Source: Eubacterium sp. (GTDB lineage Bacteria > Bacillota > Clostridia > Lachnospirales > Lachnospiraceae). From it: a stretch of 64,000 nucleotides of DNA. The first letter of the stretch is position 1; every line of letters starts with the position of its first letter. Position numbers and translations under genes: made by a program. Below the pieces are notes generated by a model. That model searched no databases, was not told the origin of the DNA, and saw only the letters and a list, made by a program, of their open reading frames with translations. The stretch is taken from positions 1 to 64,000 of the forward strand of contig JAGBNF010000020.1 of the NCBI GenBank assembly GCA_017634555.1, in the 5' to 3' direction. Shown piece by piece: positions 1 to 64,000 of this stretch.

Positions 1-83
1 GCTCTTACATAGTTTCCACCGATTCCCGTCGAACCGATCAACATCATTGCCGCCAAAACATATGGCAATCCTCGTTTTCTCAT
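1..83 (-). CDS. Secreted surface protein, N-terminus only (window edge)
   Basis: Only the first 27 codons lie in the window. They read as a signal peptide starting MRKRGLPYVLAAMMLIGS and continuing to a TGIGGNYVRA region, nearly the same protein and DNA sequence as the start of the next gene at 1754. An AGGGGGA ribosome binding site sits 8 bases before the ATG. The gene follows the stop of its paralogue by 24 bp, so it is the downstream member of a tandem family. The rest of the protein is outside the window, so its repeat content is unknown. Confidence 0.75.
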   Translation of the reverse strand, partial: MRKRGLPYVLAAMMLIGSTGIGGNYVR

Positions 84-107
84 AGTTTAAATCCCCCTAA
101 TCACCAA

Positions 108-1754
108 CTATTTCACTACACCATTAACAACTGTGTATTTCTTTCCCTGATATGTAACTGTTCCCGAGAAAGCCCTGTCTACAAGTCCTTTGATCACATA
201 GTATTTCTTTCCGTCTGTTCCTTCAGCTATTCCGGTAAATGAATAATCTATTCTGCTTTTAGTTACATAGTACCAGTTTCCGTTCGTACAAGGAGCAACT
301 TTTCCGCTGAACTTAAAGTCTACCTTTCCGTTTGTACAGTAATACCAATTTTTAACTTCCGGACAATATGCTATTCCGTTAAACTTGGATGTAGGTCTGC
401 CATTCAGAACATAATAATATTTACCGTTCGTATTCTTTGCAATCATGTTTGTGAAAGAAGTATCTACACGACCCTTTGTACAGTAATACCACTTTCCGTT
501 GGTATTCTGGGCTATTCCCGTGAACGATGAATCAATGGCACCATTTCTGACAAAACGCCAATGATTGTCCGGATCCAGTGCAAGACCTGTAAAGGTCAGA
601 TCCATAACACCATTTCTTGCAAAACGCAAATGGCCGTTTGTATTCTTTGGTGCAATTCCGGTGAAACTCGTATCATGTTTCCCATCACTGCCCGCAACCC
701 ACCAAGTATTCTTGGTTGGCATTTTAGCAATAATTCTCGGACCACTATATACTTTATCATGATCATAGAACCTATATATACCCTTTGAATTCTGATACCA
801 TCCATTCTTAAAAAGTCTCGTACTTTGTGCGAGTTTTATACTCTTGGACATGTTCTTCGGAAGTGTTGTATATACATTTCCATCTACATCATACATTTTA
901 CGAGGTAATTCAATATCACATTTCACATTTAGTGGAGTATTTATAATTTTTAAAGAATAACATCTTGCAAACATACCATAGGCATCAGTAACTTTGCTCA
1001 TATCAAATGAACTGAGATTTAAACTCTTCAAGCTTCCACATCCTTCAAACATATAGTTCATATCACAAACTTCAGATGTATCGACACCACTAAAATCAAT
1101 ATTTTCAAGACTAACACATTCAGAAAAAAGAGCATCAGGATGAGCCGGAAATTTAAAACCTTCATCAAATGTAATTGATTTTACTTTACTTACATATTCC
1201 CATCCTCCATTATCAAGAATATTAACATCACTCCATATAGAAACCTGAAGTCTATTCTCGGTCCAATGCTGTCCAAACGCTGTCCAAAGGAGGCCATTTC
1301 TATTCTCCGTTATATATGGGATAAAAACATCTGTATCATCACCTTTATATTCTTTTAAAAAAACAGTATTAGATTCTGAATCAATAAAATAATCATAATC
1401 CTTAAAATATTCATCAAAATCGTATTTTGCCCCCGGAAGATCATCAGATTCTACAAACTGATCATCAGTTATATCAACTATACCTTCTGAATCTTCAGTT
1501 TTCTCAACATCTTCCGCTTCAAGCGAAACATCTCCTACCTCAAGTTCAACTTCATCTGCTTCCGACTCTACATCTTCTAAATCAAACTCAATTTCTTCCG
1601 TCGTCTTTTCTATCGGTTCTTCTGTTTCTTCCGTTTCATTTTCTCCATCTTCGGTTATAGCCGGTTCATCAGCTCTTACATAGTTCCCGCCAATTCCTGT
1701 CGAACCGATCAACATCATTGCTGCCAATACATACGTTAATCCACGTTTCCTCAT
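108..1754 (-). CDS. Secreted BspA/DUF285-like surface protein with C-terminal aromatic repeats
   Basis: This 548-residue protein starts at the ATG at 1754, where a GGGAGG site lies 11 bases upstream; the upstream in-frame extension has no ribosome site. Residues 1-28 form a signal peptide ending VRA. A very acidic linker runs to about residue 110. A BspA-like DUF285 segment (MNYMFEGCGSLKSLNLSSFD and similar) lies near 195-290. From about 340 to the end are eight or nine repeats of 22-24 residues with a TNGxWYYxxxGxxDxxFTGIA pattern. Such repeats are typical of surface-attached proteins of Lachnospiraceae, and a wall- or glycan-binding role is inference. No LPxTG tail or transmembrane anchor is visible. 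It belongs to the 1-6035 paralogue array. Confidence 0.85.
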   Translation of the reverse strand: MRKRGLTYVLAAMMLIGSTGIGGNYVRADEPAITEDGENETEETEEPIEKTTEEIEFDLEDVESEADEVELEVGDVSLEAEDVEKTEDSEGIVDITDDQFVESDDLPGAKYDFDEYFKDYDYFIDSESNTVFLKEYKGDDTDVFIPYITENRNGLLWTAFGQHWTENRLQVSIWSDVNILDNGGWEYVSKVKSITFDEGFKFPAHPDALFSECVSLENIDFSGVDTSEVCDMNYMFEGCGSLKSLNLSSFDMSKVTDAYGMFARCYSLKIINTPLNVKCDIELPRKMYDVDGNVYTTLPKNMSKSIKLAQSTRLFKNGWYQNSKGIYRFYDHDKVYSGPRIIAKMPTKNTWWVAGSDGKHDTSFTGIAPKNTNGHLRFARNGVMDLTFTGLALDPDNHWRFVRNGAIDSSFTGIAQNTNGKWYYCTKGRVDTSFTNMIAKNTNGKYYYVLNGRPTSKFNGIAYCPEVKNWYYCTNGKVDFKFSGKVAPCTNGNWYYVTKSRIDYSFTGIAEGTDGKKYYVIKGLVDRAFSGTVTYQGKKYTVVNGVVK

Positions 1755-1900
1755 AATACATGTAACCTCCCTTCTAAAAATCAAAAAGATGGTTCCATGA
1801 TAATTCATCACATATAACACGAGGAACATCCAAAATGCGTATATACAGTAATTTTTTTGATTATTACCAATAATCACCGTAAACTATTGTGCAACACAAT

Positions 1901-1937
1901 AAAAAGCGGTCTGCTCACTTTCAATGAACAAACCGCT
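1901..1937 (-). terminator. Intrinsic terminator after the 1976-3772 gene
   Basis: On the minus strand an inverted repeat (AGCGGTTTGTTCA pairing with TGAGCAGACCGCT, 7-base loop) is followed by a run of five T. It lies 39 bp after the stop codon of the upstream surface protein gene and would separate it from the next paralogue. Confidence 0.85.
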
Positions 1938-1975
1938 CTCATACATTTTATTTTTCCTGTCTGATAAACAGTGCT

Positions 1976-3772
1976 TTACTTTACAGCTCCCTTAACTATA
2001 TTGTAAGTCTTTCCGTTGTATTTATAGGTACCCGTATAATTTTTATTAAGTACTCCCTTTTCTACATAATACTTCTTTCCGTTGGTTGCTTCTGCTATAC
2101 CTGTGAAGGATCTGTCTATCTTACCCTTCGTTACATAGTACCAGTTTCCGTTAGTGCAAAGAGCTATTTTTCCACTGAACTTAAGATCCGGTCTTCCATC
2201 TGTACAGTAATACCACTTACCGTCTGTAGTCTGAGCGATCTTCTCCGTAAAAGTCTTTGTAGGTCTTCCTTTACTTACATAATACCAATTTCCGTTGGTA
2301 GCCTTAACTATCTTTCCTGTAAAGGTCAGATCCATCTTTCCTTTATTTACATAGTACCATCTTCCGTTTGTTGCTGTTGCAAGACCGGTGAATGATGTAT
2401 CAAGCACACCATACTTTGCATAGCCCCATCCTGATTGTCCTTCAAATTTTGCCAAACCTGAAAACGCATTATCGTATACACCATTACTGGCCGCATACCA
2501 ATTCTTCTTATTGTTGATTATTCCGTTGCAGAGCATTGTTGCTTCAGAAACATAATGCTCCCCATCTTTAACAAATCTATATGTGCCTTTCTCGTTGCGC
2601 CAACCTGTAAAACTTGATGTAAGCTTCTTGGTAGTTGTAACATTTTTCGGAATGTAACTTAGTGCATTTCCTCTGGCATCATACATAGATGATGCAGGGA
2701 GTTTAATATCATATCCCACATTACGCGGAGTATATAGCGTTTCCAAATTATTACAGTTCAGGAACATGTTATCTGCACTTAAATTATTTTCCAAACCACT
2801 CAAGTCAAAAGATGAAAGATTAAGCTCCTTTAAACTACTGCATACATAGAACATTTGAACTGTCTCTTTAACATTTCCGGTATCAAAGCTGCTGACATTC
2901 AGATTCTTCAAGCTGTTGCATCTATAAAACATCCCCCTCATATTAGTAACATTTTTAGTATTAAAATTACTAAGATCAAGGCTTTCCAAACTGTTGCAAT
3001 CGTCAAACATATCCTGCATATTGGTAACATTTTTGGTATTAAAATTACTAAGATTCAGGCTTTTCAGACTACTGCACTCAGCAAACATACACCTCATATT
3101 TGTCACATTTGCACCTGTAAAATTCCCAAAATTCACCGTCTTCAATGACTTACAAAAATAAAACATATAACTCGAATCAGTTACTTTACTAAGATCCAGC
3201 CCACTTAAATCCAGTTCCGGAACATTATACAAATATGAGAAAAGTCCCTTACAATTTTCTGATACCTTAACACCTTCCTCAAATGAAATACTCTCTATGT
3301 CAACAACATTCTCCCCAAAGAGGTATTTTAATTCATCCCAAACCCCCCAGATTGAATATACATAAACATTATTATCGTCACCCCATCCTTCAAGAAGTGT
3401 ATAATAGGTTTTTCCATCTATTTTGGCCGTTTTATAAACATACACATTTTTAGATGTACCTTTATACCTTCTTAATATTATATTGTCACCCGAAATATCA
3501 TACTCATAATCTTGAATCCATTTCGATGATGCTTCATCCTCTGCATCTACAGTTCCTTCGGAAATCACTTCTTCAGCAACTACATTTTCATTATCCCCCT
3601 CATCTGCTGCATCAGTAAGCTCTTCCGCATCAGTTGCAGTTGCGTCTGTTGTTTCATTTTCCCCTTCTTCGGTTATAACAGGTTCATCTGCCCTGACATA
3701 ACCACCTGTGAATCCCACAGATCCCAGCAGCATTGCTGCCGCCAATAAATACGGCAAACCCTTCTTCCTCAT
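1976..3772 (-). CDS. Secreted BspA-like surface protein with DUF285 and aromatic repeats
   Basis: This 598-residue protein begins at an ATG preceded by GGGAGGAAGG. A signal peptide (MRKKGLPYLLAAAMLLGS, cleavage near VRA-DE) is followed by an acidic/threonine linker to about residue 80. The centre (about 195-330) has five or six leucine-rich DUF285 repeats of 24 residues, pattern NVTNMxxMFxxCxSLKxLNLSNF. Two neighbouring copies are almost identical at DNA level (near 2940-3060), so expansion there is recent. The C-terminal 200 residues are WYY repeats in the same order as in its paralogues and end IVKGAVK. DUF285 repeats are common in host- or bacteria-facing surface proteins; the ligand is unknown. 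Confidence 0.87.
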   Translation of the reverse strand: MRKKGLPYLLAAAMLLGSVGFTGGYVRADEPVITEEGENETTDATATDAEELTDAADEGDNENVVAEEVISEGTVDAEDEASSKWIQDYEYDISGDNIILRRYKGTSKNVYVYKTAKIDGKTYYTLLEGWGDDNNVYVYSIWGVWDELKYLFGENVVDIESISFEEGVKVSENCKGLFSYLYNVPELDLSGLDLSKVTDSSYMFYFCKSLKTVNFGNFTGANVTNMRCMFAECSSLKSLNLSNFNTKNVTNMQDMFDDCNSLESLDLSNFNTKNVTNMRGMFYRCNSLKNLNVSSFDTGNVKETVQMFYVCSSLKELNLSSFDLSGLENNLSADNMFLNCNNLETLYTPRNVGYDIKLPASSMYDARGNALSYIPKNVTTTKKLTSSFTGWRNEKGTYRFVKDGEHYVSEATMLCNGIINNKKNWYAASNGVYDNAFSGLAKFEGQSGWGYAKYGVLDTSFTGLATATNGRWYYVNKGKMDLTFTGKIVKATNGNWYYVSKGRPTKTFTEKIAQTTDGKWYYCTDGRPDLKFSGKIALCTNGNWYYVTKGKIDRSFTGIAEATNGKKYYVEKGVLNKNYTGTYKYNGKTYNIVKGAVK

Positions 3773-3884
3773 AAATACCTTCCTCCCGTATATATTTTTT
3801 CACATAATCAATAAACTAATACTAACAACCTGAAGTCAATAAACTTCTCAACCTGAAATATATCACTCTTCAACCGGACATATA

Positions 3885-4289
3885 TCATTCTTCAGCCGGT
3901 TCATCGAACTCTTCAAAAACAATGTTAGAATCACCGTCATCTGTATCATCAGCCTGCGGTTCCATATAAGGATCTTCGAATTCCATAGCCGCATCCGGCT
4001 CCTCTCTGAATTTTTCTCCGGAAGAATTCTCCGTTATATTTGAAACAACCATAAAAATACAAAGTATTATCAGAATGAGTGCAGCCGCAAGTACACTAAG
4101 TACTACCACCATGCTTTTATTCTGTGCTTCCGTTTGAGGAATTTCCTGTGGCATGTTCAACGGTCTTGAATAATTGTAGTCGAATGCCGGTACATTTTCC
4201 GAAGTGATTTTTCTCTCAATCGGCGTATTACAATACATGCACATAGTTGAATTCTCATGCAATGATGTTCCACAATTTGGGCATATCAT
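3885..4289 (-). CDS. Small zinc-ribbon, single-pass membrane protein
   Basis: The 134-residue protein starts MICPNCG at 4289, with GGAGG 7 bases upstream; a start seven codons earlier would place the ribosome site inside the gene. Residues 2-24 form a zinc ribbon with two CxxC pairs (CPNCG and CMYCN). One transmembrane helix (VVVLSVLAAALILIILCIFMVV) is near residues 60-82. The outside tail is strongly acidic and ends FDEPAEE. Proteins with this layout are common in Firmicutes, usually without a defined role. It sits inside the surface-protein array and may be cotranscribed with its neighbours. Confidence 0.7.
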   Translation of the reverse strand: MICPNCGTSLHENSTMCMYCNTPIERKITSENVPAFDYNYSRPLNMPQEIPQTEAQNKSMVVVLSVLAAALILIILCIFMVVSNITENSSGEKFREEPDAAMEFEDPYMEPQADDTDDGDSNIVFEEFDEPAEE

Positions 4290-4383
4290 AATTCTTCCTC
4301 CAAAACTCACGTATATTCCACAGAATACACGAAAAATTAGAATCCTGCAATCTTTAAGCCGAAATTCTTATCGTGCAGAGCTT

Positions 4384-4419
4384 AAAAAACCCTGCTCAAT
4401 CCAATACTGAGCAGGGCTT
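4384..4419 (-). terminator. Intrinsic terminator after the 4437-6035 gene
   Basis: On the minus strand GCCCTGCTCA and TGAGCAGGG form a stem with a 9-base loop, followed by six T. It lies about 18 bp after the stop of the upstream surface protein gene. Confidence 0.85.
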
Positions 4420-4436
4420 TCTATATGTTTCATTAT

Positions 4437-6035
4437 TTACTTAACTACACCGTTAACTACCCTATAACTTGTCCCGTTTTTATCCTTTGCGGTACCGCTG
4501 AAGGTCCTGTCGATTCGGCCTCGGGTAACGTAATACATTTTTCCGTTGGTGCACGGAGCAACTATGTCGCTGGCCTTGCAGTCTACCCGCCCTTTTGAAC
4601 AATAGTACCAGTTCTTCTTATCCGGGCAGTAAGCGATCTTACCGTCAAAGCTTCTAGTCGGCTTACCTTTTTGCACATAGTAATACTTTCCATTCGTTGC
4701 CGGAGCAATCATATCGGTGAACGATGTATCAACGCCACCGTTACTAACGTAGTACCATCTTCCTTCTGTAGTCTGTGCCAGGCCTTTATATGTCGTATTC
4801 AGTACACCATCCTCAGCAAATCGCCAGCCTGTAGTTGTCCTTCTGGCTATACCGGTAAATGTATCATCAAACTTTGCATTTGTTACAGCATACCATGTAT
4901 CTTTTCCATCGATCAGCTTTCCTCTGGCCATTATAGTCGGACCGTAATAAAGCTCACCATCGATATAGTATTTCCAATCATATCCCACTTGGATCCAACC
5001 GTTCTTACTAAACATATCATAGTCTTTGACTAGCTTTATACTCTGATCAGTCCCCTTCGGAATGCTTTGATATTCATTTCCTTCCGAATCATAAAATGTA
5101 TACTCCAGACCTATATCACCTGAAAAATCAACCGGTGTATATATATGTGTGAGATTAATGCAAAAGCCGAAAAAGTGCTGATAATTTATATCTTCATTCT
5201 CCGTTTTGAAACTGCTCAGATCAAGCCTCTTCAAATGCTGGCACTCGCAGAACATAAGACTCATATCTTCCACATTTGGCAGATATAAATCTGTAAAATC
5301 CACTCTTCTCAGATTACGGCATGCCCAGAACATACCGCGCATATTGGTAACATTTGTGAAATCAAAATTCGACAGATCCACCTTTTTCAATATATCACAC
5401 GCGCAGAACATCTGCTCCATATTCTTAACATCACTTGTATCTACTCCTGAAAGATTTATACTTTCAAGACTTCGACATCCCATAAATAATCTTGATGAAT
5501 CTTCAGGAAACTTAAATCCTTTCTCAAAAGTGATTTTAGTGACATGAGATTTATATAACATCGGTAAAGTATACTCAGCAAATATCGAATAGTGCGAATC
5601 CGTTTCCGGCACATTTTCATTGTACTGAGCTGAGATATACGTCTGATAAGTTTTTCCGTTTATGGATGCACTTTTAGGAACATAGACTTCATCCGGAGCA
5701 TCTGACTTATACTGCTTCAGCTTAATATAATCTCCATCAAGCTCATATTCATAACTCTCATACCAGTTACTCGCCGCTGAATCTTTTGAATCTGCTTCGG
5801 ATATTTCTATCTCTGCCGCAGCTTCTGAGTCATCTGTCTCGAATGATGAGTCTATTGCTGATGAGTCATCCACCACTAAAGATGCGTCTGTCTCCGAGGA
5901 TTCGTCTATTGTGATTTCAGATTCATCCGCTACGACTGCAGATTCTTCTGCCTTGACTGTAACAGTTCCGACACCGGATGCCATGCCGACAAACAGAAGA
6001 ATCGATAAAATATATGGAATTCCTCTTCTCTTCAT
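4437..6035 (-). CDS. Secreted BspA-like surface protein with aromatic repeats
   Basis: The start chosen is the ATG at 6035 (MKRRGIPYILSILL): GGAGG lies 10 bases upstream of it but only 1 base from the alternative ATG at 6044. The 532-residue protein has a signal peptide (about 1-29), a serine/aspartate-rich linker to about residue 85, and DUF285-type leucine-rich segments (MEQMFCACDILKKVDLSNFD and similar) near 180-280. About eight C-terminal WYY repeats end RVVNGVVK. The order of these repeats matches the paralogues at 108 and 45703, including the CP-(D/E)-x-KxWYYC repeat. It is the first gene of the array in the direction of transcription. Confidence 0.85.
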   Translation of the reverse strand: MKRRGIPYILSILLFVGMASGVGTVTVKAEESAVVADESEITIDESSETDASLVVDDSSAIDSSFETDDSEAAAEIEISEADSKDSAASNWYESYEYELDGDYIKLKQYKSDAPDEVYVPKSASINGKTYQTYISAQYNENVPETDSHYSIFAEYTLPMLYKSHVTKITFEKGFKFPEDSSRLFMGCRSLESINLSGVDTSDVKNMEQMFCACDILKKVDLSNFDFTNVTNMRGMFWACRNLRRVDFTDLYLPNVEDMSLMFCECQHLKRLDLSSFKTENEDINYQHFFGFCINLTHIYTPVDFSGDIGLEYTFYDSEGNEYQSIPKGTDQSIKLVKDYDMFSKNGWIQVGYDWKYYIDGELYYGPTIMARGKLIDGKDTWYAVTNAKFDDTFTGIARRTTTGWRFAEDGVLNTTYKGLAQTTEGRWYYVSNGGVDTSFTDMIAPATNGKYYYVQKGKPTRSFDGKIAYCPDKKNWYYCSKGRVDCKASDIVAPCTNGKMYYVTRGRIDRTFSGTAKDKNGTSYRVVNGVVK

Positions 6036-6051
6036 TTGCGTCATGCCTCCT

Positions 6052-6831
6052 TTATTTGTATATCTTTTTCTTCTGCTGTCCCGCCGTCATTTTTACTATC
6101 GTCTTTCTGCGTGCAAATCTCTGTAAGAATATTACTGCCTTCATTCTGAAGGTTGGAATGATTATCTCCTTACGTTTAAACATCTGCTTGATTGCATATA
6201 CTGCACAATACTTCGGACTGATTCCGTTAAGCGCGAACTGCACATTTGCAACCTCATTAAACTCCGTATCAACCGGTCCCGGACAGAGCGCACCTATATA
6301 AACATCACTGCCCTGCTCTCGAAGCTCTTCCGCTATAGCGCTTGTGAGGCTTGTCACATAAGCCTTTGTCGAATAGTAGGTCGCCATGAAAGGTCCTGCA
6401 GGGAAGAGTCCTGCAGATGATGCAACATTCAGCAGATAACCGCTGCCTCTCTCCTTGAAGTATCTGAGCATAAGTTTTGTAAGGATGTGCACTGCTCGCA
6501 CATTTACATCGATCATCGAGATATCCTTCTCAAGGTCAGTTTCGATGAATGGACCTGCGTCTCCAAAACCTGCGTTGTTTATGAACACTTCAATGTCATA
6601 ACCTGATATCTGCTCATAAAGCTCGCTGCAGCCTTCGCGTGTTGAAAGATCTGCACTGATTACTATAGTCTTTGTACCATATCTTCTCTTAAAAGCCCTC
6701 TTCAGCTTTTCAAGTCTTGCCGTACGTCTTGCCGTGAGGATCATATCATATCCCTGACGTGCAAGATACTTAGCCATCTCCGCTCCGATTCCGGAACTGG
6801 CTCCCGTTACTACCGCATATAATTCTGCCAT
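6052..6831 (-). CDS. Short-chain dehydrogenase/reductase (SDR)
   Basis: This 259-residue protein has the full classical SDR signature: the nucleotide-binding TGASSGIG at residues 9-16, NNAG near 88-91, a catalytic serine in LLNVASSAG, and the YxxxK pair in YYSTKAY near 150-160. The family reduces or oxidises alcohols, ketones or sugars with NAD(P)H. The basic tail (RFARRKTIVKMTAGQQKKK) suggests peripheral membrane contact, as in some ketoreductases that act on lipids; this is inference and the substrate cannot be read from sequence. The stop is 16 bp before the surface protein gene, so the two may be cotranscribed. Confidence 0.85.
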   Translation of the reverse strand: MAELYAVVTGASSGIGAEMAKYLARQGYDMILTARRTARLEKLKRAFKRRYGTKTIVISADLSTREGCSELYEQISGYDIEVFINNAGFGDAGPFIETDLEKDISMIDVNVRAVHILTKLMLRYFKERGSGYLLNVASSAGLFPAGPFMATYYSTKAYVTSLTSAIAEELREQGSDVYIGALCPGPVDTEFNEVANVQFALNGISPKYCAVYAIKQMFKRKEIIIPTFRMKAVIFLQRFARRKTIVKMTAGQQKKKIYK

Positions 6832-6944
6832 TGAATCACCTCAACCGGAAAATATCAAATCAAATACATCTCACGTAATAATCAAGTATATATGTGTAAT
6901 AAAACATGTTCTCATTCTATATTTATTTACGTGATTTGTATAGA

Positions 6945-7033
6945 CCTGTTTTGTACTACTGTCCTGTTTTGTACTACCATGCGAATAGATTTCAATTTGC
7001 CCTGTCTTATACTACCACACGAATAGATTTCAA
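6945..7033. repeat. Three-copy degenerate direct repeat
   Basis: Copies start at 6945, 6963 and 7001. All share CCTGTtTTgTACTAC; the second and third also share a downstream CGAATAGATTTCAA. The TACTACCA word also occurs in the adjacent 74-bp array, so the two may be related. Confidence 0.7.
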
Positions 7034-7065
7034 CGCTTGTGTTAGTATGATATTACGTGGCGCCG

Positions 7066-7343
7066 TCGTCAAAACCGAAAGCTACTACCAAAATGTACTG
7101 AATACCATAGAATATTAGTAATCCAATGCTCTGAGAAGCCGAAAAAACCGGAAATTACTACCAAAACGTACCGAAAACCGTAGTGTTTTTAGTACGCCAA
7201 TTTCTTGAGAAGCCAAAATAACCGGAAATTTACTACCATAGTATAGTGAAAACCGTCGAATATTAGTATTTCGAAAAATTCGAGAAGCCGGAAAAACCGG
7301 AAGCTACTACCAAATCGAGCAGAAAAAGAGTGAATATTAGTAA
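7066..7343 (+). repeat. Four-unit ~74-bp repeat element, copy A
   Basis: TACTACC words recur at 7083, 7156, 7231 and 7305, giving periods of 73, 75 and 74 bp. Each unit has the order ACCGGAAAT, TACTACCA, a TACCGAAAACCGT-like core, TTAGTA, then GAGAAGCC. The element ends AAAGAGTGAATATTAGTA. Units are imperfect and both sub-parts are conserved, so this is not a CRISPR. Copies B and C are at 44104-44395 and 61066-61343. Confidence 0.85.
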
Positions 7344-7355
7344 ATGGGTGGAAAT

Positions 7356-7439
7356 GGAGTGGATTTGCACTTGAGCGGGGTGGATTTACGCTGGATTGGG
7401 GTGGATTTACAACTCAGTGGAGCGGATTCACATGATAAT
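7356..7439 (+). repeat. Four tandem 21-bp units
   Basis: Four adjacent 21-bp units begin GGAGTGGATTT, GGGGTGGATTT, GGGGTGGATTT and GGAGCGGATTC. The first 12 bases of each are well conserved and the rest varies. The spacing of 21 bp is two DNA turns, so all copies face the same side of the helix. The function is unknown. Confidence 0.75.
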
Positions 7440-7602
7440 GGCTACGCAGTAACGCAAAATGGAGGCGTAAAGTAGCCGGAAGGAAGAAGTAATCTTCCGG
7501 TTTGAGCGTCTACGGCTACGCATCGGCTCATAATCAAGCCTTGGAGTAGCCGGCAGTTTAAGAAACACTTCCGAATCACTCAAAACGTCGCTGAAAGTGC
7601 AC

Positions 7603-7632
7603 AAAAAAAACGGGCAGAGATCACTCTGCCCG
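7603..7632 (-). terminator. Intrinsic terminator of the amino acid binding protein gene
   Basis: On the minus strand CGGGCAGAG and CTCTGCCCG pair perfectly around a four-base loop and are followed by eight T. It starts 14 bp after the stop of the binding protein gene. Confidence 0.93.
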
Positions 7633-7645
7633 CGGAATCATCTGC

Positions 7646-8464
7646 TTACTCAGCATCAAGATACTTAGCTGAAAGATCTGAGATTGTTCCTTCATCAAGC
7701 ATCTTCTGAATGCTTGTGTTGATCTGGTTAAGAAGCTCTGTGTTGCCCTTCTTAACTGCGATAGCGTATTCCTCGTTACCGAATGCTGATTCATCCTCTA
7801 CGATCTTAAGTTCAGGATTGTCCTTAACGTATTTCTGTGCTGTAGCTGAATCGATAACTACAACATCACACTTTCCGTTCTTAAGCTCCATGATAGCTTC
7901 AGTACCCTTCTTGAAAGCTTCGTACTTATATCCAAGATCATTAACTACTGTCTCGCCTGTGTATCCCTGGATTACAACGATCTTCTTGTCAGCCATATCT
8001 GCTGCCTTAGCAATAGTTGAATCCTGAGGAACGATCATAACCTGAGTTGCTGTATAGTATGGAATTGAGAAATCAACTGCTTCCTTACGCTCATCAGTAA
8101 CTGTCATACCTGCGATAACTGCATCGATCTGTCCGTTCTGAAGTGCAAGAAGAAGAGAATCGAACTCCATGTTGTTAATTGTTGCTTCCTTACCGATATC
8201 TGTTCCGATCTGCTTTGCGATAGCCATGTCGATACCGTCATACTGGCCGATAACGCCTTCACCGCCAACAAACTCGAATGGAGGGAACTCAGCATTAGTA
8301 CCGAACACGATCTGTCCGCCTGTAGCTCCATCTGTAGCTGCTCCGCCTGCTTCAGCACCGGCAGTAGTTGCAGACTCCTTCTTATCTCCTCCACATGCAA
8401 CAGCTCCGAAAAGCATTGTCATGCATGTAAGACCAACAAGCGCCCATTTCTTGATTTTCTTCAT
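7646..8464 (-). CDS. Polar amino acid ABC transporter substrate-binding lipoprotein
   Basis: The 272-residue protein starts at the ATG at 8464, with GGAGG 9 bases upstream; a TTG two codons earlier is too close to it. A lipoprotein signal peptide ends in GAVAC, with the lipid-bearing cysteine at about residue 24. A short Gly/Ala linker leads into the type-II binding fold of the HisJ/GlnH family (FPPFEFV, GQIDAVIAGMTVTDERKEAVDFSIPYY, IAVKKGNTELL). It captures an amino acid outside the membrane for import; the exact ligand is not clear. The matching permease and ATPase are probably those at 12171-13602, now separated by an ECF transporter locus. It has its own promoter and terminator. Confidence 0.9.
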   Translation of the reverse strand: MKKIKKWALVGLTCMTMLFGAVACGGDKKESATTAGAEAGGAATDGATGGQIVFGTNAEFPPFEFVGGEGVIGQYDGIDMAIAKQIGTDIGKEATINNMEFDSLLLALQNGQIDAVIAGMTVTDERKEAVDFSIPYYTATQVMIVPQDSTIAKAADMADKKIVVIQGYTGETVVNDLGYKYEAFKKGTEAIMELKNGKCDVVVIDSATAQKYVKDNPELKIVEDESAFGNEEYAIAVKKGNTELLNQINTSIQKMLDEGTISDLSAKYLDAE

Positions 8465-8498
8465 AATCAATCTCCTCCGATATTATTTTATAAATCTG

Positions 8499-8527
8499 AT
8501 AATATCAGCTATTATGACACCAATCAA
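8499..8527 (-). promoter_or_regulatory. Sigma-A promoter for the binding protein gene
   Basis: On the minus strand TTGATT (8522-8527) and TATTAT (8499-8504) are separated by 17 bp, 35 bp before the start codon. It shows that this gene does not depend on read-through from the ECF genes upstream. Confidence 0.6.
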
Positions 8528-8608
8528 GTCTAAATAGCAATATGAATTTTCAACAAAATAGAGTGAAATAATAAGTCAAATTCTAACACTTTATAATCAC
8601 AGCTTCTA

Positions 8609-10018
8609 TCAGGATACCTTCTTTATCTCTTCAAAGGATAACAGATAGGTGCATGCATTTTTAATCAACTCTATATCATGAGTAACAATGATAATGGTCT
8701 TGCCTCTTTTCTGCAGATCCTTCAGAAGATCCGATACCTTGAGCATATGTTTAAAGTCCAGTCCACTGGTCGGTTCATCAAACACCAGTATATCCCGTCC
8801 CGATGCCACTGCCGAGGCAACAGCCACTCTCTGCTTCTGTCCTCCGGATAAAGCCAACGGATGCTTATCCTGAAACTCTGTCAGATTAAGTGATTCCAGA
8901 ATGCTAATTGCTGCTTCCTTATCATCAGTCTCCTGAGATATCATAACTTCTTCGAGCACACTATCGGTAAAAAGCTGATGATTAACATCCTGCATTACCA
9001 TATAAATGTTCTGCCGCCGCTTCTTATTATTCCACTTCTCACTTCCTGTATCGAGAACTGCTTTACATGTTTTTTCCAATCCTGCAAGGCATCTTAGAAA
9101 TGTGGATTTTCCGGCTCCGTTTGATCCGACTATAGCAATAATCTCTCCGGCAGGTATTTCCATATTCGGGATATCAAATACGGTTCCTCCCTTTCTGTAT
9201 GCAAACTTCATTCCGGATAATATATACTTCTTTTCCTTATGATCAACACCTTCACTATTAATACTTACATTTGCAGGATCACTCACTGCCTCAGCTCTGA
9301 GTCCGTTTTTATGTAGTTCTGCTTCACTGAGGGAGCTGATTTCAGTTGAATCATATTCCTTAACGATTCGTCCCTCATCCATCAAAATCGCTCTTGTTAT
9401 ATAAGGGAAAAGATAAGATATTCTGTGTTCGGCGATCATGATAGTTTTATTCTCATCCTTCCATGCTTCGATCATCTTCTGAAGCTCACATATACCCTTA
9501 TAATCAAGATTAGCCGACGGCTCATCCAGTATTATCACATCCACCGGTTCCACGGCTATACTGGCGCAGGCTATTTTCTGTTTTTCACCTCCGGAAAGCT
9601 TGAAAATATTTCTGTCCATCAGCTTTTCCATATTGTGCCTGTTAACAACTCTGTTGATTCTTTCTTCAATCTCATCCGGATTCATACCGAAATTCTCACA
9701 TCCAAAGGCCATTTCGCTGGTCGTATCCACATTAAAGAACTGGCTTCTTGGATTTTGAAATACCGTACCCACATGTCTTGATATTTTCCTAAGCGTAGTC
9801 TGAGCGATATCAATCCCGTCTACCGTAACCTGCCCCGTCAGATCACCCTGATAAAAATGTGGGATCAATCCATTAACACATCTTACAAGTGTAGACTTTC
9901 CGCATCCGGAGGGGCCGCATACAAGTATAACCTCTCCCACATTTATCGTGAGATTAATGTTATTAAGACTTTCCTGACCTTTATTATATTTAAAAGAGAC
10001 ATTATCAAATCGTATCAT
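8609..10018 (-). CDS. ECF transporter ATPase, two fused ABC domains
   Basis: This 469-residue protein carries two complete ABC ATPase halves. The first has Walker A GPSGCGKST and signature LSGGEKQK; the second has GSNGAGKST and LSGGQKQR, each with a Walker B and a switch histidine (AEHR, THD). Fused A1-A2 ATPases are known in energy-coupling-factor (ECF) transporters of the YkoD type. The start at 10018 overlaps the stop of the T-component gene (ATGA) and has an AAGG site 8 bases upstream; a longer N-terminus would be out of context. Together with the next two genes it forms a dedicated importer energised from the cytoplasm. Confidence 0.88.
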   Translation of the reverse strand: MIRFDNVSFKYNKGQESLNNINLTINVGEVILVCGPSGCGKSTLVRCVNGLIPHFYQGDLTGQVTVDGIDIAQTTLRKISRHVGTVFQNPRSQFFNVDTTSEMAFGCENFGMNPDEIEERINRVVNRHNMEKLMDRNIFKLSGGEKQKIACASIAVEPVDVIILDEPSANLDYKGICELQKMIEAWKDENKTIMIAEHRISYLFPYITRAILMDEGRIVKEYDSTEISSLSEAELHKNGLRAEAVSDPANVSINSEGVDHKEKKYILSGMKFAYRKGGTVFDIPNMEIPAGEIIAIVGSNGAGKSTFLRCLAGLEKTCKAVLDTGSEKWNNKKRRQNIYMVMQDVNHQLFTDSVLEEVMISQETDDKEAAISILESLNLTEFQDKHPLALSGGQKQRVAVASAVASGRDILVFDEPTSGLDFKHMLKVSDLLKDLQKRGKTIIIVTHDIELIKNACTYLLSFEEIKKVS

Positions 10019-10734
10019 ATTACAAACCTTCCGACTCCCCACCAGACAAAGCAGCTGATGCAGAATGCTATGATTATCCAATCTAAAAATCTGAATTTTA
10101 TTTTCCAGATACAGCTTCTCTTCTTTCCTACATCAAGCCCTCTTGTCATTGCAGCTGCAGATAATTCTTCACCTATTATCGAACATGATGCGATCAGTGG
10201 GACCATTCTGTATTCAACTGCTTCCGATGCCTTCTTTGCTCCCATCTCTATTCCTCTCATCCTCATAGCATCATTTATGGCTTTTGATTCTTCTGTAACC
10301 GTAGGAAAAAATCTGAAGATTACACTTATGGGAATAGTCATTTTATCCGTCACATGCATACGGTTCATGGCTGCAAGGAATTCGGAAACCTTCGTACTTT
10401 TCACTATATATCTTGCCAGTATTATCGTAGGAAGTATCTTGGTTATAATATAAAGCATCAACGCAAGCATTGATTCAAATGCCGTCAGATCATGCTGCAG
10501 CGCCAGCTGTGCATAGTAGCTTCCAACATAAATAACGATTGAGATAATACCTGCTTTCCATTCCTTTTCAGCAAAAAGAAGCAATACCGGAATATAAACC
10601 AGTATCCAATAGAACACATACATCCACCGCTCTCCCGCATTTCCCAGAACAAATACTGAGCTTGTAAAAAGCAGCAGAAGCTTTGTTCTCGGATCCAGCA
10701 ATGAATGAACATTCCTATCCAGTCTGTATTTCAT
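10015..10734 (-). CDS. ECF transporter transmembrane (T) component, EcfT/CbiQ family
   Basis: This 239-residue polytopic membrane protein opens with LDPRTKLLLLFTSS, the characteristic start of EcfT proteins. It contains the ATPase-coupling helices with the short A-R-G type motifs (NDAMRMRGIEMG near 175-187 and AAAMTRGLDVG near 212-222). It links the ATPase pair to the substrate-binding S component. The start lies 2 bp after the S-component stop and the end overlaps the ATPase start, so translation is probably coupled. Confidence 0.88.
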   Translation of the reverse strand: MKYRLDRNVHSLLDPRTKLLLLFTSSVFVLGNAGERWMYVFYWILVYIPVLLLFAEKEWKAGIISIVIYVGSYYAQLALQHDLTAFESMLALMLYIITKILPTIILARYIVKSTKVSEFLAAMNRMHVTDKMTIPISVIFRFFPTVTEESKAINDAMRMRGIEMGAKKASEAVEYRMVPLIASCSIIGEELSAAAMTRGLDVGKKRSCIWKIKFRFLDWIIIAFCISCFVWWGVGRFVI

Positions 10735-10736
10735 GA

Positions 10737-11318
10737 TTAAGCGATACCTGCTTTCTCAAAATGTTTTCTAAGAACCTTTGCTCCGATCCATCCGCCGATA
10801 ATTCCGAAAACAATATTAACTACCAGAAGTACCGGACACATCCATATCGGAAGCATCTTTGTAACAGAATCTATATAATCCTGTCCGAAATTCTGTCTTG
10901 TTGAAAAGTAAGCATCTGAATTAAAGAATATTCCAAAATAGTTAGCCCAGCAGTGTATTCCTGCAATGGCAAAAGCAAGAATTCCCATCTTCTTGCTCTT
11001 ATAACTGCCTGCACGATATATCAGTTCAGCAATCAATCCGGATATTGTTCCCACAATAAGAGCATAATAACTCATACCTGTAACCCACATGAAAATACCC
11101 ATAAGTATATTCATGATCAGTATCATTCCGAATTTATTAACCTTCGTAAGAAACATCATGTAAGGTATTCCTGTAATGATTGGTACAAAAACCACCAGAA
11201 GCACCATCATTATCGGAATAATACCTGTCATTGCCACGACACATACCAGTACCGCACATATAGCGGTATAGATTCCTACGTTTATAAGATCCTTTGCATT
11301 TAATTTATTACTGTCCAT
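10737..11318 (-). CDS. ECF S component, MptD/Trep_Strep family
   Basis: This 193-residue protein has five or six membrane helices and the layout of the Trep_Strep (MptD-like) group of putative ECF substrate-binding subunits. The segment GIPYMMFLTKVNKFGMILIMNILMG is a hallmark region of that family. The substrate of the family is not established. It is the first gene of the S-T-A operon; GGAGG lies 9 bases before the ATG. A TetR-type operator overlaps its promoter, so expression is probably controlled by the adjacent regulator. Confidence 0.8.
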   Translation of the reverse strand: MDSNKLNAKDLINVGIYTAICAVLVCVVAMTGIIPIMMVLLVVFVPIITGIPYMMFLTKVNKFGMILIMNILMGIFMWVTGMSYYALIVGTISGLIAELIYRAGSYKSKKMGILAFAIAGIHCWANYFGIFFNSDAYFSTRQNFGQDYIDSVTKMLPIWMCPVLLVVNIVFGIIGGWIGAKVLRKHFEKAGIA

Positions 11319-11356
11319 TTTTTCATTTCCTCCTTTATGTATTGTAAGTAATAAAT

Positions 11357-11398
11357 TTATATTAGTTAGTTATCGCTAACTTCAAAGTGATAACTAAC
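11357..11398 (-). promoter_or_regulatory. Promoter and TetR-type operator before the ECF operon
   Basis: On the minus strand TTGAAG (11380-11385) and ATATAA (11357-11362) are 17 bp apart. The spacer is filled by an imperfect palindrome, GTTAGCGATAACTAAC (11365-11380), and a second half-site GTTAGTTATCAC lies at 11387-11398. A related sequence, GTTAGCGA...GATAACTTA, lies in front of the tetR gene (12109-12127). A repressor bound here would cover the RNA polymerase site. That the neighbour TetR binds it is inference. Confidence 0.65.
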
Positions 11399-11407
11399 GA
11401 CATTAAT

Positions 11408-11427
11408 AAAGAGCCTTACGGCTCTTT
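11408..11427 (-). terminator. Intrinsic terminator directly after tetR
   Basis: AAAGAGCC and GGCTCTTT pair around a four-base loop, beginning at the base after the regulator's stop codon. T-rich sequence follows in both directions, so the hairpin could work on either strand. Confidence 0.75.
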
Positions 11428-12045
11428 TTAATTCAATCCCATAATCCTCATCCATCCCGGCATGAAGAATTCCTGTATGGTTTTCAGATATTTATCAAGC
11501 TTGGTTTCATCATAGTCATGTATGATCGGTTCAAAACATGCAGTCAGATATGCTGATAAAAGCATGTGTAATTCCTCCACGTCCACATCAACAGTTGAAT
11601 ATCCGTTATCCTTCAGATATTTGACAGCCTCCAGAAATTCCTTCTGGTTTTCCTCGGCATATTCATGTATAAAATTCTCATATTTAGTTCCTGCCGAACA
11701 TGTCATCAGAAGCTTAAATTCCTCTCTTCTCGGAAGAATTACTTCTCTGACAAGATCAATAAACGACTCTCCGAAAAGATCATTCTCGTCTGCATTTCTA
11801 TCCAGCAGCTTATATTTCTTTTCTCTATGCTTTCGCGTCCACTCATTTATTTCCGCTACCAAAGGCTCCACCATAGCATTAAACATCGCCTCTTTATCAG
11901 CATAATGTCTGTATAATCCGGCTGATGTCATACCTGCACGGGCTCCGATACTACGGATCGATGCAGCCTCAAAGCCTTTTTCCAGAAATTCTTCCCTTAT
12001 AGCCTTCTTAACTTTTATATGGCTTAATGTTTTATCTCTCGGCAT
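11428..12045 (-). CDS. TetR/AcrR-family transcriptional regulator
   Basis: The start at 12045 (MPRDKTLSHIKVKKAI) has a GGGAAAG site 7 bases upstream and gives 205 residues, the usual size. Residues 10-55 are the helix-turn-helix (FEAASIRSIGARAGMTSAGLYRHYADKEAMFNAM), which matches the TetR signature closely. The C-terminal 140 residues would form the helical ligand and dimer domain. It stands between the amino acid transporter and the ECF genes, and a shared motif is found in its own promoter region and that of the ECF operon. It probably represses both; the inducer is unknown. Confidence 0.87.
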   Translation of the reverse strand: MPRDKTLSHIKVKKAIREEFLEKGFEAASIRSIGARAGMTSAGLYRHYADKEAMFNAMVEPLVAEINEWTRKHREKKYKLLDRNADENDLFGESFIDLVREVILPRREEFKLLMTCSAGTKYENFIHEYAEENQKEFLEAVKYLKDNGYSTVDVDVEELHMLLSAYLTACFEPIIHDYDETKLDKYLKTIQEFFMPGWMRIMGLN

Positions 12046-12108
12046 ATAATCTTTCCCGATGATCAGTTGACCTATAAACAATTCTAAATCAATCTGAAAC
12101 AATAATAA

Positions 12109-12127
12109 GTTATCAATGTTCGCTAAC
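12109..12127 (-). promoter_or_regulatory. Candidate TetR operator in the tetR promoter
   Basis: On the minus strand GTTAGCGAACATTGATAAC carries the same GTTAGCGA and GATAAC parts as the operator at 11365-11398. It overlaps a weak promoter-like pair (TTGTTA, 17 bp, ATTATT), consistent with autoregulation. Confidence 0.5.
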
Positions 12128-12170
12128 AAAGATTACTATAGATATTTTAATTTGTCAACAGCAAACTATC

Positions 12171-12893
12171 TTACAGCACCTTGCTCAGGAAGCTTTTCGT
12201 TCTTTCATTCTGCGGATTATCGAAGATGTCAGATGGTTTTCCCTGCTCGAGGATGTTTCCACCGTCCATGAAAAGGATCCTGCTTCCGACCTCTCTCGCA
12301 AATCCCATCTCATGGGTTACTACGATCATTGTCATTCCGCTTTTTGCAAGACTCTTCATAACCTCAAGAACTTCGCCGACCATTTCCGGATCCAGTGCTG
12401 ATGTCGGCTCATCGAAAAGCATGATCTCAGGTTCCATTGCAAGGGATCTCGCAATTGCGATTCTCTGCTGCTGTCCACCCGAAAGCTGCTTCGGATAAGC
12501 ATCCGCCTTATCCTCAAGTCCGACAATCTTAAGCAGCTCCATAGCCTTCTTATCTGCCTGCTCAGGCGTCATCTTCTTCAGCTTAACAGGAGCCAGTGTT
12601 ATATTCTTCTTAACCGTCAAGTGTGGGAAAAGATTGAAGTGCTGGAACACCATACCCATCTTCTGACGAATCTTATTTACATTTACCCTATGCCCGTTAA
12701 TCTGGTCATCATCTATCCAGATCTCGCCACTGTCCGGCTTCTCAAGCATATTTATACATCTGAGAAATGTACTCTTTCCGGAACCCGAAGGTCCGATCAC
12801 AACCACAACCTCGCCCTCATTTATCTCTTCGTTGATACCATCGAGGACAACCTTGCCGTTAAAGCTTTTATGCAGATCATTTACACGAATCAT
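12171..12893 (-). CDS. glnQ: Polar amino acid ABC transporter ATP-binding protein
   Basis: This 240-residue ATPase has Walker [10 protein letters not shown] (33-41), Q-loop [12 protein letters not shown], signature LSGGQQQR, Walker [15 protein letters not shown] and switch histidine VVTHEM. The wording FQ-FNLFPH and SALDPE is typical of the GlnQ/HisP group, which power amino acid uptake. It starts 10 bp after the permease stop with a GGAGGAAGG site. The matching binding protein is probably at 7646, downstream of the inserted ECF locus. The amino acid transported cannot be told from this sequence. Confidence 0.92.
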
Positions 12894-12903
12894 ATCCTTC
12901 CTC

Positions 12904-13602
12904 CTATCTGATATCCGATTTACGAAGTTTCTTCTCTATAGCTCCGAAAATAAGTGTGAGCGACTTAATGAGAATGAAGTAAATAATAGCTATTCCGATA
13001 AGCGGCATGAATGCTTCGTATGTTGCACTCTTAATGAAGTCTCCGGCTTTCTGGATATCCATAAGACCTACGTATCCAACGATAGCAGTCTCCTTGATAA
13101 GAGTGATGAATTCGTTGCACATTGCAGGGAAAATATTCTTTATAGCCTGAGGAACAACGATGCTCATCATTGTCTGAGTCTTGCTGAGACCGAGTGATCT
13201 TCCGGCTTCAGTCTGTCCCTTATCGATAGAAAGGATTCCTGCACGGATAATCTCAGATACATACGCACCTGAATTGATAGCAAATGCGATTGACGCGATG
13301 ATCCATTTCTCCCAATTCACAGTAGCGAAAATAACGAAATATATGATCATGAGCTGAGTTACCGAAGGGGTACCTCGTATAACATCGGTATAAACCTTAC
13401 CGATGAGCCTCAGCGGTTTATTCTTCGACATATTGCAGAGCGCAATGAGGAAGCCTATCACAAGTCCCATTGCCGCAGCAAGAAGGCTTACCTTGATAGT
13501 TACTCCGAGTCCTTCGAGGAGCTTCAGATAATTCTGATCTTTGATGAAACATCTCTCAAAGGTGTGACAAAACGAGTCAAACCAATTATAAAACCAATCC
13601 AT
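12904..13602 (-). CDS. Polar amino acid ABC transporter permease
   Basis: This 232-residue membrane protein belongs to the HisMQ/GlnP permease family. It has about five membrane helices, [16 protein letters not shown] (a family signature) near 90-105, and the ATPase-contact EAA loop [32 protein letters not shown] near 128-160. Proteins of this family form homodimers or heterodimers; only one permease gene is present, so a homodimer is likely. It is the first gene of the permease-ATPase pair. Confidence 0.92.
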
Positions 13603-13678
13603 GTCCGATTCCTTTCCGAAATGCGTAGTTAATAGTTCATTTGGTGATCCTCACTTTTCGCCCCCCGCCGAACAGTCA

Positions 13679-14605
13679 TCAGATGTGGAATACCAGATAT
13701 CTGATAACTACAAGTATCAACAGATGCACCGGATAATAAAGATAGAAAAAGTATTTCAGGGAAATACCCTTCTGCCCGTTATATTTCTTTATAAGGTAAA
13801 AATCAAAACACGAAAGCAGCTCCGTCGGATTGATAAATGTCAGCGTTGCCACATTTGTTACGACACCGAGCATTTCATTTTTACCGAATAGATAAAATGT
13901 AAATATCAACAGAACTCCGAGTCCGCCATAGTCAGTCTGAAGCAGAAATCCGAGAGCTACCGGGATAGCCGCAAGTACTATGGCCGCAGCCTGTCTCTTC
14001 AGCCCTGCCTTAAGGAAATTTCCCTGTGTCATCTTGTCAAATGCGATTACCATCAGCAGTCCCAGCGCCAGCGTAAAGTAAACATTCTGGCTCTTGAGAT
14101 AAAAGAATTTCGCATTAAATGCAAGATCAAACGGCACCTCCGAGATCAATCCGAATATGAGAAGATTTCTCAGATATTTCCAAACATTCCGCGTATGCTT
14201 ATAGCCTTCAACGATCAAAAAGCAGAATATAGGAAATGCGAGTCTTCCGGTCAGTCTCATAAATACATAGAGTGTCCTGATCTTATCCGCAGGCGGATTT
14301 GCCTTATCATCAAAATGGAAGCCATAATATATGACCGCCGCCCCGATATGATCGATAAGCATTATTATGCATGCAAATATCTTCAGCATGCCTGCAGTAA
14401 ACTCAAGCTTTACCGGATCTTCCTTCTTCTTTCTTCTGTAATAACTATATGCCGGCTTCTCGTCGTCAGATGATTTCTCTGATTCTGACTCACCTTCAGA
14501 TGCTTCAGTTGATTCTGATTCCGTTGTTTCCGCTTCTATCGATTCCTCTGCAGTCTCTTCAACTTTCTCATCTAGTTCTGTCTTGTTTGTTTCTGTCAAT
14601 TCCAT
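13679..14605 (-). CDS. TraX-family membrane protein
   Basis: This 308-residue protein has a charged, Glu/Ser-rich cytoplasmic N-terminus (1-60) and then eight or so membrane helices. The segment LKIFACIIMLIDHIGAAVIYYG with the IDHIG motif, followed by RLTGRLAFPIFCFLIVEGYKHTRN, is the TraX/acyltransferase-like signature. TraX acetylates pilin in F-plasmid transfer, but chromosomal TraX-like proteins in Firmicutes occur without conjugation genes, and an acyltransferase role at the envelope is inference. It follows the LCP gene by 24 bp, which favours a role in envelope polymer modification. Confidence 0.8.
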   Translation of the reverse strand: MELTETNKTELDEKVEETAEESIEAETTESESTEASEGESESEKSSDDEKPAYSYYRRKKKEDPVKLEFTAGMLKIFACIIMLIDHIGAAVIYYGFHFDDKANPPADKIRTLYVFMRLTGRLAFPIFCFLIVEGYKHTRNVWKYLRNLLIFGLISEVPFDLAFNAKFFYLKSQNVYFTLALGLLMVIAFDKMTQGNFLKAGLKRQAAAIVLAAIPVALGFLLQTDYGGLGVLLIFTFYLFGKNEMLGVVTNVATLTFINPTELLSCFDFYLIKKYNGQKGISLKYFFYLYYPVHLLILVVIRYLVFHI

Positions 14606-14629
14606 AACCTATCACTTCTAAATTATTTA

Positions 14630-16285
14630 TTACTCCGAATCTGATTCTGACTCAGTATAGTCCCCCGACATATACTGATGAAGCAGACTCGCATTTGATT
14701 CAATATCCGGAACAAGAACTGCCATTCCGTCTATATAGTCATCATAATAATATCCATCTACCGGAAGACGGTAGCTCTGCATATTTCCGCCCTTCAGGAA
14801 AGCCCATCCCATCTTCAGGAAGCCTGACTTGCTGAGATCAGTTGAAATGCATGGCGCAACACCATTTGCCATCTTGATTCCGCTGATCGGATGTCCGTGC
14901 TTTACCTTATCTATACAAGCCATGATGAGACGTCTCTGTCTGTCGGTTCTTTCCCAGTCGGAGTTTCCGACATATCTCATTCTCGCATAACAAAGAGCCT
15001 GCTCAGGAGTGAGTAAATTCTTTCCTTCATGAAGATCCCATACCTCATCCGAAATATCGGTTGCGGTACCTGCCTGAGGATTCTCATTCATATACTGTGC
15101 TTCCTCAGCTGTAAGGTTCATCTCGATATCACCGACTGCTGTCATTGATTCAAGGAATGAACTGAGATCTACCAATGCATTTCCATCAATTGTGATTCCG
15201 AAATTCTCTTCGATGGTCTGATCCAGAAGATCGATTCCTCCGAAGGCATATGCAGCATTTATTCTGTTGCCGCCGTAACCCGGAATATCAACATACATAT
15301 CTCTCATGAACGATGTAAGTACCACCGTTCCGTTCTTCTTATTGATAGTGCAGAGGATCATCGCATCTGTACGTTGTCCCTCTTCACCTTCTCTTGCGTC
15401 CTCACCTACAAGAAGGATATTCAGCTGTTCACCCTTCATCGCTCCGGCACGCTGTGAAACCTCAGAGTCGAAGTGCTTGAACTTCGACAGGATTGAATTA
15501 ACGAGAAGTCCTCCGACTATAAGAAGGATAAGAAGTATTACAAAAATGAATGTGAAGAATTTCCTGATTGGATGCTTCTTCTTTTTCTTCTTCTTTCCTC
15601 CGCCGTTTCCGTCATCATATCCGCCGTCCTGATCATTTTTCTTGTTCTTCTTACGTGAAGACTTATCTTCGGTCTCGGCATATTTATTATGCATGCGCTG
15701 CTTCTTCTCACGCTCTGCTGCTCTGTATGCAGCTACGTCAAAATCAGCGCCGTCATCATCGTCATCATAATCTTCATCGTAAGCAGGCTTAGTATTCTGT
15801 TTATTCATCTGCTGTCCTCTTGTCTGTCTCTGCTGTGGATTGCCACCCTGCTGCGGCTGCTGCGCGTACTGTGGCGGCACCTGATCATACTGCTGACCGT
15901 ATCCATCATTCTGTCTTGTCGGCGGTACCTGAATCTGCTGTGTATACTGCGGTGCCTGCTCGTACTGCGACACCTGCTGTGTATTCGGCGGCACCTGCAC
16001 CTGATGTGTATACTGCGGCTCACCGTACTGCGGCTGCACATTTCCATGTTCTGTGTATTCTGCGCCTGCATAGAGCTGACCGTCGGATTCATCATCTACA
16101 ACAAATGCGGAGTCCATCTCAGGATCATAATCATCATCCTCGTCCGAACCGTTCATCTGTCTGATTCGCTCGAGCTCACGGATATGCCTCAGTTCTTCCT
16201 CCTGTAGCATAGCTTCCTCGCGCTTCCTGCGTTCCTCTTCCCTCTGAATGCGCCTAAGTTTTTCTTCTTCGCTCATATAACTCAT
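14630..16285 (-). CDS. LytR-CpsA-Psr (LCP) family glycopolymer ligase
   Basis: This 551-residue protein has an unusually long cytoplasmic part (about 1-240): a charged coiled coil at the start, then a Gln/Pro/Tyr-rich low-complexity region and a Lys-rich stretch. A single transmembrane helix (FFTFIFVILLILLIVGGLLV) is near 241-262. The outer LCP domain has the expected motifs: RTDAMILCTINKKNGTVVLTSFMRDMYVDIPG, RINAAYAFGG, and the arginine-rich RMRYVGNSDWERTDRQR. LCP enzymes transfer lipid-linked teichoic acid or capsule onto peptidoglycan. The long low-complexity cytoplasmic tail is uncommon and may hold the enzyme to a synthesis complex. GAGGA lies 7 bases before the ATG. Confidence 0.9.
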   Translation of the reverse strand: MSYMSEEEKLRRIQREEERRKREEAMLQEEELRHIRELERIRQMNGSDEDDDYDPEMDSAFVVDDESDGQLYAGAEYTEHGNVQPQYGEPQYTHQVQVPPNTQQVSQYEQAPQYTQQIQVPPTRQNDGYGQQYDQVPPQYAQQPQQGGNPQQRQTRGQQMNKQNTKPAYDEDYDDDDDGADFDVAAYRAAEREKKQRMHNKYAETEDKSSRKKNKKNDQDGGYDDGNGGGKKKKKKKHPIRKFFTFIFVILLILLIVGGLLVNSILSKFKHFDSEVSQRAGAMKGEQLNILLVGEDAREGEEGQRTDAMILCTINKKNGTVVLTSFMRDMYVDIPGYGGNRINAAYAFGGIDLLDQTIEENFGITIDGNALVDLSSFLESMTAVGDIEMNLTAEEAQYMNENPQAGTATDISDEVWDLHEGKNLLTPEQALCYARMRYVGNSDWERTDRQRRLIMACIDKVKHGHPISGIKMANGVAPCISTDLSKSGFLKMGWAFLKGGNMQSYRLPVDGYYYDDYIDGMAVLVPDIESNASLLHQYMSGDYTESESDSE

Positions 16286-16391
16286 AATAATTTCCTCTGT
16301 AATGCCGTACCTATTCTGACATGGTCAGTGCCTGAAAACGGCAACATTAAAGCTGTATAATAGCATTTTTAGCCGATTAAGTAAAGTCGGC

Positions 16392-18566
16392 CTATTCTTC
16401 GCCTCCCACAGTCTCAAGCTTCACCTTGAATGAAATAACCCTCTCGGTATGCTGACTGTCGAACTTGATAACGTATGCGTTTCTGTCATTATCTATATCT
16501 ATGATCTCCCCTTCACCGAAAATCATGTGCTTAACCCTGGTACCCACGGCCAGTCTCGTTGCCACGTCAATTCCCTTCATCATGCGCTCCGAGATTCCGA
16601 TGTAGTCGTAAGTTTCCTTGATAAGACCCTCGCGAGGCTGCTCAACATACTCGATGAGACCTTCCTCAGGCTCCAGAACAAATCTCGAAGGATATCTCGG
16701 CGAACCGTCAAAATTCCTTCCCTCTGCCATTGAAAGATAAAGCTTCTTCATCGCTCTCGTATACGCAACGAACGCAACTCGTCTCTCCTCCTCCATAGCC
16801 TCTCTCGTGCGGGATTTCTTCGACGGGAATATGCCCTCGTTCATTCCGCAAAGGAAAATGTACGGGAACTCGAGACCCTTTGCCGCATGAACGGTCATCA
16901 TCTTCACGCGGTCCTTGGTATCCTCTAAATCCGTATTGGTGTAAAGCGCCACGTGCCTCAGATAATCGGCCAGCGTCGTCTCCTCACCGCAATTAGTTTC
17001 AAACTCATATATAGACTGCTTCAGCTCGGCCAAATTATCAAGTCTGTCCTGGGCACCCTCGGTACGAAGCGCCTCCTCGTAGCCGCTCTTATTCAGAATG
17101 TCACTTAGCAGCTCGGAAATAGGTCTTGAATCCATGCCCTCAGACATTTCATCCATCAGCGCCACAAATTCCCTCGCAGCGGTACCGTTGAAGATATTCT
17201 CGTCTATAGTCTCAAGCAGTGCCTGATACAGCGAAACGCCCTTAAGCTCCGCATAATCCTCCAGGAAGCCCATACGACGCTGCCCCATATTTCTCTTCGG
17301 TGTATTTATAACCCTTTTGAATGCCATATCATCCCTGAGTGCCAGACACCTGAGATATGAAAGCGCTGTCTTTATCTCTGTACGTTCAAAGAACTGAACG
17401 CCGCTGTAGATAGTATACGGGATTTTGTCCTTCAGAAGCTGCTGCTCAACACTTCTTGTCAGGAAATGTGCGCGGTACATTACAGTTATATTTCTGTAAT
17501 CCACTCCGCTTTCATGAAGCTTTCTGATCTCCGATGATATCCACTCTGCTTCCTTCTCCTGATTCGGAGCAAACTTCGCAACAACCTTGTCCCCCGACGG
17601 AAGTGTCGGGATCAAATCCTTTTCTATTCTGTCTGTATTCTTTGCGATCAGCGAATTTGCCGTAGCTAGAATCTCAGGCGTACTGCGATAATTCTGCATC
17701 ATCATTATGGTCTTACAGTCACTGTACTGCCTGTCAAAATCCATAAGGAATTTCGTACTCGCACCTCTCCAGGTGTAAATAGTCTGGTCCGAATCACCTA
17801 CGATAAACAGGTTATGATGATAGCCACAGAGCACCTGCATCAGATCATACTGCGGTCTGTCGATATCCTGGAATTCATCGATCATGATGTACTCCAGTCT
17901 CTTCTGCCACTTTAGCTTACTCTCCTCGCTCTTCGAGAAAATGTAGAGCACAAAGCTGATGAGATCATCATAATCCAGGCCGAAGCATTTCTTCTGCTGA
18001 TAGAGATATCCGTAGAAGATTATATCCTTTACATTATCGGCCATGTTGTATTTAACACGAAGCATCTCAAGATCCATCTCGATGAGATCCTGATAATAAT
18101 GCGGTCTCTCAACAAGCTTTATCATCTCGATCATATCGCGGGCGTTGCTGAAGGTCATATCACGAAGTGTAAGATTCCTCTCCTCATAAACCACACGGAG
18201 CATCTCATCGATATCTGAAATGTCCAGCACCAAAAATGACTTCGGATACTGAACCACATGAGATTCCTCCTGCAAAACGCTCACGCAGAAGCCGTGAAAT
18301 GTATTGATATAGCCTGTGTCATTATCTCCTGTAAGATTGTGTATTCGGCGGCGCATTTCATTTGCTGCCTTACTCGTAAATGTAACACAAAGGATATTGC
18401 CCGGAAGGATTCCGAGATCATTTACGAGATAAGCGAAACGGGATGAAAGCGCTCTTGTCTTTCCGGAACCCGCTCCCGCCACAACGCGCACGAAGCCCTC
18501 GGTGGTAGTCACCGCTTCCTTCTGTGCCTCGTTCAGATTTTCCAAAATTTCATAGTATTCCTGCAT
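16392..18566 (-). CDS. pcrA: ATP-dependent DNA helicase PcrA/UvrD
   Basis: This 724-residue superfamily 1A helicase shows all core motifs in order: AGAGSGKT (Walker A, near 32), FTSKAANEM (Ia), DEFQD (Walker B, near 225; many relatives have DEYQD), VGDSDQTIYTWRGA (III), QNYRS, TVHAAKGLEF (V) and AFVAYTRA (VI). The C-terminal region VGTRVKHMIFGEGEII is the PcrA-type Tudor-like domain. It unwinds 3'-tailed DNA in repair and plasmid replication. The length is normal. The start has a GGGGGT site. Confidence 0.93.
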   Translation of the reverse strand: MQEYYEILENLNEAQKEAVTTTEGFVRVVAGAGSGKTRALSSRFAYLVNDLGILPGNILCVTFTSKAANEMRRRIHNLTGDNDTGYINTFHGFCVSVLQEESHVVQYPKSFLVLDISDIDEMLRVVYEERNLTLRDMTFSNARDMIEMIKLVERPHYYQDLIEMDLEMLRVKYNMADNVKDIIFYGYLYQQKKCFGLDYDDLISFVLYIFSKSEESKLKWQKRLEYIMIDEFQDIDRPQYDLMQVLCGYHHNLFIVGDSDQTIYTWRGASTKFLMDFDRQYSDCKTIMMMQNYRSTPEILATANSLIAKNTDRIEKDLIPTLPSGDKVVAKFAPNQEKEAEWISSEIRKLHESGVDYRNITVMYRAHFLTRSVEQQLLKDKIPYTIYSGVQFFERTEIKTALSYLRCLALRDDMAFKRVINTPKRNMGQRRMGFLEDYAELKGVSLYQALLETIDENIFNGTAAREFVALMDEMSEGMDSRPISELLSDILNKSGYEEALRTEGAQDRLDNLAELKQSIYEFETNCGEETTLADYLRHVALYTNTDLEDTKDRVKMMTVHAAKGLEFPYIFLCGMNEGIFPSKKSRTREAMEEERRVAFVAYTRAMKKLYLSMAEGRNFDGSPRYPSRFVLEPEEGLIEYVEQPREGLIKETYDYIGISERMMKGIDVATRLAVGTRVKHMIFGEGEIIDIDNDRNAYVIKFDSQHTERVISFKVKLETVGGEE

Positions 18567-18642
18567 TGCTACCCCCTGTTATCTAATACCTTTTCATAAA
18601 ATAAGATTGTCGCTACGCCGAGACGCATCTTTCGCGAAGCGA

Positions 18643-18732
18643 TACTTTGTGGGAAACGCAGTTCCCTACAAAGTAAAATACCGGGGTCAAACTCCATAAA
18701 TTCAAAATGAATCCTGCAAGTTTTCCCCCGGT
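18643..18732 (-). other. Inverted repeats between atpC and pcrA
   Basis: Two inverted repeats fill most of this 185-bp gap. TACTTTGTGGGAA at 18643 pairs with TTCCCTACAAAGTA at 18662 (one bulge), and ACCGGGG at 18680 pairs with CCCCGGT ending at 18732. The latter is followed on the minus strand by ATTTTACTTT and may end the atp transcript, but it has no clean T run. Confidence 0.5.
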
Positions 18733-18752
18733 TAAATTACAATGAAAATCGT

Positions 18753-19208
18753 TTATAAGCCTCTCTCTATGATTCGCTGTCTTATGATGGCTCTTCTGAG
18801 AGATGCCTCCGCCAAAGCAAATTCTGCAATACTTCTCTTCTGAAGCATTATCTCTCTTGCTTCCGCTTCTGCCCTGATTGCTCTTTCTTCATCGATCTCA
18901 TCCGGCCACTCAGCCGAATCGATAAGAATCATGACCTCGCCGTCCTCGATCAGCATCATCCCGGTGGAAACGGTTGCAACATATTCGGTATTAGGTTCCA
19001 TTTCCCTCTTACCTTTAATGCCATTTCCGTAGGAAATCTCACTGCTCGTGCGGAACTTGATGACACCCTCGGCAATAGCGATTGCCATATTCTGGTGTCC
19101 CGCCAAAACTCCGTACTCACCATCGATAGCGGGAATAACGATAGACTCTATATTCCCTTCAAAGAAAGGATTGTCTGCCTCATATATTTTACAATGAAAC
19201 GTGTTCAT
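18753..19208 (-). CDS. atpC: F-type ATP synthase epsilon subunit
   Basis: The start at 19208 (MNTFHCKIYEAD) has GGGAG 7 bases upstream; an ATG two codons earlier is too close. The 151-residue product has the N-terminal beta-sandwich (GEYGVLAGHQNMAIAIAEGVIKFR) and a C-terminal two-helix domain rich in Ala, Arg and Glu. It is the last gene of the operon. Epsilon joins gamma to the c-ring and can inhibit ATP hydrolysis. It has an insertion relative to the usual 135 residues around GNGIKGKREMEPN (near 58-70). Confidence 0.9.
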   Translation of the reverse strand: MNTFHCKIYEADNPFFEGNIESIVIPAIDGEYGVLAGHQNMAIAIAEGVIKFRTSSEISYGNGIKGKREMEPNTEYVATVSTGMMLIEDGEVMILIDSAEWPDEIDEERAIRAEAEAREIMLQKRSIAEFALAEASLRRAIIRQRIIERGL

Positions 19209-19271
19209 TATCATTCTCCCTTATAAAATGTATCCTTAACTCATACATTTCACAAATCATCTACAGTAAAC

Positions 19272-21564
<2,293 letters not shown>

Positions 21565-21595
21565 ACCTGTTACAGCTTTCTTTTATCAGAATGTA

Positions 21596-23401
21596 TTATT
21601 TACCGAAGCTCTCCGTAAACTTCTTTGAGATTTCGATAATATCACTCTTATCTTCATCACTCAGCTGACCTGTTCTGTCAAGCTTCTCACAGAGTGAACC
21701 TTCGTTCTCATGATAATGATTAAGCAGTTCTTCACGATACTTGTTGATATCATCAAGCGGAATATCCTGCATAAGATGTGCCGTAGCTGTTACAAGCAGG
21801 ATGATCTGCTCATGCGGCTTGAACGGTTTACTCTGCGGCTGACGGAGGAGTCTCATAAGTCCCTGTCCGTAAGTCAGCTGCTTTTTGGTCGTCTCGTCCA
21901 GATCACTTGAGAACTGTGTGAAGACTTCCATTTCTCTATACTGAGCAAGATCCAGTCTGATGGTTCCTGCTGCTTTCTTCATAGCCTTTGTCTGTGCGGC
22001 ACCGCCGACACGCGATACCGAAAGACCTACATTTACCGCAGGTCTCTGACCTGAGAAGAAGAGGTCTGACTCCAGGAATATCTGTCCGTCTGTAATAGAA
22101 ATGATATTCGTCGGGATGTATGCCGATACGTCACCTGCCTGAGTCTCAACGATAGGAAGTGCTGTTATACTTCCTCCACCGAACTCATCAGAGAGTCTTG
22201 CAGATCTCTCAAGAAGTCTTGAATGCAGATAGAATACGTCGCCCGGATAAGCCTCACGTCCCGGAGATCTCTCCAGAAGAAGACTCAGAGCTCTGTATGC
22301 TATAGCATGCTTTGAGAGGTCATCGTAAACGATAAGGACATCCTTACCCTTATACATGAAATACTCACCCAGTGCACAGCCCGCATATGGAGCAATATAC
22401 TGGATAGGTGCTGTCTCACTGGCAGCAGCGGATACTACGATGGTATAATCCATAGCTCCGTGCTTGGTCAGGTTACCAACGATCTGAGCAACGCTGGATG
22501 CCTTCTGACCTATGGCAACATAAATACATATAACGCCGTTACCCTTCTGATTAAGAATGGTATCGATAGCGATTGATGTCTTACCTGTCTGTCTGTCACC
22601 GATGATAAGCTCTCTCTGTCCGCGTCCGATCGGGAACATAGAATCGATAGAGAGAATACCTGTATTCATTGGTGTATCTACAGACTGACGCTTAACGATT
22701 CCCGGTGCAGGTGTCTCAATAGGACGATAACCGTCCGCATTTATAGGGTCCTTGCCGTCGATAGGATTTCCCATGGCATCGATAACTCTTCCGAGGAAAT
22801 CATCACCGACAGGAATACCGGCTGTCTTCTTGGTACGTCTTACACGGCTTCCCTCAAGAACGTCATCATCCTTACCGAAAAGGATAATACCGACATCATT
22901 AGCTCTGAGGTCCTGTACCATTCCCTTAATGCCCGAATCGAAAATAACTGTCTCACCGTACTCAGCGGAATCAAGACCAGTGGCAACAACGATACCGTCG
23001 CCGACAGTCTTAACGTGTCCCTCTTCCTCTGCGATTGCACCCAGTGACCACTCTTCAACAGAAGACTTGATAAGAGTTACAAGATCACGTCCATCCTCTG
23101 CAGGTCTGTCCAGATCATATCTGCCGTCTCCTGATGCAGAACCGCCTGTTCTGATTCCTTCAAGGAGATCTCTAAACTGTCCGAATCTTCCTTCCTCTGT
23201 CCAGTCATAGATATCATCATCTACAACGAGCTTGAAGCCCTTGCTAATGTTGTTATCCGGCAGCCATCTGAGCACTATGTCTTTCTTATATTTCTTAGTA
23301 AGGAAATCTGTGAAGCCCTTCTTCTGCTCGGCAGAAGGTTCTGTCTCAGCATAGATATAGCATTCCAGAGTCTCCTCAACATTCTTAGGCTCCTGTGCCA
23401 T
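21596..23401 (-). CDS. atpA: F-type ATP synthase alpha subunit with fused delta C-terminal-like domain
   Basis: The start at 23401 ([11 protein letters not shown]) has AGGAG 8 bases upstream and overlaps atpF by 17 bases. The protein has 601 residues, about 100 more than usual alpha. Residues 20-83 look like the C-terminal domain of delta/OSCP: residues 23-40 (starting SAEQKKGF) and then the glycine strand and [10 protein letters not shown] helix, matching the delta pattern of a strand followed by GRLERL. Residues 84-105 are a linker. The standard alpha then follows ([16 protein letters not shown] near 115), with Walker A GDRQTGKT at 268-275. No separate delta gene exists between atpF and atpA or anywhere in the operon, and the delta N-terminal helical domain is absent. 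The fusion call is from my own reading and needs a profile search. Confidence 0.88.
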
Positions 23402-23879
23402 TTCCTGTACTCCTTTCAGCACTCTTCAGAAAAGCATCATAAACATCGGTGGTCTCACTTGAAAGGATCATCTTGGCAGCTGCCTCTTCAACGATTCTTG
23501 TGATATCACCCTTAGCACTCTCAAGAATTTCAGCCTTCTCGATCTCTGCAGTCTTTCTTGCAGCTGCAAGGATCTCTGCAGCTTCTTCCTTGGCGGCTGC
23601 AGCCTGATCGCTGCGCATTCCGTCGATCTCAACGGATGCCTTCTTCTTCATATCTGCGATAGTAGCCTCTGCAGCACTGAGCTTTTCCTTGTACTCAGCC
23701 TCGAGGTTAGTCGCATTTGCTAACTTCTCTTCAGCATCCTCATCCATTTTCTTGTACTCTTCAGTACGCTTATCCATGAATTTCTTTACCGGTCCATACA
23801 GAAGAACATAGAGACCTGTAAAGAGAATAACGAAATTAAGAAGATGCAGAAGAATCTGCTGTATATCAATACCTAACAT
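23385..23879 (-). CDS. atpF: F-type ATP synthase b subunit
   Basis: This 164-residue protein has one N-terminal membrane helix ([22 protein letters not shown], residues 10-31) and then a long alpha-helical, Ala/Glu/Lys-rich stalk to the end, the normal b-subunit layout. It forms the peripheral stalk that holds alpha-beta still. Its C-terminus, which in other bacteria binds the delta C-terminal domain, would here meet the delta-like domain fused to alpha. No delta sequence is fused to this protein. AAGGAG lies 9 bases upstream of the ATG. Confidence 0.93.
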
Positions 23880-23958
23880 TGGTTTTGTCTCCTTTAATTA
23901 AATGTACCAAGCAAGCTTGGACAAATCTTTTTATCCCTAAATACTCTGTTGTTCTTCG

Positions 23959-24354
23959 TTACATAACGAAAATTATAAGTATCGCAACGATGAGTGCGTA
24001 GATAACTACTGTCTCGATAAGGATAAGACCGAGCATGAGTGAACCTCTGATATCACCTGTTGCTTCAGGCTGTCTTGCGATAGCTTCTGATGACTTAGCT
24101 ACTGACATACCCATTGCGATAGCACCTGCAGCTGCTGCAAGTCCAACAACGAGAGCTGCACCAAATGCCTTACCGCTTACTGCGCTTGCATCTGCTGCTT
24201 CGTCTACAACCTCTGCTGCCTCAGCATCTGCTGTAACTGTGATCTGCTTCTTCTCTTCTGATGCACTAACCTTTGTAGCCTTTGTAAATCCACAAGCAGC
24301 TACTACTATAAGAAGAGCTATAAGTAATGTTGAAAGTTTCTTTGCAAGTTTCAT
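23959..24354 (-). CDS. atpE: F-type ATP synthase c subunit with signal-peptide-like extension
   Basis: Residues 62-131 are a standard c hairpin: a Gly/Ala helix, the polar loop ARQPE (93-97) and a second helix with the ion-binding Glu114 in LIETVVIYAL. Residues 1-60 are extra. They look like a signal peptide (KKLSTLLIALLIVVAAC, possible cleavage after VSA at 29-31, or a lipobox-like VAAC at 18-21) and a short Ala/Glu-rich linker. Ordinary c subunits are 70-90 residues, so the extension is real in the DNA: GGAGG lies 9 bases before this ATG and none is near residue 60. Thr115 and Tyr119 occur in sodium-type c rings, but the usual helix-1 Gln is Met81 here, so ion type is unclear. Confidence 0.92.
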   Translation of the reverse strand: MKLAKKLSTLLIALLIVVAACGFTKATKVSASEEKKQITVTADAEAAEVVDEAADASAVSGKAFGAALVVGLAAAAGAIAMGMSVAKSSEAIARQPEATGDIRGSLMLGLILIETVVIYALIVAILIIFVM

Positions 24355-24410
24355 TTTATTGATCCTCCATGATCTGATTTATATGTATATTTTTAAATTA
24401 ATAAATATCG

Positions 24411-25241
24411 TTATTTTTTCTTATTCTTCTTTTCCTTCGGCTTCTTCTCATGCTTCTCGGAAACTTCTCCGTAGAACAGTGACGCCAGCATCGTAAGAAC
24501 GTATGTCTGAACGAGTGCGTGGATCAGTGTGAAGAGAACACCTACAACTACAGGAAGCACAAAGCTGAGTGCCATATAATGGTAAACAAGCTCTGTAACA
24601 AGGGCTCCCGAAAGGAGGGCACCGAAAAGTCGGAAACTCATTGATATAGGAAGTGAGAACTCCTTGAGTGTAAGTCCGACACCCTTCAGCTTGTTTGAAA
24701 TGATACCACCCGAAAGAATTATGAGATATGTTGTAACACCCATCTGAATAGCTGCATTTATATCAGCGATAGGTGCAGGCATTGCTATCGAATGGCCATG
24801 TGTTGTAACTGCCTGAAGTCCCAGCAGCTCGAAAAGCGTACTGAAACATATATATGATCCCGCAGCAAAAATGTATGCTCCAAGGAACTTATTCAAATGC
24901 GGGCTGTTTGACTTTGCAAGATTATCGAAAAAGCCTACCCAGGCCTCGAGCACCATCTGGAACTTTCCGGGTACCTTCTTAAACTTAGGTATCACAAATA
25001 TCCTCAGGATAAGTGCAAAGAACAGTAATATTCCGGTAACAGTAAACGCCGATATCACGGCAGGATTTACTTCCATCCCGAAAAAATTAACCTTATAGCT
25101 ATCATGGACAACCGCATCTCTCATGACATCCTTTACAGACCCATGTTCTCCGCCTGTGTTCGTCAGTATGATGCCCACTATCAGCAGCACGCATACTATC
25201 GCGGCGATGACGAGAGTCGTCGTCCTTTTTTTCTTACTCAA
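24411..25241 (-). CDS. atpB: F-type ATP synthase a subunit
   Basis: This 276-residue membrane protein starts at a TTG with AAGGAG upstream; no ATG fits. It has five or six helices, and the essential arginine is in LPISMSFRLFGALLSGALV. The C-terminal helix (LFTLIHALVQTYVLTMLASLFYGEV) has the conserved Gln near the proton path. The extreme C-terminus is Lys-rich (KKPKEKKNKKK). It works with the c ring to carry ions. It is the first canonical gene of the operon; the usual atpI is not seen and a rhomboid gene sits in its place. Confidence 0.93.
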   Translation of the reverse strand: MSKKKRTTTLVIAAIVCVLLIVGIILTNTGGEHGSVKDVMRDAVVHDSYKVNFFGMEVNPAVISAFTVTGILLFFALILRIFVIPKFKKVPGKFQMVLEAWVGFFDNLAKSNSPHLNKFLGAYIFAAGSYICFSTLFELLGLQAVTTHGHSIAMPAPIADINAAIQMGVTTYLIILSGGIISNKLKGVGLTLKEFSLPISMSFRLFGALLSGALVTELVYHYMALSFVLPVVVGVLFTLIHALVQTYVLTMLASLFYGEVSEKHEKKPKEKKNKKK

Positions 25242-25280
25242 TTATGATCGTCTCCTTTCTCAGGAAATGGCTCTACAAAG

Positions 25281-25871
25281 TCACCCCTTTTTTCCTCCTG
25301 CTCCCGAAAGCAGACCTCCTATGCCGGCACCGCAAATACCACCGACGATATGAGTCAGCTGGGAAATATTATCCTTAACTGTAATCATGTTCCAGATTTC
25401 AGAACCCAGATAGATTACAATAATAAGAATCATAGTGATCGGAATCTCACCTTTCTTGAGATCGACTGCAGAAACAAGAACGATCATCATGAAGACAACT
25501 CCGCTTGCCCCGAGAAGTATAACACTCGGGAAGAAAATAACAGTAACAAGGCCGGATACTACAGCTGTAATTCCTATTGCCTCAAGAAATGTGCTGCTGC
25601 CGTAACGGTTCTCAAGTATCGGACCGAGAAGCAGGAACAGCATCATGTTTCCCGCATAATGCTCGAAGTTTGAATGTCCGAGCACATGTCCGAAAAGTCT
25701 GAGGACAGCAAAAAAGCTTATCTTAGACCTGTATACGGAAAAAAGCAGATGAGTACTCTGACCTGCGGTAATCCGCGCTAAGATAAGCACTATGAGTGAT
25801 ACCAGTGCGAAAGTAAGTGTCACCGGTGCATTATACGAGAAAACTAATTTCTTTTTTCCACCTTCAGCCAT
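25281..25871 (-). CDS. Rhomboid-family intramembrane serine protease
   Basis: The start at 25871 (MAEGGKKKLVFSYNAPV) has AAGGGGGAC 8 bases upstream; any longer version would run into the lon terminator hairpin. The 196-residue protein has six membrane helices and the catalytic pair: GASG with Ser123 and His174 in LTHIVGGICG, with Asn75 in HYAGN. Rhomboids cut membrane proteins within their membrane segments. It ends 39 bp before atpB and is cotranscribed with it by position. A role in subunit-c leader or ATP synthase assembly is a guess from context. Confidence 0.85.
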   Translation of the reverse strand: MAEGGKKKLVFSYNAPVTLTFALVSLIVLILARITAGQSTHLLFSVYRSKISFFAVLRLFGHVLGHSNFEHYAGNMMLFLLLGPILENRYGSSTFLEAIGITAVVSGLVTVIFFPSVILLGASGVVFMMIVLVSAVDLKKGEIPITMILIIVIYLGSEIWNMITVKDNISQLTHIVGGICGAGIGGLLSGAGGKKG

Positions 25872-25897
25872 TTCAAAAGTCCCCCTTGTGAAATAAT

Positions 25898-25935
25898 AAA
25901 AAGGCATACCGAAAGGTTTCCACTTTCGGCACGCC
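25898..25935 (-). terminator. Intrinsic terminator after lon
   Basis: On the minus strand GGCGTGCCGAAAG and CTTTCGGTATGCC pair around a 7-base loop and are followed by TTTTTATTATT. It starts about 50 bp after the lon stop and ends only 26 bp before the rhomboid start codon, which leaves little room for a separate atp promoter. Confidence 0.88.
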
Positions 25936-25986
25936 ATATATTATTGCACAATTTATATCAATTGTCTATCATCCATTTTGTTGAGA

Positions 25987-28266
25987 CTAATCGAGGATTC
26001 CGCAGCCTTTCAGCACCTCGGAAATCTTCTTAACAGGGATAATCTCAAGCTTCTCTCTTACTTCCTCAGGAACCTCCTCAAGGTCCTCCTTATTCTTCTC
26101 AGGAATGTATACCTTCTTAACACCTGAACGTTCAGCCGCCATCAGCTTCTCAGGAAGACCACCGATAGGCATCACATTTCCCCTGAGGGAAACCTCTCCT
26201 GTCATTCCAATGGCAGGGTTTACCTTCTTACCTGTAAGAAGTGAAGCCAGGGCTGTCACCAGTGTGATTCCCGCAGACGGACCGTCCTTCGGTGTTGCAC
26301 CTTCCGGTACATGAATGTGCAGGTCATGATTCTGATCCAGCTTATCTGCTTCCTTCGGGAAGAGCAGCTTGATGAGTGAGACTGCGATCTCTGCCGACTC
26401 CTTCATAACATCGCCGAGCTGTCCGGTGATGATGACCTTTCCTGTTCCCTTAACGAGCTTTGTTTCTATAAAGAGTATCTCGCCGCCGGCTGCGGTCCAT
26501 GCAAGACCCGTAACTATTCCGGCAGGTGTTCCCTTCTCAATCATATCGTGCTGGATGCCCTTAGATCCCAGGAACTCCTTCAGCATTGCTGGCGTAACGG
26601 AAATCTTATCCTCATCACCCTTAACAAGCTTCACCGCTGCATAACGGCAGACACTGTCGATTCTCTTCTTGAGTCCTCTGACTCCGGCCTCCATAGTATA
26701 ATTAGAAATAATCTTCTTAATAGCTGTATCTGTTATTGAAAGCTGGCGTCTCTTTATTCCCATGGCCTTCAGAGCCTTAGGGATGAGATGCTTCTTTGCA
26801 ATTGAGAGCTTATCGTTAGCTGTATAGCCCTGGAAGTCGATAACCTCCATACGGTTGAGCAGCGGCTCAGGTATCGTATCTATAGTATTTGCTGTGCAGA
26901 CGAAGAACACATTTGACAGGTCATACGGAACATTCATGTAGTGATCTGTAAATGTACCATTCTGCTCAGGATCGAGAACCTCAAGCAGTGCACTTGACGG
27001 ATCACCCGCAAAGTCGCTTGAAAGCTTATCAACCTCATCGAGAACAACAACCGGATTGCTGGAACCGCTTCGCTTGATTCCCTCCATAATACGTCCCGGC
27101 ATAGCACCGATGTAGGTTCTTCTGTGACCTCTGATCTCAGCCTCGTCTCTGACACCACCGAGACTTATTCTTACATATTTGCGTCCGAGTGCTTCCGCGA
27201 TGCTCTGGCCGATACTTGTCTTACCTGTACCCGGTGCACCTACGAAGAGCAGGATTGAACCTGCCTGCTTTGGATTGAGTGCCATAACAGCAAGCTGCTG
27301 AACTATTCTCTGCTTAACCTTCTTCAGGCCATAATGATCTCTGTCGAGGATTTCCTCGGCACGTCTCAGATCTATCTCGCCCTGCTTTGCCGGCTTCCAT
27401 GAAAGTTGTGTTACGAAATCCAGATAATCGTAAAGCATACCGTACTCGTGGCTGTTCTGGCCCTCCTGCTTCATACGGTTAAGAACCTTCGAAGCCTCGG
27501 CATAGGCCTCCTCATTCATTCCGGACTCTTCTATCTTCTTCTCGAACTTTCTGATATCTGAAATGCTTTCCGGATGCATTTCATCAAGCTCCTTCTGAAG
27601 GATTTCGATCTGCTTCTTGATCGCATCCTCTCTGTAAAGGCTCTCGTTCTGCTCCTTCTGCTTCAGCTCAGCACCGTTCGCTACATCTACTATTTCAAAG
27701 AATTCGTAGACCATGCTCTCTACGAGCTTATATCTTTCTCTTACGGAGTCCTCCTCGAGAACTGCGTACTTCTCTTCCCATGTTACATTATAATATCCTG
27801 CCGTTGCGGCAATCATTTCATTGAGATTCTTCCACTGAAGGATGGCACCTCTTGCGAAGAGACCCCACTGATAGGAAGAAACGAACTTGAGGAATGAGCC
27901 CTTAAGTTCATCGAACTTCTGCTTCTTCTCAGCATCGTCCATATCATTCTTCTCAGGACGGATCTCAGTCTCAGACTCGAAGATGCCCTTCCTGTTCTTC
28001 TTAAATGAAAGAATATTCACTCTGTCATAGGTATGAATCTTAACATTTCCGTCAGAATCGATGGCTTCAACCTTCGCCTGAACACCGATTGGGAAAATGT
28101 CCTCATCGGTAATGTTGTCTCTATCTATATCATTTGTGAGAAAAGCGAAGACAAGCTTCTCACCTACGGTGAGCTCGTCTATCTCCCAGTTCTCAATTAC
28201 CTCTTTTCTAAAGTAAAATGTAACATCAGGGAGCAGTACTGTATCATAAATAGGTATTGTAATCAT
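25987..28266 (-). CDS. lon: ATP-dependent protease Lon
   Basis: The start at 28266 (MITIPIYDTVLLP) has GGAGG 6 bases upstream. The 759-residue protein has the N-terminal substrate domain (1-200), a coiled coil, the AAA+ module with Walker A GAPGTGKTS and Walker B VVLDEVDKL, and the C-terminal protease with catalytic Ser in DGPSAGITLVTAL and Lys in GGLPEKLMAAERSGVKKV. Lon degrades damaged and regulatory proteins. A CIRCE operator precedes it, so it is probably repressed by HrcA and induced by heat. A strong terminator follows. Confidence 0.95.
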   Translation of the reverse strand: MITIPIYDTVLLPDVTFYFRKEVIENWEIDELTVGEKLVFAFLTNDIDRDNITDEDIFPIGVQAKVEAIDSDGNVKIHTYDRVNILSFKKNRKGIFESETEIRPEKNDMDDAEKKQKFDELKGSFLKFVSSYQWGLFARGAILQWKNLNEMIAATAGYYNVTWEEKYAVLEEDSVRERYKLVESMVYEFFEIVDVANGAELKQKEQNESLYREDAIKKQIEILQKELDEMHPESISDIRKFEKKIEESGMNEEAYAEASKVLNRMKQEGQNSHEYGMLYDYLDFVTQLSWKPAKQGEIDLRRAEEILDRDHYGLKKVKQRIVQQLAVMALNPKQAGSILLFVGAPGTGKTSIGQSIAEALGRKYVRISLGGVRDEAEIRGHRRTYIGAMPGRIMEGIKRSGSSNPVVVLDEVDKLSSDFAGDPSSALLEVLDPEQNGTFTDHYMNVPYDLSNVFFVCTANTIDTIPEPLLNRMEVIDFQGYTANDKLSIAKKHLIPKALKAMGIKRRQLSITDTAIKKIISNYTMEAGVRGLKKRIDSVCRYAAVKLVKGDEDKISVTPAMLKEFLGSKGIQHDMIEKGTPAGIVTGLAWTAAGGEILFIETKLVKGTGKVIITGQLGDVMKESAEIAVSLIKLLFPKEADKLDQNHDLHIHVPEGATPKDGPSAGITLVTALASLLTGKKVNPAIGMTGEVSLRGNVMPIGGLPEKLMAAERSGVKKVYIPEKNKEDLEEVPEEVREKLEIIPVKKISEVLKGCGILD

Positions 28267-28283
28267 ATCTCTCCTCCTTATTG

Positions 28284-28310
28284 TTAGCACTTCAATATAA
28301 TGAGTGCTAA
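28284..28310 (-). promoter_or_regulatory. CIRCE operator (HrcA binding site)
   Basis: TTAGCACTT, nine bases, GAGTGCTAA: this is the CIRCE inverted repeat, with one mismatch in the left arm (consensus TTAGCACTC). It lies between the lon promoter and its ribosome binding site. Confidence 0.9.
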
Positions 28311-28315
28311 TTAAA

Positions 28316-28343
28316 AGGATATCATATATTCACAAAATTTCAA
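28316..28343 (-). promoter_or_regulatory. Sigma-A promoter of lon
   Basis: On the minus strand TTGAAA (28338-28343) and TATCCT (28316-28321) are 16 bp apart. The CIRCE element begins six bases downstream, covering the transcription start. Confidence 0.65.
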
Positions 28344-28388
28344 GTTGTTTTTTTGCATAATTTTAACATTTAACAAGGGGCTAACGGC

Positions 28389-28417
28389 TTTACAAAGAAC
28401 CCTCTTTACGATAAAAT
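28389..28417 (+). promoter_or_regulatory. Sigma-A promoter of the HD-GYP gene
   Basis: TTTACA (28389-28394) and TAAAAT (28412-28417) are 17 bp apart, about 35 bp before the proposed start codon. The promoter is divergent from that of lon. Confidence 0.65.
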
Positions 28418-28450
28418 ATATTTTGATTATTTATGTCGAGGAGTACCACT

Positions 28451-29758
28451 TTGAAGATTAACATAAACGAAATTTTATATGCAGTCTCAAACGGTCTCGA
28501 TGCTGTCGAGGTTGAACTGCGTGGTCATGTGACCACAGGCCACAGCAAGAGATTGGCTGTACTTTCGATTATTACAGCTAAGGCTATAGGTCTCTCTCAG
28601 AAGGATCTTATAGATATAGCTGCATTCTCAATTCTCCACGACAATGCGCTTACCGAGGTTAATCAGGAGGAGAAGCAGTACCGTCAGTACAATGGTGGCA
28701 AGGGCTATTCCGAGACAGATTTCAACGTTCGTCGTTGTATCATCGGTGAGAACAACGCAAAGTTAATCCCGTTCAGAACTAACTGCCGCGATGTAATAAT
28801 GCTTCATCACGAGAATGCTGACGGCTCAGGTCCTTTCGGAAGATCTGCCGGCAACACTCCGATCAAGGCACAGATCATACATCTTGCGGACGTCATAGAT
28901 CATAAGTTTAATCTCAATGACATTTCAAAGGATAATTACAAGGCCATAATCGAGTTCGTTAAGAGCAACACCGATACACTCTTCTCAAGAGAAGTATCTC
29001 AGGCCTTCGTTAAGGGCTTCAAGCATAAGCATCTTAATCACATTTCCTTCGGTGCCATTGATACTACTATCAGAAAAGCTACCAAGACTTTTAATGATGA
29101 ATATACGATCACTGAGGTTATGAATCTGGCAACACTTTTTGCCAAGATCATCGACTACAAGTCGTTCTACTCCTGCGTACACTCACTCGGAGTTGCACAG
29201 AAGGCTATTCATATGGCTGACTACTATAAGTACCCTATTGAGAAGGGCGTTCGCTTCTATCTCGCCGGTGCACTTCATGATGTAGGAAAGCTGATGATCA
29301 AGAACGAGATCCTTCAGAAGCCGGGCAAGCTGACAGATGCTGAGTATGAGCAGATGAGAAATCACGCTTACTACACTCGCGAGATTCTGAGCAAGTTGAA
29401 GGGCTTCGACGATATCGTCTTATGGGCATCAAATCATCACGAGAAGCTCAACGGAACCGGTTATCCACGCGGACTTCGCGCCGAGGAACTCAGTTCAGAA
29501 GAACGTCTCATGACCTGCTGCGATATCTATCAGGCACTTACAGAGCCTCGTCCATACAAGGAAGGCTTCCCTCACTCCAAGGCAATGGAGATCATGCGTG
29601 ACATGGTAATCAAGGGTGAGATTGACATGGATATTGTCAACGACATGAACTACGAAATGACGATCAACCGTAAGGTCGACAGATCCTCACCTACATCGAT
29701 ACTGTATTCATCAGAAGATGTAATTGTGAGAAAAGACGAGACAAATCATGTGCTATAA
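28451..29758 (+). CDS. HD and HD-GYP domain protein, likely cyclic dinucleotide phosphodiesterase
   Basis: I place the start at a TTG at 28451 because GAGGAG lies 7 bases before it, whereas the ATG at 28433 has no ribosome site; this gives 435 residues. There are two HD domains. The first (GHSKRL...ILHDNAL, about 25-70, plus MLHHENADGSGPFG near 120) is degenerate. The second is a complete HD-GYP: HSLGVAQKAIHMA, GALHDVGKLMI, NHHEKLNGTGYPRGL, CDIYQALTEPRPYK (about 240-380). HD-GYP proteins degrade c-di-GMP. No sensor or membrane segment is visible. It is one of only two plus-strand genes here. Confidence 0.88.
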   Translation: MKININEILYAVSNGLDAVEVELRGHVTTGHSKRLAVLSIITAKAIGLSQKDLIDIAAFSILHDNALTEVNQEEKQYRQYNGGKGYSETDFNVRRCIIGENNAKLIPFRTNCRDVIMLHHENADGSGPFGRSAGNTPIKAQIIHLADVIDHKFNLNDISKDNYKAIIEFVKSNTDTLFSREVSQAFVKGFKHKHLNHISFGAIDTTIRKATKTFNDEYTITEVMNLATLFAKIIDYKSFYSCVHSLGVAQKAIHMADYYKYPIEKGVRFYLAGALHDVGKLMIKNEILQKPGKLTDAEYEQMRNHAYYTREILSKLKGFDDIVLWASNHHEKLNGTGYPRGLRAEELSSEERLMTCCDIYQALTEPRPYKEGFPHSKAMEIMRDMVIKGEIDMDIVNDMNYEMTINRKVDRSSPTSILYSSEDVIVRKDETNHVL

Positions 29759-29827
29759 TTCATGTGATGTAATTCATGTGATGTAATTCATGTGATATGA
29801 TTCATGTGATGTAATTCATGTGATGAG
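29744..29827 (+). repeat. Six tandem 14-bp units spanning the HD-GYP stop codon
   Basis: Six 14-bp units of the form ATTCATGTGATGTA run from 29744 to 29827; units at 29758, 29772 and 29800 are identical. The first unit contains the last codons of the upstream gene and its TAA stop. Confidence 0.9.
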
Positions 29828-29881
29828 AAATTTTTGTATTTCTTTCTGCCTCTGCATGAGGATGCATGAGGATATATGCAG

Positions 29882-29907
29882 AAAAAGCGCCGATCGGCGC
29901 TTTTTTT
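29882..29907 (+). terminator. Intrinsic terminator of the HD-GYP gene
   Basis: AAAAAGCGCCGATCGGCGCTTT is a perfect hairpin followed by seven T in total. It stands 124 bp after the stop codon, beyond the 14-bp repeats. The remaining sequence to 30015 holds nothing recognisable. Confidence 0.93.
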
Positions 29908-30015
29908 GTTGAGCTTTGTTGTACTCTTGCGCTTTTAGTAGCGGTTTGGCTTTTTTAACGTCCTCGGCTACTCCTCACACTACTATCCACACACTATAAG
30001 CCACGTACTGCACAA

Positions 30016-30058
30016 CAAAAAGCCCGCTGCACACTCTATAAAGCATGCAACAGGCTTT
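30016..30058 (-). terminator. Intrinsic terminator of map
   Basis: On the minus strand AAAGCCTGTTGC and GCAGCGGGCTTT pair (two G-U pairs) around a 16-base loop, followed by TTTTTG. It begins 24 bp after the map stop. Confidence 0.83.
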
Positions 30059-30082
30059 AACCCCAATTATAAAACGTCAATC

Positions 30083-30958
30083 CTAGTATGAAATTATCTC
30101 ATGTCCGTCTTCGGTTACAAGTACCTGAAGCTCCCACTGAGCTGACATTGAACCATCTTCTGTGTAGATTGTCCAATCGTTCTCTTCATCAACAAACACT
30201 TCAGGACCACCGATATTAACCATCGGCTCGATAGTGAAGATCATTCCCGGAACCATAAGCATATCGGTTCCTCTCTTTGTACAGTAGCTTACCCATGGAT
30301 CCTCATGGAACTCAATTCCTACTCCATGACCACCGATCTCGCGAACTACCGAGTAGCCGTTTGCTGTTGCATGGTCATGTACTGCCTGACCCATATCTCC
30401 GAGGAAGCCCCAAGGCTTAACTTCTTCAAGTCCCTTGTAGCAGCACTCACGTACAACCTCAACAAGCTTCTTATTCTCTTCGGAAACATTGCCCATCATG
30501 AACATTCTTGAAGAATCTGAGAAGTATCCGTCAAGGATTGTTGAGCAATCTACATTTATTATATCTCCATCACAGAGGATTTCATCCTTTGAAGGAATTC
30601 CGTGACATACAGCATCATTGATCGATGTGCAGACACTCTTCGGGAATCCGTTGTAATTGAGCGGCGCAGGGATTGCTCCGTACTTCTTACAAACTTCATT
30701 GATGATATCATTTATATCTTCTGTGCTCATTCCGATGCAGATCTTATCAGCCACAACATCAAGACATTCGATATTAACCTTTGCGCTCTCGCGGATCTTC
30801 TGGATCTGCTCCGCATTTTTGATAAGCTTTCTCTGAGGAACTACATGTCCCTGATTTGCTATCGTCTCGATACGTCTGTCAAAATCCTCATGACAAACCT
30901 TGTACTTCTTTCCGCTTCCGCACCAGCACGGATCATTTCTTCCTATCTTCTTAGCCAC
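30083..30958 (-). CDS. map: Methionine aminopeptidase with N-terminal SEC-C zinc motif
   Basis: The 291-residue enzyme begins with GTG at 30958, with GAGGAG 9 bases upstream. Residues 5-25 are a SEC-C zinc-binding motif (GRNDPCWCGSGKKYKVCH), which is thought to help dock at the ribosome or SecA. The rest is type I methionine aminopeptidase: SINDAVCHGIP, DGDIINVDCS, HGVGIEFHEDP, FTIEPMV and a final WELQVLVTEDG supply the metal ligands (Asp, Asp, His, Glu, Glu). It removes the first methionine from new proteins. It is monocistronic, as a terminator lies on each side. Confidence 0.95.
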   Translation of the reverse strand: MAKKIGRNDPCWCGSGKKYKVCHEDFDRRIETIANQGHVVPQRKLIKNAEQIQKIRESAKVNIECLDVVADKICIGMSTEDINDIINEVCKKYGAIPAPLNYNGFPKSVCTSINDAVCHGIPSKDEILCDGDIINVDCSTILDGYFSDSSRMFMMGNVSEENKKLVEVVRECCYKGLEEVKPWGFLGDMGQAVHDHATANGYSVVREIGGHGVGIEFHEDPWVSYCTKRGTDMLMVPGMIFTIEPMVNIGGPEVFVDEENDWTIYTEDGSMSAQWELQVLVTEDGHEIISY

Positions 30959-31096
30959 GATGTTCTTCTCCTCTTAATTGTGTCAAATGTACCGCCATCA
31001 AATATGCTTTGTAAAACATTCTGCAGCATCATTAACACTCTGTTTATCTGTCGTTGATTTCATTGACATATAATTTCATATTTCATGCTGTTACGC

Positions 31097-31126
31097 AAAA
31101 AAATGAGTGCGCAACACGCACTCATT
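31097..31126 (-). terminator. Intrinsic terminator of the 31183 lipoprotein gene
   Basis: On the minus strand AATGAGTGCG and the complementary arm CGCACTCATT are joined by a short loop and followed by seven T. The arms resemble CIRCE half-sites by chance but the loop is too short. Confidence 0.85.
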
Positions 31127-31182
31127 ATTATAAGCATTTTACACTTGCTTTGTAAAGCAGAAGTTAGATAAAACTAACCTCG

Positions 31183-32295
31183 CTAAGGTGTCAAATATTT
31201 TTCCCTATAGGTTACGCACTCCTCAGCACATTCATCCAGCTTGTCAGAAAACTGCTTTGTATAATCATCCTCGAGCATCTGATACAGCGTATCAAAATAA
31301 TGATCAAAGTTATCTCCTCCAACCAATTCATATCCACCGACCTGAATTTCATTGCCTTCTGCATCATAAAGGATAATATATCTCGAGGTGCTATCCGTTC
31401 TGCAGTCTTCTATTCCGACATCCATATCATAAACCTTTTCCGGTGAAAAGACTTCCTTTATTGCATTCATCCTATCCTCAGACAACTGCTCTCTGCCGAG
31501 TTCAGTATCGTAATATAAAACGATCAAAGTACCATCACTTTTTAATGTATAGTGCAGTGACTCATAGAACCAAGGCTCATAGATACGCATAGTAAACATC
31601 GTATCATTACTGAACTGAATCGTGTCAGAGCTCTCCATTCTGGATGGCCTTACATTATATGAAAAAGTCTTATCCTTTATGGCATCCTTGGGAATCGCGG
31701 CTACTATGAATTCTCCGTCCATAGCATCACATACCACCGAATCTTCACCGGGGCTCTCCATTACATCATAATGAAAATACAGTGCCTCATCCCTATAAAC
31801 TACACCATCTGCATGACAGTGATGTCCGAGGCTGCTGTATTCCAGATACTCAAAAAGATAAACATAGCATTCCAAAGGATAGTTTTTCATTATGTTCTGA
31901 AGAACATTTATATGCGTTGTATAATACTGTCCGGTTCCATCCGTATCCTCATGGATTGCTATTCCCAGCTTCGTCTCAGCTGCCTCAAGATCTGCTTCGT
32001 CAGTTATAAGATATAAGACATATGGTTCCGGACGAGGATCATTACTTATATACCCACAGCTGCTGTTCTCAACATATGCTCCTTCGATTGCAATCTCCTC
32101 ATCTTTTCCATCAGCACCTGCACTCTTGCCATCCGCTGAATCCTGATCTGCGCCACCGTTTAAATCAGAACCTGAATTCTGACCTGAACCACCGCCTGAA
32201 TTCCACGGCGATTTCTTGTTCGCCCCGGCAGAACCTCCGCACGCAGTTAACATCAATATCAGTACCGAAACAATTAATAAACGTATCCTCTTCAT
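31183..32295 (-). CDS. Secreted lipoprotein of unknown function
   Basis: The 370-residue protein has a lipoprotein signal peptide ending in LTAC (Cys19) and then a flexible Ser/Gly/Asp linker (about 20-70). The remaining 300 residues form one or two globular domains that I do not recognise; they contain scattered Cys (CGYISND, HCHADG, EDCRTD, CAEECVTY) and many acidic residues. GAGGGGG precedes the ATG. It is transcribed alone, with a terminator downstream. It may be an envelope ligand-binding protein, but nothing shown here proves that. Confidence 0.8.
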   Translation of the reverse strand: MKRIRLLIVSVLILMLTACGGSAGANKKSPWNSGGGSGQNSGSDLNGGADQDSADGKSAGADGKDEEIAIEGAYVENSSCGYISNDPRPEPYVLYLITDEADLEAAETKLGIAIHEDTDGTGQYYTTHINVLQNIMKNYPLECYVYLFEYLEYSSLGHHCHADGVVYRDEALYFHYDVMESPGEDSVVCDAMDGEFIVAAIPKDAIKDKTFSYNVRPSRMESSDTIQFSNDTMFTMRIYEPWFYESLHYTLKSDGTLIVLYYDTELGREQLSEDRMNAIKEVFSPEKVYDMDVGIEDCRTDSTSRYIILYDAEGNEIQVGGYELVGGDNFDHYFDTLYQMLEDDYTKQFSDKLDECAEECVTYREKYLTP

Positions 32296-32425
32296 AAATC
32301 GACCCCCTCCTACTACCCGTCAATCAGCTACATGATATATATACGGATAATCGCAGTATATTTATGGGAAATGTGCGAAAACTGTGTGGAAAGACTGTAT
32401 GGAACAGCGCGGACTGTGCAGAAAA

Positions 32426-32453
32426 TAAAAAGGGCCGTCTTCACGACAGCCCC
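32426..32453 (-). terminator. Intrinsic terminator of thiG
   Basis: On the minus strand GGGCTGTC and GACGGCCC pair around a short loop and run into TTTTT. It starts about 25 bp after the thiG stop. Confidence 0.85.
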
Positions 32454-32478
32454 ATTGTGCTCTAAACTGATCCGATCA

Positions 32479-33240
32479 TTAAAGAATCACGCCTCTCGAA
32501 TCCTGCAGACAATGTCCCTCAGCCTCGCTGAGCTTCTTTGAAAGATATACCTCACGACCGGCCTGGATTGCATGCTTAAATGCGCTTGCCATCATAGGCA
32601 GGTTATTTGCACTTGCGAGGGCCGTGTTGGCCATAACCGCGTCGCAGCCCATTTCCATGGCTTCACATGCCTGTGACGGTCTTGCGATTCCGGCATCCAC
32701 AATGATTGGCAGGTTGATCTCGTTGATCAGCTGCTCGATGAAATCTCTCGTTGCGAGTCCCTTGTTGGATCCGCTCGGTGATGCCAGCGGCATGATAGCC
32801 GCAGCGCCCGCTGCTTCCAGCTGACGTCCGGCCTTCAGATCCGGATAAATGTACGGCATAACAATAAATCCCTCAGCCGCAAGTCTTTCTGTTGCATTTA
32901 CCGTCTCCGGATTATTCGGGAGAAGGTATGTTGTATCATCAATAATTTCAATCTTTATAAAATTTCCCAGGCCACGTGACTGAGCCATATGAGCCATAGT
33001 CACAGCTTCCTGGGCATTCCTGGCACCAAGTGTATTGGGTAGAATTCTGACATTTTCCGGAATAAACTTAATTCCGTTATCTATATCATCCAGAGTATCA
33101 ATCGCAACCGATACAAGCTCTGTACCTGCAAATTCCACAGCGGAGTTTATCAATTCCGGCGTATATCTGGAAGTCTTACCTGAGCCAAGAATAAATCTGG
33201 AGGTGAATTTCACTCCTCCGATCACCAGCTCGTCGTTCAT
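32479..33240 (-). CDS. thiG: Thiazole synthase ThiG
   Basis: This 253-residue TIM-barrel enzyme has the expected layout: FTSRFILGSGKTSRY near the start, NTLGARNAQEAV, the catalytic Lys96 in NFIKIEI (it forms an imine with deoxyxylulose phosphate), PYIYPDL, and VDAGIARPSQACEAMEMGCDAVMANTALA at the phosphate site. It makes the thiazole half of thiamine. The partners ThiS, ThiF and ThiH are not in the window, and no TPP riboswitch is seen upstream, so the gene is an orphan here. It may be transcribed from the operon upstream, with a hairpin at 33266 in between. Confidence 0.93.
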   Translation of the reverse strand: MNDELVIGGVKFTSRFILGSGKTSRYTPELINSAVEFAGTELVSVAIDTLDDIDNGIKFIPENVRILPNTLGARNAQEAVTMAHMAQSRGLGNFIKIEIIDDTTYLLPNNPETVNATERLAAEGFIVMPYIYPDLKAGRQLEAAGAAAIMPLASPSGSNKGLATRDFIEQLINEINLPIIVDAGIARPSQACEAMEMGCDAVMANTALASANNLPMMASAFKHAIQAGREVYLSKKLSEAEGHCLQDSRGVIL

Positions 33241-33265
33241 TTCTATATCCCCTCGTACTATATTA

Positions 33266-33288
33266 GCCGGAGAGGCAGTCTCTCCGGC
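33266..33288. terminator. Strong hairpin between the DUF5011 gene and thiG
   Basis: GCCGGAGAG and CTCTCCGGC pair perfectly around a 5-base loop. On the minus strand it lacks a following T run, so it may act as a partial terminator, a processing site or an RNA-stabilising end for the capsule-type operon. Confidence 0.5.
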
Positions 33289-33341
33289 ATATTTTTAGTC
33301 TATATCTGTTACCACAGAAAGGTTACACGATCTATGGTATA

Positions 33342-34049
33342 TTATTCGTTAACTACAAGCACGAACTTAACTTCATTGCTTCTGTTGCCGTCACTATCCC
33401 TTACGCTGTATGTAAGTTCATAGGTTCCAGGCTGACTCATATCATAATCGCCCTCAAGGTCGATTCTGTTAAAAAGTGTATTTCTATCGTCTACATCATC
33501 CTTAACATCTTCTATTGCTATCATCGGGTCGAAATTATCTCCGACTTTCAGTACAATACCGTCTCCGGCAAGCTTGATATAAGGAAATGTTGTTATCTCT
33601 TCTTCGGTTGATGCTGCTTCTGTTGTAGCTTCAGTAGTTACTTCAGTAGTACTCTTGTTGTCATCATCGATTTCTTCACTTATGATGTCATACATTTCAT
33701 CTGTCATGTCAACATTCTTGCGTGAAGGCTTGTATCCAACTGTTCTAAATCTCTTGCCGAGATTATAGCTGCTGTCATATGCCGCATAAATAATCTGTGC
33801 ACTACGGCCATCTTCCATAACAGCAATATCGTAGATTCGCACATTTGCGGTAACATCACCATCTCTGTCATCAGTTGCCGTAACTCCTGCGAGGAGAAGT
33901 GCCTTATCGGAACCTTCTTCGTAAGTAATCTTCTCTGTCGGTACTGAAATCACAGGGGCCTTTGTATCTCTTGTCATCTTTGAAAGAACACATAATGCTC
34001 CGGTTGCAAATGTAGTTAATATAAGAAGGATAGTAATCGCTTTCTTCAT
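33342..34049 (-). CDS. Membrane-anchored protein with two DUF5011/Ig-like domains
   Basis: This 235-residue protein has an N-terminal signal-anchor (residues 3-22) and two Ig-like domains of the DUF5011/HYR type: one at about 30-105 (APVISVPTEKITYEEGSDKALLLAGVTATDDRDGDVT) and one at about 150-235 (VGDNFDPMIAIEDVKDD...GTYELTYSVRDSDGNRSNEVKFVLVVNE). A Thr/Glu-rich linker (about 125-150) joins them. Such domains are common in exported surface proteins that bind glycans or proteins. It ends the run of capsule-type genes, 33 bp after the BY-kinase gene. Confidence 0.82.
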   Translation of the reverse strand: MKKAITILLILTTFATGALCVLSKMTRDTKAPVISVPTEKITYEEGSDKALLLAGVTATDDRDGDVTANVRIYDIAVMEDGRSAQIIYAAYDSSYNLGKRFRTVGYKPSRKNVDMTDEMYDIISEEIDDDNKSTTEVTTEATTEAASTEEEITTFPYIKLAGDGIVLKVGDNFDPMIAIEDVKDDVDDRNTLFNRIDLEGDYDMSQPGTYELTYSVRDSDGNRSNEVKFVLVVNE

Positions 34050-34082
34050 CTCAAACTCTCCCGATCGTCAAATGTTGTAATA

Positions 34083-34796
34083 TTAATCCGTATAGTATTT
34101 CGAATACTTGCCGTAATATTTACCGTAATATCTTCCGTAGTAACTTCCGTAATAGCCGTTTGCATGTTTCTTCTGAACCTTGTTGAGGATCACGCCGAGA
34201 ATCTTTGCGTTAGCCTTCTCGAGGCGTCCCTTAACATCCTGTGCAAACTTGTAACTGATATTGTTCTGTGCGATAACGAGAACCATACCATCACAGTGCT
34301 GTGAAACAACGGCTGCATCCGTAACACTTCCGATAGGAGGTGTATCGATGACGATATAATCAAATACATCTCTAAGCTTATTTACTGTATCCGCAAAAAT
34401 ATCATCTCCCAGAAGCTCCGATGGATTTGGAGGAACCTGGCCTGTTGTTATTATATGAAGTCCATCATAATTTGTTGAATAAAGAACATCATCCAGCTCC
34501 TTAACTCCCGATAATAAATGTGAGAGTCCGTAGCTTGCTCCCATGATACGATATCTTCCGACGGTAACCGACTTTCTCATATCCGCATCTATGAAAAGTA
34601 CCTTCTTATCAGCTTCTGCAAGCTGAATACACAGATTAAGTGCTATACTTGTCTTTCCTTCATTAGGAATACATGATGTAAGACCGATAACCTTAACATC
34701 CTTGCCACAGAACTGAAGATTTGTTCTGAGCTCTTTATATGCTTCCTCAGATCGATTGCTGAGTTTTCTTGCCTTTGCAATAGTAATCTTCTGCAT
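34083..34796 (-). CDS. Bacterial tyrosine kinase (BY-kinase), CpsD/YwqD type
   Basis: This 237-residue cytoplasmic kinase has Walker A near residue 44 (IPNEGKTSIALNLCIQLA), Walker A' VLFIDADMRKS, Walker B YIVIDTPPI, and a C-terminal tyrosine cluster with repeated YYG units, the usual site of autophosphorylation. It works with the separate membrane activator encoded just upstream (Wzz/YveK type), as in Firmicutes with split CpsC-CpsD pairs. The phosphatase gene at 35813 would reverse it. No polysaccharide polymerase or transferase is in the window, so the polymer it controls is unknown. Confidence 0.93.
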   Translation of the reverse strand: MQKITIAKARKLSNRSEEAYKELRTNLQFCGKDVKVIGLTSCIPNEGKTSIALNLCIQLAEADKKVLFIDADMRKSVTVGRYRIMGASYGLSHLLSGVKELDDVLYSTNYDGLHIITTGQVPPNPSELLGDDIFADTVNKLRDVFDYIVIDTPPIGSVTDAAVVSQHCDGMVLVIAQNNISYKFAQDVKGRLEKANAKILGVILNKVQKKHANGYYGSYYGRYYGKYYGKYSKYYTD

Positions 34797-34850
34797 GTCA
34801 TCTATCTCCCCAATAGGTTTCTGCTTAATTCATCTATCTCACACAGTCTG

Positions 34851-35642
34851 TTAATCAACAGCCTCTGGTTTTGGTGTCTCTCTCGGTGTATCATTCTTTC
34901 TCTTTTTCTTACGTACAATAGTTGAATCCTCAAGTTCATCATAAGGAATCATACCAAGTACTGAAAGCTCAAGATACTTCATGATGTCGTCCTGTGTCTT
35001 GATAGTATCGTCCATCAGCATATTTATTACAAGAATAGCTGCTGCAACTACGAATCCGAGCATTGCTCCGACCATAGCGTTCTTCTTTGCATTCGGACTT
35101 GATGGTCTGTCAGGAAGATTTGCTTCGTAAACTACATTTACAGCGTCGATATCCATGACATTCTTGATATGCTCCGCACCGGCTTTACGTACAGCATTTG
35201 CTATATCCTGTGCACGGGTCGGATTAGTGTCTGTAACCTTTATCTTAAGCACACGGGTGTTAGTCGATGTCTCGATAGAAACCATACTGCTTATCGTGTC
35301 AGGCGTTACATTTGCCATCTCCGGATATGTATTCTGCAGATTCAGATCGGCGATAACTCTGTTCATAACAGTACGGCTCTTAAGCAGCTCCGCATAGTCG
35401 TTGGTAAGCTTTGAACCTACATCGAGGTCGCTTCCCGTAAGAGTATCATTCTCCTTCTGAGCCGCCGAGTTCAGCACATAAATACCTGTCACCGACTCGA
35501 ACTTTTTACTCATCAATTCATTACTCACGTAATACATGAGGAAACCACCCGTTAACATCGCAAGAATTAAAATGTGCAGGTTTGCGAGCAGCATTCTGAA
35601 AATCTGCAATAAATCAATTTCTATATTATCTGACCTTTCCAT
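34851..35642 (-). CDS. Chain-length determinant/BY-kinase activator, CpsC/YveK type
   Basis: This 263-residue protein has two membrane helices (about 17-40 and 185-207) with an outside domain between them, the Wzz layout. Motifs such as NDYAELLKSRTVMNRVI, TSTNTRVLKIKVTDTNPTRAQDIANAV and the proline-rich LPDRPSSPNAKKNAMVGAMLG before helix 2 are typical. The cytoplasmic tail (RKKKRKNDTPRETPKPEAVD) can contact the BY-kinase encoded next. It sets polysaccharide chain length and activates the kinase. Confidence 0.92.
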   Translation of the reverse strand: MERSDNIEIDLLQIFRMLLANLHILILAMLTGGFLMYYVSNELMSKKFESVTGIYVLNSAAQKENDTLTGSDLDVGSKLTNDYAELLKSRTVMNRVIADLNLQNTYPEMANVTPDTISSMVSIETSTNTRVLKIKVTDTNPTRAQDIANAVRKAGAEHIKNVMDIDAVNVVYEANLPDRPSSPNAKKNAMVGAMLGFVVAAAILVINMLMDDTIKTQDDIMKYLELSVLGMIPYDELEDSTIVRKKKRKNDTPRETPKPEAVD

Positions 35643-35736
35643 GTTGCCTCCATGTATGTTTATGTATGTTTATTTATTTTTATCCGCTCTCTGCCAACAA
35701 CGCTCACGGCAGTGCTGCGGTAATTTTTCTGATGAT

Positions 35737-35822
35737 AATTCAGAATTTACGGATTTTTATTTACACAGCAATTCCGTTCTTACGGATTATCATTTACATT
35801 GTAATTCCGCGTTTACGGAAGC
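35737..35822 (-). repeat. Three tandem 33-bp units spanning a stop codon
   Basis: Units begin at 35737, 35770 and 35803, each starting AATTC and containing TTACGGA. The third unit contains the TAA stop of the phosphatase gene; on the minus strand the CCGTAA stop context recurs exactly every 33 bp. Confidence 0.8.
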
Positions 35823-36550
35823 TCGTTCCTCACGATCATTGCCGGATTGTGAATGAAGATTTCATCCGCGTAATTTTCGGAGCATTTCTTATAAATGTAC
35901 TCCGCAGCAGCGCCCAGATTCGGAACTCGCCACTTTGCATCTCTGTGTGTATCGGTTCCGACGAAATCGACCAGTCTGTTCTTCAGGAGCTTCTTCGCAA
36001 AGCTCTTTATCCTGAAACCGTCGCTTCCGATAATGGTGGATGCATTTACCTGTATCAAAGCGCCCTCATCCTTTATGAGTGAAACCTTCTCCAGGTCTCC
36101 CCTCAGGGCATCAAATCTCTCAATATGTGCCAGAATCGGAATGTAGCCCGCGCCCTGAGCTTCGCTTACAGCAGACTCGATATAGCTGAATTCCACATTT
36201 GTCTGGAACTCAATAAGGATGTATCTGCTCTTCGCAAGACTTATTACATGACCCTTCAGCATATCCTCGGGTGTCGTGCCCTTATGATAGAAAATCTCGC
36301 TGCCCAGCCAGAACTTCATGTCCGGATGCCCCTCACGTTTCACGAGCTCACGGAACTCTTCGTACCGACTCTTGATGTCGCGTATTCCCATTTTAAATGC
36401 CTTGGGATTATAGTGCGGTGTAAGGATCACATTTCTCACGCCCTGCTGATATGACTGATCCAGCATTCTGAGCGTCATCTCCGGCGACTTCGAACCGTCG
36501 TCAACACCGTACAAATAATGACAATGTATATCAAAAAAACCTTTACTCAT
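35813..36550 (-). CDS. PHP-family protein tyrosine phosphatase, CpsB/YwqE type
   Basis: This 245-residue phosphatase has the PHP metal-site motifs: DIHCHYLYGVDDGS at 7-20, NVILTPHY near 38, a Glu in EIFYH, PILAHIERFD near 137, and VGTDTHRDAKWR near 200-212. Enzymes of this type remove phosphate from the tyrosine cluster of BY-kinases. It follows the membrane protein gene by only 4 bp. A 33-bp tandem repeat begins within its last codons. Confidence 0.93.
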   Translation of the reverse strand: MSKGFFDIHCHYLYGVDDGSKSPEMTLRMLDQSYQQGVRNVILTPHYNPKAFKMGIRDIKSRYEEFRELVKREGHPDMKFWLGSEIFYHKGTTPEDMLKGHVISLAKSRYILIEFQTNVEFSYIESAVSEAQGAGYIPILAHIERFDALRGDLEKVSLIKDEGALIQVNASTIIGSDGFRIKSFAKKLLKNRLVDFVGTDTHRDAKWRVPNLGAAAEYIYKKCSENYADEIFIHNPAMIVRNELP

Positions 36551-36554
36551 ATAC

Positions 36555-37430
36555 TTAGTGCCTTTTTTTCTTCCTTGCTACGTTCTTCCTGAGTGTCGCA
36601 ACAATAAAAAGGGATAAGATTGAGAGCACCAGGAACACTCCTGCCCAAATGAAGAGCTGTCCGAAAATACTCTCTATATATGTAACAATAAAATGATTAA
36701 AATAATTCGGTGAAATCTGCAGATTCTTATAGAATCCGTTCATATACGCAACAAATGGCGCCGCGAATGTCATAAGCGCAGCCCCACTAAGTGAGTATAC
36801 CACATATCTGAATCCTCTGTGAAGATAAGAATGCAACTTGACGCAGAGAAACAGGTTGATCAAAGCGAACAGAACCGCACCTATAATCACATATAAATTA
36901 TAGCTCTTCAGAAGCTTTGAAAACCTCGGTAGATAGTTGATTCCCGGAAGCTTTATCCTGTCTTCGTAAATGCTGCATATTTCATTCACATAGTCTTCAA
37001 CGGCCTTCGTTTCCGTTGCCGGGTCGATACCCTGTTCGCGAAGGAACGCGTCCACATTTGTCTTAAGTACATTATGGATATCTGTCGTATCAAGTTCAAA
37101 TGTACCCTCGTCAAATGTACCCTTAACGTAATTCTTCACGTCTTCCTGAATTGTATACTCGGTGAAGACGCCTTCGAGAACCGACACATCCACACCTGTC
37201 GGCATGGTATAGTCAACGGCCGCATTATACACATTTTCGCTGAGCATCCTGAGATAATCCGAATCGATCTTTGAAACAACGTAGTTTCTTGACAGACTGT
37301 AGTTTGCCACAAAAAATACGGCAACTACAACGAGTGTCAGTGAAAGAAGGAAGGAAAAGATAAAGGACGCCAGATTCTTCGTCGATGACGGAGCAGACTG
37401 CTTTCTGCTGTTTCTAGTAGTCTTCTTCAT
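36555..37430 (-). CDS. Membrane protein with an external domain, unknown function
   Basis: The 291-residue protein has a helix at about 23-46 (IFSFLLSLTLVVVAVFFVANYSL), then an outside segment of about 130 residues, then three more helices (about 172-192, 205-228, 255-280). I do not recognise the family. It overlaps the sortase gene by 17 bases and its GGAGG site lies within the end of the sortase gene, so the two are translationally linked. The position between a sortase and a phosphatase suggests an envelope task, perhaps as a sensor or scaffold; that is inference only. Confidence 0.8.
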   Translation of the reverse strand: MKKTTRNSRKQSAPSSTKNLASFIFSFLLSLTLVVVAVFFVANYSLSRNYVVSKIDSDYLRMLSENVYNAAVDYTMPTGVDVSVLEGVFTEYTIQEDVKNYVKGTFDEGTFELDTTDIHNVLKTNVDAFLREQGIDPATETKAVEDYVNEICSIYEDRIKLPGINYLPRFSKLLKSYNLYVIIGAVLFALINLFLCVKLHSYLHRGFRYVVYSLSGAALMTFAAPFVAYMNGFYKNLQISPNYFNHFIVTYIESIFGQLFIWAGVFLVLSILSLFIVATLRKNVARKKKRH

Positions 37431-38142
37431 ATGTCCTCCACTTCACATCATAACCCGATATACGCTTAGCAAATACTGTAAGTCTGTCTGTCTTACGTCC
37501 TGCGGAAAACTCAAACGGCCAGCAGGTATACATTACGAGTATCTCCTCTTCGTTCAGGAGATTATCGAGAATATACTTTTGAAGTTCTTTTTCATTAAGG
37601 ACCTTAACCTCAGTCACCTGATATTCGTAATTACAATAGTTAGTATTGATCTTAACTATGTCATCCTTCTCAATATCTTTAAGAGGCAGGAAGAAGGAAT
37701 TGTTATGTCCGGAAAGGACTACCATTCTTCCGAAGCCCGGCAGAAAACTACCGAGGTACTGTCCTATACCAAGTCTAAGGATATCGGCATTATCGCCCCA
37801 GTAAACAGGAACATCCATTCCGATGTCATCACAAATAAGCTGAGCATAGTGGGAACCTGAAAGAGGGAAGTCGATATTCTCTATGCGAATATACGGTTCC
37901 GGTTTCTTTTCATCCTCATAAAGAGGAACAGGATCTTCAGTAGCAGCTTTCGGGTCATAGATTGCATCTCTGACAACGTTCGTCTCCTCCATTGGAGCCT
38001 CTGCCCCGAGGATAGCTACCGCGTCCCTGGCCATTTCCCAATATGGCTTCAGCCCGACATACAGAAAAATATATCCTATTACACTAAAAATTACTGGCAT
38101 AAAAATATATGCCAGTAATTTTAAAATCCTTGACTTATTCAT
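37414..38142 (-). CDS. Sortase (class C/D-like transpeptidase)
   Basis: This 242-residue enzyme has an N-terminal membrane helix (about 12-30) and a sortase domain with the catalytic triad visible: His146 in VLSGHNN, Cys207 in YTCWPF, and Arg220 in KTDRLTVFA. Sortases join secreted proteins to the cell wall through a C-terminal sorting motif. It sits 5 bp after the gene for a secreted protein with an NQTG-containing tail, which is probably its dedicated substrate. Class assignment is approximate; the surroundings (PHP phosphatase and BY-kinase genes) are unusual for a sortase. Confidence 0.88.
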   Translation of the reverse strand: MNKSRILKLLAYIFMPVIFSVIGYIFLYVGLKPYWEMARDAVAILGAEAPMEETNVVRDAIYDPKAATEDPVPLYEDEKKPEPYIRIENIDFPLSGSHYAQLICDDIGMDVPVYWGDNADILRLGIGQYLGSFLPGFGRMVVLSGHNNSFFLPLKDIEKDDIVKINTNYCNYEYQVTEVKVLNEKELQKYILDNLLNEEEILVMYTCWPFEFSAGRKTDRLTVFAKRISGYDVKWRTYEEDY

Positions 38143-38147
38143 TTAGA

Positions 38148-38735
38148 TTACCTTGTTTTACGGCTATCCTTACGAATCATGAATACACCAAATGCGAATA
38201 CAAATACAAGTGCTGCAACTACTGCAAGTGTAGATGTGAAGTCGATACCAGTCTGGTTAACTGTCTGCTTATTTGAAGCAGCCTCTGTCTTCTCACCCTT
38301 CTCTGTTGTAATTGTAACTGTAGCATATCCTGTAGATGTGTCAACGCTAACTGTCATGCCATACTTCTGTGAAGTAGCATTTACAGTCTGAAGAATCTCA
38401 GGCAGTGCATTCTTAAGATCATTTCTTGTCTTACATCCGTTCTTCTCAACAATACCAACGACTGCGTCGATAGTTGTGCTGAGATCATTACAAGCATCTG
38501 CTGAAAGGTCAACCTGCATAAGAGCGTTTGTTGCTTCAGCAATATACTGATTAGCTATGTTACCGCCGTCCTTAGGACTAGTTGAAAGAACTGATGCCCA
38601 GCTGTTAACAACTCCTGAGAACTTATCGAGCAGTGCCTGCTCGTCAGCGCTAACTCCGCTAGCTGCAAATACAGTTACAGCAGAACTGAGTACAAGTACA
38701 AGTGAGAGCACAAGTGCAAATAACTTCTTCTTCAT
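38148..38735 (-). CDS. Secreted protein with C-terminal sorting signal, probable sortase substrate
   Basis: The start at 38735 (MKKKLFALVLSL) has a GAGGGAG site 9 bases upstream. The 195-residue product has a signal peptide ending VFA-AS near residue 24, a helical Ala/Asn/Asp-rich middle, and a classic cell-wall sorting tail: NQTGID near 160-165, a hydrophobic helix (STLAVVAALVFVFAFGVFM) and a basic end RKDSRKTR. The motif VNQTG departs from LPxTG but has the T-G cleavage step. It is followed 5 bp later by a sortase, which supports the pairing. A consensus promoter precedes it, so the operon begins here. Its function is unknown. Confidence 0.85.
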   Translation of the reverse strand: MKKKLFALVLSLVLVLSSAVTVFAASGVSADEQALLDKFSGVVNSWASVLSTSPKDGGNIANQYIAEATNALMQVDLSADACNDLSTTIDAVVGIVEKNGCKTRNDLKNALPEILQTVNATSQKYGMTVSVDTSTGYATVTITTEKGEKTEAASNKQTVNQTGIDFTSTLAVVAALVFVFAFGVFMIRKDSRKTR

Positions 38736-38796
38736 ACAATACATCTCCCTCTACCAACAATATTTTTAAAAACACATAATATAACAATATACTGTG

Positions 38797-38825
38797 ATTA
38801 TAACCATATATTTGTGCTATGTCAA
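38797..38825 (-). promoter_or_regulatory. Consensus sigma-A promoter of the sortase operon
   Basis: On the minus strand TTGACA (38820-38825) and TATAAT (38797-38802) are exactly 17 bp apart, a perfect match to the housekeeping promoter. It lies about 62 bp before the sortase substrate gene and implies strong constitutive transcription unless a repressor acts. Confidence 0.9.
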
Positions 38826-39032
38826 CACGGAAACTATGAATAATTATCAAATTGACTAAGGTTATTTATAAAAATGTACCAAATACTGTGTATAAAACAT
38901 AAATTTTTGTGCGTATGTTGGGGTTTGAGCAAAATCAAAAATTTTTTCTCAATGCCCTATTTTAGTGCTTTGATACATTTTTCACAAGACCTTTTCTTGT
39001 AAAAATCGTACAATTCATTTTGTGAATTATTA

Positions 39033-40373
39033 CTAGTAAGTGCCGGTAATAATATAGCTATATAACTTATAGGTGTTGTGGCCGTTTCTGCTGAGCGGTC
39101 CCAGCACCGCCTCACCCTTGGCAATTTTCCTAAGAGATGGGTCCATTGCAGCCTGACTGCTGTTCAGATGATAATAGCTTTCATCGATTCCGTCTGAGAA
39201 ATACTCATCAAGGTTAAGCTCGTAAATCGTGAACTTCGCAAAGTAGTCACCGCCGTCAATATCTCCAAGGCTGTTCACTATAACAATTCGATTGTGAGCC
39301 TCGCCGTCGGCAGCCTCATAGTAAACCTTACCGTCGCTGCAGAATGAATACTCACTGTTTTCAAACCACTCTTCCATTTCCTGAACCGTATAATCCAGGT
39401 CGAAGAATCGATCCAGATTATCAACCACCCAGCTGCCATCAAGAACTTCATATTCGCTTTCATAACTTACCCAGCTGTTTGCATTGATCTTTGCATAAAT
39501 GTGTATGAAATCAACCAGATCGGTTACCTTCGTATTCTGATCATAAGTAAAATTTGCATTAGCCTCCGCAAAGTTGCTCAGGAAAATGTTCGCCTCGTAT
39601 TGAGTTTCCTTGTCGATACCTGAGGATGAGCTGTCGGTGTCGTTTGAGTCATCGGTGCTTGAGTTGTCATCGTTTGTATTGTCACCATTGTTGGCTGTGC
39701 TGTTGTCTTTATTCGCGTTGTCCTTGTTGTCGGCGGTATTTGTTGAGTCTGTACCGCCATTGTTGTTCGTTGTGTCTGTGCTGCCGCTGTTGTCCTTGTC
39801 TGTTGTGTCTGTATCACCGCCGTTCTGAGTGAACTGCACTTCACTATCAACCTTGGACCACGAACCGTCGATCACATTCATCTCATATACAGTCTGATCT
39901 CTCGAAACCGCAAAATGATATTCCGTCGTAAACTTGCCGCCACTGTCCTTACCGATTCCGATAAGTCTGCAGTTATTTCCGTCGATTTTTTCCGTTCCTT
40001 CATCGATCATAGAAAGACCGCTTGTGGCGAAGCCTGCCATCTTATCATTCTTCATAAGCATGTCTGAAGCCTGGTCAAAGGAAAGCGCTTTTGTATTCTT
40101 TCCACTTTGTGATGCGGAATTGCTGTTGCCATCTTTGTTCTGGCCATCTTTGCTGGATGCTTCGGTGTTGCCGGAATTATCAGTGTTATCAGTATTGTTA
40201 TCTGTATTATTATCAGTATTGTTTCCTGTGTCATTTCCGGAAGTCTCATCAGTTGCCGCTTCCGTTGATGTTACTGTTGCAGTTGTATCAGTCTCCGGCT
40301 TCTTGTTGCCGCATCCGGATAAAGCAAGTCCAAGAACAAGCGACATCGCCAGTAAACTCTTCTTTTTAATCAT
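39033..40373 (-). CDS. Lipoprotein with long Asn/Asp/Thr-rich linkers, unknown function
   Basis: The start at 40373 (MIKKKSLLAMSLVLG) has an AAGG site 10 bases upstream; a TTG three codons before is too close. The lipobox LALSGC puts the lipidated Cys near residue 21. Two low-complexity regions (about 30-90 and 185-255) are built from Asn, Asp, Thr, Ser and Gly. Between and after them are two globular parts that I do not recognise. The linkers show repeated short DNA words, so they probably vary in length between strains. No operon partner is obvious. Confidence 0.78.
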   Translation of the reverse strand: MIKKKSLLAMSLVLGLALSGCGNKKPETDTTATVTSTEAATDETSGNDTGNNTDNNTDNNTDNTDNSGNTEASSKDGQNKDGNSNSASQSGKNTKALSFDQASDMLMKNDKMAGFATSGLSMIDEGTEKIDGNNCRLIGIGKDSGGKFTTEYHFAVSRDQTVYEMNVIDGSWSKVDSEVQFTQNGGDTDTTDKDNSGSTDTTNNNGGTDSTNTADNKDNANKDNSTANNGDNTNDDNSSTDDSNDTDSSSSGIDKETQYEANIFLSNFAEANANFTYDQNTKVTDLVDFIHIYAKINANSWVSYESEYEVLDGSWVVDNLDRFFDLDYTVQEMEEWFENSEYSFCSDGKVYYEAADGEAHNRIVIVNSLGDIDGGDYFAKFTIYELNLDEYFSDGIDESYYHLNSSQAAMDPSLRKIAKGEAVLGPLSRNGHNTYKLYSYIITGTY

Positions 40374-40483
40374 ATATCCCAAACCTTTCTTAATACATGA
40401 TATCCATGATGATATTAATTATCGAACAATAAATGTGTTTATGCATCATGACATTTCATGATATTTCAGAGCTTTATATTGTG

Positions 40484-41449
40484 CTATGCCAGCTCCCAAA
40501 AAACGATGGAGCTTGCGGCTGCAACATTCAGTGAATCAACGTTGTTCTTCATTGGTATCTTTACTACATAATCGGATGACTCTATAACTTCGTCTGAAAG
40601 ACCGAAGCCCTCGTTGCCCATTATTATGGCAAGCCGCTCCTCGTTCTTCAGACGTTCGTCACGGATGCTTACCGAGTTATCTGAAAGTGCCATCGCAGCT
40701 GTTTTAAATCCAAGCTTATGAAGTGTATCTATATAGTTATTCTCTTTTTTGCCAAGCTTTGTCCATGGAACCTGAAATACAGTTCCCACACTGACTCTTG
40801 ATGCTCGTCTGTAAAGCGGGTCGCTGGATGAACCGGTAAGTATGACCGCTTCAATTCCGAGAGCTGCCGCTGATCTGAACATTGCTCCCACATTTGTCGG
40901 ATTTTCTACATCATCGAAAATTGCAATACGATGATAGTCGCGAATAAGTTCAGCCATGTCCGGAAGCGGACGCCTCTTCATCATTGCAAGAACACCACGG
41001 GTTATGTTTACGCCTGTGAGGCCGGCAATGGTTTCGTAGTCAGCAACATATACCGGGATCGGGGTGTCGTCATAAAGTGCAGCCTGTTCTGATTGTTCTG
41101 AATGTTCCGGCTGCTCTGATTGTTCTTTCTGATTTGCCTGATTCGATTGATTTGTCTGATTCGCCTGTTCTGCCAACTCTGAAAATCTGCGGCACATCTC
41201 ATCTGCAATGTTGTCGATCATAACAAATGCAGCCGGCTGATAGCCTGCCATCAATGCACGCTCGATGACCATCGGACTCTCAACAACGAAGAGTCCCAGT
41301 TCCGGCTCATAGTAGTGCAGCAGTTGGTTCTCGTTAGCATCAAAGAACAACTCAAAAAATGTGCTGTCCCCATAAACTGATTCTTTGTTGCTGTCAGATA
41401 CAGTCGAGCTGCCATGTATGTCATTTATCTGAGTATATTTAAATTTCAT
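40484..41449 (-). CDS. SpoU/TrmH-family RNA 2'-O-ribose methyltransferase
   Basis: This 321-residue protein has an N-terminal substrate-binding domain and a C-terminal SPOUT domain with all three family motifs: NPTNVGAMFRSAAALG, LAIIMGNEGFGL and VVKIPMKNNVDSLNVAAASSI. It methylates a ribose in rRNA or tRNA using S-adenosylmethionine; the target base is unknown. Residues 93-125 are an insertion made of Gln, Asn, Glu and Ser repeats (QANQTNQSNQANQ and onward), not found in ordinary members, which looks like simple-repeat expansion. GGAG precedes the ATG by 8 bases. Confidence 0.88.
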   Translation of the reverse strand: MKFKYTQINDIHGSSTVSDSNKESVYGDSTFFELFFDANENQLLHYYEPELGLFVVESPMVIERALMAGYQPAAFVMIDNIADEMCRRFSELAEQANQTNQSNQANQKEQSEQPEHSEQSEQAALYDDTPIPVYVADYETIAGLTGVNITRGVLAMMKRRPLPDMAELIRDYHRIAIFDDVENPTNVGAMFRSAAALGIEAVILTGSSSDPLYRRASRVSVGTVFQVPWTKLGKKENNYIDTLHKLGFKTAAMALSDNSVSIRDERLKNEERLAIIMGNEGFGLSDEVIESSDYVVKIPMKNNVDSLNVAAASSIVFWELA

Positions 41450-41480
41450 TTATATTCTCCGTAAATTTAGATTAGTTTTT

Positions 41481-41557
41481 CGCCATCATGATCAGTGCAT
41501 TCGCCATCATAATCAGTACATTCACAATCATTATCAGTGCATTCGCCATCATTCAAG
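41481..41557 (-). repeat. 21-bp tandem repeat (3.6 copies) at the end of the GH114-like gene
   Basis: Units begin at 41481, 41502, 41523 and 41544, each carrying CATCAT or a close variant and then ATCAGTGCATT. The stop codon of the upstream gene lies in the last part. Read in the +1 frame on the minus strand the repeat is open and encodes a seven-residue period (CTDxDGE). Confidence 0.8.
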
Positions 41558-42463
41558 ATTCAGCTTTGGTGATACATAGTAACGATAGCCCTTCTCGTTA
41601 CAGAAGGATTCAATCTTTTTGATCAGTTCAGCGTCAGTCGTATATTCAAGCAGATACACATCCACTCCATGTCTCGACACCTCATCCAGATATTCGGTGA
41701 AGTATTCTGTCTCAGACTTCTTCTGGGTTCCGAAGCTGTCCTTCTTATCCCAGTTGATGCTGGAAAAAACAGTCTCCTGATTTACCGCATCGAAAATGTC
41801 ATTCACAGCATCAAATCTATTAAAGCACTCAGTAACATATACATCGCCGCCGTTGATAGAAACATAGAATCCATAATCCTTGAACGCTTTAAGGATTTTT
41901 GTTATTGCATCGAATTTCGCATCGGATTTATAGTGATAATAAACATCAAGATTATCAACAAAGAGGCCATCGAAGTCTTTATCCTTCAGCTCACCTGCCA
42001 GATCTATAATAAAGCTCTGCCACTCAGGCTGCGCGACATCAACCCATCTCTCGTCTTCCCAATTCTTATAAACATCAAGAGTGTACTTCTCATATTCTTT
42101 ATAGTAGGAACGGTAATTCTCGATAGCTCCCACATTTATATAACTGTAAACTATATGGCCTTCGTTCTTAAGAGCGTCAACCTGTTCCTTGGTGAAGGCC
42201 TGACCCTCGATAACGATGGTCTTATACTGCTTCATCTTTTCAGTGTCTTCAGGTTCTGCGCCAAGAAAGACACCGTAGTCATGATTGTCAATTACATCAG
42301 TGTTACCATCAACACCATTACCATTTACATCAATGTTATCATTCGCGTCGTTTGCTTCTATCTTATCAGATGTTTTTTCATCGCCCTGTTCTGTTGAACC
42401 ACACGCTGTTCCCAGCATCATCAGTGTCATACATATAGCGAGCAACATCAATTTCTTTTTCAT
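41549..42463 (-). CDS. GH114-like (endo-alpha-1,4-polygalactosaminidase) lipoprotein
   Basis: This 304-residue protein has a lipoprotein signal (LGTAC, Cys21), an Asp/Asn linker to about residue 60, and a TIM-barrel resembling the glycoside hydrolase 114 / TM1410 family: YSYINVGAIENYR, DVAQPEWQSFIIDLA, DFDGLFVDNLDVYYHY and a YLLEYTTDAELI near the end. Family members degrade galactosamine polymers of the cell envelope or biofilm. The ATG directly follows the stop of the membrane protein gene (TAA-ATG), so the two are cotranscribed. The gene end abuts a 21-bp repeat that continues an open frame in +1, hinting at a lost C-terminal tail. Confidence 0.84.
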   Translation of the reverse strand: MKKKLMLLAICMTLMMLGTACGSTEQGDEKTSDKIEANDANDNIDVNGNGVDGNTDVIDNHDYGVFLGAEPEDTEKMKQYKTIVIEGQAFTKEQVDALKNEGHIVYSYINVGAIENYRSYYKEYEKYTLDVYKNWEDERWVDVAQPEWQSFIIDLAGELKDKDFDGLFVDNLDVYYHYKSDAKFDAITKILKAFKDYGFYVSINGGDVYVTECFNRFDAVNDIFDAVNQETVFSSINWDKKDSFGTQKKSETEYFTEYLDEVSRHGVDVYLLEYTTDAELIKKIESFCNEKGYRYYVSPKLNLE

Positions 42464-43918
42464 TTATAAATCTCCGGTTTCATTGTTATTATGCCGCACA
42501 TTTTTATTGCTGCGGCCATCATTCGCCTCCATCTTCACATCCATCTTCACATCCGCATTCGCGGCATATAAAAGTCCACACATTCCGGCCAGTGCCGTCA
42601 CGATGCACGCCTTGTTGGTGAACCAATAGTGGATTGCCGAATGATTTCTCGCAAATATATACCACACCGCCGGAACAAGTGCAAGAATCACATAAGGTAT
42701 TGCATGTCTCACAGTGTCGCCAAACGTAACACGGCGTGACCTTATCGAAGCAATCACTCTGATCACTACATATATGAAATATAAAATCATGATCAGCGTT
42801 ACAGGCGTCTTGAGAAATGTACCGTAATTCGACCTGAGCACTGTATATATTCCAAAGCGTTCCAGACCATCCGCAGATTCCGCTGCAGTACGCTGTTTAA
42901 ATACATTAGTCGCATTATCGAAAAGATTGATTCCGGTAAGCAGACTGCCGAGGATCCATTTCGAAATCCACATGCATCCATATCCCACGCACCAAAGAAT
43001 TCCGTTTCGCGCGAGTCTTATGAAGCGTGGCATCAATTCCTCCGTTTCTGTCAGCAACAGATAGATTACTGCAGGCACGCCGAACGTCGCGATAGGATAT
43101 GTAAGCAGATCAAAGTATGCAGTAAGAATTCCCATGTTGAGGAATATGAAGAGTGCGCAAAGTTCATATCTTCTTTCTGTATCAGTACTTCTATATGCAC
43201 ATTCACTTCTTTTTGTATCAGATCTTCCTGCCTTTGTATCCTTATGATTGCTGTTGCAATGCTTACATGTTGCCAGAAGCAGAATCACACCCAATGACAG
43301 GACGTAAAAGCAGACTGAAAACTGCATGCTTTTTGACATCGCTATCGGCATCAGCATCATATATGAAATTACATACGGAACGATAACATTCTTCAATCCG
43401 CATCGATACATCAAAACCGAAATCACGCAGATAACCAGGAGCTGCACGATTCCGTTAATGATCCTTATGGTAGAATATCCGAAGAGACTGAGCATAGGTC
43501 TCAGTATTATCAGGTAACCGTGCCAATAACGTGAGTAATCATACTCTCTTGTAAAATCTTTTCCATCTATAAAATGTGCTGCGAGCCCTTCTGCTCTATC
43601 CAATCCGTCTATTACTCCATGATAGACGAATACCGTTTTTTCTATTGTAGATACCTCCGAAGCATCTGCTGCTTCCAGCATCATTATGGAATCAGTGAAA
43701 TTATCCAGCTGGCTTGTCGCATATTTTGTGACCTTCGGATATGTACCTTCATTTCGGATTGTGACTGCAGACTGCCGCACATTTTTCTCGATAGGAGAAA
43801 GCGGCAATGAGAATGTGATATCCAGCAACACCATTCCAATTATTGCTGCCGCTGCGAGATTAAGAAGAATCATCATCGTGTACAGCATGATTCTTTTTGT
43901 CATATTACTTTTCGCCAT
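42464..43918 (-). CDS. Large polytopic membrane protein, unknown function
   Basis: The 484-residue protein has about ten membrane helices and a large outside loop after the first (about 35-130). No family signature is recognised with confidence. The layout, with a loop followed by many helices, is like integral-membrane glycosyltransferases or polymerases. The short hydrophilic loop at about 225-248 is Cys/Arg/Ser-rich, and the cytoplasmic end has short repeats (DVKMDVKMEAND). It is cotranscribed with a GH114-like lipoprotein, suggesting work on an envelope polysaccharide. Confidence 0.78.
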   Translation of the reverse strand: MAKSNMTKRIMLYTMMILLNLAAAAIIGMVLLDITFSLPLSPIEKNVRQSAVTIRNEGTYPKVTKYATSQLDNFTDSIMMLEAADASEVSTIEKTVFVYHGVIDGLDRAEGLAAHFIDGKDFTREYDYSRYWHGYLIILRPMLSLFGYSTIRIINGIVQLLVICVISVLMYRCGLKNVIVPYVISYMMLMPIAMSKSMQFSVCFYVLSLGVILLLATCKHCNSNHKDTKAGRSDTKRSECAYRSTDTERRYELCALFIFLNMGILTAYFDLLTYPIATFGVPAVIYLLLTETEELMPRFIRLARNGILWCVGYGCMWISKWILGSLLTGINLFDNATNVFKQRTAAESADGLERFGIYTVLRSNYGTFLKTPVTLIMILYFIYVVIRVIASIRSRRVTFGDTVRHAIPYVILALVPAVWYIFARNHSAIHYWFTNKACIVTALAGMCGLLYAANADVKMDVKMEANDGRSNKNVRHNNNETGDL

Positions 43919-44434
43919 GTTCTTTCTTAATATAATACTTCTTCTGTGAAACGCTACCGGTATGATGCATTACTCTCCCTTCACTTCCAGTAACATCCGA
44001 CTAAAGAATATCATCATAATAATTCATCTTCAATCACTATATTGGTAATCATTTATATGAACTTTCATAGTATCCGATAACATGTAGTGTTTCACTCACA
44101 TGATTGCGTAAAAACCAAGACGGTACTAACATAGCCTACCGAAAACCGTAGATGTGGTAGTACATCGAAGCACTGAGAAGCCATAAAAACCGGAAATTAC
44201 TACCACGACGCCCCAATAACAATAGGCGTGGTAGTACACCAGAAATCTGATAATCCGAAAAGACCGGAAATATACTACCATATGGTGGCGAATACAGCAT
44301 AATGTTAGTACTACCGAAAAATCGAGCAATCACATAAACCGAATTTTACTAACACAATGTACCGAAAACCATGGAAGTGGTAGTACCGAGCCGTAAGTGA
44401 ATTGAACTTAGACGAAAATATAGCAGATTCACAA
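43919..44434. repeat. Intergenic region with a four-unit repeat, no genes
   Basis: About 515 bp. The first 185 bp show nothing recognisable. The four-unit element (copy B) is at 44104-44395. No open frame here has support beyond shadowing the repeats. Confidence 0.75.
44104..44395 (+). repeat. Four-unit ~75-bp repeat element, copy B
   Basis: TACTA(A/C)C words are at 44123, 44198, 44273 and 44347 (periods 75, 75, 74). It begins GCGTAAAAACC, as copy C does. The unit at 44198 has a long inverted repeat, TACTACCACGACGCC pairing with GGCGTGGTAGTA. Confidence 0.85.
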
Positions 44435-44461
44435 GAAAAAAGGACCGCCACCAGGCGGTCC
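44435..44461 (-). terminator. Intrinsic terminator of the alpha/beta hydrolase gene
   Basis: On the minus strand GGACCGCC and GGCGGTCC pair perfectly around a four-base loop and are followed by six T. Confidence 0.92.
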
Positions 44462-44517
44462 AGAAAAATGAAAGTGGAAAAAGTATATGTATTTCCTATT
44501 CTTCTATTAATCATCCT

Positions 44518-45591
44518 CTACTTATTATCTTCTACTATCTCCTCCAGCACTTCCTTAGCTTTGTCGTACTCTTCGTAGAGCGGGCTATGTGCGGAGTTTT
44601 CGAAGATGTAGATTTTCTTCTTCGGAGCTTCCAGCTCTTCATAATATTTTATCTGCAAATCTGAGAGGCAGGTGTAATCGTACTTGCCGACCATAAAGTA
44701 CACCGGAATATCCATACTTGGTATATCCTCAAAGGCATTGAATGTATGCGTATCATCGGACACCGGAAATTCGGAAGACTGCTTCTTGCCCTTCCATATC
44801 TCAATCCGTTCCTTCTGCGTATATGCCGTACAGCGTAGGCTCGGAAAGAAGATTCCCGTTATGACGTTATCCATCTTTCTTGTCGTACCGACTCCAAGGT
44901 CATGCATTGCCTTATCGCGAAGACCTGATTTGCAGTATACATCAAATTCATCACTCGACTCAGAAATGCGGTACTTCTCGAATTCACTGACCATCTTATC
45001 ATTTCCGGCCTTCCGGTATTCTTCCTTCATATAATCAAATGCAATGTTTTCGGATTCTACCTGATCAACGATCTGAGACATTGCGATGTAAGCCGCATAT
45101 TTCTCCGGATGCTCCTGTACAGTTTTCGCTGCAATATACGTTCCGAAGGAATGACCCATGATGTAGATCTTATCCTGTGAGAAACGGGCACGCAGATAAT
45201 CAGTGACAGCCTGCGTATCCCTCAAATATCTTTCGGTTGTCATATCGGATGGATTAATTCCCGGATCATAGGAACCCCCTGTTCCCCTATAATCCCAGTA
45301 ACATACTGTGAATACGCTAGGTATTGGAGATTGATTAAAATATTCCAGCAGATACTGAGGAATTCCGGGACCTCCACCGCATACGATTAATACCGGATTG
45401 TTGACGTTCTCAGATATAATAAACAGCCCGAGGCTGTCACCGTCTACTTCAAGCTCCACCCGCTCGGAAAGGCCGTTCGGAGTTTTCGGCTCCGGCAGCC
45501 TTCCTCTACTTGGCGGAAGTATAATAAGCACTGCAGCTGCAACGATGCAAGCTGTTATGCCACATATTTTATAAAGTTTCTTCTTTATCAT
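44518..45591 (-). CDS. Alpha/beta hydrolase, proline iminopeptidase-like, membrane anchored
   Basis: The 357-residue protein begins with a signal-anchor (about 8-26). The hydrolase fold shows the oxyanion region VLIVCGGGPGIPQYL (near 66-80), DYRGTGGS (near 99-106), the nucleophile elbow IMGHSFGTY (near 145) and a likely catalytic His in FENSAHSPLYEE near the end. This wording matches proline iminopeptidase and related peptidases (S33). The signal-anchor suggests action outside the membrane, on peptides or esters; the substrate is not known. It is probably monocistronic. Confidence 0.85.
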   Translation of the reverse strand: MIKKKLYKICGITACIVAAAVLIILPPSRGRLPEPKTPNGLSERVELEVDGDSLGLFIISENVNNPVLIVCGGGPGIPQYLLEYFNQSPIPSVFTVCYWDYRGTGGSYDPGINPSDMTTERYLRDTQAVTDYLRARFSQDKIYIMGHSFGTYIAAKTVQEHPEKYAAYIAMSQIVDQVESENIAFDYMKEEYRKAGNDKMVSEFEKYRISESSDEFDVYCKSGLRDKAMHDLGVGTTRKMDNVITGIFFPSLRCTAYTQKERIEIWKGKKQSSEFPVSDDTHTFNAFEDIPSMDIPVYFMVGKYDYTCLSDLQIKYYEELEAPKKKIYIFENSAHSPLYEEYDKAKEVLEEIVEDNK

Positions 45592-45623
45592 ATAAATTGT
45601 GTTCCTTTACTAACACATAATAA

Positions 45624-45656
45624 ATGTCCTGACGCTAATATATAACATCAGGACAT
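45624..45656 (-). terminator. Hairpin terminator after the 45703 surface protein gene
   Basis: On the minus strand ATGTCCTGA and TCAGGACAT pair around a 15-base loop and are followed by TTATT. It is weaker than the others because of the large loop. Confidence 0.6.
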
Positions 45657-45702
45657 CTAAAGTCTTTAACTGTATTTTGTCTATTTCTAAACTGTTTCTT
45701 AA

Positions 45703-47775
45703 CTACGATACCTTTTTAACGGCTCCGTTCTTTATAACATAGATCTTTCCCTTGTATGTAATGGTGCCGTTGAATGTCTTGTCCAGCTTACCATTCCTTA
45801 CATAGTAAAGCTTGCCGTTGGTTGCTTCGGCAATACCCGTGAAGGATTTGTCGATTAATCCCTTTGTTACGTAATACCAGTCACCGTTTGTGCAGTAAGC
45901 TATCTTGCCACTGAACTTCAGGTCAACGCGGCCCTTGGTGCAGTAATACCATGTTTTGTCAGCCGGACAATACGCTATCTTCCGGTCGAAGTTCTTTGTC
46001 GGCTTACCGTTCTTTACATAGTACTTATTTCCGTTTGTACAAGGTGCGATCTTATCGGTAAATGTTCTGTCGATCTTACCCTTCTTGCAATAATACCAGG
46101 TACCGTTTGTCGCCTGTGCTATTCCTGTAAAGGTCTTATCGATCACACCGTTCTTGCAGTAATACCAGTTGCCGAGCCAAGTACCGTTTGTCGCCTGTGC
46201 TATTCCTTCAAATGTGTTGTCCGGCTTTCCATCTCTTACGAAGATCCATTTTCCGCCTTCTTTAACAATACCTGTGAACGGTCCTGTAACCATTCCGTTA
46301 TCAGCGCGGTACCATATACCTTTTTGTTTGTTCTTATATACATTTGCGGTCTTATCAGCCGGAGCTATAATAACATCCGTTGCCTGTCCGCTATAGTCAG
46401 ACTTAAGTATCTCGTTTTCAACAGCAACTGCTCCGTCAGGCTCGCAGAAAATGTTATGCGTCTTGCCGATCTCAATACCATCTTCAGCATAAAGCACCTG
46501 ATAGTCGGCCTGCATTCCGGTCACACCTTCACCCTCAGCAAACAGAGCCTTCTTAGATGCATATATAGCAGTTTTTTCAGCATTAGCGTTTACTATTCCG
46601 TCCACATTTTTGAAATTTCCGGTAACTTCTATTGCACTTTCGGTTCCTCCGACAAGTACATCGCCTCCATTAACGGTCATGTCGCCGTATGTTATAATTC
46701 CTGTAAATCCACCATATACTTCAACATTCGCATTGTCAAATGTAAGATTCACCTGCGATCCGCCATCATTTTTATACATCAAAATGCCGTAATCGGCACC
46801 TTTTATATTTCCTACTCCCGTTATGGTAAGATCCATACCGTATGACAGAATGCACGCTCCCGACGAATGGTCTCCCTCAGGAATATCCGCATTGTTCAGA
46901 TTAAGGATACATTTCTCAGGATCAAATGAAACCGTTCCGTCATTCAAAATGTCATTCTTGTTGTTTGAATTAACCTGCGTGCCCGAAACCCAGAGCTGAT
47001 AATCTTCATCGTAAACGCATGTTATCGTATAATCGTTCTCAGGCGTTCCATCATAAAATGTGTAGCCAGGTATATCATGTGAATATACAGCCCCTGCATA
47101 AGCGCGATATGAACATGTATAGTTTCCAATCTCCAGCGGAAGATCCTCCACTGTCAGCTTCCAGCCGTCGGAAGCCTTTACAGTGTACTCCGTCTCCTCA
47201 ATATCGCCTATGTGATTCTGAAGTATCACACTCATACTATCAGGTCTGGCATTATTGGCATTGTTTCTGTCATCCCAATTAACCTGAAGTGTGATGTCTG
47301 TTGTTTCCGATGCAACGATTTCAATCGGTTTACTAGATACAACAATCCTCTGTCCACCGTAACCTTGAGTTAAAATATTCCAGACTTCCAATCCTTCATT
47401 CAGTGTTGCAGTTACATCTGAAGGAAACTCGTATCCGGGATCAACAATTAAAGTCACTTCAACGAAATACTTATGTCCTTCTTGAAATGTCGGCTCTGAA
47501 ATGCCCCATTCATTATACCAATATGCTGTCTGAATCGAAAATCCTTCACCTGCGGTGATCTCGCACATTGCCGGTGACGGCTGACTCTCCTGTACGACCG
47601 CAGGGCCTGCCTTCGGAATCTTGATCGATAATCCGACATTGGTAATCTGCGTTAGCGGACCTCCCGCATGTACCGTAGCTGCATCAAGCGGCAGCAGCAC
47701 GCAGACCATGATGACCGCCATGATAAGTCCGATCAATCGTTTTCGCATTTTTTGCATTTTTTGCTTTTTTCCCAT
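45703..47775 (-). CDS. Secreted surface protein with C-terminal aromatic repeats
   Basis: The 690-residue protein starts with a long basic signal peptide (MGKKQKMQKMRKRLIGL..., cleavage near VHA-GG at residue 38). The first 450 residues contain beta-rich domains of unknown family, including an Ig-like part (VNWDDRNNANNARPDSMSVILQNHIG) and a beta-helix-like part (LNNADIPEGDHSSGACILSYG). The C-terminal 240 residues are about ten WYY repeats in the same order as in the 1-6035 array, ending YVIKNGAVKKVS. It is a distant paralogue of that family with a different N-terminal half, which suggests that the repeat block moves as a unit. Confidence 0.85.
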   Translation of the reverse strand: MGKKQKMQKMRKRLIGLIMAVIMVCVLLPLDAATVHAGGPLTQITNVGLSIKIPKAGPAVVQESQPSPAMCEITAGEGFSIQTAYWYNEWGISEPTFQEGHKYFVEVTLIVDPGYEFPSDVTATLNEGLEVWNILTQGYGGQRIVVSSKPIEIVASETTDITLQVNWDDRNNANNARPDSMSVILQNHIGDIEETEYTVKASDGWKLTVEDLPLEIGNYTCSYRAYAGAVYSHDIPGYTFYDGTPENDYTITCVYDEDYQLWVSGTQVNSNNKNDILNDGTVSFDPEKCILNLNNADIPEGDHSSGACILSYGMDLTITGVGNIKGADYGILMYKNDGGSQVNLTFDNANVEVYGGFTGIITYGDMTVNGGDVLVGGTESAIEVTGNFKNVDGIVNANAEKTAIYASKKALFAEGEGVTGMQADYQVLYAEDGIEIGKTHNIFCEPDGAVAVENEILKSDYSGQATDVIIAPADKTANVYKNKQKGIWYRADNGMVTGPFTGIVKEGGKWIFVRDGKPDNTFEGIAQATNGTWLGNWYYCKNGVIDKTFTGIAQATNGTWYYCKKGKIDRTFTDKIAPCTNGNKYYVKNGKPTKNFDRKIAYCPADKTWYYCTKGRVDLKFSGKIAYCTNGDWYYVTKGLIDKSFTGIAEATNGKLYYVRNGKLDKTFNGTITYKGKIYVIKNGAVKKVS

Positions 47776-47964
47776 ATCACTTCCTCCTTCAAAACACTCC
47801 CCTAGTTTCCATTACAAAAAACATAGTTTCAGTATACAAAGCAGGAAATGTATCCGACACATCAAATCGGACGATATGTTTTCCTTATTTTATACATTAA
47901 TTCATATTCAATCGCTCGAACCAAATACTGCACTTCACGCGTACGCTCATATTCTGTCGTTGAT

Positions 47965-49074
47965 CTAGATATCGTACTTCTCCCACTCGCTGTACAGCTG
48001 TTCGATAGCCTTCTTTCGCGGGGCTGCAATTTCCATCAGATTTTTCTTTATCAGCCTGTCGATTCCTTTCACCGCGTTCTGACCTATGGAGTCCATGGTG
48101 CCGTACATTTTATTATCTAAATAGAAGAATTTCATATACTCGCCGATATTTGCTGTGCTTCCCTCATCATCATATTTCTGCGCCAGGGTCTTACCCTCTC
48201 GGACAGCTTTCTTCATCTGCTTCGTATCGCCAAGACATGAATAAATGTAGGCCTTAAGTATTATAAACACCGCCTCAAGCTTGCTGTTATATCCGATCGG
48301 AACAGCCTTAAACATATCCAGTATATTTATCATTATGCCCGTCAGCTCCAGAGCTGAATCCAGATCCTTCGATTTACTGCTCTGGGACAACGCAACAATC
48401 ATATAAATGCCGGAATTAAACAAATTACTGAGATGATCGATAAGTCCGTAGGTGCCGTAATTTAAGGCTGCCTTCACATCACCATCCTTCAGGCTTACCA
48501 GAGACAGCATTGTATTATGTATGCCGCCGAAATTGATCTTCTTATATGCCTCCAGTGCTTTCTTATTATCGAGTAACATATAATCCGCCGCGATGCCCGA
48601 ATCTATAACGAATTCGTTGATCTCAGGATTCTCATTCTGCGCAATGACCACCTTCGCTCTTTCATATAGATCGATGGATTTCTGTGCCTCTTCCGGATTG
48701 TTATGCTCCATGGCCGCCGCCTGATAAAGGATTGCCGACGAGTAAAGCAGCGCGAAATCATTCGGATAACGGATCAACGCAGTCCTGGACGCCTCCTCAG
48801 CTTCCTCGAACTGATGCTGTCCCATAAGCATCCTTATCTCATCGATTATTTCGTCTTTTCTTTGAGCAGCCGGCTCATAGCCCAGAAGGACATCAACTGA
48901 AATATCGAAAAGGTTTGCCATATCAACGAGTACCGTAAGATCCGGCATGTTGTGGCCTATCTCCCATTTGGAAACGGCGCCCACCGAAACCCCGAGTCTC
49001 TCAGCCATTTTCTCCTGCGTAAGACATTTGGCCTTTCTGAATTTCTTTATATTCTCCTGCAGTCTTATCTTCAT
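47965..49074 (-). CDS. XRE-family regulator with TPR-like C-terminal domain
   Basis: Residues 6-62 are a Cro/CI helix-turn-helix (NIKKFRKAKCLTQEKMAERLGVSVGAVSKWEIGHNMPDL). The other 300 residues are helical, with TPR-like segments, as in regulators that bind small peptides or ligands. The 369-residue protein starts with AAGGAG 7 bases upstream, within the end of the MFS gene, which it overlaps by 74 bases. That overlap in a different frame links it to the exporter, which it probably controls. The ligand is unknown. Confidence 0.87.
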   Translation of the reverse strand: MKIRLQENIKKFRKAKCLTQEKMAERLGVSVGAVSKWEIGHNMPDLTVLVDMANLFDISVDVLLGYEPAAQRKDEIIDEIRMLMGQHQFEEAEEASRTALIRYPNDFALLYSSAILYQAAAMEHNNPEEAQKSIDLYERAKVVIAQNENPEINEFVIDSGIAADYMLLDNKKALEAYKKINFGGIHNTMLSLVSLKDGDVKAALNYGTYGLIDHLSNLFNSGIYMIVALSQSSKSKDLDSALELTGIMINILDMFKAVPIGYNSKLEAVFIILKAYIYSCLGDTKQMKKAVREGKTLAQKYDDEGSTANIGEYMKFFYLDNKMYGTMDSIGQNAVKGIDRLIKKNLMEIAAPRKKAIEQLYSEWEKYDI

Positions 49075-50434
49075 TTGCAGTCTCCTTATTCATTTCAAGT
49101 TCAGGATTGATAATTCTAATCATTATAAAACATACGAGTGTTGCAATTCCTCCCGCCATGATGAGAGTACCGGTTTCAACTCTGAGCTTTGCCCAGCTGA
49201 TGATTAATGATGCAACAGGCATTGCTGCTGTCACAAGCGAACCGAATACAGCTGATACACGTGCAAGATATTTTTCTTCCACATTTGCGATCATCTTTAC
49301 ACTCACCAAACCGCTGAGTATAGCTGATGCGCCTGCCATAAGAATGCTGCATAGTACAGCAAATGTGCACTTTACCACTACCAGCTCTCCAAGGCCTCCG
49401 CCCATTGTTAAAAGCATAACTGTGATGCCAATCATGCATCCAAAGATAAATACTACATTTCTCATGCTGAGCTTCCTGTCAATAATCGGCACCAGGATTG
49501 ATCCGATAATCGAACCGATAGAATATGCCATTCCGATCAGACTCAGCATTCCGCTTCCCATGTGATAGCATTCGCTTACCAGCGGCGCCTGCAGTGCATT
49601 TATCGGAGCGAGCATTGCATTAACCACAACCGCAATCAGGCAGTAGTTCAGGATAACGCGTCTGCTTCTGATATAGGAAATACCTTCCTTCAGAGTTGAG
49701 AAATATGATGGCTTCTTTATCCGCTCGGTGTTCTGAGCTGTGTTATACTCGATATTCTGCGCATTGTTCTGTTCGCTGTTCTGCTCGATATTCTGCTCTG
49801 CGTCAGAAATGATGTTGGCCTCTGCTCCCACATTTTCCTGCTCCACCATCTCGCTCTGTCTGATTGAGAATATGATCAGTGCAGATACGAAAAATGTGAT
49901 GACATCAATAATCATTGCGGTGTAAACGCCCACCTTTGCGATTATCACGCCTGCGATACCTGTGCCCACAAGTGTTACCATGCTTGATACAGATGTGTTG
50001 AGGCTGAGTGCGTGAGTGATGTGCTCCTTCTTGATTATCCTTGGGATAAATGCGGTGCCCGCCGGCATGTTGAAAGCTTCAATCGATGTGATGATAAATG
50101 TGAAGCCTGCCATGATCCAGCCGTTAACAAGCCCTGAAAGATACATTGCCATGAAGGCGATAAGTACGAGGCCTCTCAGTATATGAGTAACAACCATGAC
50201 CTTCTTCTTGTCGAGTCTCTCAACAGCCGCTCCTGCGAAAGGCTGCACGATAACATTCGGCAGAATATTCAGCGCAAAGATGATTGCCGACCATGCGCCG
50301 CTGTGCGTCACCTGATACACCAGCCATGTAAACGCAATGGCATCTATCGAATCACCGAATCTGTTAATGATCGTCGTTGCAAACAGCTTCCTGTAGCCTC
50401 TGCCCTTCAAAACTTCTTTATAATTTATAGCCAT
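49001..50434 (-). CDS. MFS transporter, drug-efflux type (MFS_3/MefA-like)
   Basis: The start at 50434 (MAINYKEVLKGRGYRKLF) has GGAGG 8 bases upstream. The 477-residue protein has 12 membrane helices and DHA3-type sequence (RFGDSIDAIAFTWLVYQVTHSGAWSAIIFALNILPNVIVQPFAGAAVERLDKKKVMV). A Glu/Gln/Asn-rich loop (about 205-240, QNIEQNSEQNNAQNIEY) splits the two halves. Members export macrolides or peptides, sometimes lipids. It overlaps the XRE regulator gene. Confidence 0.88.
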   Translation of the reverse strand: MAINYKEVLKGRGYRKLFATTIINRFGDSIDAIAFTWLVYQVTHSGAWSAIIFALNILPNVIVQPFAGAAVERLDKKKVMVVTHILRGLVLIAFMAMYLSGLVNGWIMAGFTFIITSIEAFNMPAGTAFIPRIIKKEHITHALSLNTSVSSMVTLVGTGIAGVIIAKVGVYTAMIIDVITFFVSALIIFSIRQSEMVEQENVGAEANIISDAEQNIEQNSEQNNAQNIEYNTAQNTERIKKPSYFSTLKEGISYIRSRRVILNYCLIAVVVNAMLAPINALQAPLVSECYHMGSGMLSLIGMAYSIGSIIGSILVPIIDRKLSMRNVVFIFGCMIGITVMLLTMGGGLGELVVVKCTFAVLCSILMAGASAILSGLVSVKMIANVEEKYLARVSAVFGSLVTAAMPVASLIISWAKLRVETGTLIMAGGIATLVCFIMIRIINPELEMNKETANEDKTAGEYKEIQKGQMSYAGENG

Positions 50435-50503
50435 ATCTCCGACCTCCATTCATATGATATGGCTATATTCTACCCGTATTCATATTCGATTTTAACATAC
50501 CAA

Positions 50504-50558
50504 CTATCCATTTTCGATAGAAAAAATTTTCCAGTAGCGATAGTTTTGTGCCAGGCAC
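50504..50558. repeat. REP-like left end of the RAYT module
   Basis: This segment carries TTTTCCAGTAGCGATA followed by the palindrome GTGCCAGGCAC (50548-50558). The same two words appear at the right end (51478-51509). Together with 51478-51533 it brackets the transposase gene. Confidence 0.75.
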
Positions 50559-50751
50559 CTTTTGGAAAAACGATGGCATAAAATTGATATTGAATATATT
50601 TTGTAGCGGTGATATGCTTTGTTTGCTGAGGATTTCCCGGGATAAGCTGAGGTTTTCGGGATATATAATTAAAGTAACTATAGAAAAATAATTGATATGA
50701 ATTTTGTAGCATAAAGAATTTATTTGTAAGATTTTTTTGGCCAATGAGACT

Positions 50752-51396
50752 ATGCCTAGAAGAAAACGAATATGGTATCCCGGAGCTATTTATCATGTGC
50801 TGAGCAGAGGTAACAGGCGCGCACCCATATTTATGGACGAACGTGATTACAGACAGTTCCTCAGATATTTGCAGAAGGCGCAGGCTGAAATGCATTTCGA
50901 AATTCATACGCTGTGTCTTATGACAAATCATTTTCATATGTTAGTTAGAACAGGTGATGTTGATCTTTCAGATATCATGCAGTTTGTTCTGTATAAATAT
51001 GCTCGATATTTCAATAGGAGACATGGATATACAGGACATTTGTTCGAACGCAGATTCACATCATTTAATATTGAAGATGATCTATATTATCGAGAGGTTA
51101 GCAGATACATTCACCTGAATCCCGTAAAAGCGGGAATCGTAGATGACCCAATAGATTATGCGTATAGCAGCTATTGGATGTTTGTGGATGATAACCGTAA
51201 CTCCGGTGATGCTGAAAAAGCCGGCGGCAACAAGATAGATAAAATGATAGAGAAGCTTGTTGATCCGCGTATGGTGCTTCAACAATTTAATAACAATAAG
51301 AATCGATATAAAGGATTTGTACAAAGCAGAATATCGCACAAGGATCATGAGATAAAGATTCAGAAAGACATAAACGAGGATGCGATAGAAAATTAG
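50752..51396 (+). CDS. REP-associated tyrosine transposase (RAYT, Y1_Tnp)
   Basis: The 214-residue protein begins at an ATG at 50752 (MPRRKRIWYPGAIYHVLSRGNRR); a TTG at 50737 is also open but less typical. It has the HUH motif MTNHFHMLV (near 63), a GHLFERRF helix near 97, and the catalytic Tyr in YREVSRYIHLNPVKAG near 115-130, all typical of RAYTs. These enzymes cut and move REP palindromes. REP-like ends lie on both sides, and the gene is on the plus strand, opposite to its neighbours. The hydrogenase genes next to it are intact. Confidence 0.93.
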   Translation: MPRRKRIWYPGAIYHVLSRGNRRAPIFMDERDYRQFLRYLQKAQAEMHFEIHTLCLMTNHFHMLVRTGDVDLSDIMQFVLYKYARYFNRRHGYTGHLFERRFTSFNIEDDLYYREVSRYIHLNPVKAGIVDDPIDYAYSSYWMFVDDNRNSGDAEKAGGNKIDKMIEKLVDPRMVLQQFNNNKNRYKGFVQSRISHKDHEIKIQKDINEDAIEN

Positions 51397-51420
51397 ATAA
51401 AACACAACAAAATAAAAAAC

Positions 51421-51448
51421 AAAATAGGCAGTGAAAACTGCCTATTTT
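51421..51448 (+). terminator. Intrinsic terminator of the transposase gene
   Basis: AAAATAGGCAGT and ACTGCCTATTTT form a perfect 12-bp stem with a GAAA loop, ending in ATT. It lies 24 bp after the transposase stop and could work on both strands. Confidence 0.9.
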
Positions 51449-51477
51449 ATTGGCCTCAACGGGATTTTTCCCTAAAA

Positions 51478-51533
51478 GGTGCCTGGCACAAAATTTTCCA
51501 GTAGCGATAATTTTTTCTATCGCTACCGGAAAA
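51478..51533. repeat. REP-like right end of the RAYT module
   Basis: GGTGCCTGGCAC (51478-51489) is followed by a hairpin: TTTTCCAGTAGCGATA (51494) and TATCGCTACCGGAAAA (51518), 16 bp with one mismatch. The palindrome is inverted relative to the left end. Confidence 0.82.
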
Positions 51534-51555
51534 AAATGAAAATAATGTGGGGTAC

Positions 51556-52980
51556 CTATAGGATTTTTATTGCGTCAAGTATGGTTTTTTCTAATGCTTC
51601 ACGGCCATACTTGTCGACTTCGGATTTATTCTTTTCCCCGTGGGTGAGGCAGCCGGCGCCACCGATGCAGCCGCCGATGCAGGCCATACCTTCGATGAAG
51701 TTTGCGTCGAGAACATTCTTCGATTTTTTCAGAAGTGCCACGCGGCATTCCTCGATTCCATCACATGCGACGGCTTTCAGATCAAAGTCAATGTTCTGTT
51801 CCTTAAGACCTTCCGCAACGGCATCCGACAGGCCATCGCTGCGGGCGAAGATTCTTCCATAATATGAGGCGTTATCAAGTACATCTTCGCCAAGTTCTGT
51901 TATATCAATATCCTTGCTGTCGAAGAGCGCCTGCAGCTCCTCGAAGGTTATTACTGAATCCACATACTGCTTCACCTCGTCCTTCATCGCCTCCGCCTTC
52001 TTTGCGGTGCACGGTCCGATGAATACGACCTTCGCCTTCTCATCGGTGGACTTGATGTACTTCGCAAGTGCCGCCATCGGCGACAGGTTGTGTGACACCA
52101 GAGGAAGCAGGTCCGGAAATGCGGACTTTATATACTGTACAAACGCCGGGCAGCATGAACTTGTCAGGAATCCCTTTTCTGCAAGTTCCTTCGACTCGGA
52201 CTCAGCCACCATGTCGGCTCCCAGTGCCGTCTCGATAACTGTGTGGAATCCCAGCTTCTTGAGACCCGTGATCACCTGTCCCAGCTTCGCATATGCGAAC
52301 TGACTGGAAATGGACGGCGCAACGATAGCATATACTTTATATTCACTGTTATCCCTACTCTTCTTTATCATATCGATAACATTTAAAATGAATGACTTAT
52401 CCGTGATTGCACCGAACGGGCACTGGTATACGCACGCTCCGCACTGGATACATTTGCTGTTATCGATGGCCGCCGCATTATCCTCATTTATGGAGATTGC
52501 CTTAACCTTGCAGGCTACCTGACACGGACGTTTTCTGTTGATGATTGCAGAATAAGGGCAGACCTTAGCACACTGACCGCACTCGACACATTTCGACTTG
52601 TCGATATGTGCCACGTGATTATGGTCAAAGGATATAGCCCCGCGCTTACAAACATCCTCGCATCTGTGTGCCAGGCACCCACGACAGGAATCGGTTACCG
52701 AATATCCTGCAGCCGGGCACTCATCACATGCAATATCGATGACCTCGATAACGTTCGGATTATCTGTGTCACCGCCCATTGCTATCTTGATACGTTCCCC
52801 GACAATCGCACGCTCCTTATAAACACAGCAGCGAGTCGTCGGAGTTTTTCCGGGAACGATTACATGAGGAATGTCCAAAATATTTTCAAGAAGCGAATCA
52901 TTCCACGCCTGTCGCGCCACCTCTCTCAAAACCTTATATTTCAGGTGCTGCACCTTAGTATCGAACTTTCTAACTCCCAT
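51556..52980 (-). CDS. Monomeric [FeFe] hydrogenase, group B type
   Basis: This 474-residue enzyme has an N-terminal Cys-rich region (CCVYKER, CDECPAAG, CRGCLAHRCEDVCK) and two [4Fe-4S] motifs of ferredoxin type (CVECGQCAKVCP near 131 and CIQCGACVYQCP near 177). The H-cluster domain has TSSCCPAF with Cys276-Cys277, IGPCTAKKAEA with Cys324, and a final MACIGGCIGGAGC. The CC pair is intact, including the proton-transfer Cys. Short C-terminus and the MACxGGCxxGAG form fit group B, which occurs in clostridia and whose partners are poorly known. It probably handles H2 with ferredoxin. Confidence 0.9.
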   Translation of the reverse strand: MGVRKFDTKVQHLKYKVLREVARQAWNDSLLENILDIPHVIVPGKTPTTRCCVYKERAIVGERIKIAMGGDTDNPNVIEVIDIACDECPAAGYSVTDSCRGCLAHRCEDVCKRGAISFDHNHVAHIDKSKCVECGQCAKVCPYSAIINRKRPCQVACKVKAISINEDNAAAIDNSKCIQCGACVYQCPFGAITDKSFILNVIDMIKKSRDNSEYKVYAIVAPSISSQFAYAKLGQVITGLKKLGFHTVIETALGADMVAESESKELAEKGFLTSSCCPAFVQYIKSAFPDLLPLVSHNLSPMAALAKYIKSTDEKAKVVFIGPCTAKKAEAMKDEVKQYVDSVITFEELQALFDSKDIDITELGEDVLDNASYYGRIFARSDGLSDAVAEGLKEQNIDFDLKAVACDGIEECRVALLKKSKNVLDANFIEGMACIGGCIGGAGCLTHGEKNKSEVDKYGREALEKTILDAIKIL

Positions 52981-53109
52981 TTGTCGGACTCCTCATACCA
53001 TCTATCAAAATCAATGCAAAACATCTATATCAAACTCAAATTGATTTTCTCTATCGCAACATCGACAATACAAATCCTGATGTAAAATGCACCGCCAATC
53101 ACAACAAAC

Positions 53110-53150
53110 ATACCATCACAACTTACATACCATCACAACTTACATACCAT
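53110..53150 (-). repeat. 17-bp tandem repeat spanning the phosphatase stop codon
   Basis: Two full 17-bp units of ATACCATCACAACTTAC (53110 and 53127) are followed by a partial third (53144) that contains the TGA stop of the SpoIIE-like gene. Confidence 0.82.
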
Positions 53151-54322
53151 CAGAAATAGCTTACCTTAATCTTCTTTCCCATCTGCCTCAGGCATTCGGA
53201 AAGCTCCTCCACCAGGTTCATCTTGATGTTATATGTTATCGGCAGGTCAGGATTCTGATGCGCCGGATTCACGGCCCTGCCTACGTAGAAATTAATATCC
53301 GTAGCTTCCTCGAAAAGAAGCCTGCAAATAAGCGAAGCACCGTCGCGTTCAAAGCTCCATTTCTCATAGAGCTCGTTGTCGCCCAGAGCGTCCTTCGCAT
53401 ACTCAATAACCTTGTTAATCGTAATGACGCCTTCCGTCACAAGGTCGACGCCCTCGATCTCCGCAACCGGAGGCACATCTCCTCTCTCAAAATCCAGGCT
53501 CACCTTTACCGGCTTACCCAGATACTTCGCAGCGATGGACGATGTTGTTCCACCGCATATAATGTGCTTGCCCTCCTTCGAGAAGAACAGCGACATCATT
53601 CTGTCTCCGTCATCGCGATTGCGCGGCGGTCCGAACAAAATGTTCATCGGCTCACGGCGTCTCACCTTCACGACACATGCTGTCGCATCGTCACCGGGAT
53701 GATATCCGTACTCCTTGTCACACTGATCCACAAGCATGGTGGCCAGCGTCTTCGCAGTGTAGCCGGCAGCAGCAAGCTGCTGCATAAACTGCGCAATATC
53801 CTCGACCTTCCAGCCGAAGTTAAATGCGAGGCCTATTCCCGCATGCGGACATCCGTCGCTCATAGCAACCATGCAGTCATCCTCCTGAAGACTGATGACC
53901 GACTTCAAAATCTTCTTATTATCTATAGTGAGCTCCGTTTTCGGATACTCATAAATCTCGTTGTTGCGCAGGAAAATAACCCGTGGATTGTCGTACTGAA
54001 TAATCTCAACCGTGGAATTCTCGATAATGTGAATTATGGTAAATGTGGAATACGCCACACCTCTCACGGCGCAGATCGGAAGCGTCGCAGCGATAGTCGA
54101 AACGCAATCCTCAAGCTTCATTCCCTCTGCCATCATCGTCGAAATGATCTTCGATGTTAGCGTAGATAAAATGCTTGCCTTAACACCACTTCCCAGGCCG
54201 TCCGCAAGCACAATGACCTGCGAGTTCTCGCCCTGATTCACGATCTCAACATGATCGCCGCACAGCAGCTCACCTTCATGATTTATACTTTTCCAACCTA
54301 TGTCTGCACACAGATTATTCAT
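53150..54322 (-). CDS. SpoIIE/PP2C-type serine phosphatase
   Basis: The ATG at 54322 is chosen (GGGAG 10 bases upstream); a TTG at 54328 is possible. The 390-residue protein has a SpoIIE-type phosphatase domain in its first 220 residues: VIVLADGLGSGVKAS (metal-binding Asp), DNPRVIFLRNNEIYEYP, CMVAMSDGCPHAG and YHPGDDATACVVKVRRRE. The second half is of unknown family. It follows the sensory hydrogenase gene, as in [FeFe] group C loci that pair a PAS-linked hydrogenase with a phosphatase (recalled from literature). It may turn the H2 signal into dephosphorylation of a regulator. Confidence 0.88.
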   Translation of the reverse strand: MNNLCADIGWKSINHEGELLCGDHVEIVNQGENSQVIVLADGLGSGVKASILSTLTSKIISTMMAEGMKLEDCVSTIAATLPICAVRGVAYSTFTIIHIIENSTVEIIQYDNPRVIFLRNNEIYEYPKTELTIDNKKILKSVISLQEDDCMVAMSDGCPHAGIGLAFNFGWKVEDIAQFMQQLAAAGYTAKTLATMLVDQCDKEYGYHPGDDATACVVKVRRREPMNILFGPPRNRDDGDRMMSLFFSKEGKHIICGGTTSSIAAKYLGKPVKVSLDFERGDVPPVAEIEGVDLVTEGVITINKVIEYAKDALGDNELYEKWSFERDGASLICRLLFEEATDINFYVGRAVNPAHQNPDLPITYNIKMNLVEELSECLRQMGKKIKVSYF

Positions 54323-54348
54323 TATCAAAAAACTCCCTAAATTTTAAA

Positions 54349-54464
54349 TATAGCCGGCAGACAATTCATTAATTACTCAATTACTTAATTCCTTAATTAC
54401 TTAATTGAATAATCAATATATCCATATATCATTATTGCTCAACTTCTTCTATCCGCCGGCTATA
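54349..54464. repeat. Inverted repeat and AT-rich tandem units between hydrogenase and phosphatase genes
   Basis: TATAGCCGGC (54349-54358) and GCCGGCTATA (54455-54464) form a perfect 10-bp inverted repeat 96 bp apart. Between them are two tandem 16-bp units starting TTAATTA or TTAATTC (54368 onward). No gene is present. Confidence 0.8.
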
Positions 54465-54473
54465 GACTACCCA

Positions 54474-56147
54474 TTACTCATTACTAATTGATTCCTTCAG
54501 CTTCGTCAGCGCGATCTTCGTCTCTGCTGCTGTCTCGCCAAGCAGCGACGCGATTTCCTGAACAATTCTCATCTGCTTATCAACCACCTTGTCCGCAATC
54601 TCAACGGTCTGGCGGCTTATCTCTTCATTTCTCTCACGCTGCGTCTCTTCCTCAGTTACATCACGGAAGATTCCCAGGATCAGATGATATTCCTTATCAT
54701 AAACAATAGTCTTATCTACATACCTGCCGTATTCGGCCAGGTACTCACGCTTGTCGCGGATGGTACCTCCGTAGGTAAGTACTCTGTTGAAATCTGCTGG
54801 ATCCAGCACACGTACAACCTGATCACCTAAAATGTCACTTGCATCCCTAAGATTCAAAATCTTAAGTGCCGCATAGTTCACCTGCTGAACCTCCAGCTTC
54901 TCATTGAGAACGATAAGACCGTTCGGTGTATTTCTTGCGATGGTATCTGAGAAATTTTCCGCACGTTCTTTCAAGTACGGGAGGCACATAGATATCTCAG
55001 CCTTACCCTGCAGTATAGCAATTGCCTTCTCCCGACATGTATTGTATCCGCATGAACCGCAATTCAGTTCATCGTCCGGTCTTATCTTACCCATCTGACG
55101 GAGAGTCTCTTTGATCTCCGTCTCTCTCGGAGTCTCGAGCTTACGCTCGATCATTTCAAAATGCTTCTCGAGAGCGCGTGGTTCAGGCTGATCAACTTCG
55201 AAGTCCGTCTTTCCTGCATAGGACGAAACAGCGATAAAGTCCTTCACAGGTGAGCGATGGAACTTCTCCATGACAGGTCCGCCTACACAACTACCCGAGC
55301 AGGCAGACATTTCGATAAAGCATTTATGCAGATTTCCCGACTCAATATCCTTAAGTGCCGCGATACAGTTCTCAGTTCCGTCGATTGCCATGTAACTGTA
55401 GTCGGGATTTGACTTCTCCATAGTCTTCAGGATTCCTCCCGTTGTCGGGAAGAACCTTGCGCGGCCCTTACCGTCGGACTCGGTGCCTTCTTCAATCTCA
55501 ATCTTCTCTTCCTTCAGCCACGCTGTCAGCTCATCAAATGTGAGCACCGCATCAACTATTCCTTCATAATGCTGTGCCTCATCCTTCTTGGCAACGCATG
55601 GTCCGATGAAGACTGTCTTCGCATTAGGGATACGTTTCTTGATATCCGTGCAATGTGCCTGCATCGGCGAAAGCACATCCGCCAAGAGCGGCAGCAACGC
55701 CGGGAACTTCTTCTGGATCAGCAGATTCACCGAATGGCAGCTTGAAGAAATTATGATATCTCTCGTTCCCTCATTTACCATGCGGTCGTACTCGCGCTTC
55801 ACCATTGTGGCGCCAAGGGCCGTCTCCTCAACATCATAAAATCCAAGCTTCTTCAGTGCCTTACGCATCGCCTCGATACCGACGCCCTCATAGTTTGCTA
55901 CAAATGAAGGTGCAAGACTTGCAACAACAGGTGCCCCGCTCTGCAGCAGCACCTTTGCCTTCTCAGTCTCCTCAACGATTTCCTTTGCGCCCTGCGGACA
56001 AACAACAAAACATTGGCCGCACATTATACACTCATTTCCTATAATGTACGCCTGATTGCCCGAGAAACGGATGGACTTCACCGGACAATGGCGGATACAT
56101 TTATAACAATTTTTGCAGTTGGATTTTTTAAGAGTGAGACATTCCAT
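54474..56147 (-). CDS. Sensory [FeFe] hydrogenase with PAS domain (HydS-like)
   Basis: This 557-residue protein has two [4Fe-4S] motifs (CKNCYKCIRHCP at 11-22 and CIMCGQCFVVCP at 40-51), then the H-cluster domain: SSSCHSVNL with Cys137, IGPCVAKKDEA with Cys184, and MSACSGSCVGG. Catalytic enzymes have CC in the first motif; here the second Cys is His138, so proton transfer is altered, as in sensory forms. Then come an Fe-S motif CGSCGYNTCREKA near 350, a PAS domain (about 395-510, IARNTPNGLIVLNEKLEVQQVNYAAL) and a helical tail. No kinase domain is present. It is followed by a SpoIIE phosphatase and preceded by two thioredoxin-like ferredoxins. Confidence 0.92.
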   Translation of the reverse strand: MECLTLKKSNCKNCYKCIRHCPVKSIRFSGNQAYIIGNECIMCGQCFVVCPQGAKEIVEETEKAKVLLQSGAPVVASLAPSFVANYEGVGIEAMRKALKKLGFYDVEETALGATMVKREYDRMVNEGTRDIIISSSCHSVNLLIQKKFPALLPLLADVLSPMQAHCTDIKKRIPNAKTVFIGPCVAKKDEAQHYEGIVDAVLTFDELTAWLKEEKIEIEEGTESDGKGRARFFPTTGGILKTMEKSNPDYSYMAIDGTENCIAALKDIESGNLHKCFIEMSACSGSCVGGPVMEKFHRSPVKDFIAVSSYAGKTDFEVDQPEPRALEKHFEMIERKLETPRETEIKETLRQMGKIRPDDELNCGSCGYNTCREKAIAILQGKAEISMCLPYLKERAENFSDTIARNTPNGLIVLNEKLEVQQVNYAALKILNLRDASDILGDQVVRVLDPADFNRVLTYGGTIRDKREYLAEYGRYVDKTIVYDKEYHLILGIFRDVTEEETQRERNEEISRQTVEIADKVVDKQMRIVQEIASLLGETAAETKIALTKLKESISNE

Positions 56148-56412
56148 TAAACTTCGCCCTTTCCTCCTCTAAGGCCTTCACGACCTTGTCATTAAAGAAT
56201 TCATCGAATCTCTCCGGTATTATGCCGCAGTACACTTCGTCGTTCACCGTAATCGTCACGCCTATGCGGTTGCACTGACCGGTGCAGAAGCAGCCGGCCA
56301 ATGTTATCTCATTATCAAGTTCGTGCTCCTTGATAGCCTGCTGAAACAGCTCAACTATCTTCTCGGATCCTTTCAAATGGCAGGATGAGCCAACACAAAT
56401 CTGAACTATCAT
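56128..56412 (-). CDS. Thioredoxin-like [2Fe-2S] ferredoxin (NuoE-like), copy 1
   Basis: This 94-residue protein has the pattern CVGSSCHLKGS (Cys6 and Cys11) and CFCTGQCNR (Cys near 41 and 47), the four-Cys [2Fe-2S] site of NuoE-type ferredoxins. It overlaps the hydrogenase gene by 20 bases, so it is translated with it, and follows its paralogue by one base. It likely passes electrons to or from the sensory hydrogenase. Confidence 0.9.
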   Translation of the reverse strand: MIVQICVGSSCHLKGSEKIVELFQQAIKEHELDNEITLAGCFCTGQCNRIGVTITVNDEVYCGIIPERFDEFFNDKVVKALEEERAKFNGMSHS

Positions 56413-56413
56413 A

Positions 56414-56656
56414 TTACTTCACCTTCGGCAGAACCGAAGCTTCGAAAAACTCCTTTACATTTTCAGGTGTTACTGAGAAGAACTCCTCGTCCACCTGTAC
56501 GCAGACGCCCTGCTGACACTTGCCCATGCAAAATGTACCAGCCAGCTCTACTTTATCTCCAAGCTGATTTTCTCTTATCAAATACTGCAGCTGTTCTACA
56601 ACCTGTCTCGATCCTTTAATGTGGCAGGAAGAACCGATACATACTGTAATCTTCAT
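56414..56656 (-). CDS. Thioredoxin-like [2Fe-2S] ferredoxin (NuoE-like), copy 2
   Basis: This 80-residue paralogue has CIGSSCHIKGS and a TFCMGKCQQGVCV site, again four Cys for a [2Fe-2S] cluster. GAGGAG lies 8 bases before the ATG. Two adjacent ferredoxins of this fold before a PAS-linked hydrogenase occur in related loci in Clostridia. It is the first gene of this operon; the next gene upstream is 170 bp away. Confidence 0.9.
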   Translation of the reverse strand: MKITVCIGSSCHIKGSRQVVEQLQYLIRENQLGDKVELAGTFCMGKCQQGVCVQVDEEFFSVTPENVKEFFEASVLPKVK

Positions 56657-56703
56657 TTCTAAATCTCCTCGCGTACTAATTCTTCGTGTTTCATCGCGTC
56701 AGT

Positions 56704-56767
56704 AAGTCAAAATGCGTTTCTCACAATCGAGATTACATTTCCCACAAGTGAGATCACATTTTGACTT
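56704..56767. other. Inverted repeat upstream of the ferredoxin-hydrogenase operon
   Basis: AAGTCAAAATG (56704-56714) and CATTTTGACTT (56757-56767) are perfect 11-bp arms 42 bp apart. The loop holds two degenerate copies of a TTCTCACAAtcGAGAT-like word. It may be an operator or an RNA structure ahead of the redox-sensing operon. Confidence 0.6.
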
Positions 56768-56786
56768 CCGACATTTATATCATTTA

Positions 56787-56850
56787 TTCATAGTCCACAA
56801 CATTAACTATTGTGACACCTATCATTCTATTCGTAGTCCACAACATTAAC
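56787..56850. repeat. 43-bp-spaced duplication of the APH gene end
   Basis: TTCGTAGTCCACAACATTAA at 56830 recurs as TTCATAGTCCACAACATTAA at 56787 with one mismatch. The first copy encodes the last residues of the kinase (VNVVDYE); the second sits outside the gene. Confidence 0.75.
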
Positions 56851-57576
56851 CCATGAAAGCAGGAACTCGCGCTCCTTCTCGTTGCCTTTAACAGACTGAG
56901 AAGCTGCAACGATCGGCATCCATTTCTGAACGTACTGCTTTGCTGTGTTGCTCTTCTTGCAGAAGAGGTCGAGGTACTTCTTGGCACCTTCGATATCACC
57001 GTTCAGCCAGAAAAGCAGGTATGTACGAGCAACGTCTGCGGATGCATTTCCCTGTGTAGCATGAGACCAGTCGAGGATGTACGGAGTACCGTCTTCAGCA
57101 ATGATGATGTTTGACGGATTGAAATCTCCGTGGCAAACCTTGTTATGCTTAGGCATGCCTTCAAGACGTGTGTGAAGATCGTAACGAGTTGTAGCATCAA
57201 GCTCTGTAGCGCTGATCTTTCTGTTCATCTTATCCTTAAGCTTGTTGAGCAGAGGACATGTCTTTGCATGAACTGTAAGCTGCAGATCAACAAACTGTTC
57301 GAGATACTCTTCCTTCTTATCCGGATTCTCTTCCATAAGCTGCGCGAGGGTCTTTCCCTTTATATATTCGAATACTATAGCCCATTTACCGTCGATCATA
57401 GTAACCTCGAGAACCTTAGGAATGCTGAGTCCTGTCTCCTCGATTCTTGCCTGATTGAGAGCCTCATTCAGAACGTCAGCCTTTGAATAGTCTTCATTAA
57501 AAACCTTGATACATCTTCCGCCGTCGCGGTAAATAGTCTTATCTTTTCTTACTGCTATTACTCTGTCCAGTTTCAT
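56827..57576 (-). CDS. Aminoglycoside phosphotransferase (APH)-family kinase
   Basis: The start at 57576 (MKLDRVIAVRKDKTIYRDGG) has GGAGG 8 bases upstream, just after adhE; a longer version has no ribosome site. The 249-residue protein shows the kinase-like fold: KVFNEDYSKADVLNEALNQARIEETG (lysine and glutamate of the N-lobe), HGDFNPSNIIIAEDGTPYILDWSHA (catalytic loop and DFG-like D). APH-family proteins phosphorylate small molecules such as choline or sugars; drug resistance need not be implied. It is cotranscribed with adhE and rex, 13 bp after adhE. The substrate is unknown. Confidence 0.85.
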   Translation of the reverse strand: MKLDRVIAVRKDKTIYRDGGRCIKVFNEDYSKADVLNEALNQARIEETGLSIPKVLEVTMIDGKWAIVFEYIKGKTLAQLMEENPDKKEEYLEQFVDLQLTVHAKTCPLLNKLKDKMNRKISATELDATTRYDLHTRLEGMPKHNKVCHGDFNPSNIIIAEDGTPYILDWSHATQGNASADVARTYLLFWLNGDIEGAKKYLDLFCKKSNTAKQYVQKWMPIVAASQSVKGNEKEREFLLSWVNVVDYE

Positions 57577-57589
57577 ACCTTCATCCTCC

Positions 57590-60295
57590 TTACGCTTTCT
57601 TAGTCTTACGGTAAGCACCCTTAACCTTGTCAGGCTTTGGAGCTTCAGCAATGTCGGCAGCTGTAGGCTTCTTTGTCTCCTCGAAATGCTTGCCGCCGTA
57701 GTATGCATTGAGATACATCTGTTTGATCTCAGACATTAACGGATAACGCGGATTTGCGCCTGTGCACTGATCATCGAAGGCCTGCTCAACCATATCATCG
57801 AGACGGTCAAGGAAATCCTTCTCATCGATTCCGTAATCCTTGATTGTATCCTTGATACCAACTCTCGCCTTGAGGTCATTAACAGCCTTGATAAGATTCT
57901 CGAGCTTCTCCTCGTCAGTCTTACCGCCAAGGCCGAGTGCGTCAGCAACCTCAGCATATCTTGCGAGCGTATGAGGATGATCGTACTGTGAAAATGTACC
58001 CATCTTCGCAGGTGCTTCCGCAGCATTGAAACGGAGTACCTCTTCGATCATAAGAGCATTTGCAACTCCGTGTGGCAGATGATGGAATGCACCGAGCTTA
58101 TGTGCCATTGAATGACATACTCCCAGGAAGGCATTGGCAAAGGCCATACCGGCCATAGTAGCGGCATTTGCCATCTTCTCGCGTGCTTCGATATCTGTCT
58201 GGCCGTTCTCATAAGCTCGCGGCAGATACTTAAATATATTCTTGAGTGCCTGAATAGCAAGGCCATCGGTATAATCCGTTGCAAGCATTGCAGCATAGGC
58301 TTCAAGTGCGTGTGTTACGGCGTCGATACCGGATGCCGCAGTCAGTCCCTTAGGAGCAGACATGTGGAAATCCGTATCGATGATCGCCATGTTAGGAAGT
58401 AACTGATAATCAGCAAGCGGATATTTAACACCTGACTTCTCATCAGTAATAACTGCGAATGGAGTAACCTCCGAACCTGTACCTGCAGATGTCGGGATAG
58501 CGATGAAGTAAGCCTTCTCGCCCATCTTAGGAAATGTGTAAATTCTCTTTCTGATATCTATGAATCTCATTGCCATATCCATGAAGTCAGCTTCCGGATG
58601 CTCATAGAGAACCCACATGATCTTACCTGCATCCATAGCTGAACCACCACCGAGTGCGATGATTGTATCAGGCTTAAATGCTCTCATCTGCTCTGCACCG
58701 CGGAGTGCACATTCAAGTGTAGGATCCGGAGCAACATCATAGAAGCAGCTGTATTCGATGCCCATTTCCTCAAGCTTTTCGAATATCGGCTTAGCATAAC
58801 CATTTGTATAAAGGAACTGGTCTGTAACGATGAAGGCACGCTTCTTATTCATTACATTTCTCAGCTCATCAAGTGCAACTGGGAGACATCCCTTCTTGAT
58901 ATATACCTTCTCAGGTGCTCTGAACCAAAGCATGTTCTCTCTCCTTTCGGCAACTGTCTTGATATTGATAAGGTGCTTAACTCCCACATTTTCCGAAACG
59001 GAGTTTCCGCCCCATGAGCCGCAGCCCAGTGTAAGTGACGGAGCAAGTTTGAAGTTGTAAAGGTCTCCGATACCACCCTGTGATGAAGGAGTATTAACGA
59101 GGATACGGCAGGTCTTCATACGTGATGTGAACTCTGCAAGCTTATCCTGCTCTGTAACTTCGTTGAGATATACCGATGATGTATGACCATAACCGCCGTC
59201 AGCGATAAGGTGCTCTGCCTTGTCAAGAGCATCAGCGAAGCTCTCTGCCTTGTACATAGCAAGTACAGGACTCAGCTTCTCGTGAGCGAACTCCTCAGAA
59301 AGATCAACGCTTTCAACCTCACCGATGAGGATCTTTGTTCCTTCAGGAACTGTAACTCCTGAAAGCTCTGCAATCTTAGCTGCAGACTGGCCAACGATCT
59401 TTGCGTTGAGCGCTCCATTTATGATAATAGTCTTACGAACCTTTTCTGTCTCAGCCGGGTTAAGGAAATAACAACCGCGTGCCGCAAATTCCTCTTTGAC
59501 TGCATCGTAAATAGATTTAAGAACGATAACTGACTGCTCAGATGCACAGATCATACCGTTATCAAATGTCTTGGAGTGAATGATGGAATTCACTGCAAGA
59601 AGGATATCTGCGGTATCATCTATGATCGCCGGTGTGTTGCCTGCGCCTACGCCTAAGGCAGGCTTTCCGCTGGAGTATGCAGCCTTTACCATTCCCGGAC
59701 CGCCTGTGGCGAGGATGATGTCAGCTTCTTTCATTACAAAATTGGTCATGTCCAGGCTAGGTACATCGATCCAGTCAATGATTCCTTCCGGTGCACCTGC
59801 AGCAACCGCAGCCTCAAGGACAAGCTTGGCTGCTGCAATCGTGCTGTTCTTAGCACGCGGGTGTGGGCTGATAATAATGGCATTACGGGTTTTAAGAGCT
59901 ATCAGGCATTTGAAGATAGCCGTAGAGGTTGGATTTGTCGTTGGGATGACCGCTGCGATAACGCCGATAGGCTCAGCAATCTTCTTCATACCGTATGCCT
60001 TATCTTCTTCTATAACTCCACAGGTCTTGGTATTCTTGTAAGCATTATAAATGTACTCTGACGCATAGTTGTTCTTGATTACTTTGTCTTCAACAACTCC
60101 CATGCCTGTCTCTTCTACTGCCATCTTAGCGAGAGGGATACGTGCTTTGTTAGCAGCGGAAGCGGCAGCCAAGAATATCTTATCCACCTGTTCCTGTGTG
60201 TAAGTTGCAAAAAGCTTCTGAGCTTCTCTTACACGCGCGATCGCTTCTTCAAGCTTTTCAACGCTGTCGACAATTTCATACTCCTTTACGTCCAT
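57590..60295 (-). CDS. adhE: Bifunctional acetaldehyde-CoA/alcohol dehydrogenase AdhE
   Basis: This 901-residue enzyme has an N-terminal CoA-dependent aldehyde dehydrogenase (catalytic Cys in HSKTFDNGMICASEQS, near 250) and a C-terminal iron-dependent alcohol dehydrogenase (ALGGGSAMDAGKIMW and iron ligands HSMAHKLGAFHHLPHGVAN). It reduces acetyl-CoA to ethanol with two NADH. It overlaps the end of rex by 20 bases; GGAGG lies 6 bases before the ATG. Rex represses such genes when NADH is low, so the operon is self-controlling. Confidence 0.97.
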   Translation of the reverse strand: MDVKEYEIVDSVEKLEEAIARVREAQKLFATYTQEQVDKIFLAAASAANKARIPLAKMAVEETGMGVVEDKVIKNNYASEYIYNAYKNTKTCGVIEEDKAYGMKKIAEPIGVIAAVIPTTNPTSTAIFKCLIALKTRNAIIISPHPRAKNSTIAAAKLVLEAAVAAGAPEGIIDWIDVPSLDMTNFVMKEADIILATGGPGMVKAAYSSGKPALGVGAGNTPAIIDDTADILLAVNSIIHSKTFDNGMICASEQSVIVLKSIYDAVKEEFAARGCYFLNPAETEKVRKTIIINGALNAKIVGQSAAKIAELSGVTVPEGTKILIGEVESVDLSEEFAHEKLSPVLAMYKAESFADALDKAEHLIADGGYGHTSSVYLNEVTEQDKLAEFTSRMKTCRILVNTPSSQGGIGDLYNFKLAPSLTLGCGSWGGNSVSENVGVKHLINIKTVAERRENMLWFRAPEKVYIKKGCLPVALDELRNVMNKKRAFIVTDQFLYTNGYAKPIFEKLEEMGIEYSCFYDVAPDPTLECALRGAEQMRAFKPDTIIALGGGSAMDAGKIMWVLYEHPEADFMDMAMRFIDIRKRIYTFPKMGEKAYFIAIPTSAGTGSEVTPFAVITDEKSGVKYPLADYQLLPNMAIIDTDFHMSAPKGLTAASGIDAVTHALEAYAAMLATDYTDGLAIQALKNIFKYLPRAYENGQTDIEAREKMANAATMAGMAFANAFLGVCHSMAHKLGAFHHLPHGVANALMIEEVLRFNAAEAPAKMGTFSQYDHPHTLARYAEVADALGLGGKTDEEKLENLIKAVNDLKARVGIKDTIKDYGIDEKDFLDRLDDMVEQAFDDQCTGANPRYPLMSEIKQMYLNAYYGGKHFEETKKPTAADIAEAPKPDKVKGAYRKTKKA

Positions 60296-60932
60296 TTTTC
60301 TCCTCCTGATCCTGATTCTTTAATTGGTTATTTAAATGTGCCAGAGATAGTGCCAGATTTTCATTCTGAAGCATTATTCCTTCGGGAACCTCCAACTTAC
60401 ATGGCGCGAAATTCCATATAGCGGCTATTCCCGCCTGCACCATCAGGTCGCATACGACCTGGGCTGAGCCTTCACCCACGGTGATGATCCCGAGCCTTAT
60501 TGAATGAGTTTTGCAGTAAGCTTCGAAACGATTCATCGGAAGTATTTCCGTTTTACCGTTCAGGCTGATCACCTGTTCGTTGCAGTCAAATGCGGCCGAA
60601 ATCATTACTCCGTATTTGCGAAATTCGTCATACTCCAGCAGCGCTCTTCCGAGCCTTCCGGCTCCAACCAGCACAGCTTCTGTAAGACTTTTAATGCCTA
60701 AGGCTTCCTCAAGTTTTTCGATAAGTTCCTGCGTCACATATCCGAGCTTAGGTTTTCCCGCTCCGCTCACGGCGGCAAGATCTTTTCTCACCTGTACTTC
60801 CCCAAGACTGAGCTTCTTCGATATCGTCGTTGCCGATATATAGGAATACTCATCCGGCGGAAGTTCCCGCAGCATTCCGAGATAAACCGGAAGCCTGCCG
60901 AGGGTTGCCTTCGAAACAGATAATCTCTCCAT
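60276..60932 (-). CDS. rex: Redox-sensing transcriptional repressor Rex
   Basis: The start at 60932 (MERLSVSKATLGRLPVYLG) has GGAGG 7 bases upstream and gives 218 residues. The N-terminal winged helix (ISATTISKKLSLGEVQVRKDLAAVSGAGKPKLGY) binds DNA; the C-terminal Rossmann fold (VLVGAGRLGRALLEYDEF) binds NAD(H). Rex lets go of DNA when NADH rises, allowing fermentation genes to run. It begins the rex-adhE operon, so it controls itself; candidate operators lie upstream. Confidence 0.95.
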   Translation of the reverse strand: MERLSVSKATLGRLPVYLGMLRELPPDEYSYISATTISKKLSLGEVQVRKDLAAVSGAGKPKLGYVTQELIEKLEEALGIKSLTEAVLVGAGRLGRALLEYDEFRKYGVMISAAFDCNEQVISLNGKTEILPMNRFEAYCKTHSIRLGIITVGEGSAQVVCDLMVQAGIAAIWNFAPCKLEVPEGIMLQNENLALSLAHLNNQLKNQDQEEKNGRKGV

Positions 60933-60991
60933 ACCCCTGCCTCCTTTCCTCATTTCGGTTACATTGTAATTTCAGGAAGCGTGATTGAAAA

Positions 60992-61040
60992 TTCTTAAAA
61001 ATGATAATCGGTATTATCAATATCGATAACTCCTTTATCG
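60992..61040 (-). promoter_or_regulatory. Promoter and candidate operator sites before rex
   Basis: On the minus strand TTGATA (61015-61020) and TAAGAA (60992-60997) are 17 bp apart. Over the -35 and spacer lies a perfect 7-4-7 palindrome TGATAAT-CGGT-ATTATCA (61002-61019). A second inverted repeat CGATAA-N5-TTATCG (61024-61040) is just upstream. Rex sites elsewhere have TTGTTAA-N4-TTAACAA, so the match is only partial. Confidence 0.5.
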
Positions 61041-61065
61041 AGTAGGGAAATTTTTCCGTCCAAAT

Positions 61066-61343
61066 ACTAACATTCACTCTTTATCAGCTTGATATGGTAG
61101 TATTTTCCGATTCCTGTAATTGCTCAATTTTTCGGGTGTACTAACATTCTTTGACTATCGGCACGAATTGGTAGTAAATTTCCGGTTATTCTGGCTTCTC
61201 AATTTTTTGGCATACTACCACTTCAGCGGTTTTCAGTACGTCTTGTTAGTAATTTCCGGTTTTTCCGGCTACTGAAAGCATCTACATACTACCACCACTA
61301 TGGTTTTCGGCAGGTTATGTTAGTAATGCCCCGGTTTTACGCA
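61066..61343 (-). repeat. Four-unit ~74-bp repeat element, copy C
   Basis: Read on the minus strand it starts GCGTAAAACC (as copy B) and ends AAAGAGTGAATGTTAGTA (as copy A). GTTAGTA or GGTAGTA words on the plus strand are near 61097, 61170, 61244 and 61319. It fills most of the rex-LysR gap, which has no gene. Confidence 0.85.
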
Positions 61344-61345
61344 AA

Positions 61346-61395
61346 TAACAGACCCATGAATGTCAGAATTAATTCTGACATTCATGGGTCTGTTA
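61346..61395. repeat. 50-bp perfect palindrome
   Basis: The left arm AACAGACCCATGAATGTCAG runs to GAATT at 61370 and is followed at once by its exact complement ending CTGTT at 61394; the flanking T and A extend it by one pair. There is no loop beyond the central bases. It is downstream of the LysR gene but has no T run. Confidence 0.95.
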
Positions 61396-61471
61396 ATACT
61401 TTATGTATTATGTCGATACATGTTCTATATCAAAATATCAAATTTTCATATACCAATATAAGCAATCAGCT

Positions 61472-62392
61472 CTAGATATACTTCCTCCTGGATTCACACA
61501 GCTCCGTTATGAACTGCTGATCAAGCTTAGTAAGCTTATAGCCATCCTTGTAGATCAGGACGTCCTTGTAAATCTTCTTGTTATCCGCACATTTCCTGAG
61601 GACAAGATTGTAACGTTCAAGCAGCTTCTTCGGTGCCGGTGAAACCCACATAAAGGTTTCAGGATTCATGGACAGAAGATCGAACTGACTTGCTCTCTCG
61701 AAGATAAAAATTCTTCGGTCGATGTTATCAGGAAGCTCCTCCTTCACAACCTTCGAAAGCGGCATCGACGGAACGTATGGATCCGCATGAGCGATCTCAA
61801 TATAATCCGTCAGATCCTCGAATGTAATCTCCTCTTTCTTTGCAAGTGGATTCTCAGCACTCATGATGAGTGAATAAGTAAACTCCGTGACCAGCTCATA
61901 CTGGAAGCCCTTCTCCTCAAGCATGGTTTTGAAGTATTTATCATAATTCTCAGCATAACGGATAATACCCAGCTTATAATCATGATTCAGCATGTTGTGG
62001 ATCGTACGCTGAGAATTGGTCTCCTTATAGAAGACTTCAGTAGGCTCCTTTGTGAGTGACTTTGAGAACTCAGCAAATGCCTCAGATATATAACAAGCAC
62101 GCGGTACAGATATGGAAAACTTCTGCTTCGGAGTTGCGGCAGACTTATAGAACTTCTCGAGATCATCAATCTGATTCAGAATCCCCTTCGCGAAGTTAAT
62201 GAACTCATCCCCCTCCGGTGTCAGCTTCATACCGTTCTGGGTACGTTCAAAAATCGTAATTCCGAGATCACTTTCCAGCTCCTTTATGGAACGGCTGATA
62301 TTCGGTGCCGCGATCATAAGTGACTCCGAAGCCTTATTCAGCGAGCCGGCCTTCGCAACCTCCAGCGCATGCTTCATATGTAGTAAATTCAT
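61472..62392 (-). CDS. LysR-family transcriptional regulator
   Basis: This 306-residue protein has an N-terminal winged helix (MNLLHMKHALEVAKAGSLNKASESLMIAAPNISRSIKELESDLGITIFERT) and a C-terminal substrate-binding domain that differs from the average (IIRYAENYDKYFKTMLEEKG). The ATG has GAGGTG 7 bases upstream. It lies 116 bp after the alanine dehydrogenase gene in the same direction, with a hairpin between. A role in controlling ald or a nearby gene is a guess. Confidence 0.9.
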   Translation of the reverse strand: MNLLHMKHALEVAKAGSLNKASESLMIAAPNISRSIKELESDLGITIFERTQNGMKLTPEGDEFINFAKGILNQIDDLEKFYKSAATPKQKFSISVPRACYISEAFAEFSKSLTKEPTEVFYKETNSQRTIHNMLNHDYKLGIIRYAENYDKYFKTMLEEKGFQYELVTEFTYSLIMSAENPLAKKEEITFEDLTDYIEIAHADPYVPSMPLSKVVKEELPDNIDRRIFIFERASQFDLLSMNPETFMWVSPAPKKLLERYNLVLRKCADNKKIYKDVLIYKDGYKLTKLDQQFITELCESRRKYI

Positions 62393-62416
62393 ACGATTTC
62401 ACCTCACTAACGGTGC

Positions 62417-62440
62417 CAGCCACCGGTCTCCCGGTGGCTG
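62417..62440. terminator. Hairpin between ald and lysR
   Basis: CAGCCACCGG and CCGGTGGCTG pair perfectly around TCTC. It has no T run on the minus strand, so termination may be partial. The hairpin and the bases next to it are repeated at 63871-63895. Confidence 0.55.
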
Positions 62441-62508
62441 ATCAATCTCATCCATTATGTTTCACAATCTACAAATACCGGTACCAAGTACCACCATTCA
62501 GTATAACT

Positions 62509-63612
62509 TTAGATCATATCCCCAAGTGATGTATATTCATATCCATGAGCTTCAGCTACATTCTTGTTTGTAAGCTTACCCAGGTAACAGTTTACACCTG
62601 TGCTGATTGCTCTATTCTCACATGCCTTCTCAAGTCCCTGATTAGCGATCATGAGACCGTACTTAAGTGTTGCATTTGTAAGTGCGATAGTACTTGTTCT
62701 CGGAACTGCACCCGGCATGTTACCTACGCAGTAATGAACTACGCCATCAACTATATAAACAGGATCATCATGAGTAGTAACACGGCTGCTCTCTCCGCAT
62801 CCGCCCTGATCGATAGCTACATCTACAAATACAGCACCGTCCTTCATTTCAGGCAGATACTTCTTCTTGAAAAGCTTCGGAGTTGAAGCACCCGGAATAA
62901 GAACCGATCCGATAACCAGGTCTGCATCCTTAAGTACTCTCTCGATATTACTGTCTGTAGAAACGAGTGTCTGGATATGTGCACCAAACATGTTATCAAG
63001 CTCTTCAAGTCTCTTCAGATTAACATCAAGTATAGTAACGTTAGCACCCATACCTACAGCGATCTTGCAGGCATTCATACCAACAGTACCGCCACCGAGA
63101 ATAACAACATTTGCCTTCGGAGTTCCCGGAACACCGGCAAGAAGAATACCCTCACCGCCGAACTTCTTCTCGAGATACTTAGCGCCTTCCTGAATAGAGA
63201 GACGACCTGCGATCTGAGACATCGGTGCAAGACACGGAAGTCCGTTATCTTCGATAGTCTCATAAGCTACTGCCTTTACCTTTCCTGCAAGGAGAGCATC
63301 TGTCTGCTCCTTATCAGCAGCAAGATGAAGATATGTATAAAGAATAAGACCTTCACGGAAGAATTTATACTCGCTCTCCAGAGGCTCCTTAACCTTGATC
63401 ATCATATCAACAAGGCTCCAAACCTCTGCCGCATTATCGATAATGCTTGCGCCCGCATCAACATACTCATTATCCGTAAAGCCCGAACCGATTCCGGCTC
63501 CTCTTTCCATATAGACATGATGTCCTGCAGCCACATAAGTCTTAACATTATCCGGTGTAAGTCCTACACGGAATTCGTTATTCTTAATCTCCTTAACGCA
63601 ACCAATTTTCAT
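62509..63612 (-). CDS. ald: Alanine dehydrogenase
   Basis: This 367-residue enzyme has the expected N-terminus MKIGCVKEIKNNEFRVGLTP, the catalytic region MIKVKEPLESEYKFFREGLILYTYLHLA (Lys near 74, His near 96), the NAD motif VVILGGGTVGMNACKIAVGMGANVTILDVN, and the VHYCVGNMPGAVPRTST segment. It interconverts alanine and pyruvate plus ammonia with NAD(H), linking nitrogen to fermentation. AAGGAG lies 9 bases before the ATG. Length is normal. Confidence 0.96.
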   Translation of the reverse strand: MKIGCVKEIKNNEFRVGLTPDNVKTYVAAGHHVYMERGAGIGSGFTDNEYVDAGASIIDNAAEVWSLVDMMIKVKEPLESEYKFFREGLILYTYLHLAADKEQTDALLAGKVKAVAYETIEDNGLPCLAPMSQIAGRLSIQEGAKYLEKKFGGEGILLAGVPGTPKANVVILGGGTVGMNACKIAVGMGANVTILDVNLKRLEELDNMFGAHIQTLVSTDSNIERVLKDADLVIGSVLIPGASTPKLFKKKYLPEMKDGAVFVDVAIDQGGCGESSRVTTHDDPVYIVDGVVHYCVGNMPGAVPRTSTIALTNATLKYGLMIANQGLEKACENRAISTGVNCYLGKLTNKNVAEAHGYEYTSLGDMI

Positions 63613-63648
63613 TTTACCCTTCTCCTTTATATTAATAAGATAACGTAT

Positions 63649-63677
63649 ATTCTACTAGATTGGGGCTTATGGCACAA
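63649..63677 (-). promoter_or_regulatory. Promoter of ald
   Basis: On the minus strand TTGTGC (63672-63677) and TAGAAT (63649-63654) are 17 bp apart, about 37 bp before the start codon. Confidence 0.5.
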
Positions 63678-63733
63678 GGAAAGATTAATAATTTAATGTA
63701 TTCTCAATATCTGTTATGTTACTAGATATATTA

Positions 63734-63841
63734 TCAGTTTTTTCTCAACCCTTTACATCACATCCTGTGCCTTGTCACGAAAAAGCTGATAAATTTCAGT
63801 TTTTTCTCAATTTTTTCATGATCAATTTCAGTTTTTTCTCT
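63734..63841. repeat. Three copies of a TTTTTTCTC word upstream of ald
   Basis: ATCAGTTTTTTCTCAA (near 63734), TTTCAGTTTTTTCTCAA (near 63796) and TTTCAGTTTTTTCTCTA (near 63826) form irregularly spaced direct repeats upstream of the ald promoter. The rest of the 63613-63860 gap shows nothing else. Confidence 0.6.
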
Positions 63842-63863
63842 ATCTATCATAATTCCCTCAATT

Positions 63864-63895
63864 TAAAAATCAGCCGCTGGTCTTCCCGGCGGCTG
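63864..63895 (-). terminator. Intrinsic terminator of the epimerase gene
   Basis: On the minus strand CAGCCGCCGGG and CCAGCGGCTG pair (one mismatch) around a short loop and run into ATTTTT. It starts 7 bp after the stop of the partial gene. Confidence 0.8.
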
Positions 63896-63902
63896 ATAAA
63901 TC

Positions 63903-64000
63903 TCATTTATTATACTCCGCATACCACTCTGCGAATTTTCTTAGTCCTTCTCTGATTCCAATCTTAGGAGTAAAACCGTAGTCTCTCTCCAATGCATCTG
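63903..64000 (-). CDS. NAD-dependent sugar epimerase, C-terminal end only (window edge)
   Basis: The last 32 codons before a TGA stop read DALERDYGFTPKIGIREG and continue to LRKFAEWYAEYNK. This is the usual C-terminus of UDP-glucuronate 4-epimerase (CapI/WbpP-like) and related SDR-type sugar epimerases. It would supply a sugar nucleotide for envelope polymers. The rest of the gene is outside the window, so the substrate is not certain. Confidence 0.75.
   Translation of the reverse strand, partial: DALERDYGFTPKIGIREGLRKFAEWYAEYNK

Follow-up and report, generated by a model that had tools for sequence, protein, structure and literature searches.

A delta C-terminal domain fused to the alpha subunit of a Clostridia ATP synthase and its possible bearing on the number of peripheral stalks

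The stator of F-type ATP synthases is treated as nearly invariant in design, with one delta subunit, one peripheral stalk, and one a subunit. In standard enzymes, the N-terminal helix region of alpha contacts delta (PMC12229609). Ueno et al. (2025; PMC12229609) removed the delta N-terminal domain (NTD) of the Bacillus PS3 enzyme and joined the delta C-terminal domain (CTD) to alpha, yielding a design called "delta-deltaN-alpha". In this engineered enzyme, the CTDs could hold as many as three b2 stalks and, with them, one a subunit per stalk, and an H+/ATP of 5.8 was reported. By SDS-PAGE the enzyme had about two stalks on average, and cryo-EM particles with zero, one, two, and three stalks accounted for 15, 51, 26, and 8%, respectively. 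The authors argued that the NTD, located on the threefold axis, limits the stalk number to one, and they named natural delta-alpha fusions without the NTD (Acidaminococcus fermentans, UniProt G4Q3K6, and A0A1I2C5T3).

Other departures from the standard arrangement have been described, including the natural b-delta fusion of mycobacteria and the N-ATPases, which are encoded by operons without a delta gene. Delta-less operons in Clostridia were listed already in 2017, and the text consulted there does not invoke a fused delta domain to explain them. A study of 62 rumen butyrivibrio genomes predicted all F0F1 subunits, delta among them, in every one (PMC4478896); those genomes are not shown to belong to the genus studied here. 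Within the text accessible from the literature searched, natural delta-alpha fusions are mentioned only in PMC12229609.

The window analyzed here, a stretch of 64,000 nucleotides from an Eubacterium sp. contig (JAGBNF010000020.1), contains a single F-type ATP synthase operon on its minus strand, in the order a-c-b-alpha-gamma-beta-epsilon. The operon has one a gene (atpB, 276 aa, 24411..25241) and one b gene (atpF, 23385..23879), the latter encoding a separate b subunit of 164 aa that has no delta part and ends in YDAFL. Subunits c (atpE, 131 aa, 23959..24354), alpha (atpA, 21596..23401), gamma (atpG, 20653..21564), beta (atpD, 19272..20660), and epsilon (atpC, 18753..19214) are also present, beta being named by sequence comparison among operons and by its place. 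No separate full-length delta reading frame was found in the operon, and because atpF and atpA overlap by 17 bases, atpH cannot fit between b and alpha, as an earlier sequence-only reading of the locus had observed.

Two neighboring features were recorded in their own right. The c subunit begins with a signal-peptide-like stretch and an acidic linker ahead of helix 1 (24175-24354, minus strand), an extension of a kind also found in 16 other operons (stop-to-stop frames of 127-159 aa), while the remaining 43 operons with a c row have c frames of 71-99 aa. Its glycine motif is altered, with AxAxAxG where GxGxGxG is expected; alanine motifs in c are known from alkaliphiles with larger c-rings. 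A rhomboid protease gene (PF01694, 25281-25937) lies on the same strand, 39 bases upstream of atpB, and was set aside; its product had no blastp match at the other 60 operon loci, some of which carry little or no sequence upstream of a.

The atpA product of 601 aa likely starts at the ATG at 23401, eight bases past a Shine-Dalgarno (SD) sequence, AAAGGAG, within the 3′ end of atpF (23410..23416, minus strand; anti-SD energy -8.2 kcal/mol), and an alternative in-frame GTG at 23422 is a less likely start. All parts of the fusion lie on the minus strand: the delta CTD, placed by profile matches at about residues 14-82 (23156..23362), a linker rich in glycine and acidic residues (23084..23155), and the retained N-terminal helix of alpha (23048..23083). 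The alpha within the fusion is complete, with the TIGR00962 (atpA) match beginning at profile position 5 and at residue 112 in GTG numbering, or about residue 105 if counted from the ATG at 23401. The alpha of one relative, L184, is 93% identical to it.

The similarity of the extension to delta is weak when a single sequence is used and decisive when profiles of its relatives are used. The OSCP profile PF00213 matched a 107-aa piece with an E of 6.5e-4 and 20.3 bits, under the curated cut-off of 22.3, and the whole fusion with an E of 0.013, also under the cut-off; the match was confined to profile positions 97-169 of 172, which correspond to the CTD. Six NCBIfam delta models matched the same piece with E values from 1.2e-4 to 0.19, all far below their cut-offs, and the best of these (E 1.2e-4) matched in its C-terminal part. 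A phmmer search of the PDB with the 93-aa extension alone (E<=1) returned no delta and only one unrelated chain, and a 151-aa stretch had no PDB match at a threshold of E<=1e-10, which makes that result little informative. Alignment by hhalign of the extensions of 49 relatives with 30 standard free deltas gave a probability of 93.1 and an E of 3.3e-7 over 72 columns, at delta columns 109-182. The profile of the 49 extensions matched 11 PDB sequences at E<=0.1, 10 of them delta-type (best E 9e-6): six deltas, one OSCP, one b-delta, one "multifunctional fusion protein" of b-delta length, and the engineered delta-alpha, all aligned at their CTD. The eleventh was an unrelated cassette protein (E 0.03). 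The delta NTD profile had no match in the window's frame. By these profile comparisons, the window's alpha is confirmed to be a delta CTD joined in frame ahead of a complete alpha, with the delta NTD missing. The identification made in the sequence-only reading is thus upheld by the OSCP positions, the hhalign alignment, and the PDB matches, and its profile comparison falls at the expected domain with a single-sequence score that stays under the curated cut-off.

Residues 23-594 of the window's protein are colinear with residues 15-574 of the engineered fusion chain 9jc1_I (E 5.5e-181; PDB 9jc1 is taken as the enzyme of Ueno et al. by its molecule name). Four other PDB chains outscore it but match the window only from about residue 106 or later. 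The engineered PS3 enzyme resembles the window in lacking the delta NTD and a free delta and in carrying the CTD on the alpha N-terminus; it differs in being designed, with the epsilon C-terminal domain removed and its stalks measured. The Acidaminococcus fermentans and UniProt fusions are like the window as delta-alpha proteins with the NTD missing, a comparison made by description only. The mycobacterial type is also a natural fusion involving delta, but there delta is on b, whereas in the window b is separate and delta is reduced to a CTD on alpha. N-ATPase operons share the lack of a delta gene, but their gene order begins with beta-epsilon, unlike that of the window, and the N-ATPase alternate-alpha model TIGR03324 scored 593 on the window's alpha, under its cut-off of 750.5. 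The delta-deltaN-alpha design and its natural cases are already known, and the window is a further case and not a first sighting, since natural fusions without the NTD are named in PMC12229609. New here are the wide distribution in Clostridia, the complete delta-alpha fusions, the scattered NTD loss, and a b-CTD-alpha frame; whole delta-alpha fusions and the b-CTD-alpha chain were not found in the accessible text of the literature searched, which is no proof of their absence from print.

A search of the window's assembly with PF00213 at E<=10 gave no match, not even to the window's own extension. The absence of atpH proposed in the sequence-only reading holds for the operon and, within a search of an assembly only 71.9% complete, may hold for the genome; relatives extend it. 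Within the genus, all 61 genomes matched a query of extension plus alpha, with an open frame of 580-627 aa in 57, shorter frames in three (252, 458, and 490 aa) in which the match still begins in the extension, and a match in the alpha core only in one, so that CTD-alpha can be seen in 60 of 61. Free delta of full length was found in 23 of the 61 genomes. It was absent from 18 of the 31 near-complete ones (completeness of 90% or more, contamination of 5% or less), including the single-contig genome G203, in agreement with the earlier claim. Several OSCP matches in the genus extend beyond a stop codon into the frame preceding the fusion, reaching profile position 28-45; in G203 the stretch so matched overlaps the b gene, and the other such matches are read likewise. 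Only one free-delta operon of the genus was inspected (genome G160, locus L145), and it represents a second ATP synthase lineage, distinct from the fused one. Outside the genus, seven genomes that are 94-99% complete (G043, G062, G068, G079, G109, G130, and G142) each have one atpA (E<=1e-100), which is a CTD fusion; their best OSCP matches have E values of only 8.6e-8 to 3.3e-5, and G079 has a second match.

The fusion was then placed among 200 genomes of the family, representing 199 genera and including the window's own, of which at least 45 carry a fused form of one kind or another, the window counted. Domain profiles classified 59 operons, from 60 operon regions taken from match lists and not as a random sample, into 30 with CTD-alpha, 12 with complete delta-alpha, 1 with b-CTD-alpha, and 16 with free delta. 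One of the 30 is a weak call (L133, E 7e-3), and one region cut at a contig end (L146) reads as CTD-alpha. The C-terminus of b follows the motif [YF][DEN]x[FY][LIFV] in 37 of 41 fused and 12 of 13 free operons having a b row, a count that excludes seven operons without one. Across the class, a CTD precedes alpha in an uninterrupted frame in 36 of 391 genomes (as read from a table of matches cut at E 1e-8) from 16 families, 27 of these being confirmed by domain profiles and nine by frame length alone. Matches by tblastn in Paenibacillus cellulosilyticus and Acetoanaerobium were rejected as fusions, delta and alpha being separate genes in both. Complete delta-alpha fusions of 679 aa with a divergent NTD were also seen in another family (L226, L227, L228, and L229); they sit on a separate, well-supported branch of the alpha tree and are possibly an independent fusion by their sequence placement.

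The most extensive joining was found in G068, a 96% complete genome in which b, CTD, and alpha form one frame of 787 aa (L130:2456-3400); it is the only genome of its genus in the collection analyzed, so the frame is documented in a single assembly. A 268-residue stretch of the frame matched Pfam ATP-synt_B (E 1.2e-18) and OSCP (E 2.2e-7), and the frame is the sole PF00430 match in the genome at E<=0.001. Because no stop occurs in b before alpha, every b made in G068 is joined to CTD-alpha. Between mid-b and the CTD, a TTG at frame residue 177, whose SD energy is a modest -5.9, is the lone in-frame start, and an ATG with an SD energy of -9.1 lies just past the CTD/alpha junction; judged from these start signals, the TTG may additionally yield some CTD-alpha, or the junction ATG some alpha. 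A different arrangement was seen in G071 (L133:2069-3040), where b is followed by a 324-aa b-like protein and then by alpha with a weak CTD. The b part of the 324-aa protein was confirmed by Pfam, and the two CTD-like repeats after it are a reading by eye.

The alpha tree was built by a quick IQ-TREE run from 109 core sequences picked by hand (56 CTD, 33 free, 19 complete, and 1 b-CTD), with weak deep branches (40 of 106 inner branches below 80% support). Every fused form but the long-branched L133 falls, along with 20 of the free ones, into a set of 95 rows (support 100) that stands apart from standard alphas. CTD-only and complete forms are intermixed on the tree, and well-supported neighbors differ in state (L105/L108, support 99; L107/L109/L191, support 95). 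The CTD-only state implies 14 changes, at least six of them forced by branches with support of at least 95, compared with 13 (six forced) for the complete state and seven (four forced) for the free state. The simplest reading of these sequences is that the whole delta was fused first and that the NTD was then lost repeatedly, an order preferred because regain of a lost delta NTD is unlikely. A first tree, rooted on one long-branched standard paralogue, had CTD-only forms as basal; this root was set aside because it requires NTD regain, which is an argument and not a test. Between the window and its nearest relative (L155), the CTD is under purifying selection, with a dN of 0.117 and a dS of 1.014, synonymous changes being saturated in four of seven CTD comparisons with the window. 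The ratio of N-terminal helix to core distances in alpha was 1.40-1.61 in free forms, 1.99 in whole fusions, and 2.05-2.28 in CTD-only forms, as raw distances that ignore kinship; helix relaxation is a weak candidate for a CTD-only trait, as whole fusions are almost equally relaxed.

These observations bear on how many stalks the natural enzyme assembles. The fused protein would serve as alpha and as the sole delta of the enzyme, and F1 holds three copies of alpha and thus three CTDs. Like its engineered counterpart, each CTD would provide a docking site for the C-terminus of a b2 dimer. The enzyme would then carry more than one peripheral stalk and a matching number of a subunits, with three as the maximum. 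Ions moved per ATP would increase as a subunits are added, giving a "low gear" in which ATP could be made at a weak ion gradient or, in genus members where Rnf is undetected, more protons pumped per ATP. A probability of about 0.6 is assigned to the reading in which the fusion is both alpha and the only delta, with more than one stalk and more than one a subunit per natural enzyme. The sequence-only reading had suggested that a covalent link replaces the contact between the delta NTD and alpha, which agrees with the CTD being fused to alpha and with the same design logic in PMC12229609. It had also suggested three delta-like domains for one stalk; the three domains stand, and one stalk is the less likely half, as the number need not be one, given the engineered equivalent with as many as three b2 stalks and an a for each.

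A single stalk would nevertheless result if one of the three CTDs binds b2 and the others are idle or stabilize the F1 crown, with space or the supply of b and a as the limit. This is possible but rather unlikely. By the same analogy, the engineered particles may count against several stalks, only 8% having had three, 51% one, and 15% none (PMC12229609), and a single a and a single b gene in the operon point the same way. Complete delta-alpha fusions in relatives also indicate that surplus delta domains are tolerated; these make up 12 of the 59 operons, and as three NTDs cannot share the axis, fusion alone is no proof of multiple stalks. The CTD-only forms, in contrast, are scattered over the alpha tree, which implies that the NTD, argued to hold the stalk number at one, was lost repeatedly, and a single stalk fits poorly with the engineered average of about two by SDS-PAGE (PMC12229609) and with the b-CTD-alpha frame of G068.

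A conventional enzyme with one CTD per F1 could also arise if proteolysis or internal initiation supplied alpha without a CTD. The glycine- and acid-rich linker of the window could be cut, and some relatives have in-frame starts near the junction, but those of L096 and L120, with strong SD energies, lie past the start of the alpha helix. When frames were screened for a start codon at most eight codons before or six after the native alpha start with an SD energy of -6 or better, 15 of 16 free frames had one (14 of them at -15 to -17) versus 3 of 45 fused frames, the latter with modest energies. Since the strong alpha start is lost in fused frames, and no in-frame ATG, GTG, or TTG was found within 25 codons of the window's junction, internal initiation offers no general escape, and such a mixture of alphas is improbable. 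Least credible by far is the idea of a vestigial extension alongside a normal delta gene at another place in the genome: while the window's genome is incomplete and full-length free delta occurs in 23 of the 61 genomes of the genus, the near-complete genomes without one, the separate lineage of the free-delta operon inspected, and the purifying selection on the CTD all argue against it.

The energy metabolism of the genus was also considered. RnfC was found in 22 of 61 genomes, and the free delta was used as a sign of a second, standard enzyme, of which the G160 operon is the one inspected. RnfC and free delta occur together in 19 genomes, with delta alone in four, RnfC alone in three, and neither in 35 (Fisher p 3e-9, ignoring kinship and genome incompleteness), and the fused enzyme occurs whether or not Rnf is present. 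In G160, the standard c shows the Q..ET..Y pattern associated with Na+ binding, and the window's c is without the Q. In species lacking Rnf, the fused enzyme may, on this gene content, act mainly as an ATP-driven proton pump. NiFe hydrogenase (PF00374, for Ech) gave partial matches in 2 of 10 genomes, on which nothing is claimed for hydrogen metabolism. An economy of two ions and two ATP synthases has been reported for Pseudobutyrivibrio ruminis.

The odds appear roughly even that multi-stalk ATP synthases are a normal and repeatedly evolved form in anaerobic Clostridia, arising by fusion of whole delta and then many losses of the NTD, which would clear the threefold axis and give a stalk and an a subunit per alpha, with the b-CTD-alpha frame of G068 as an end point, and that in the window's genus such an enzyme is near-universal, often apparently the sole F-type enzyme, and a low-gear proton pump. 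If true, evolution would have shifted gear by multiplying stalks, besides resizing the c-ring. Relatives with free delta, whole fusions, CTD-only fusions, and b-CTD-alpha exist side by side and offer natural comparisons for the function of the delta NTD.
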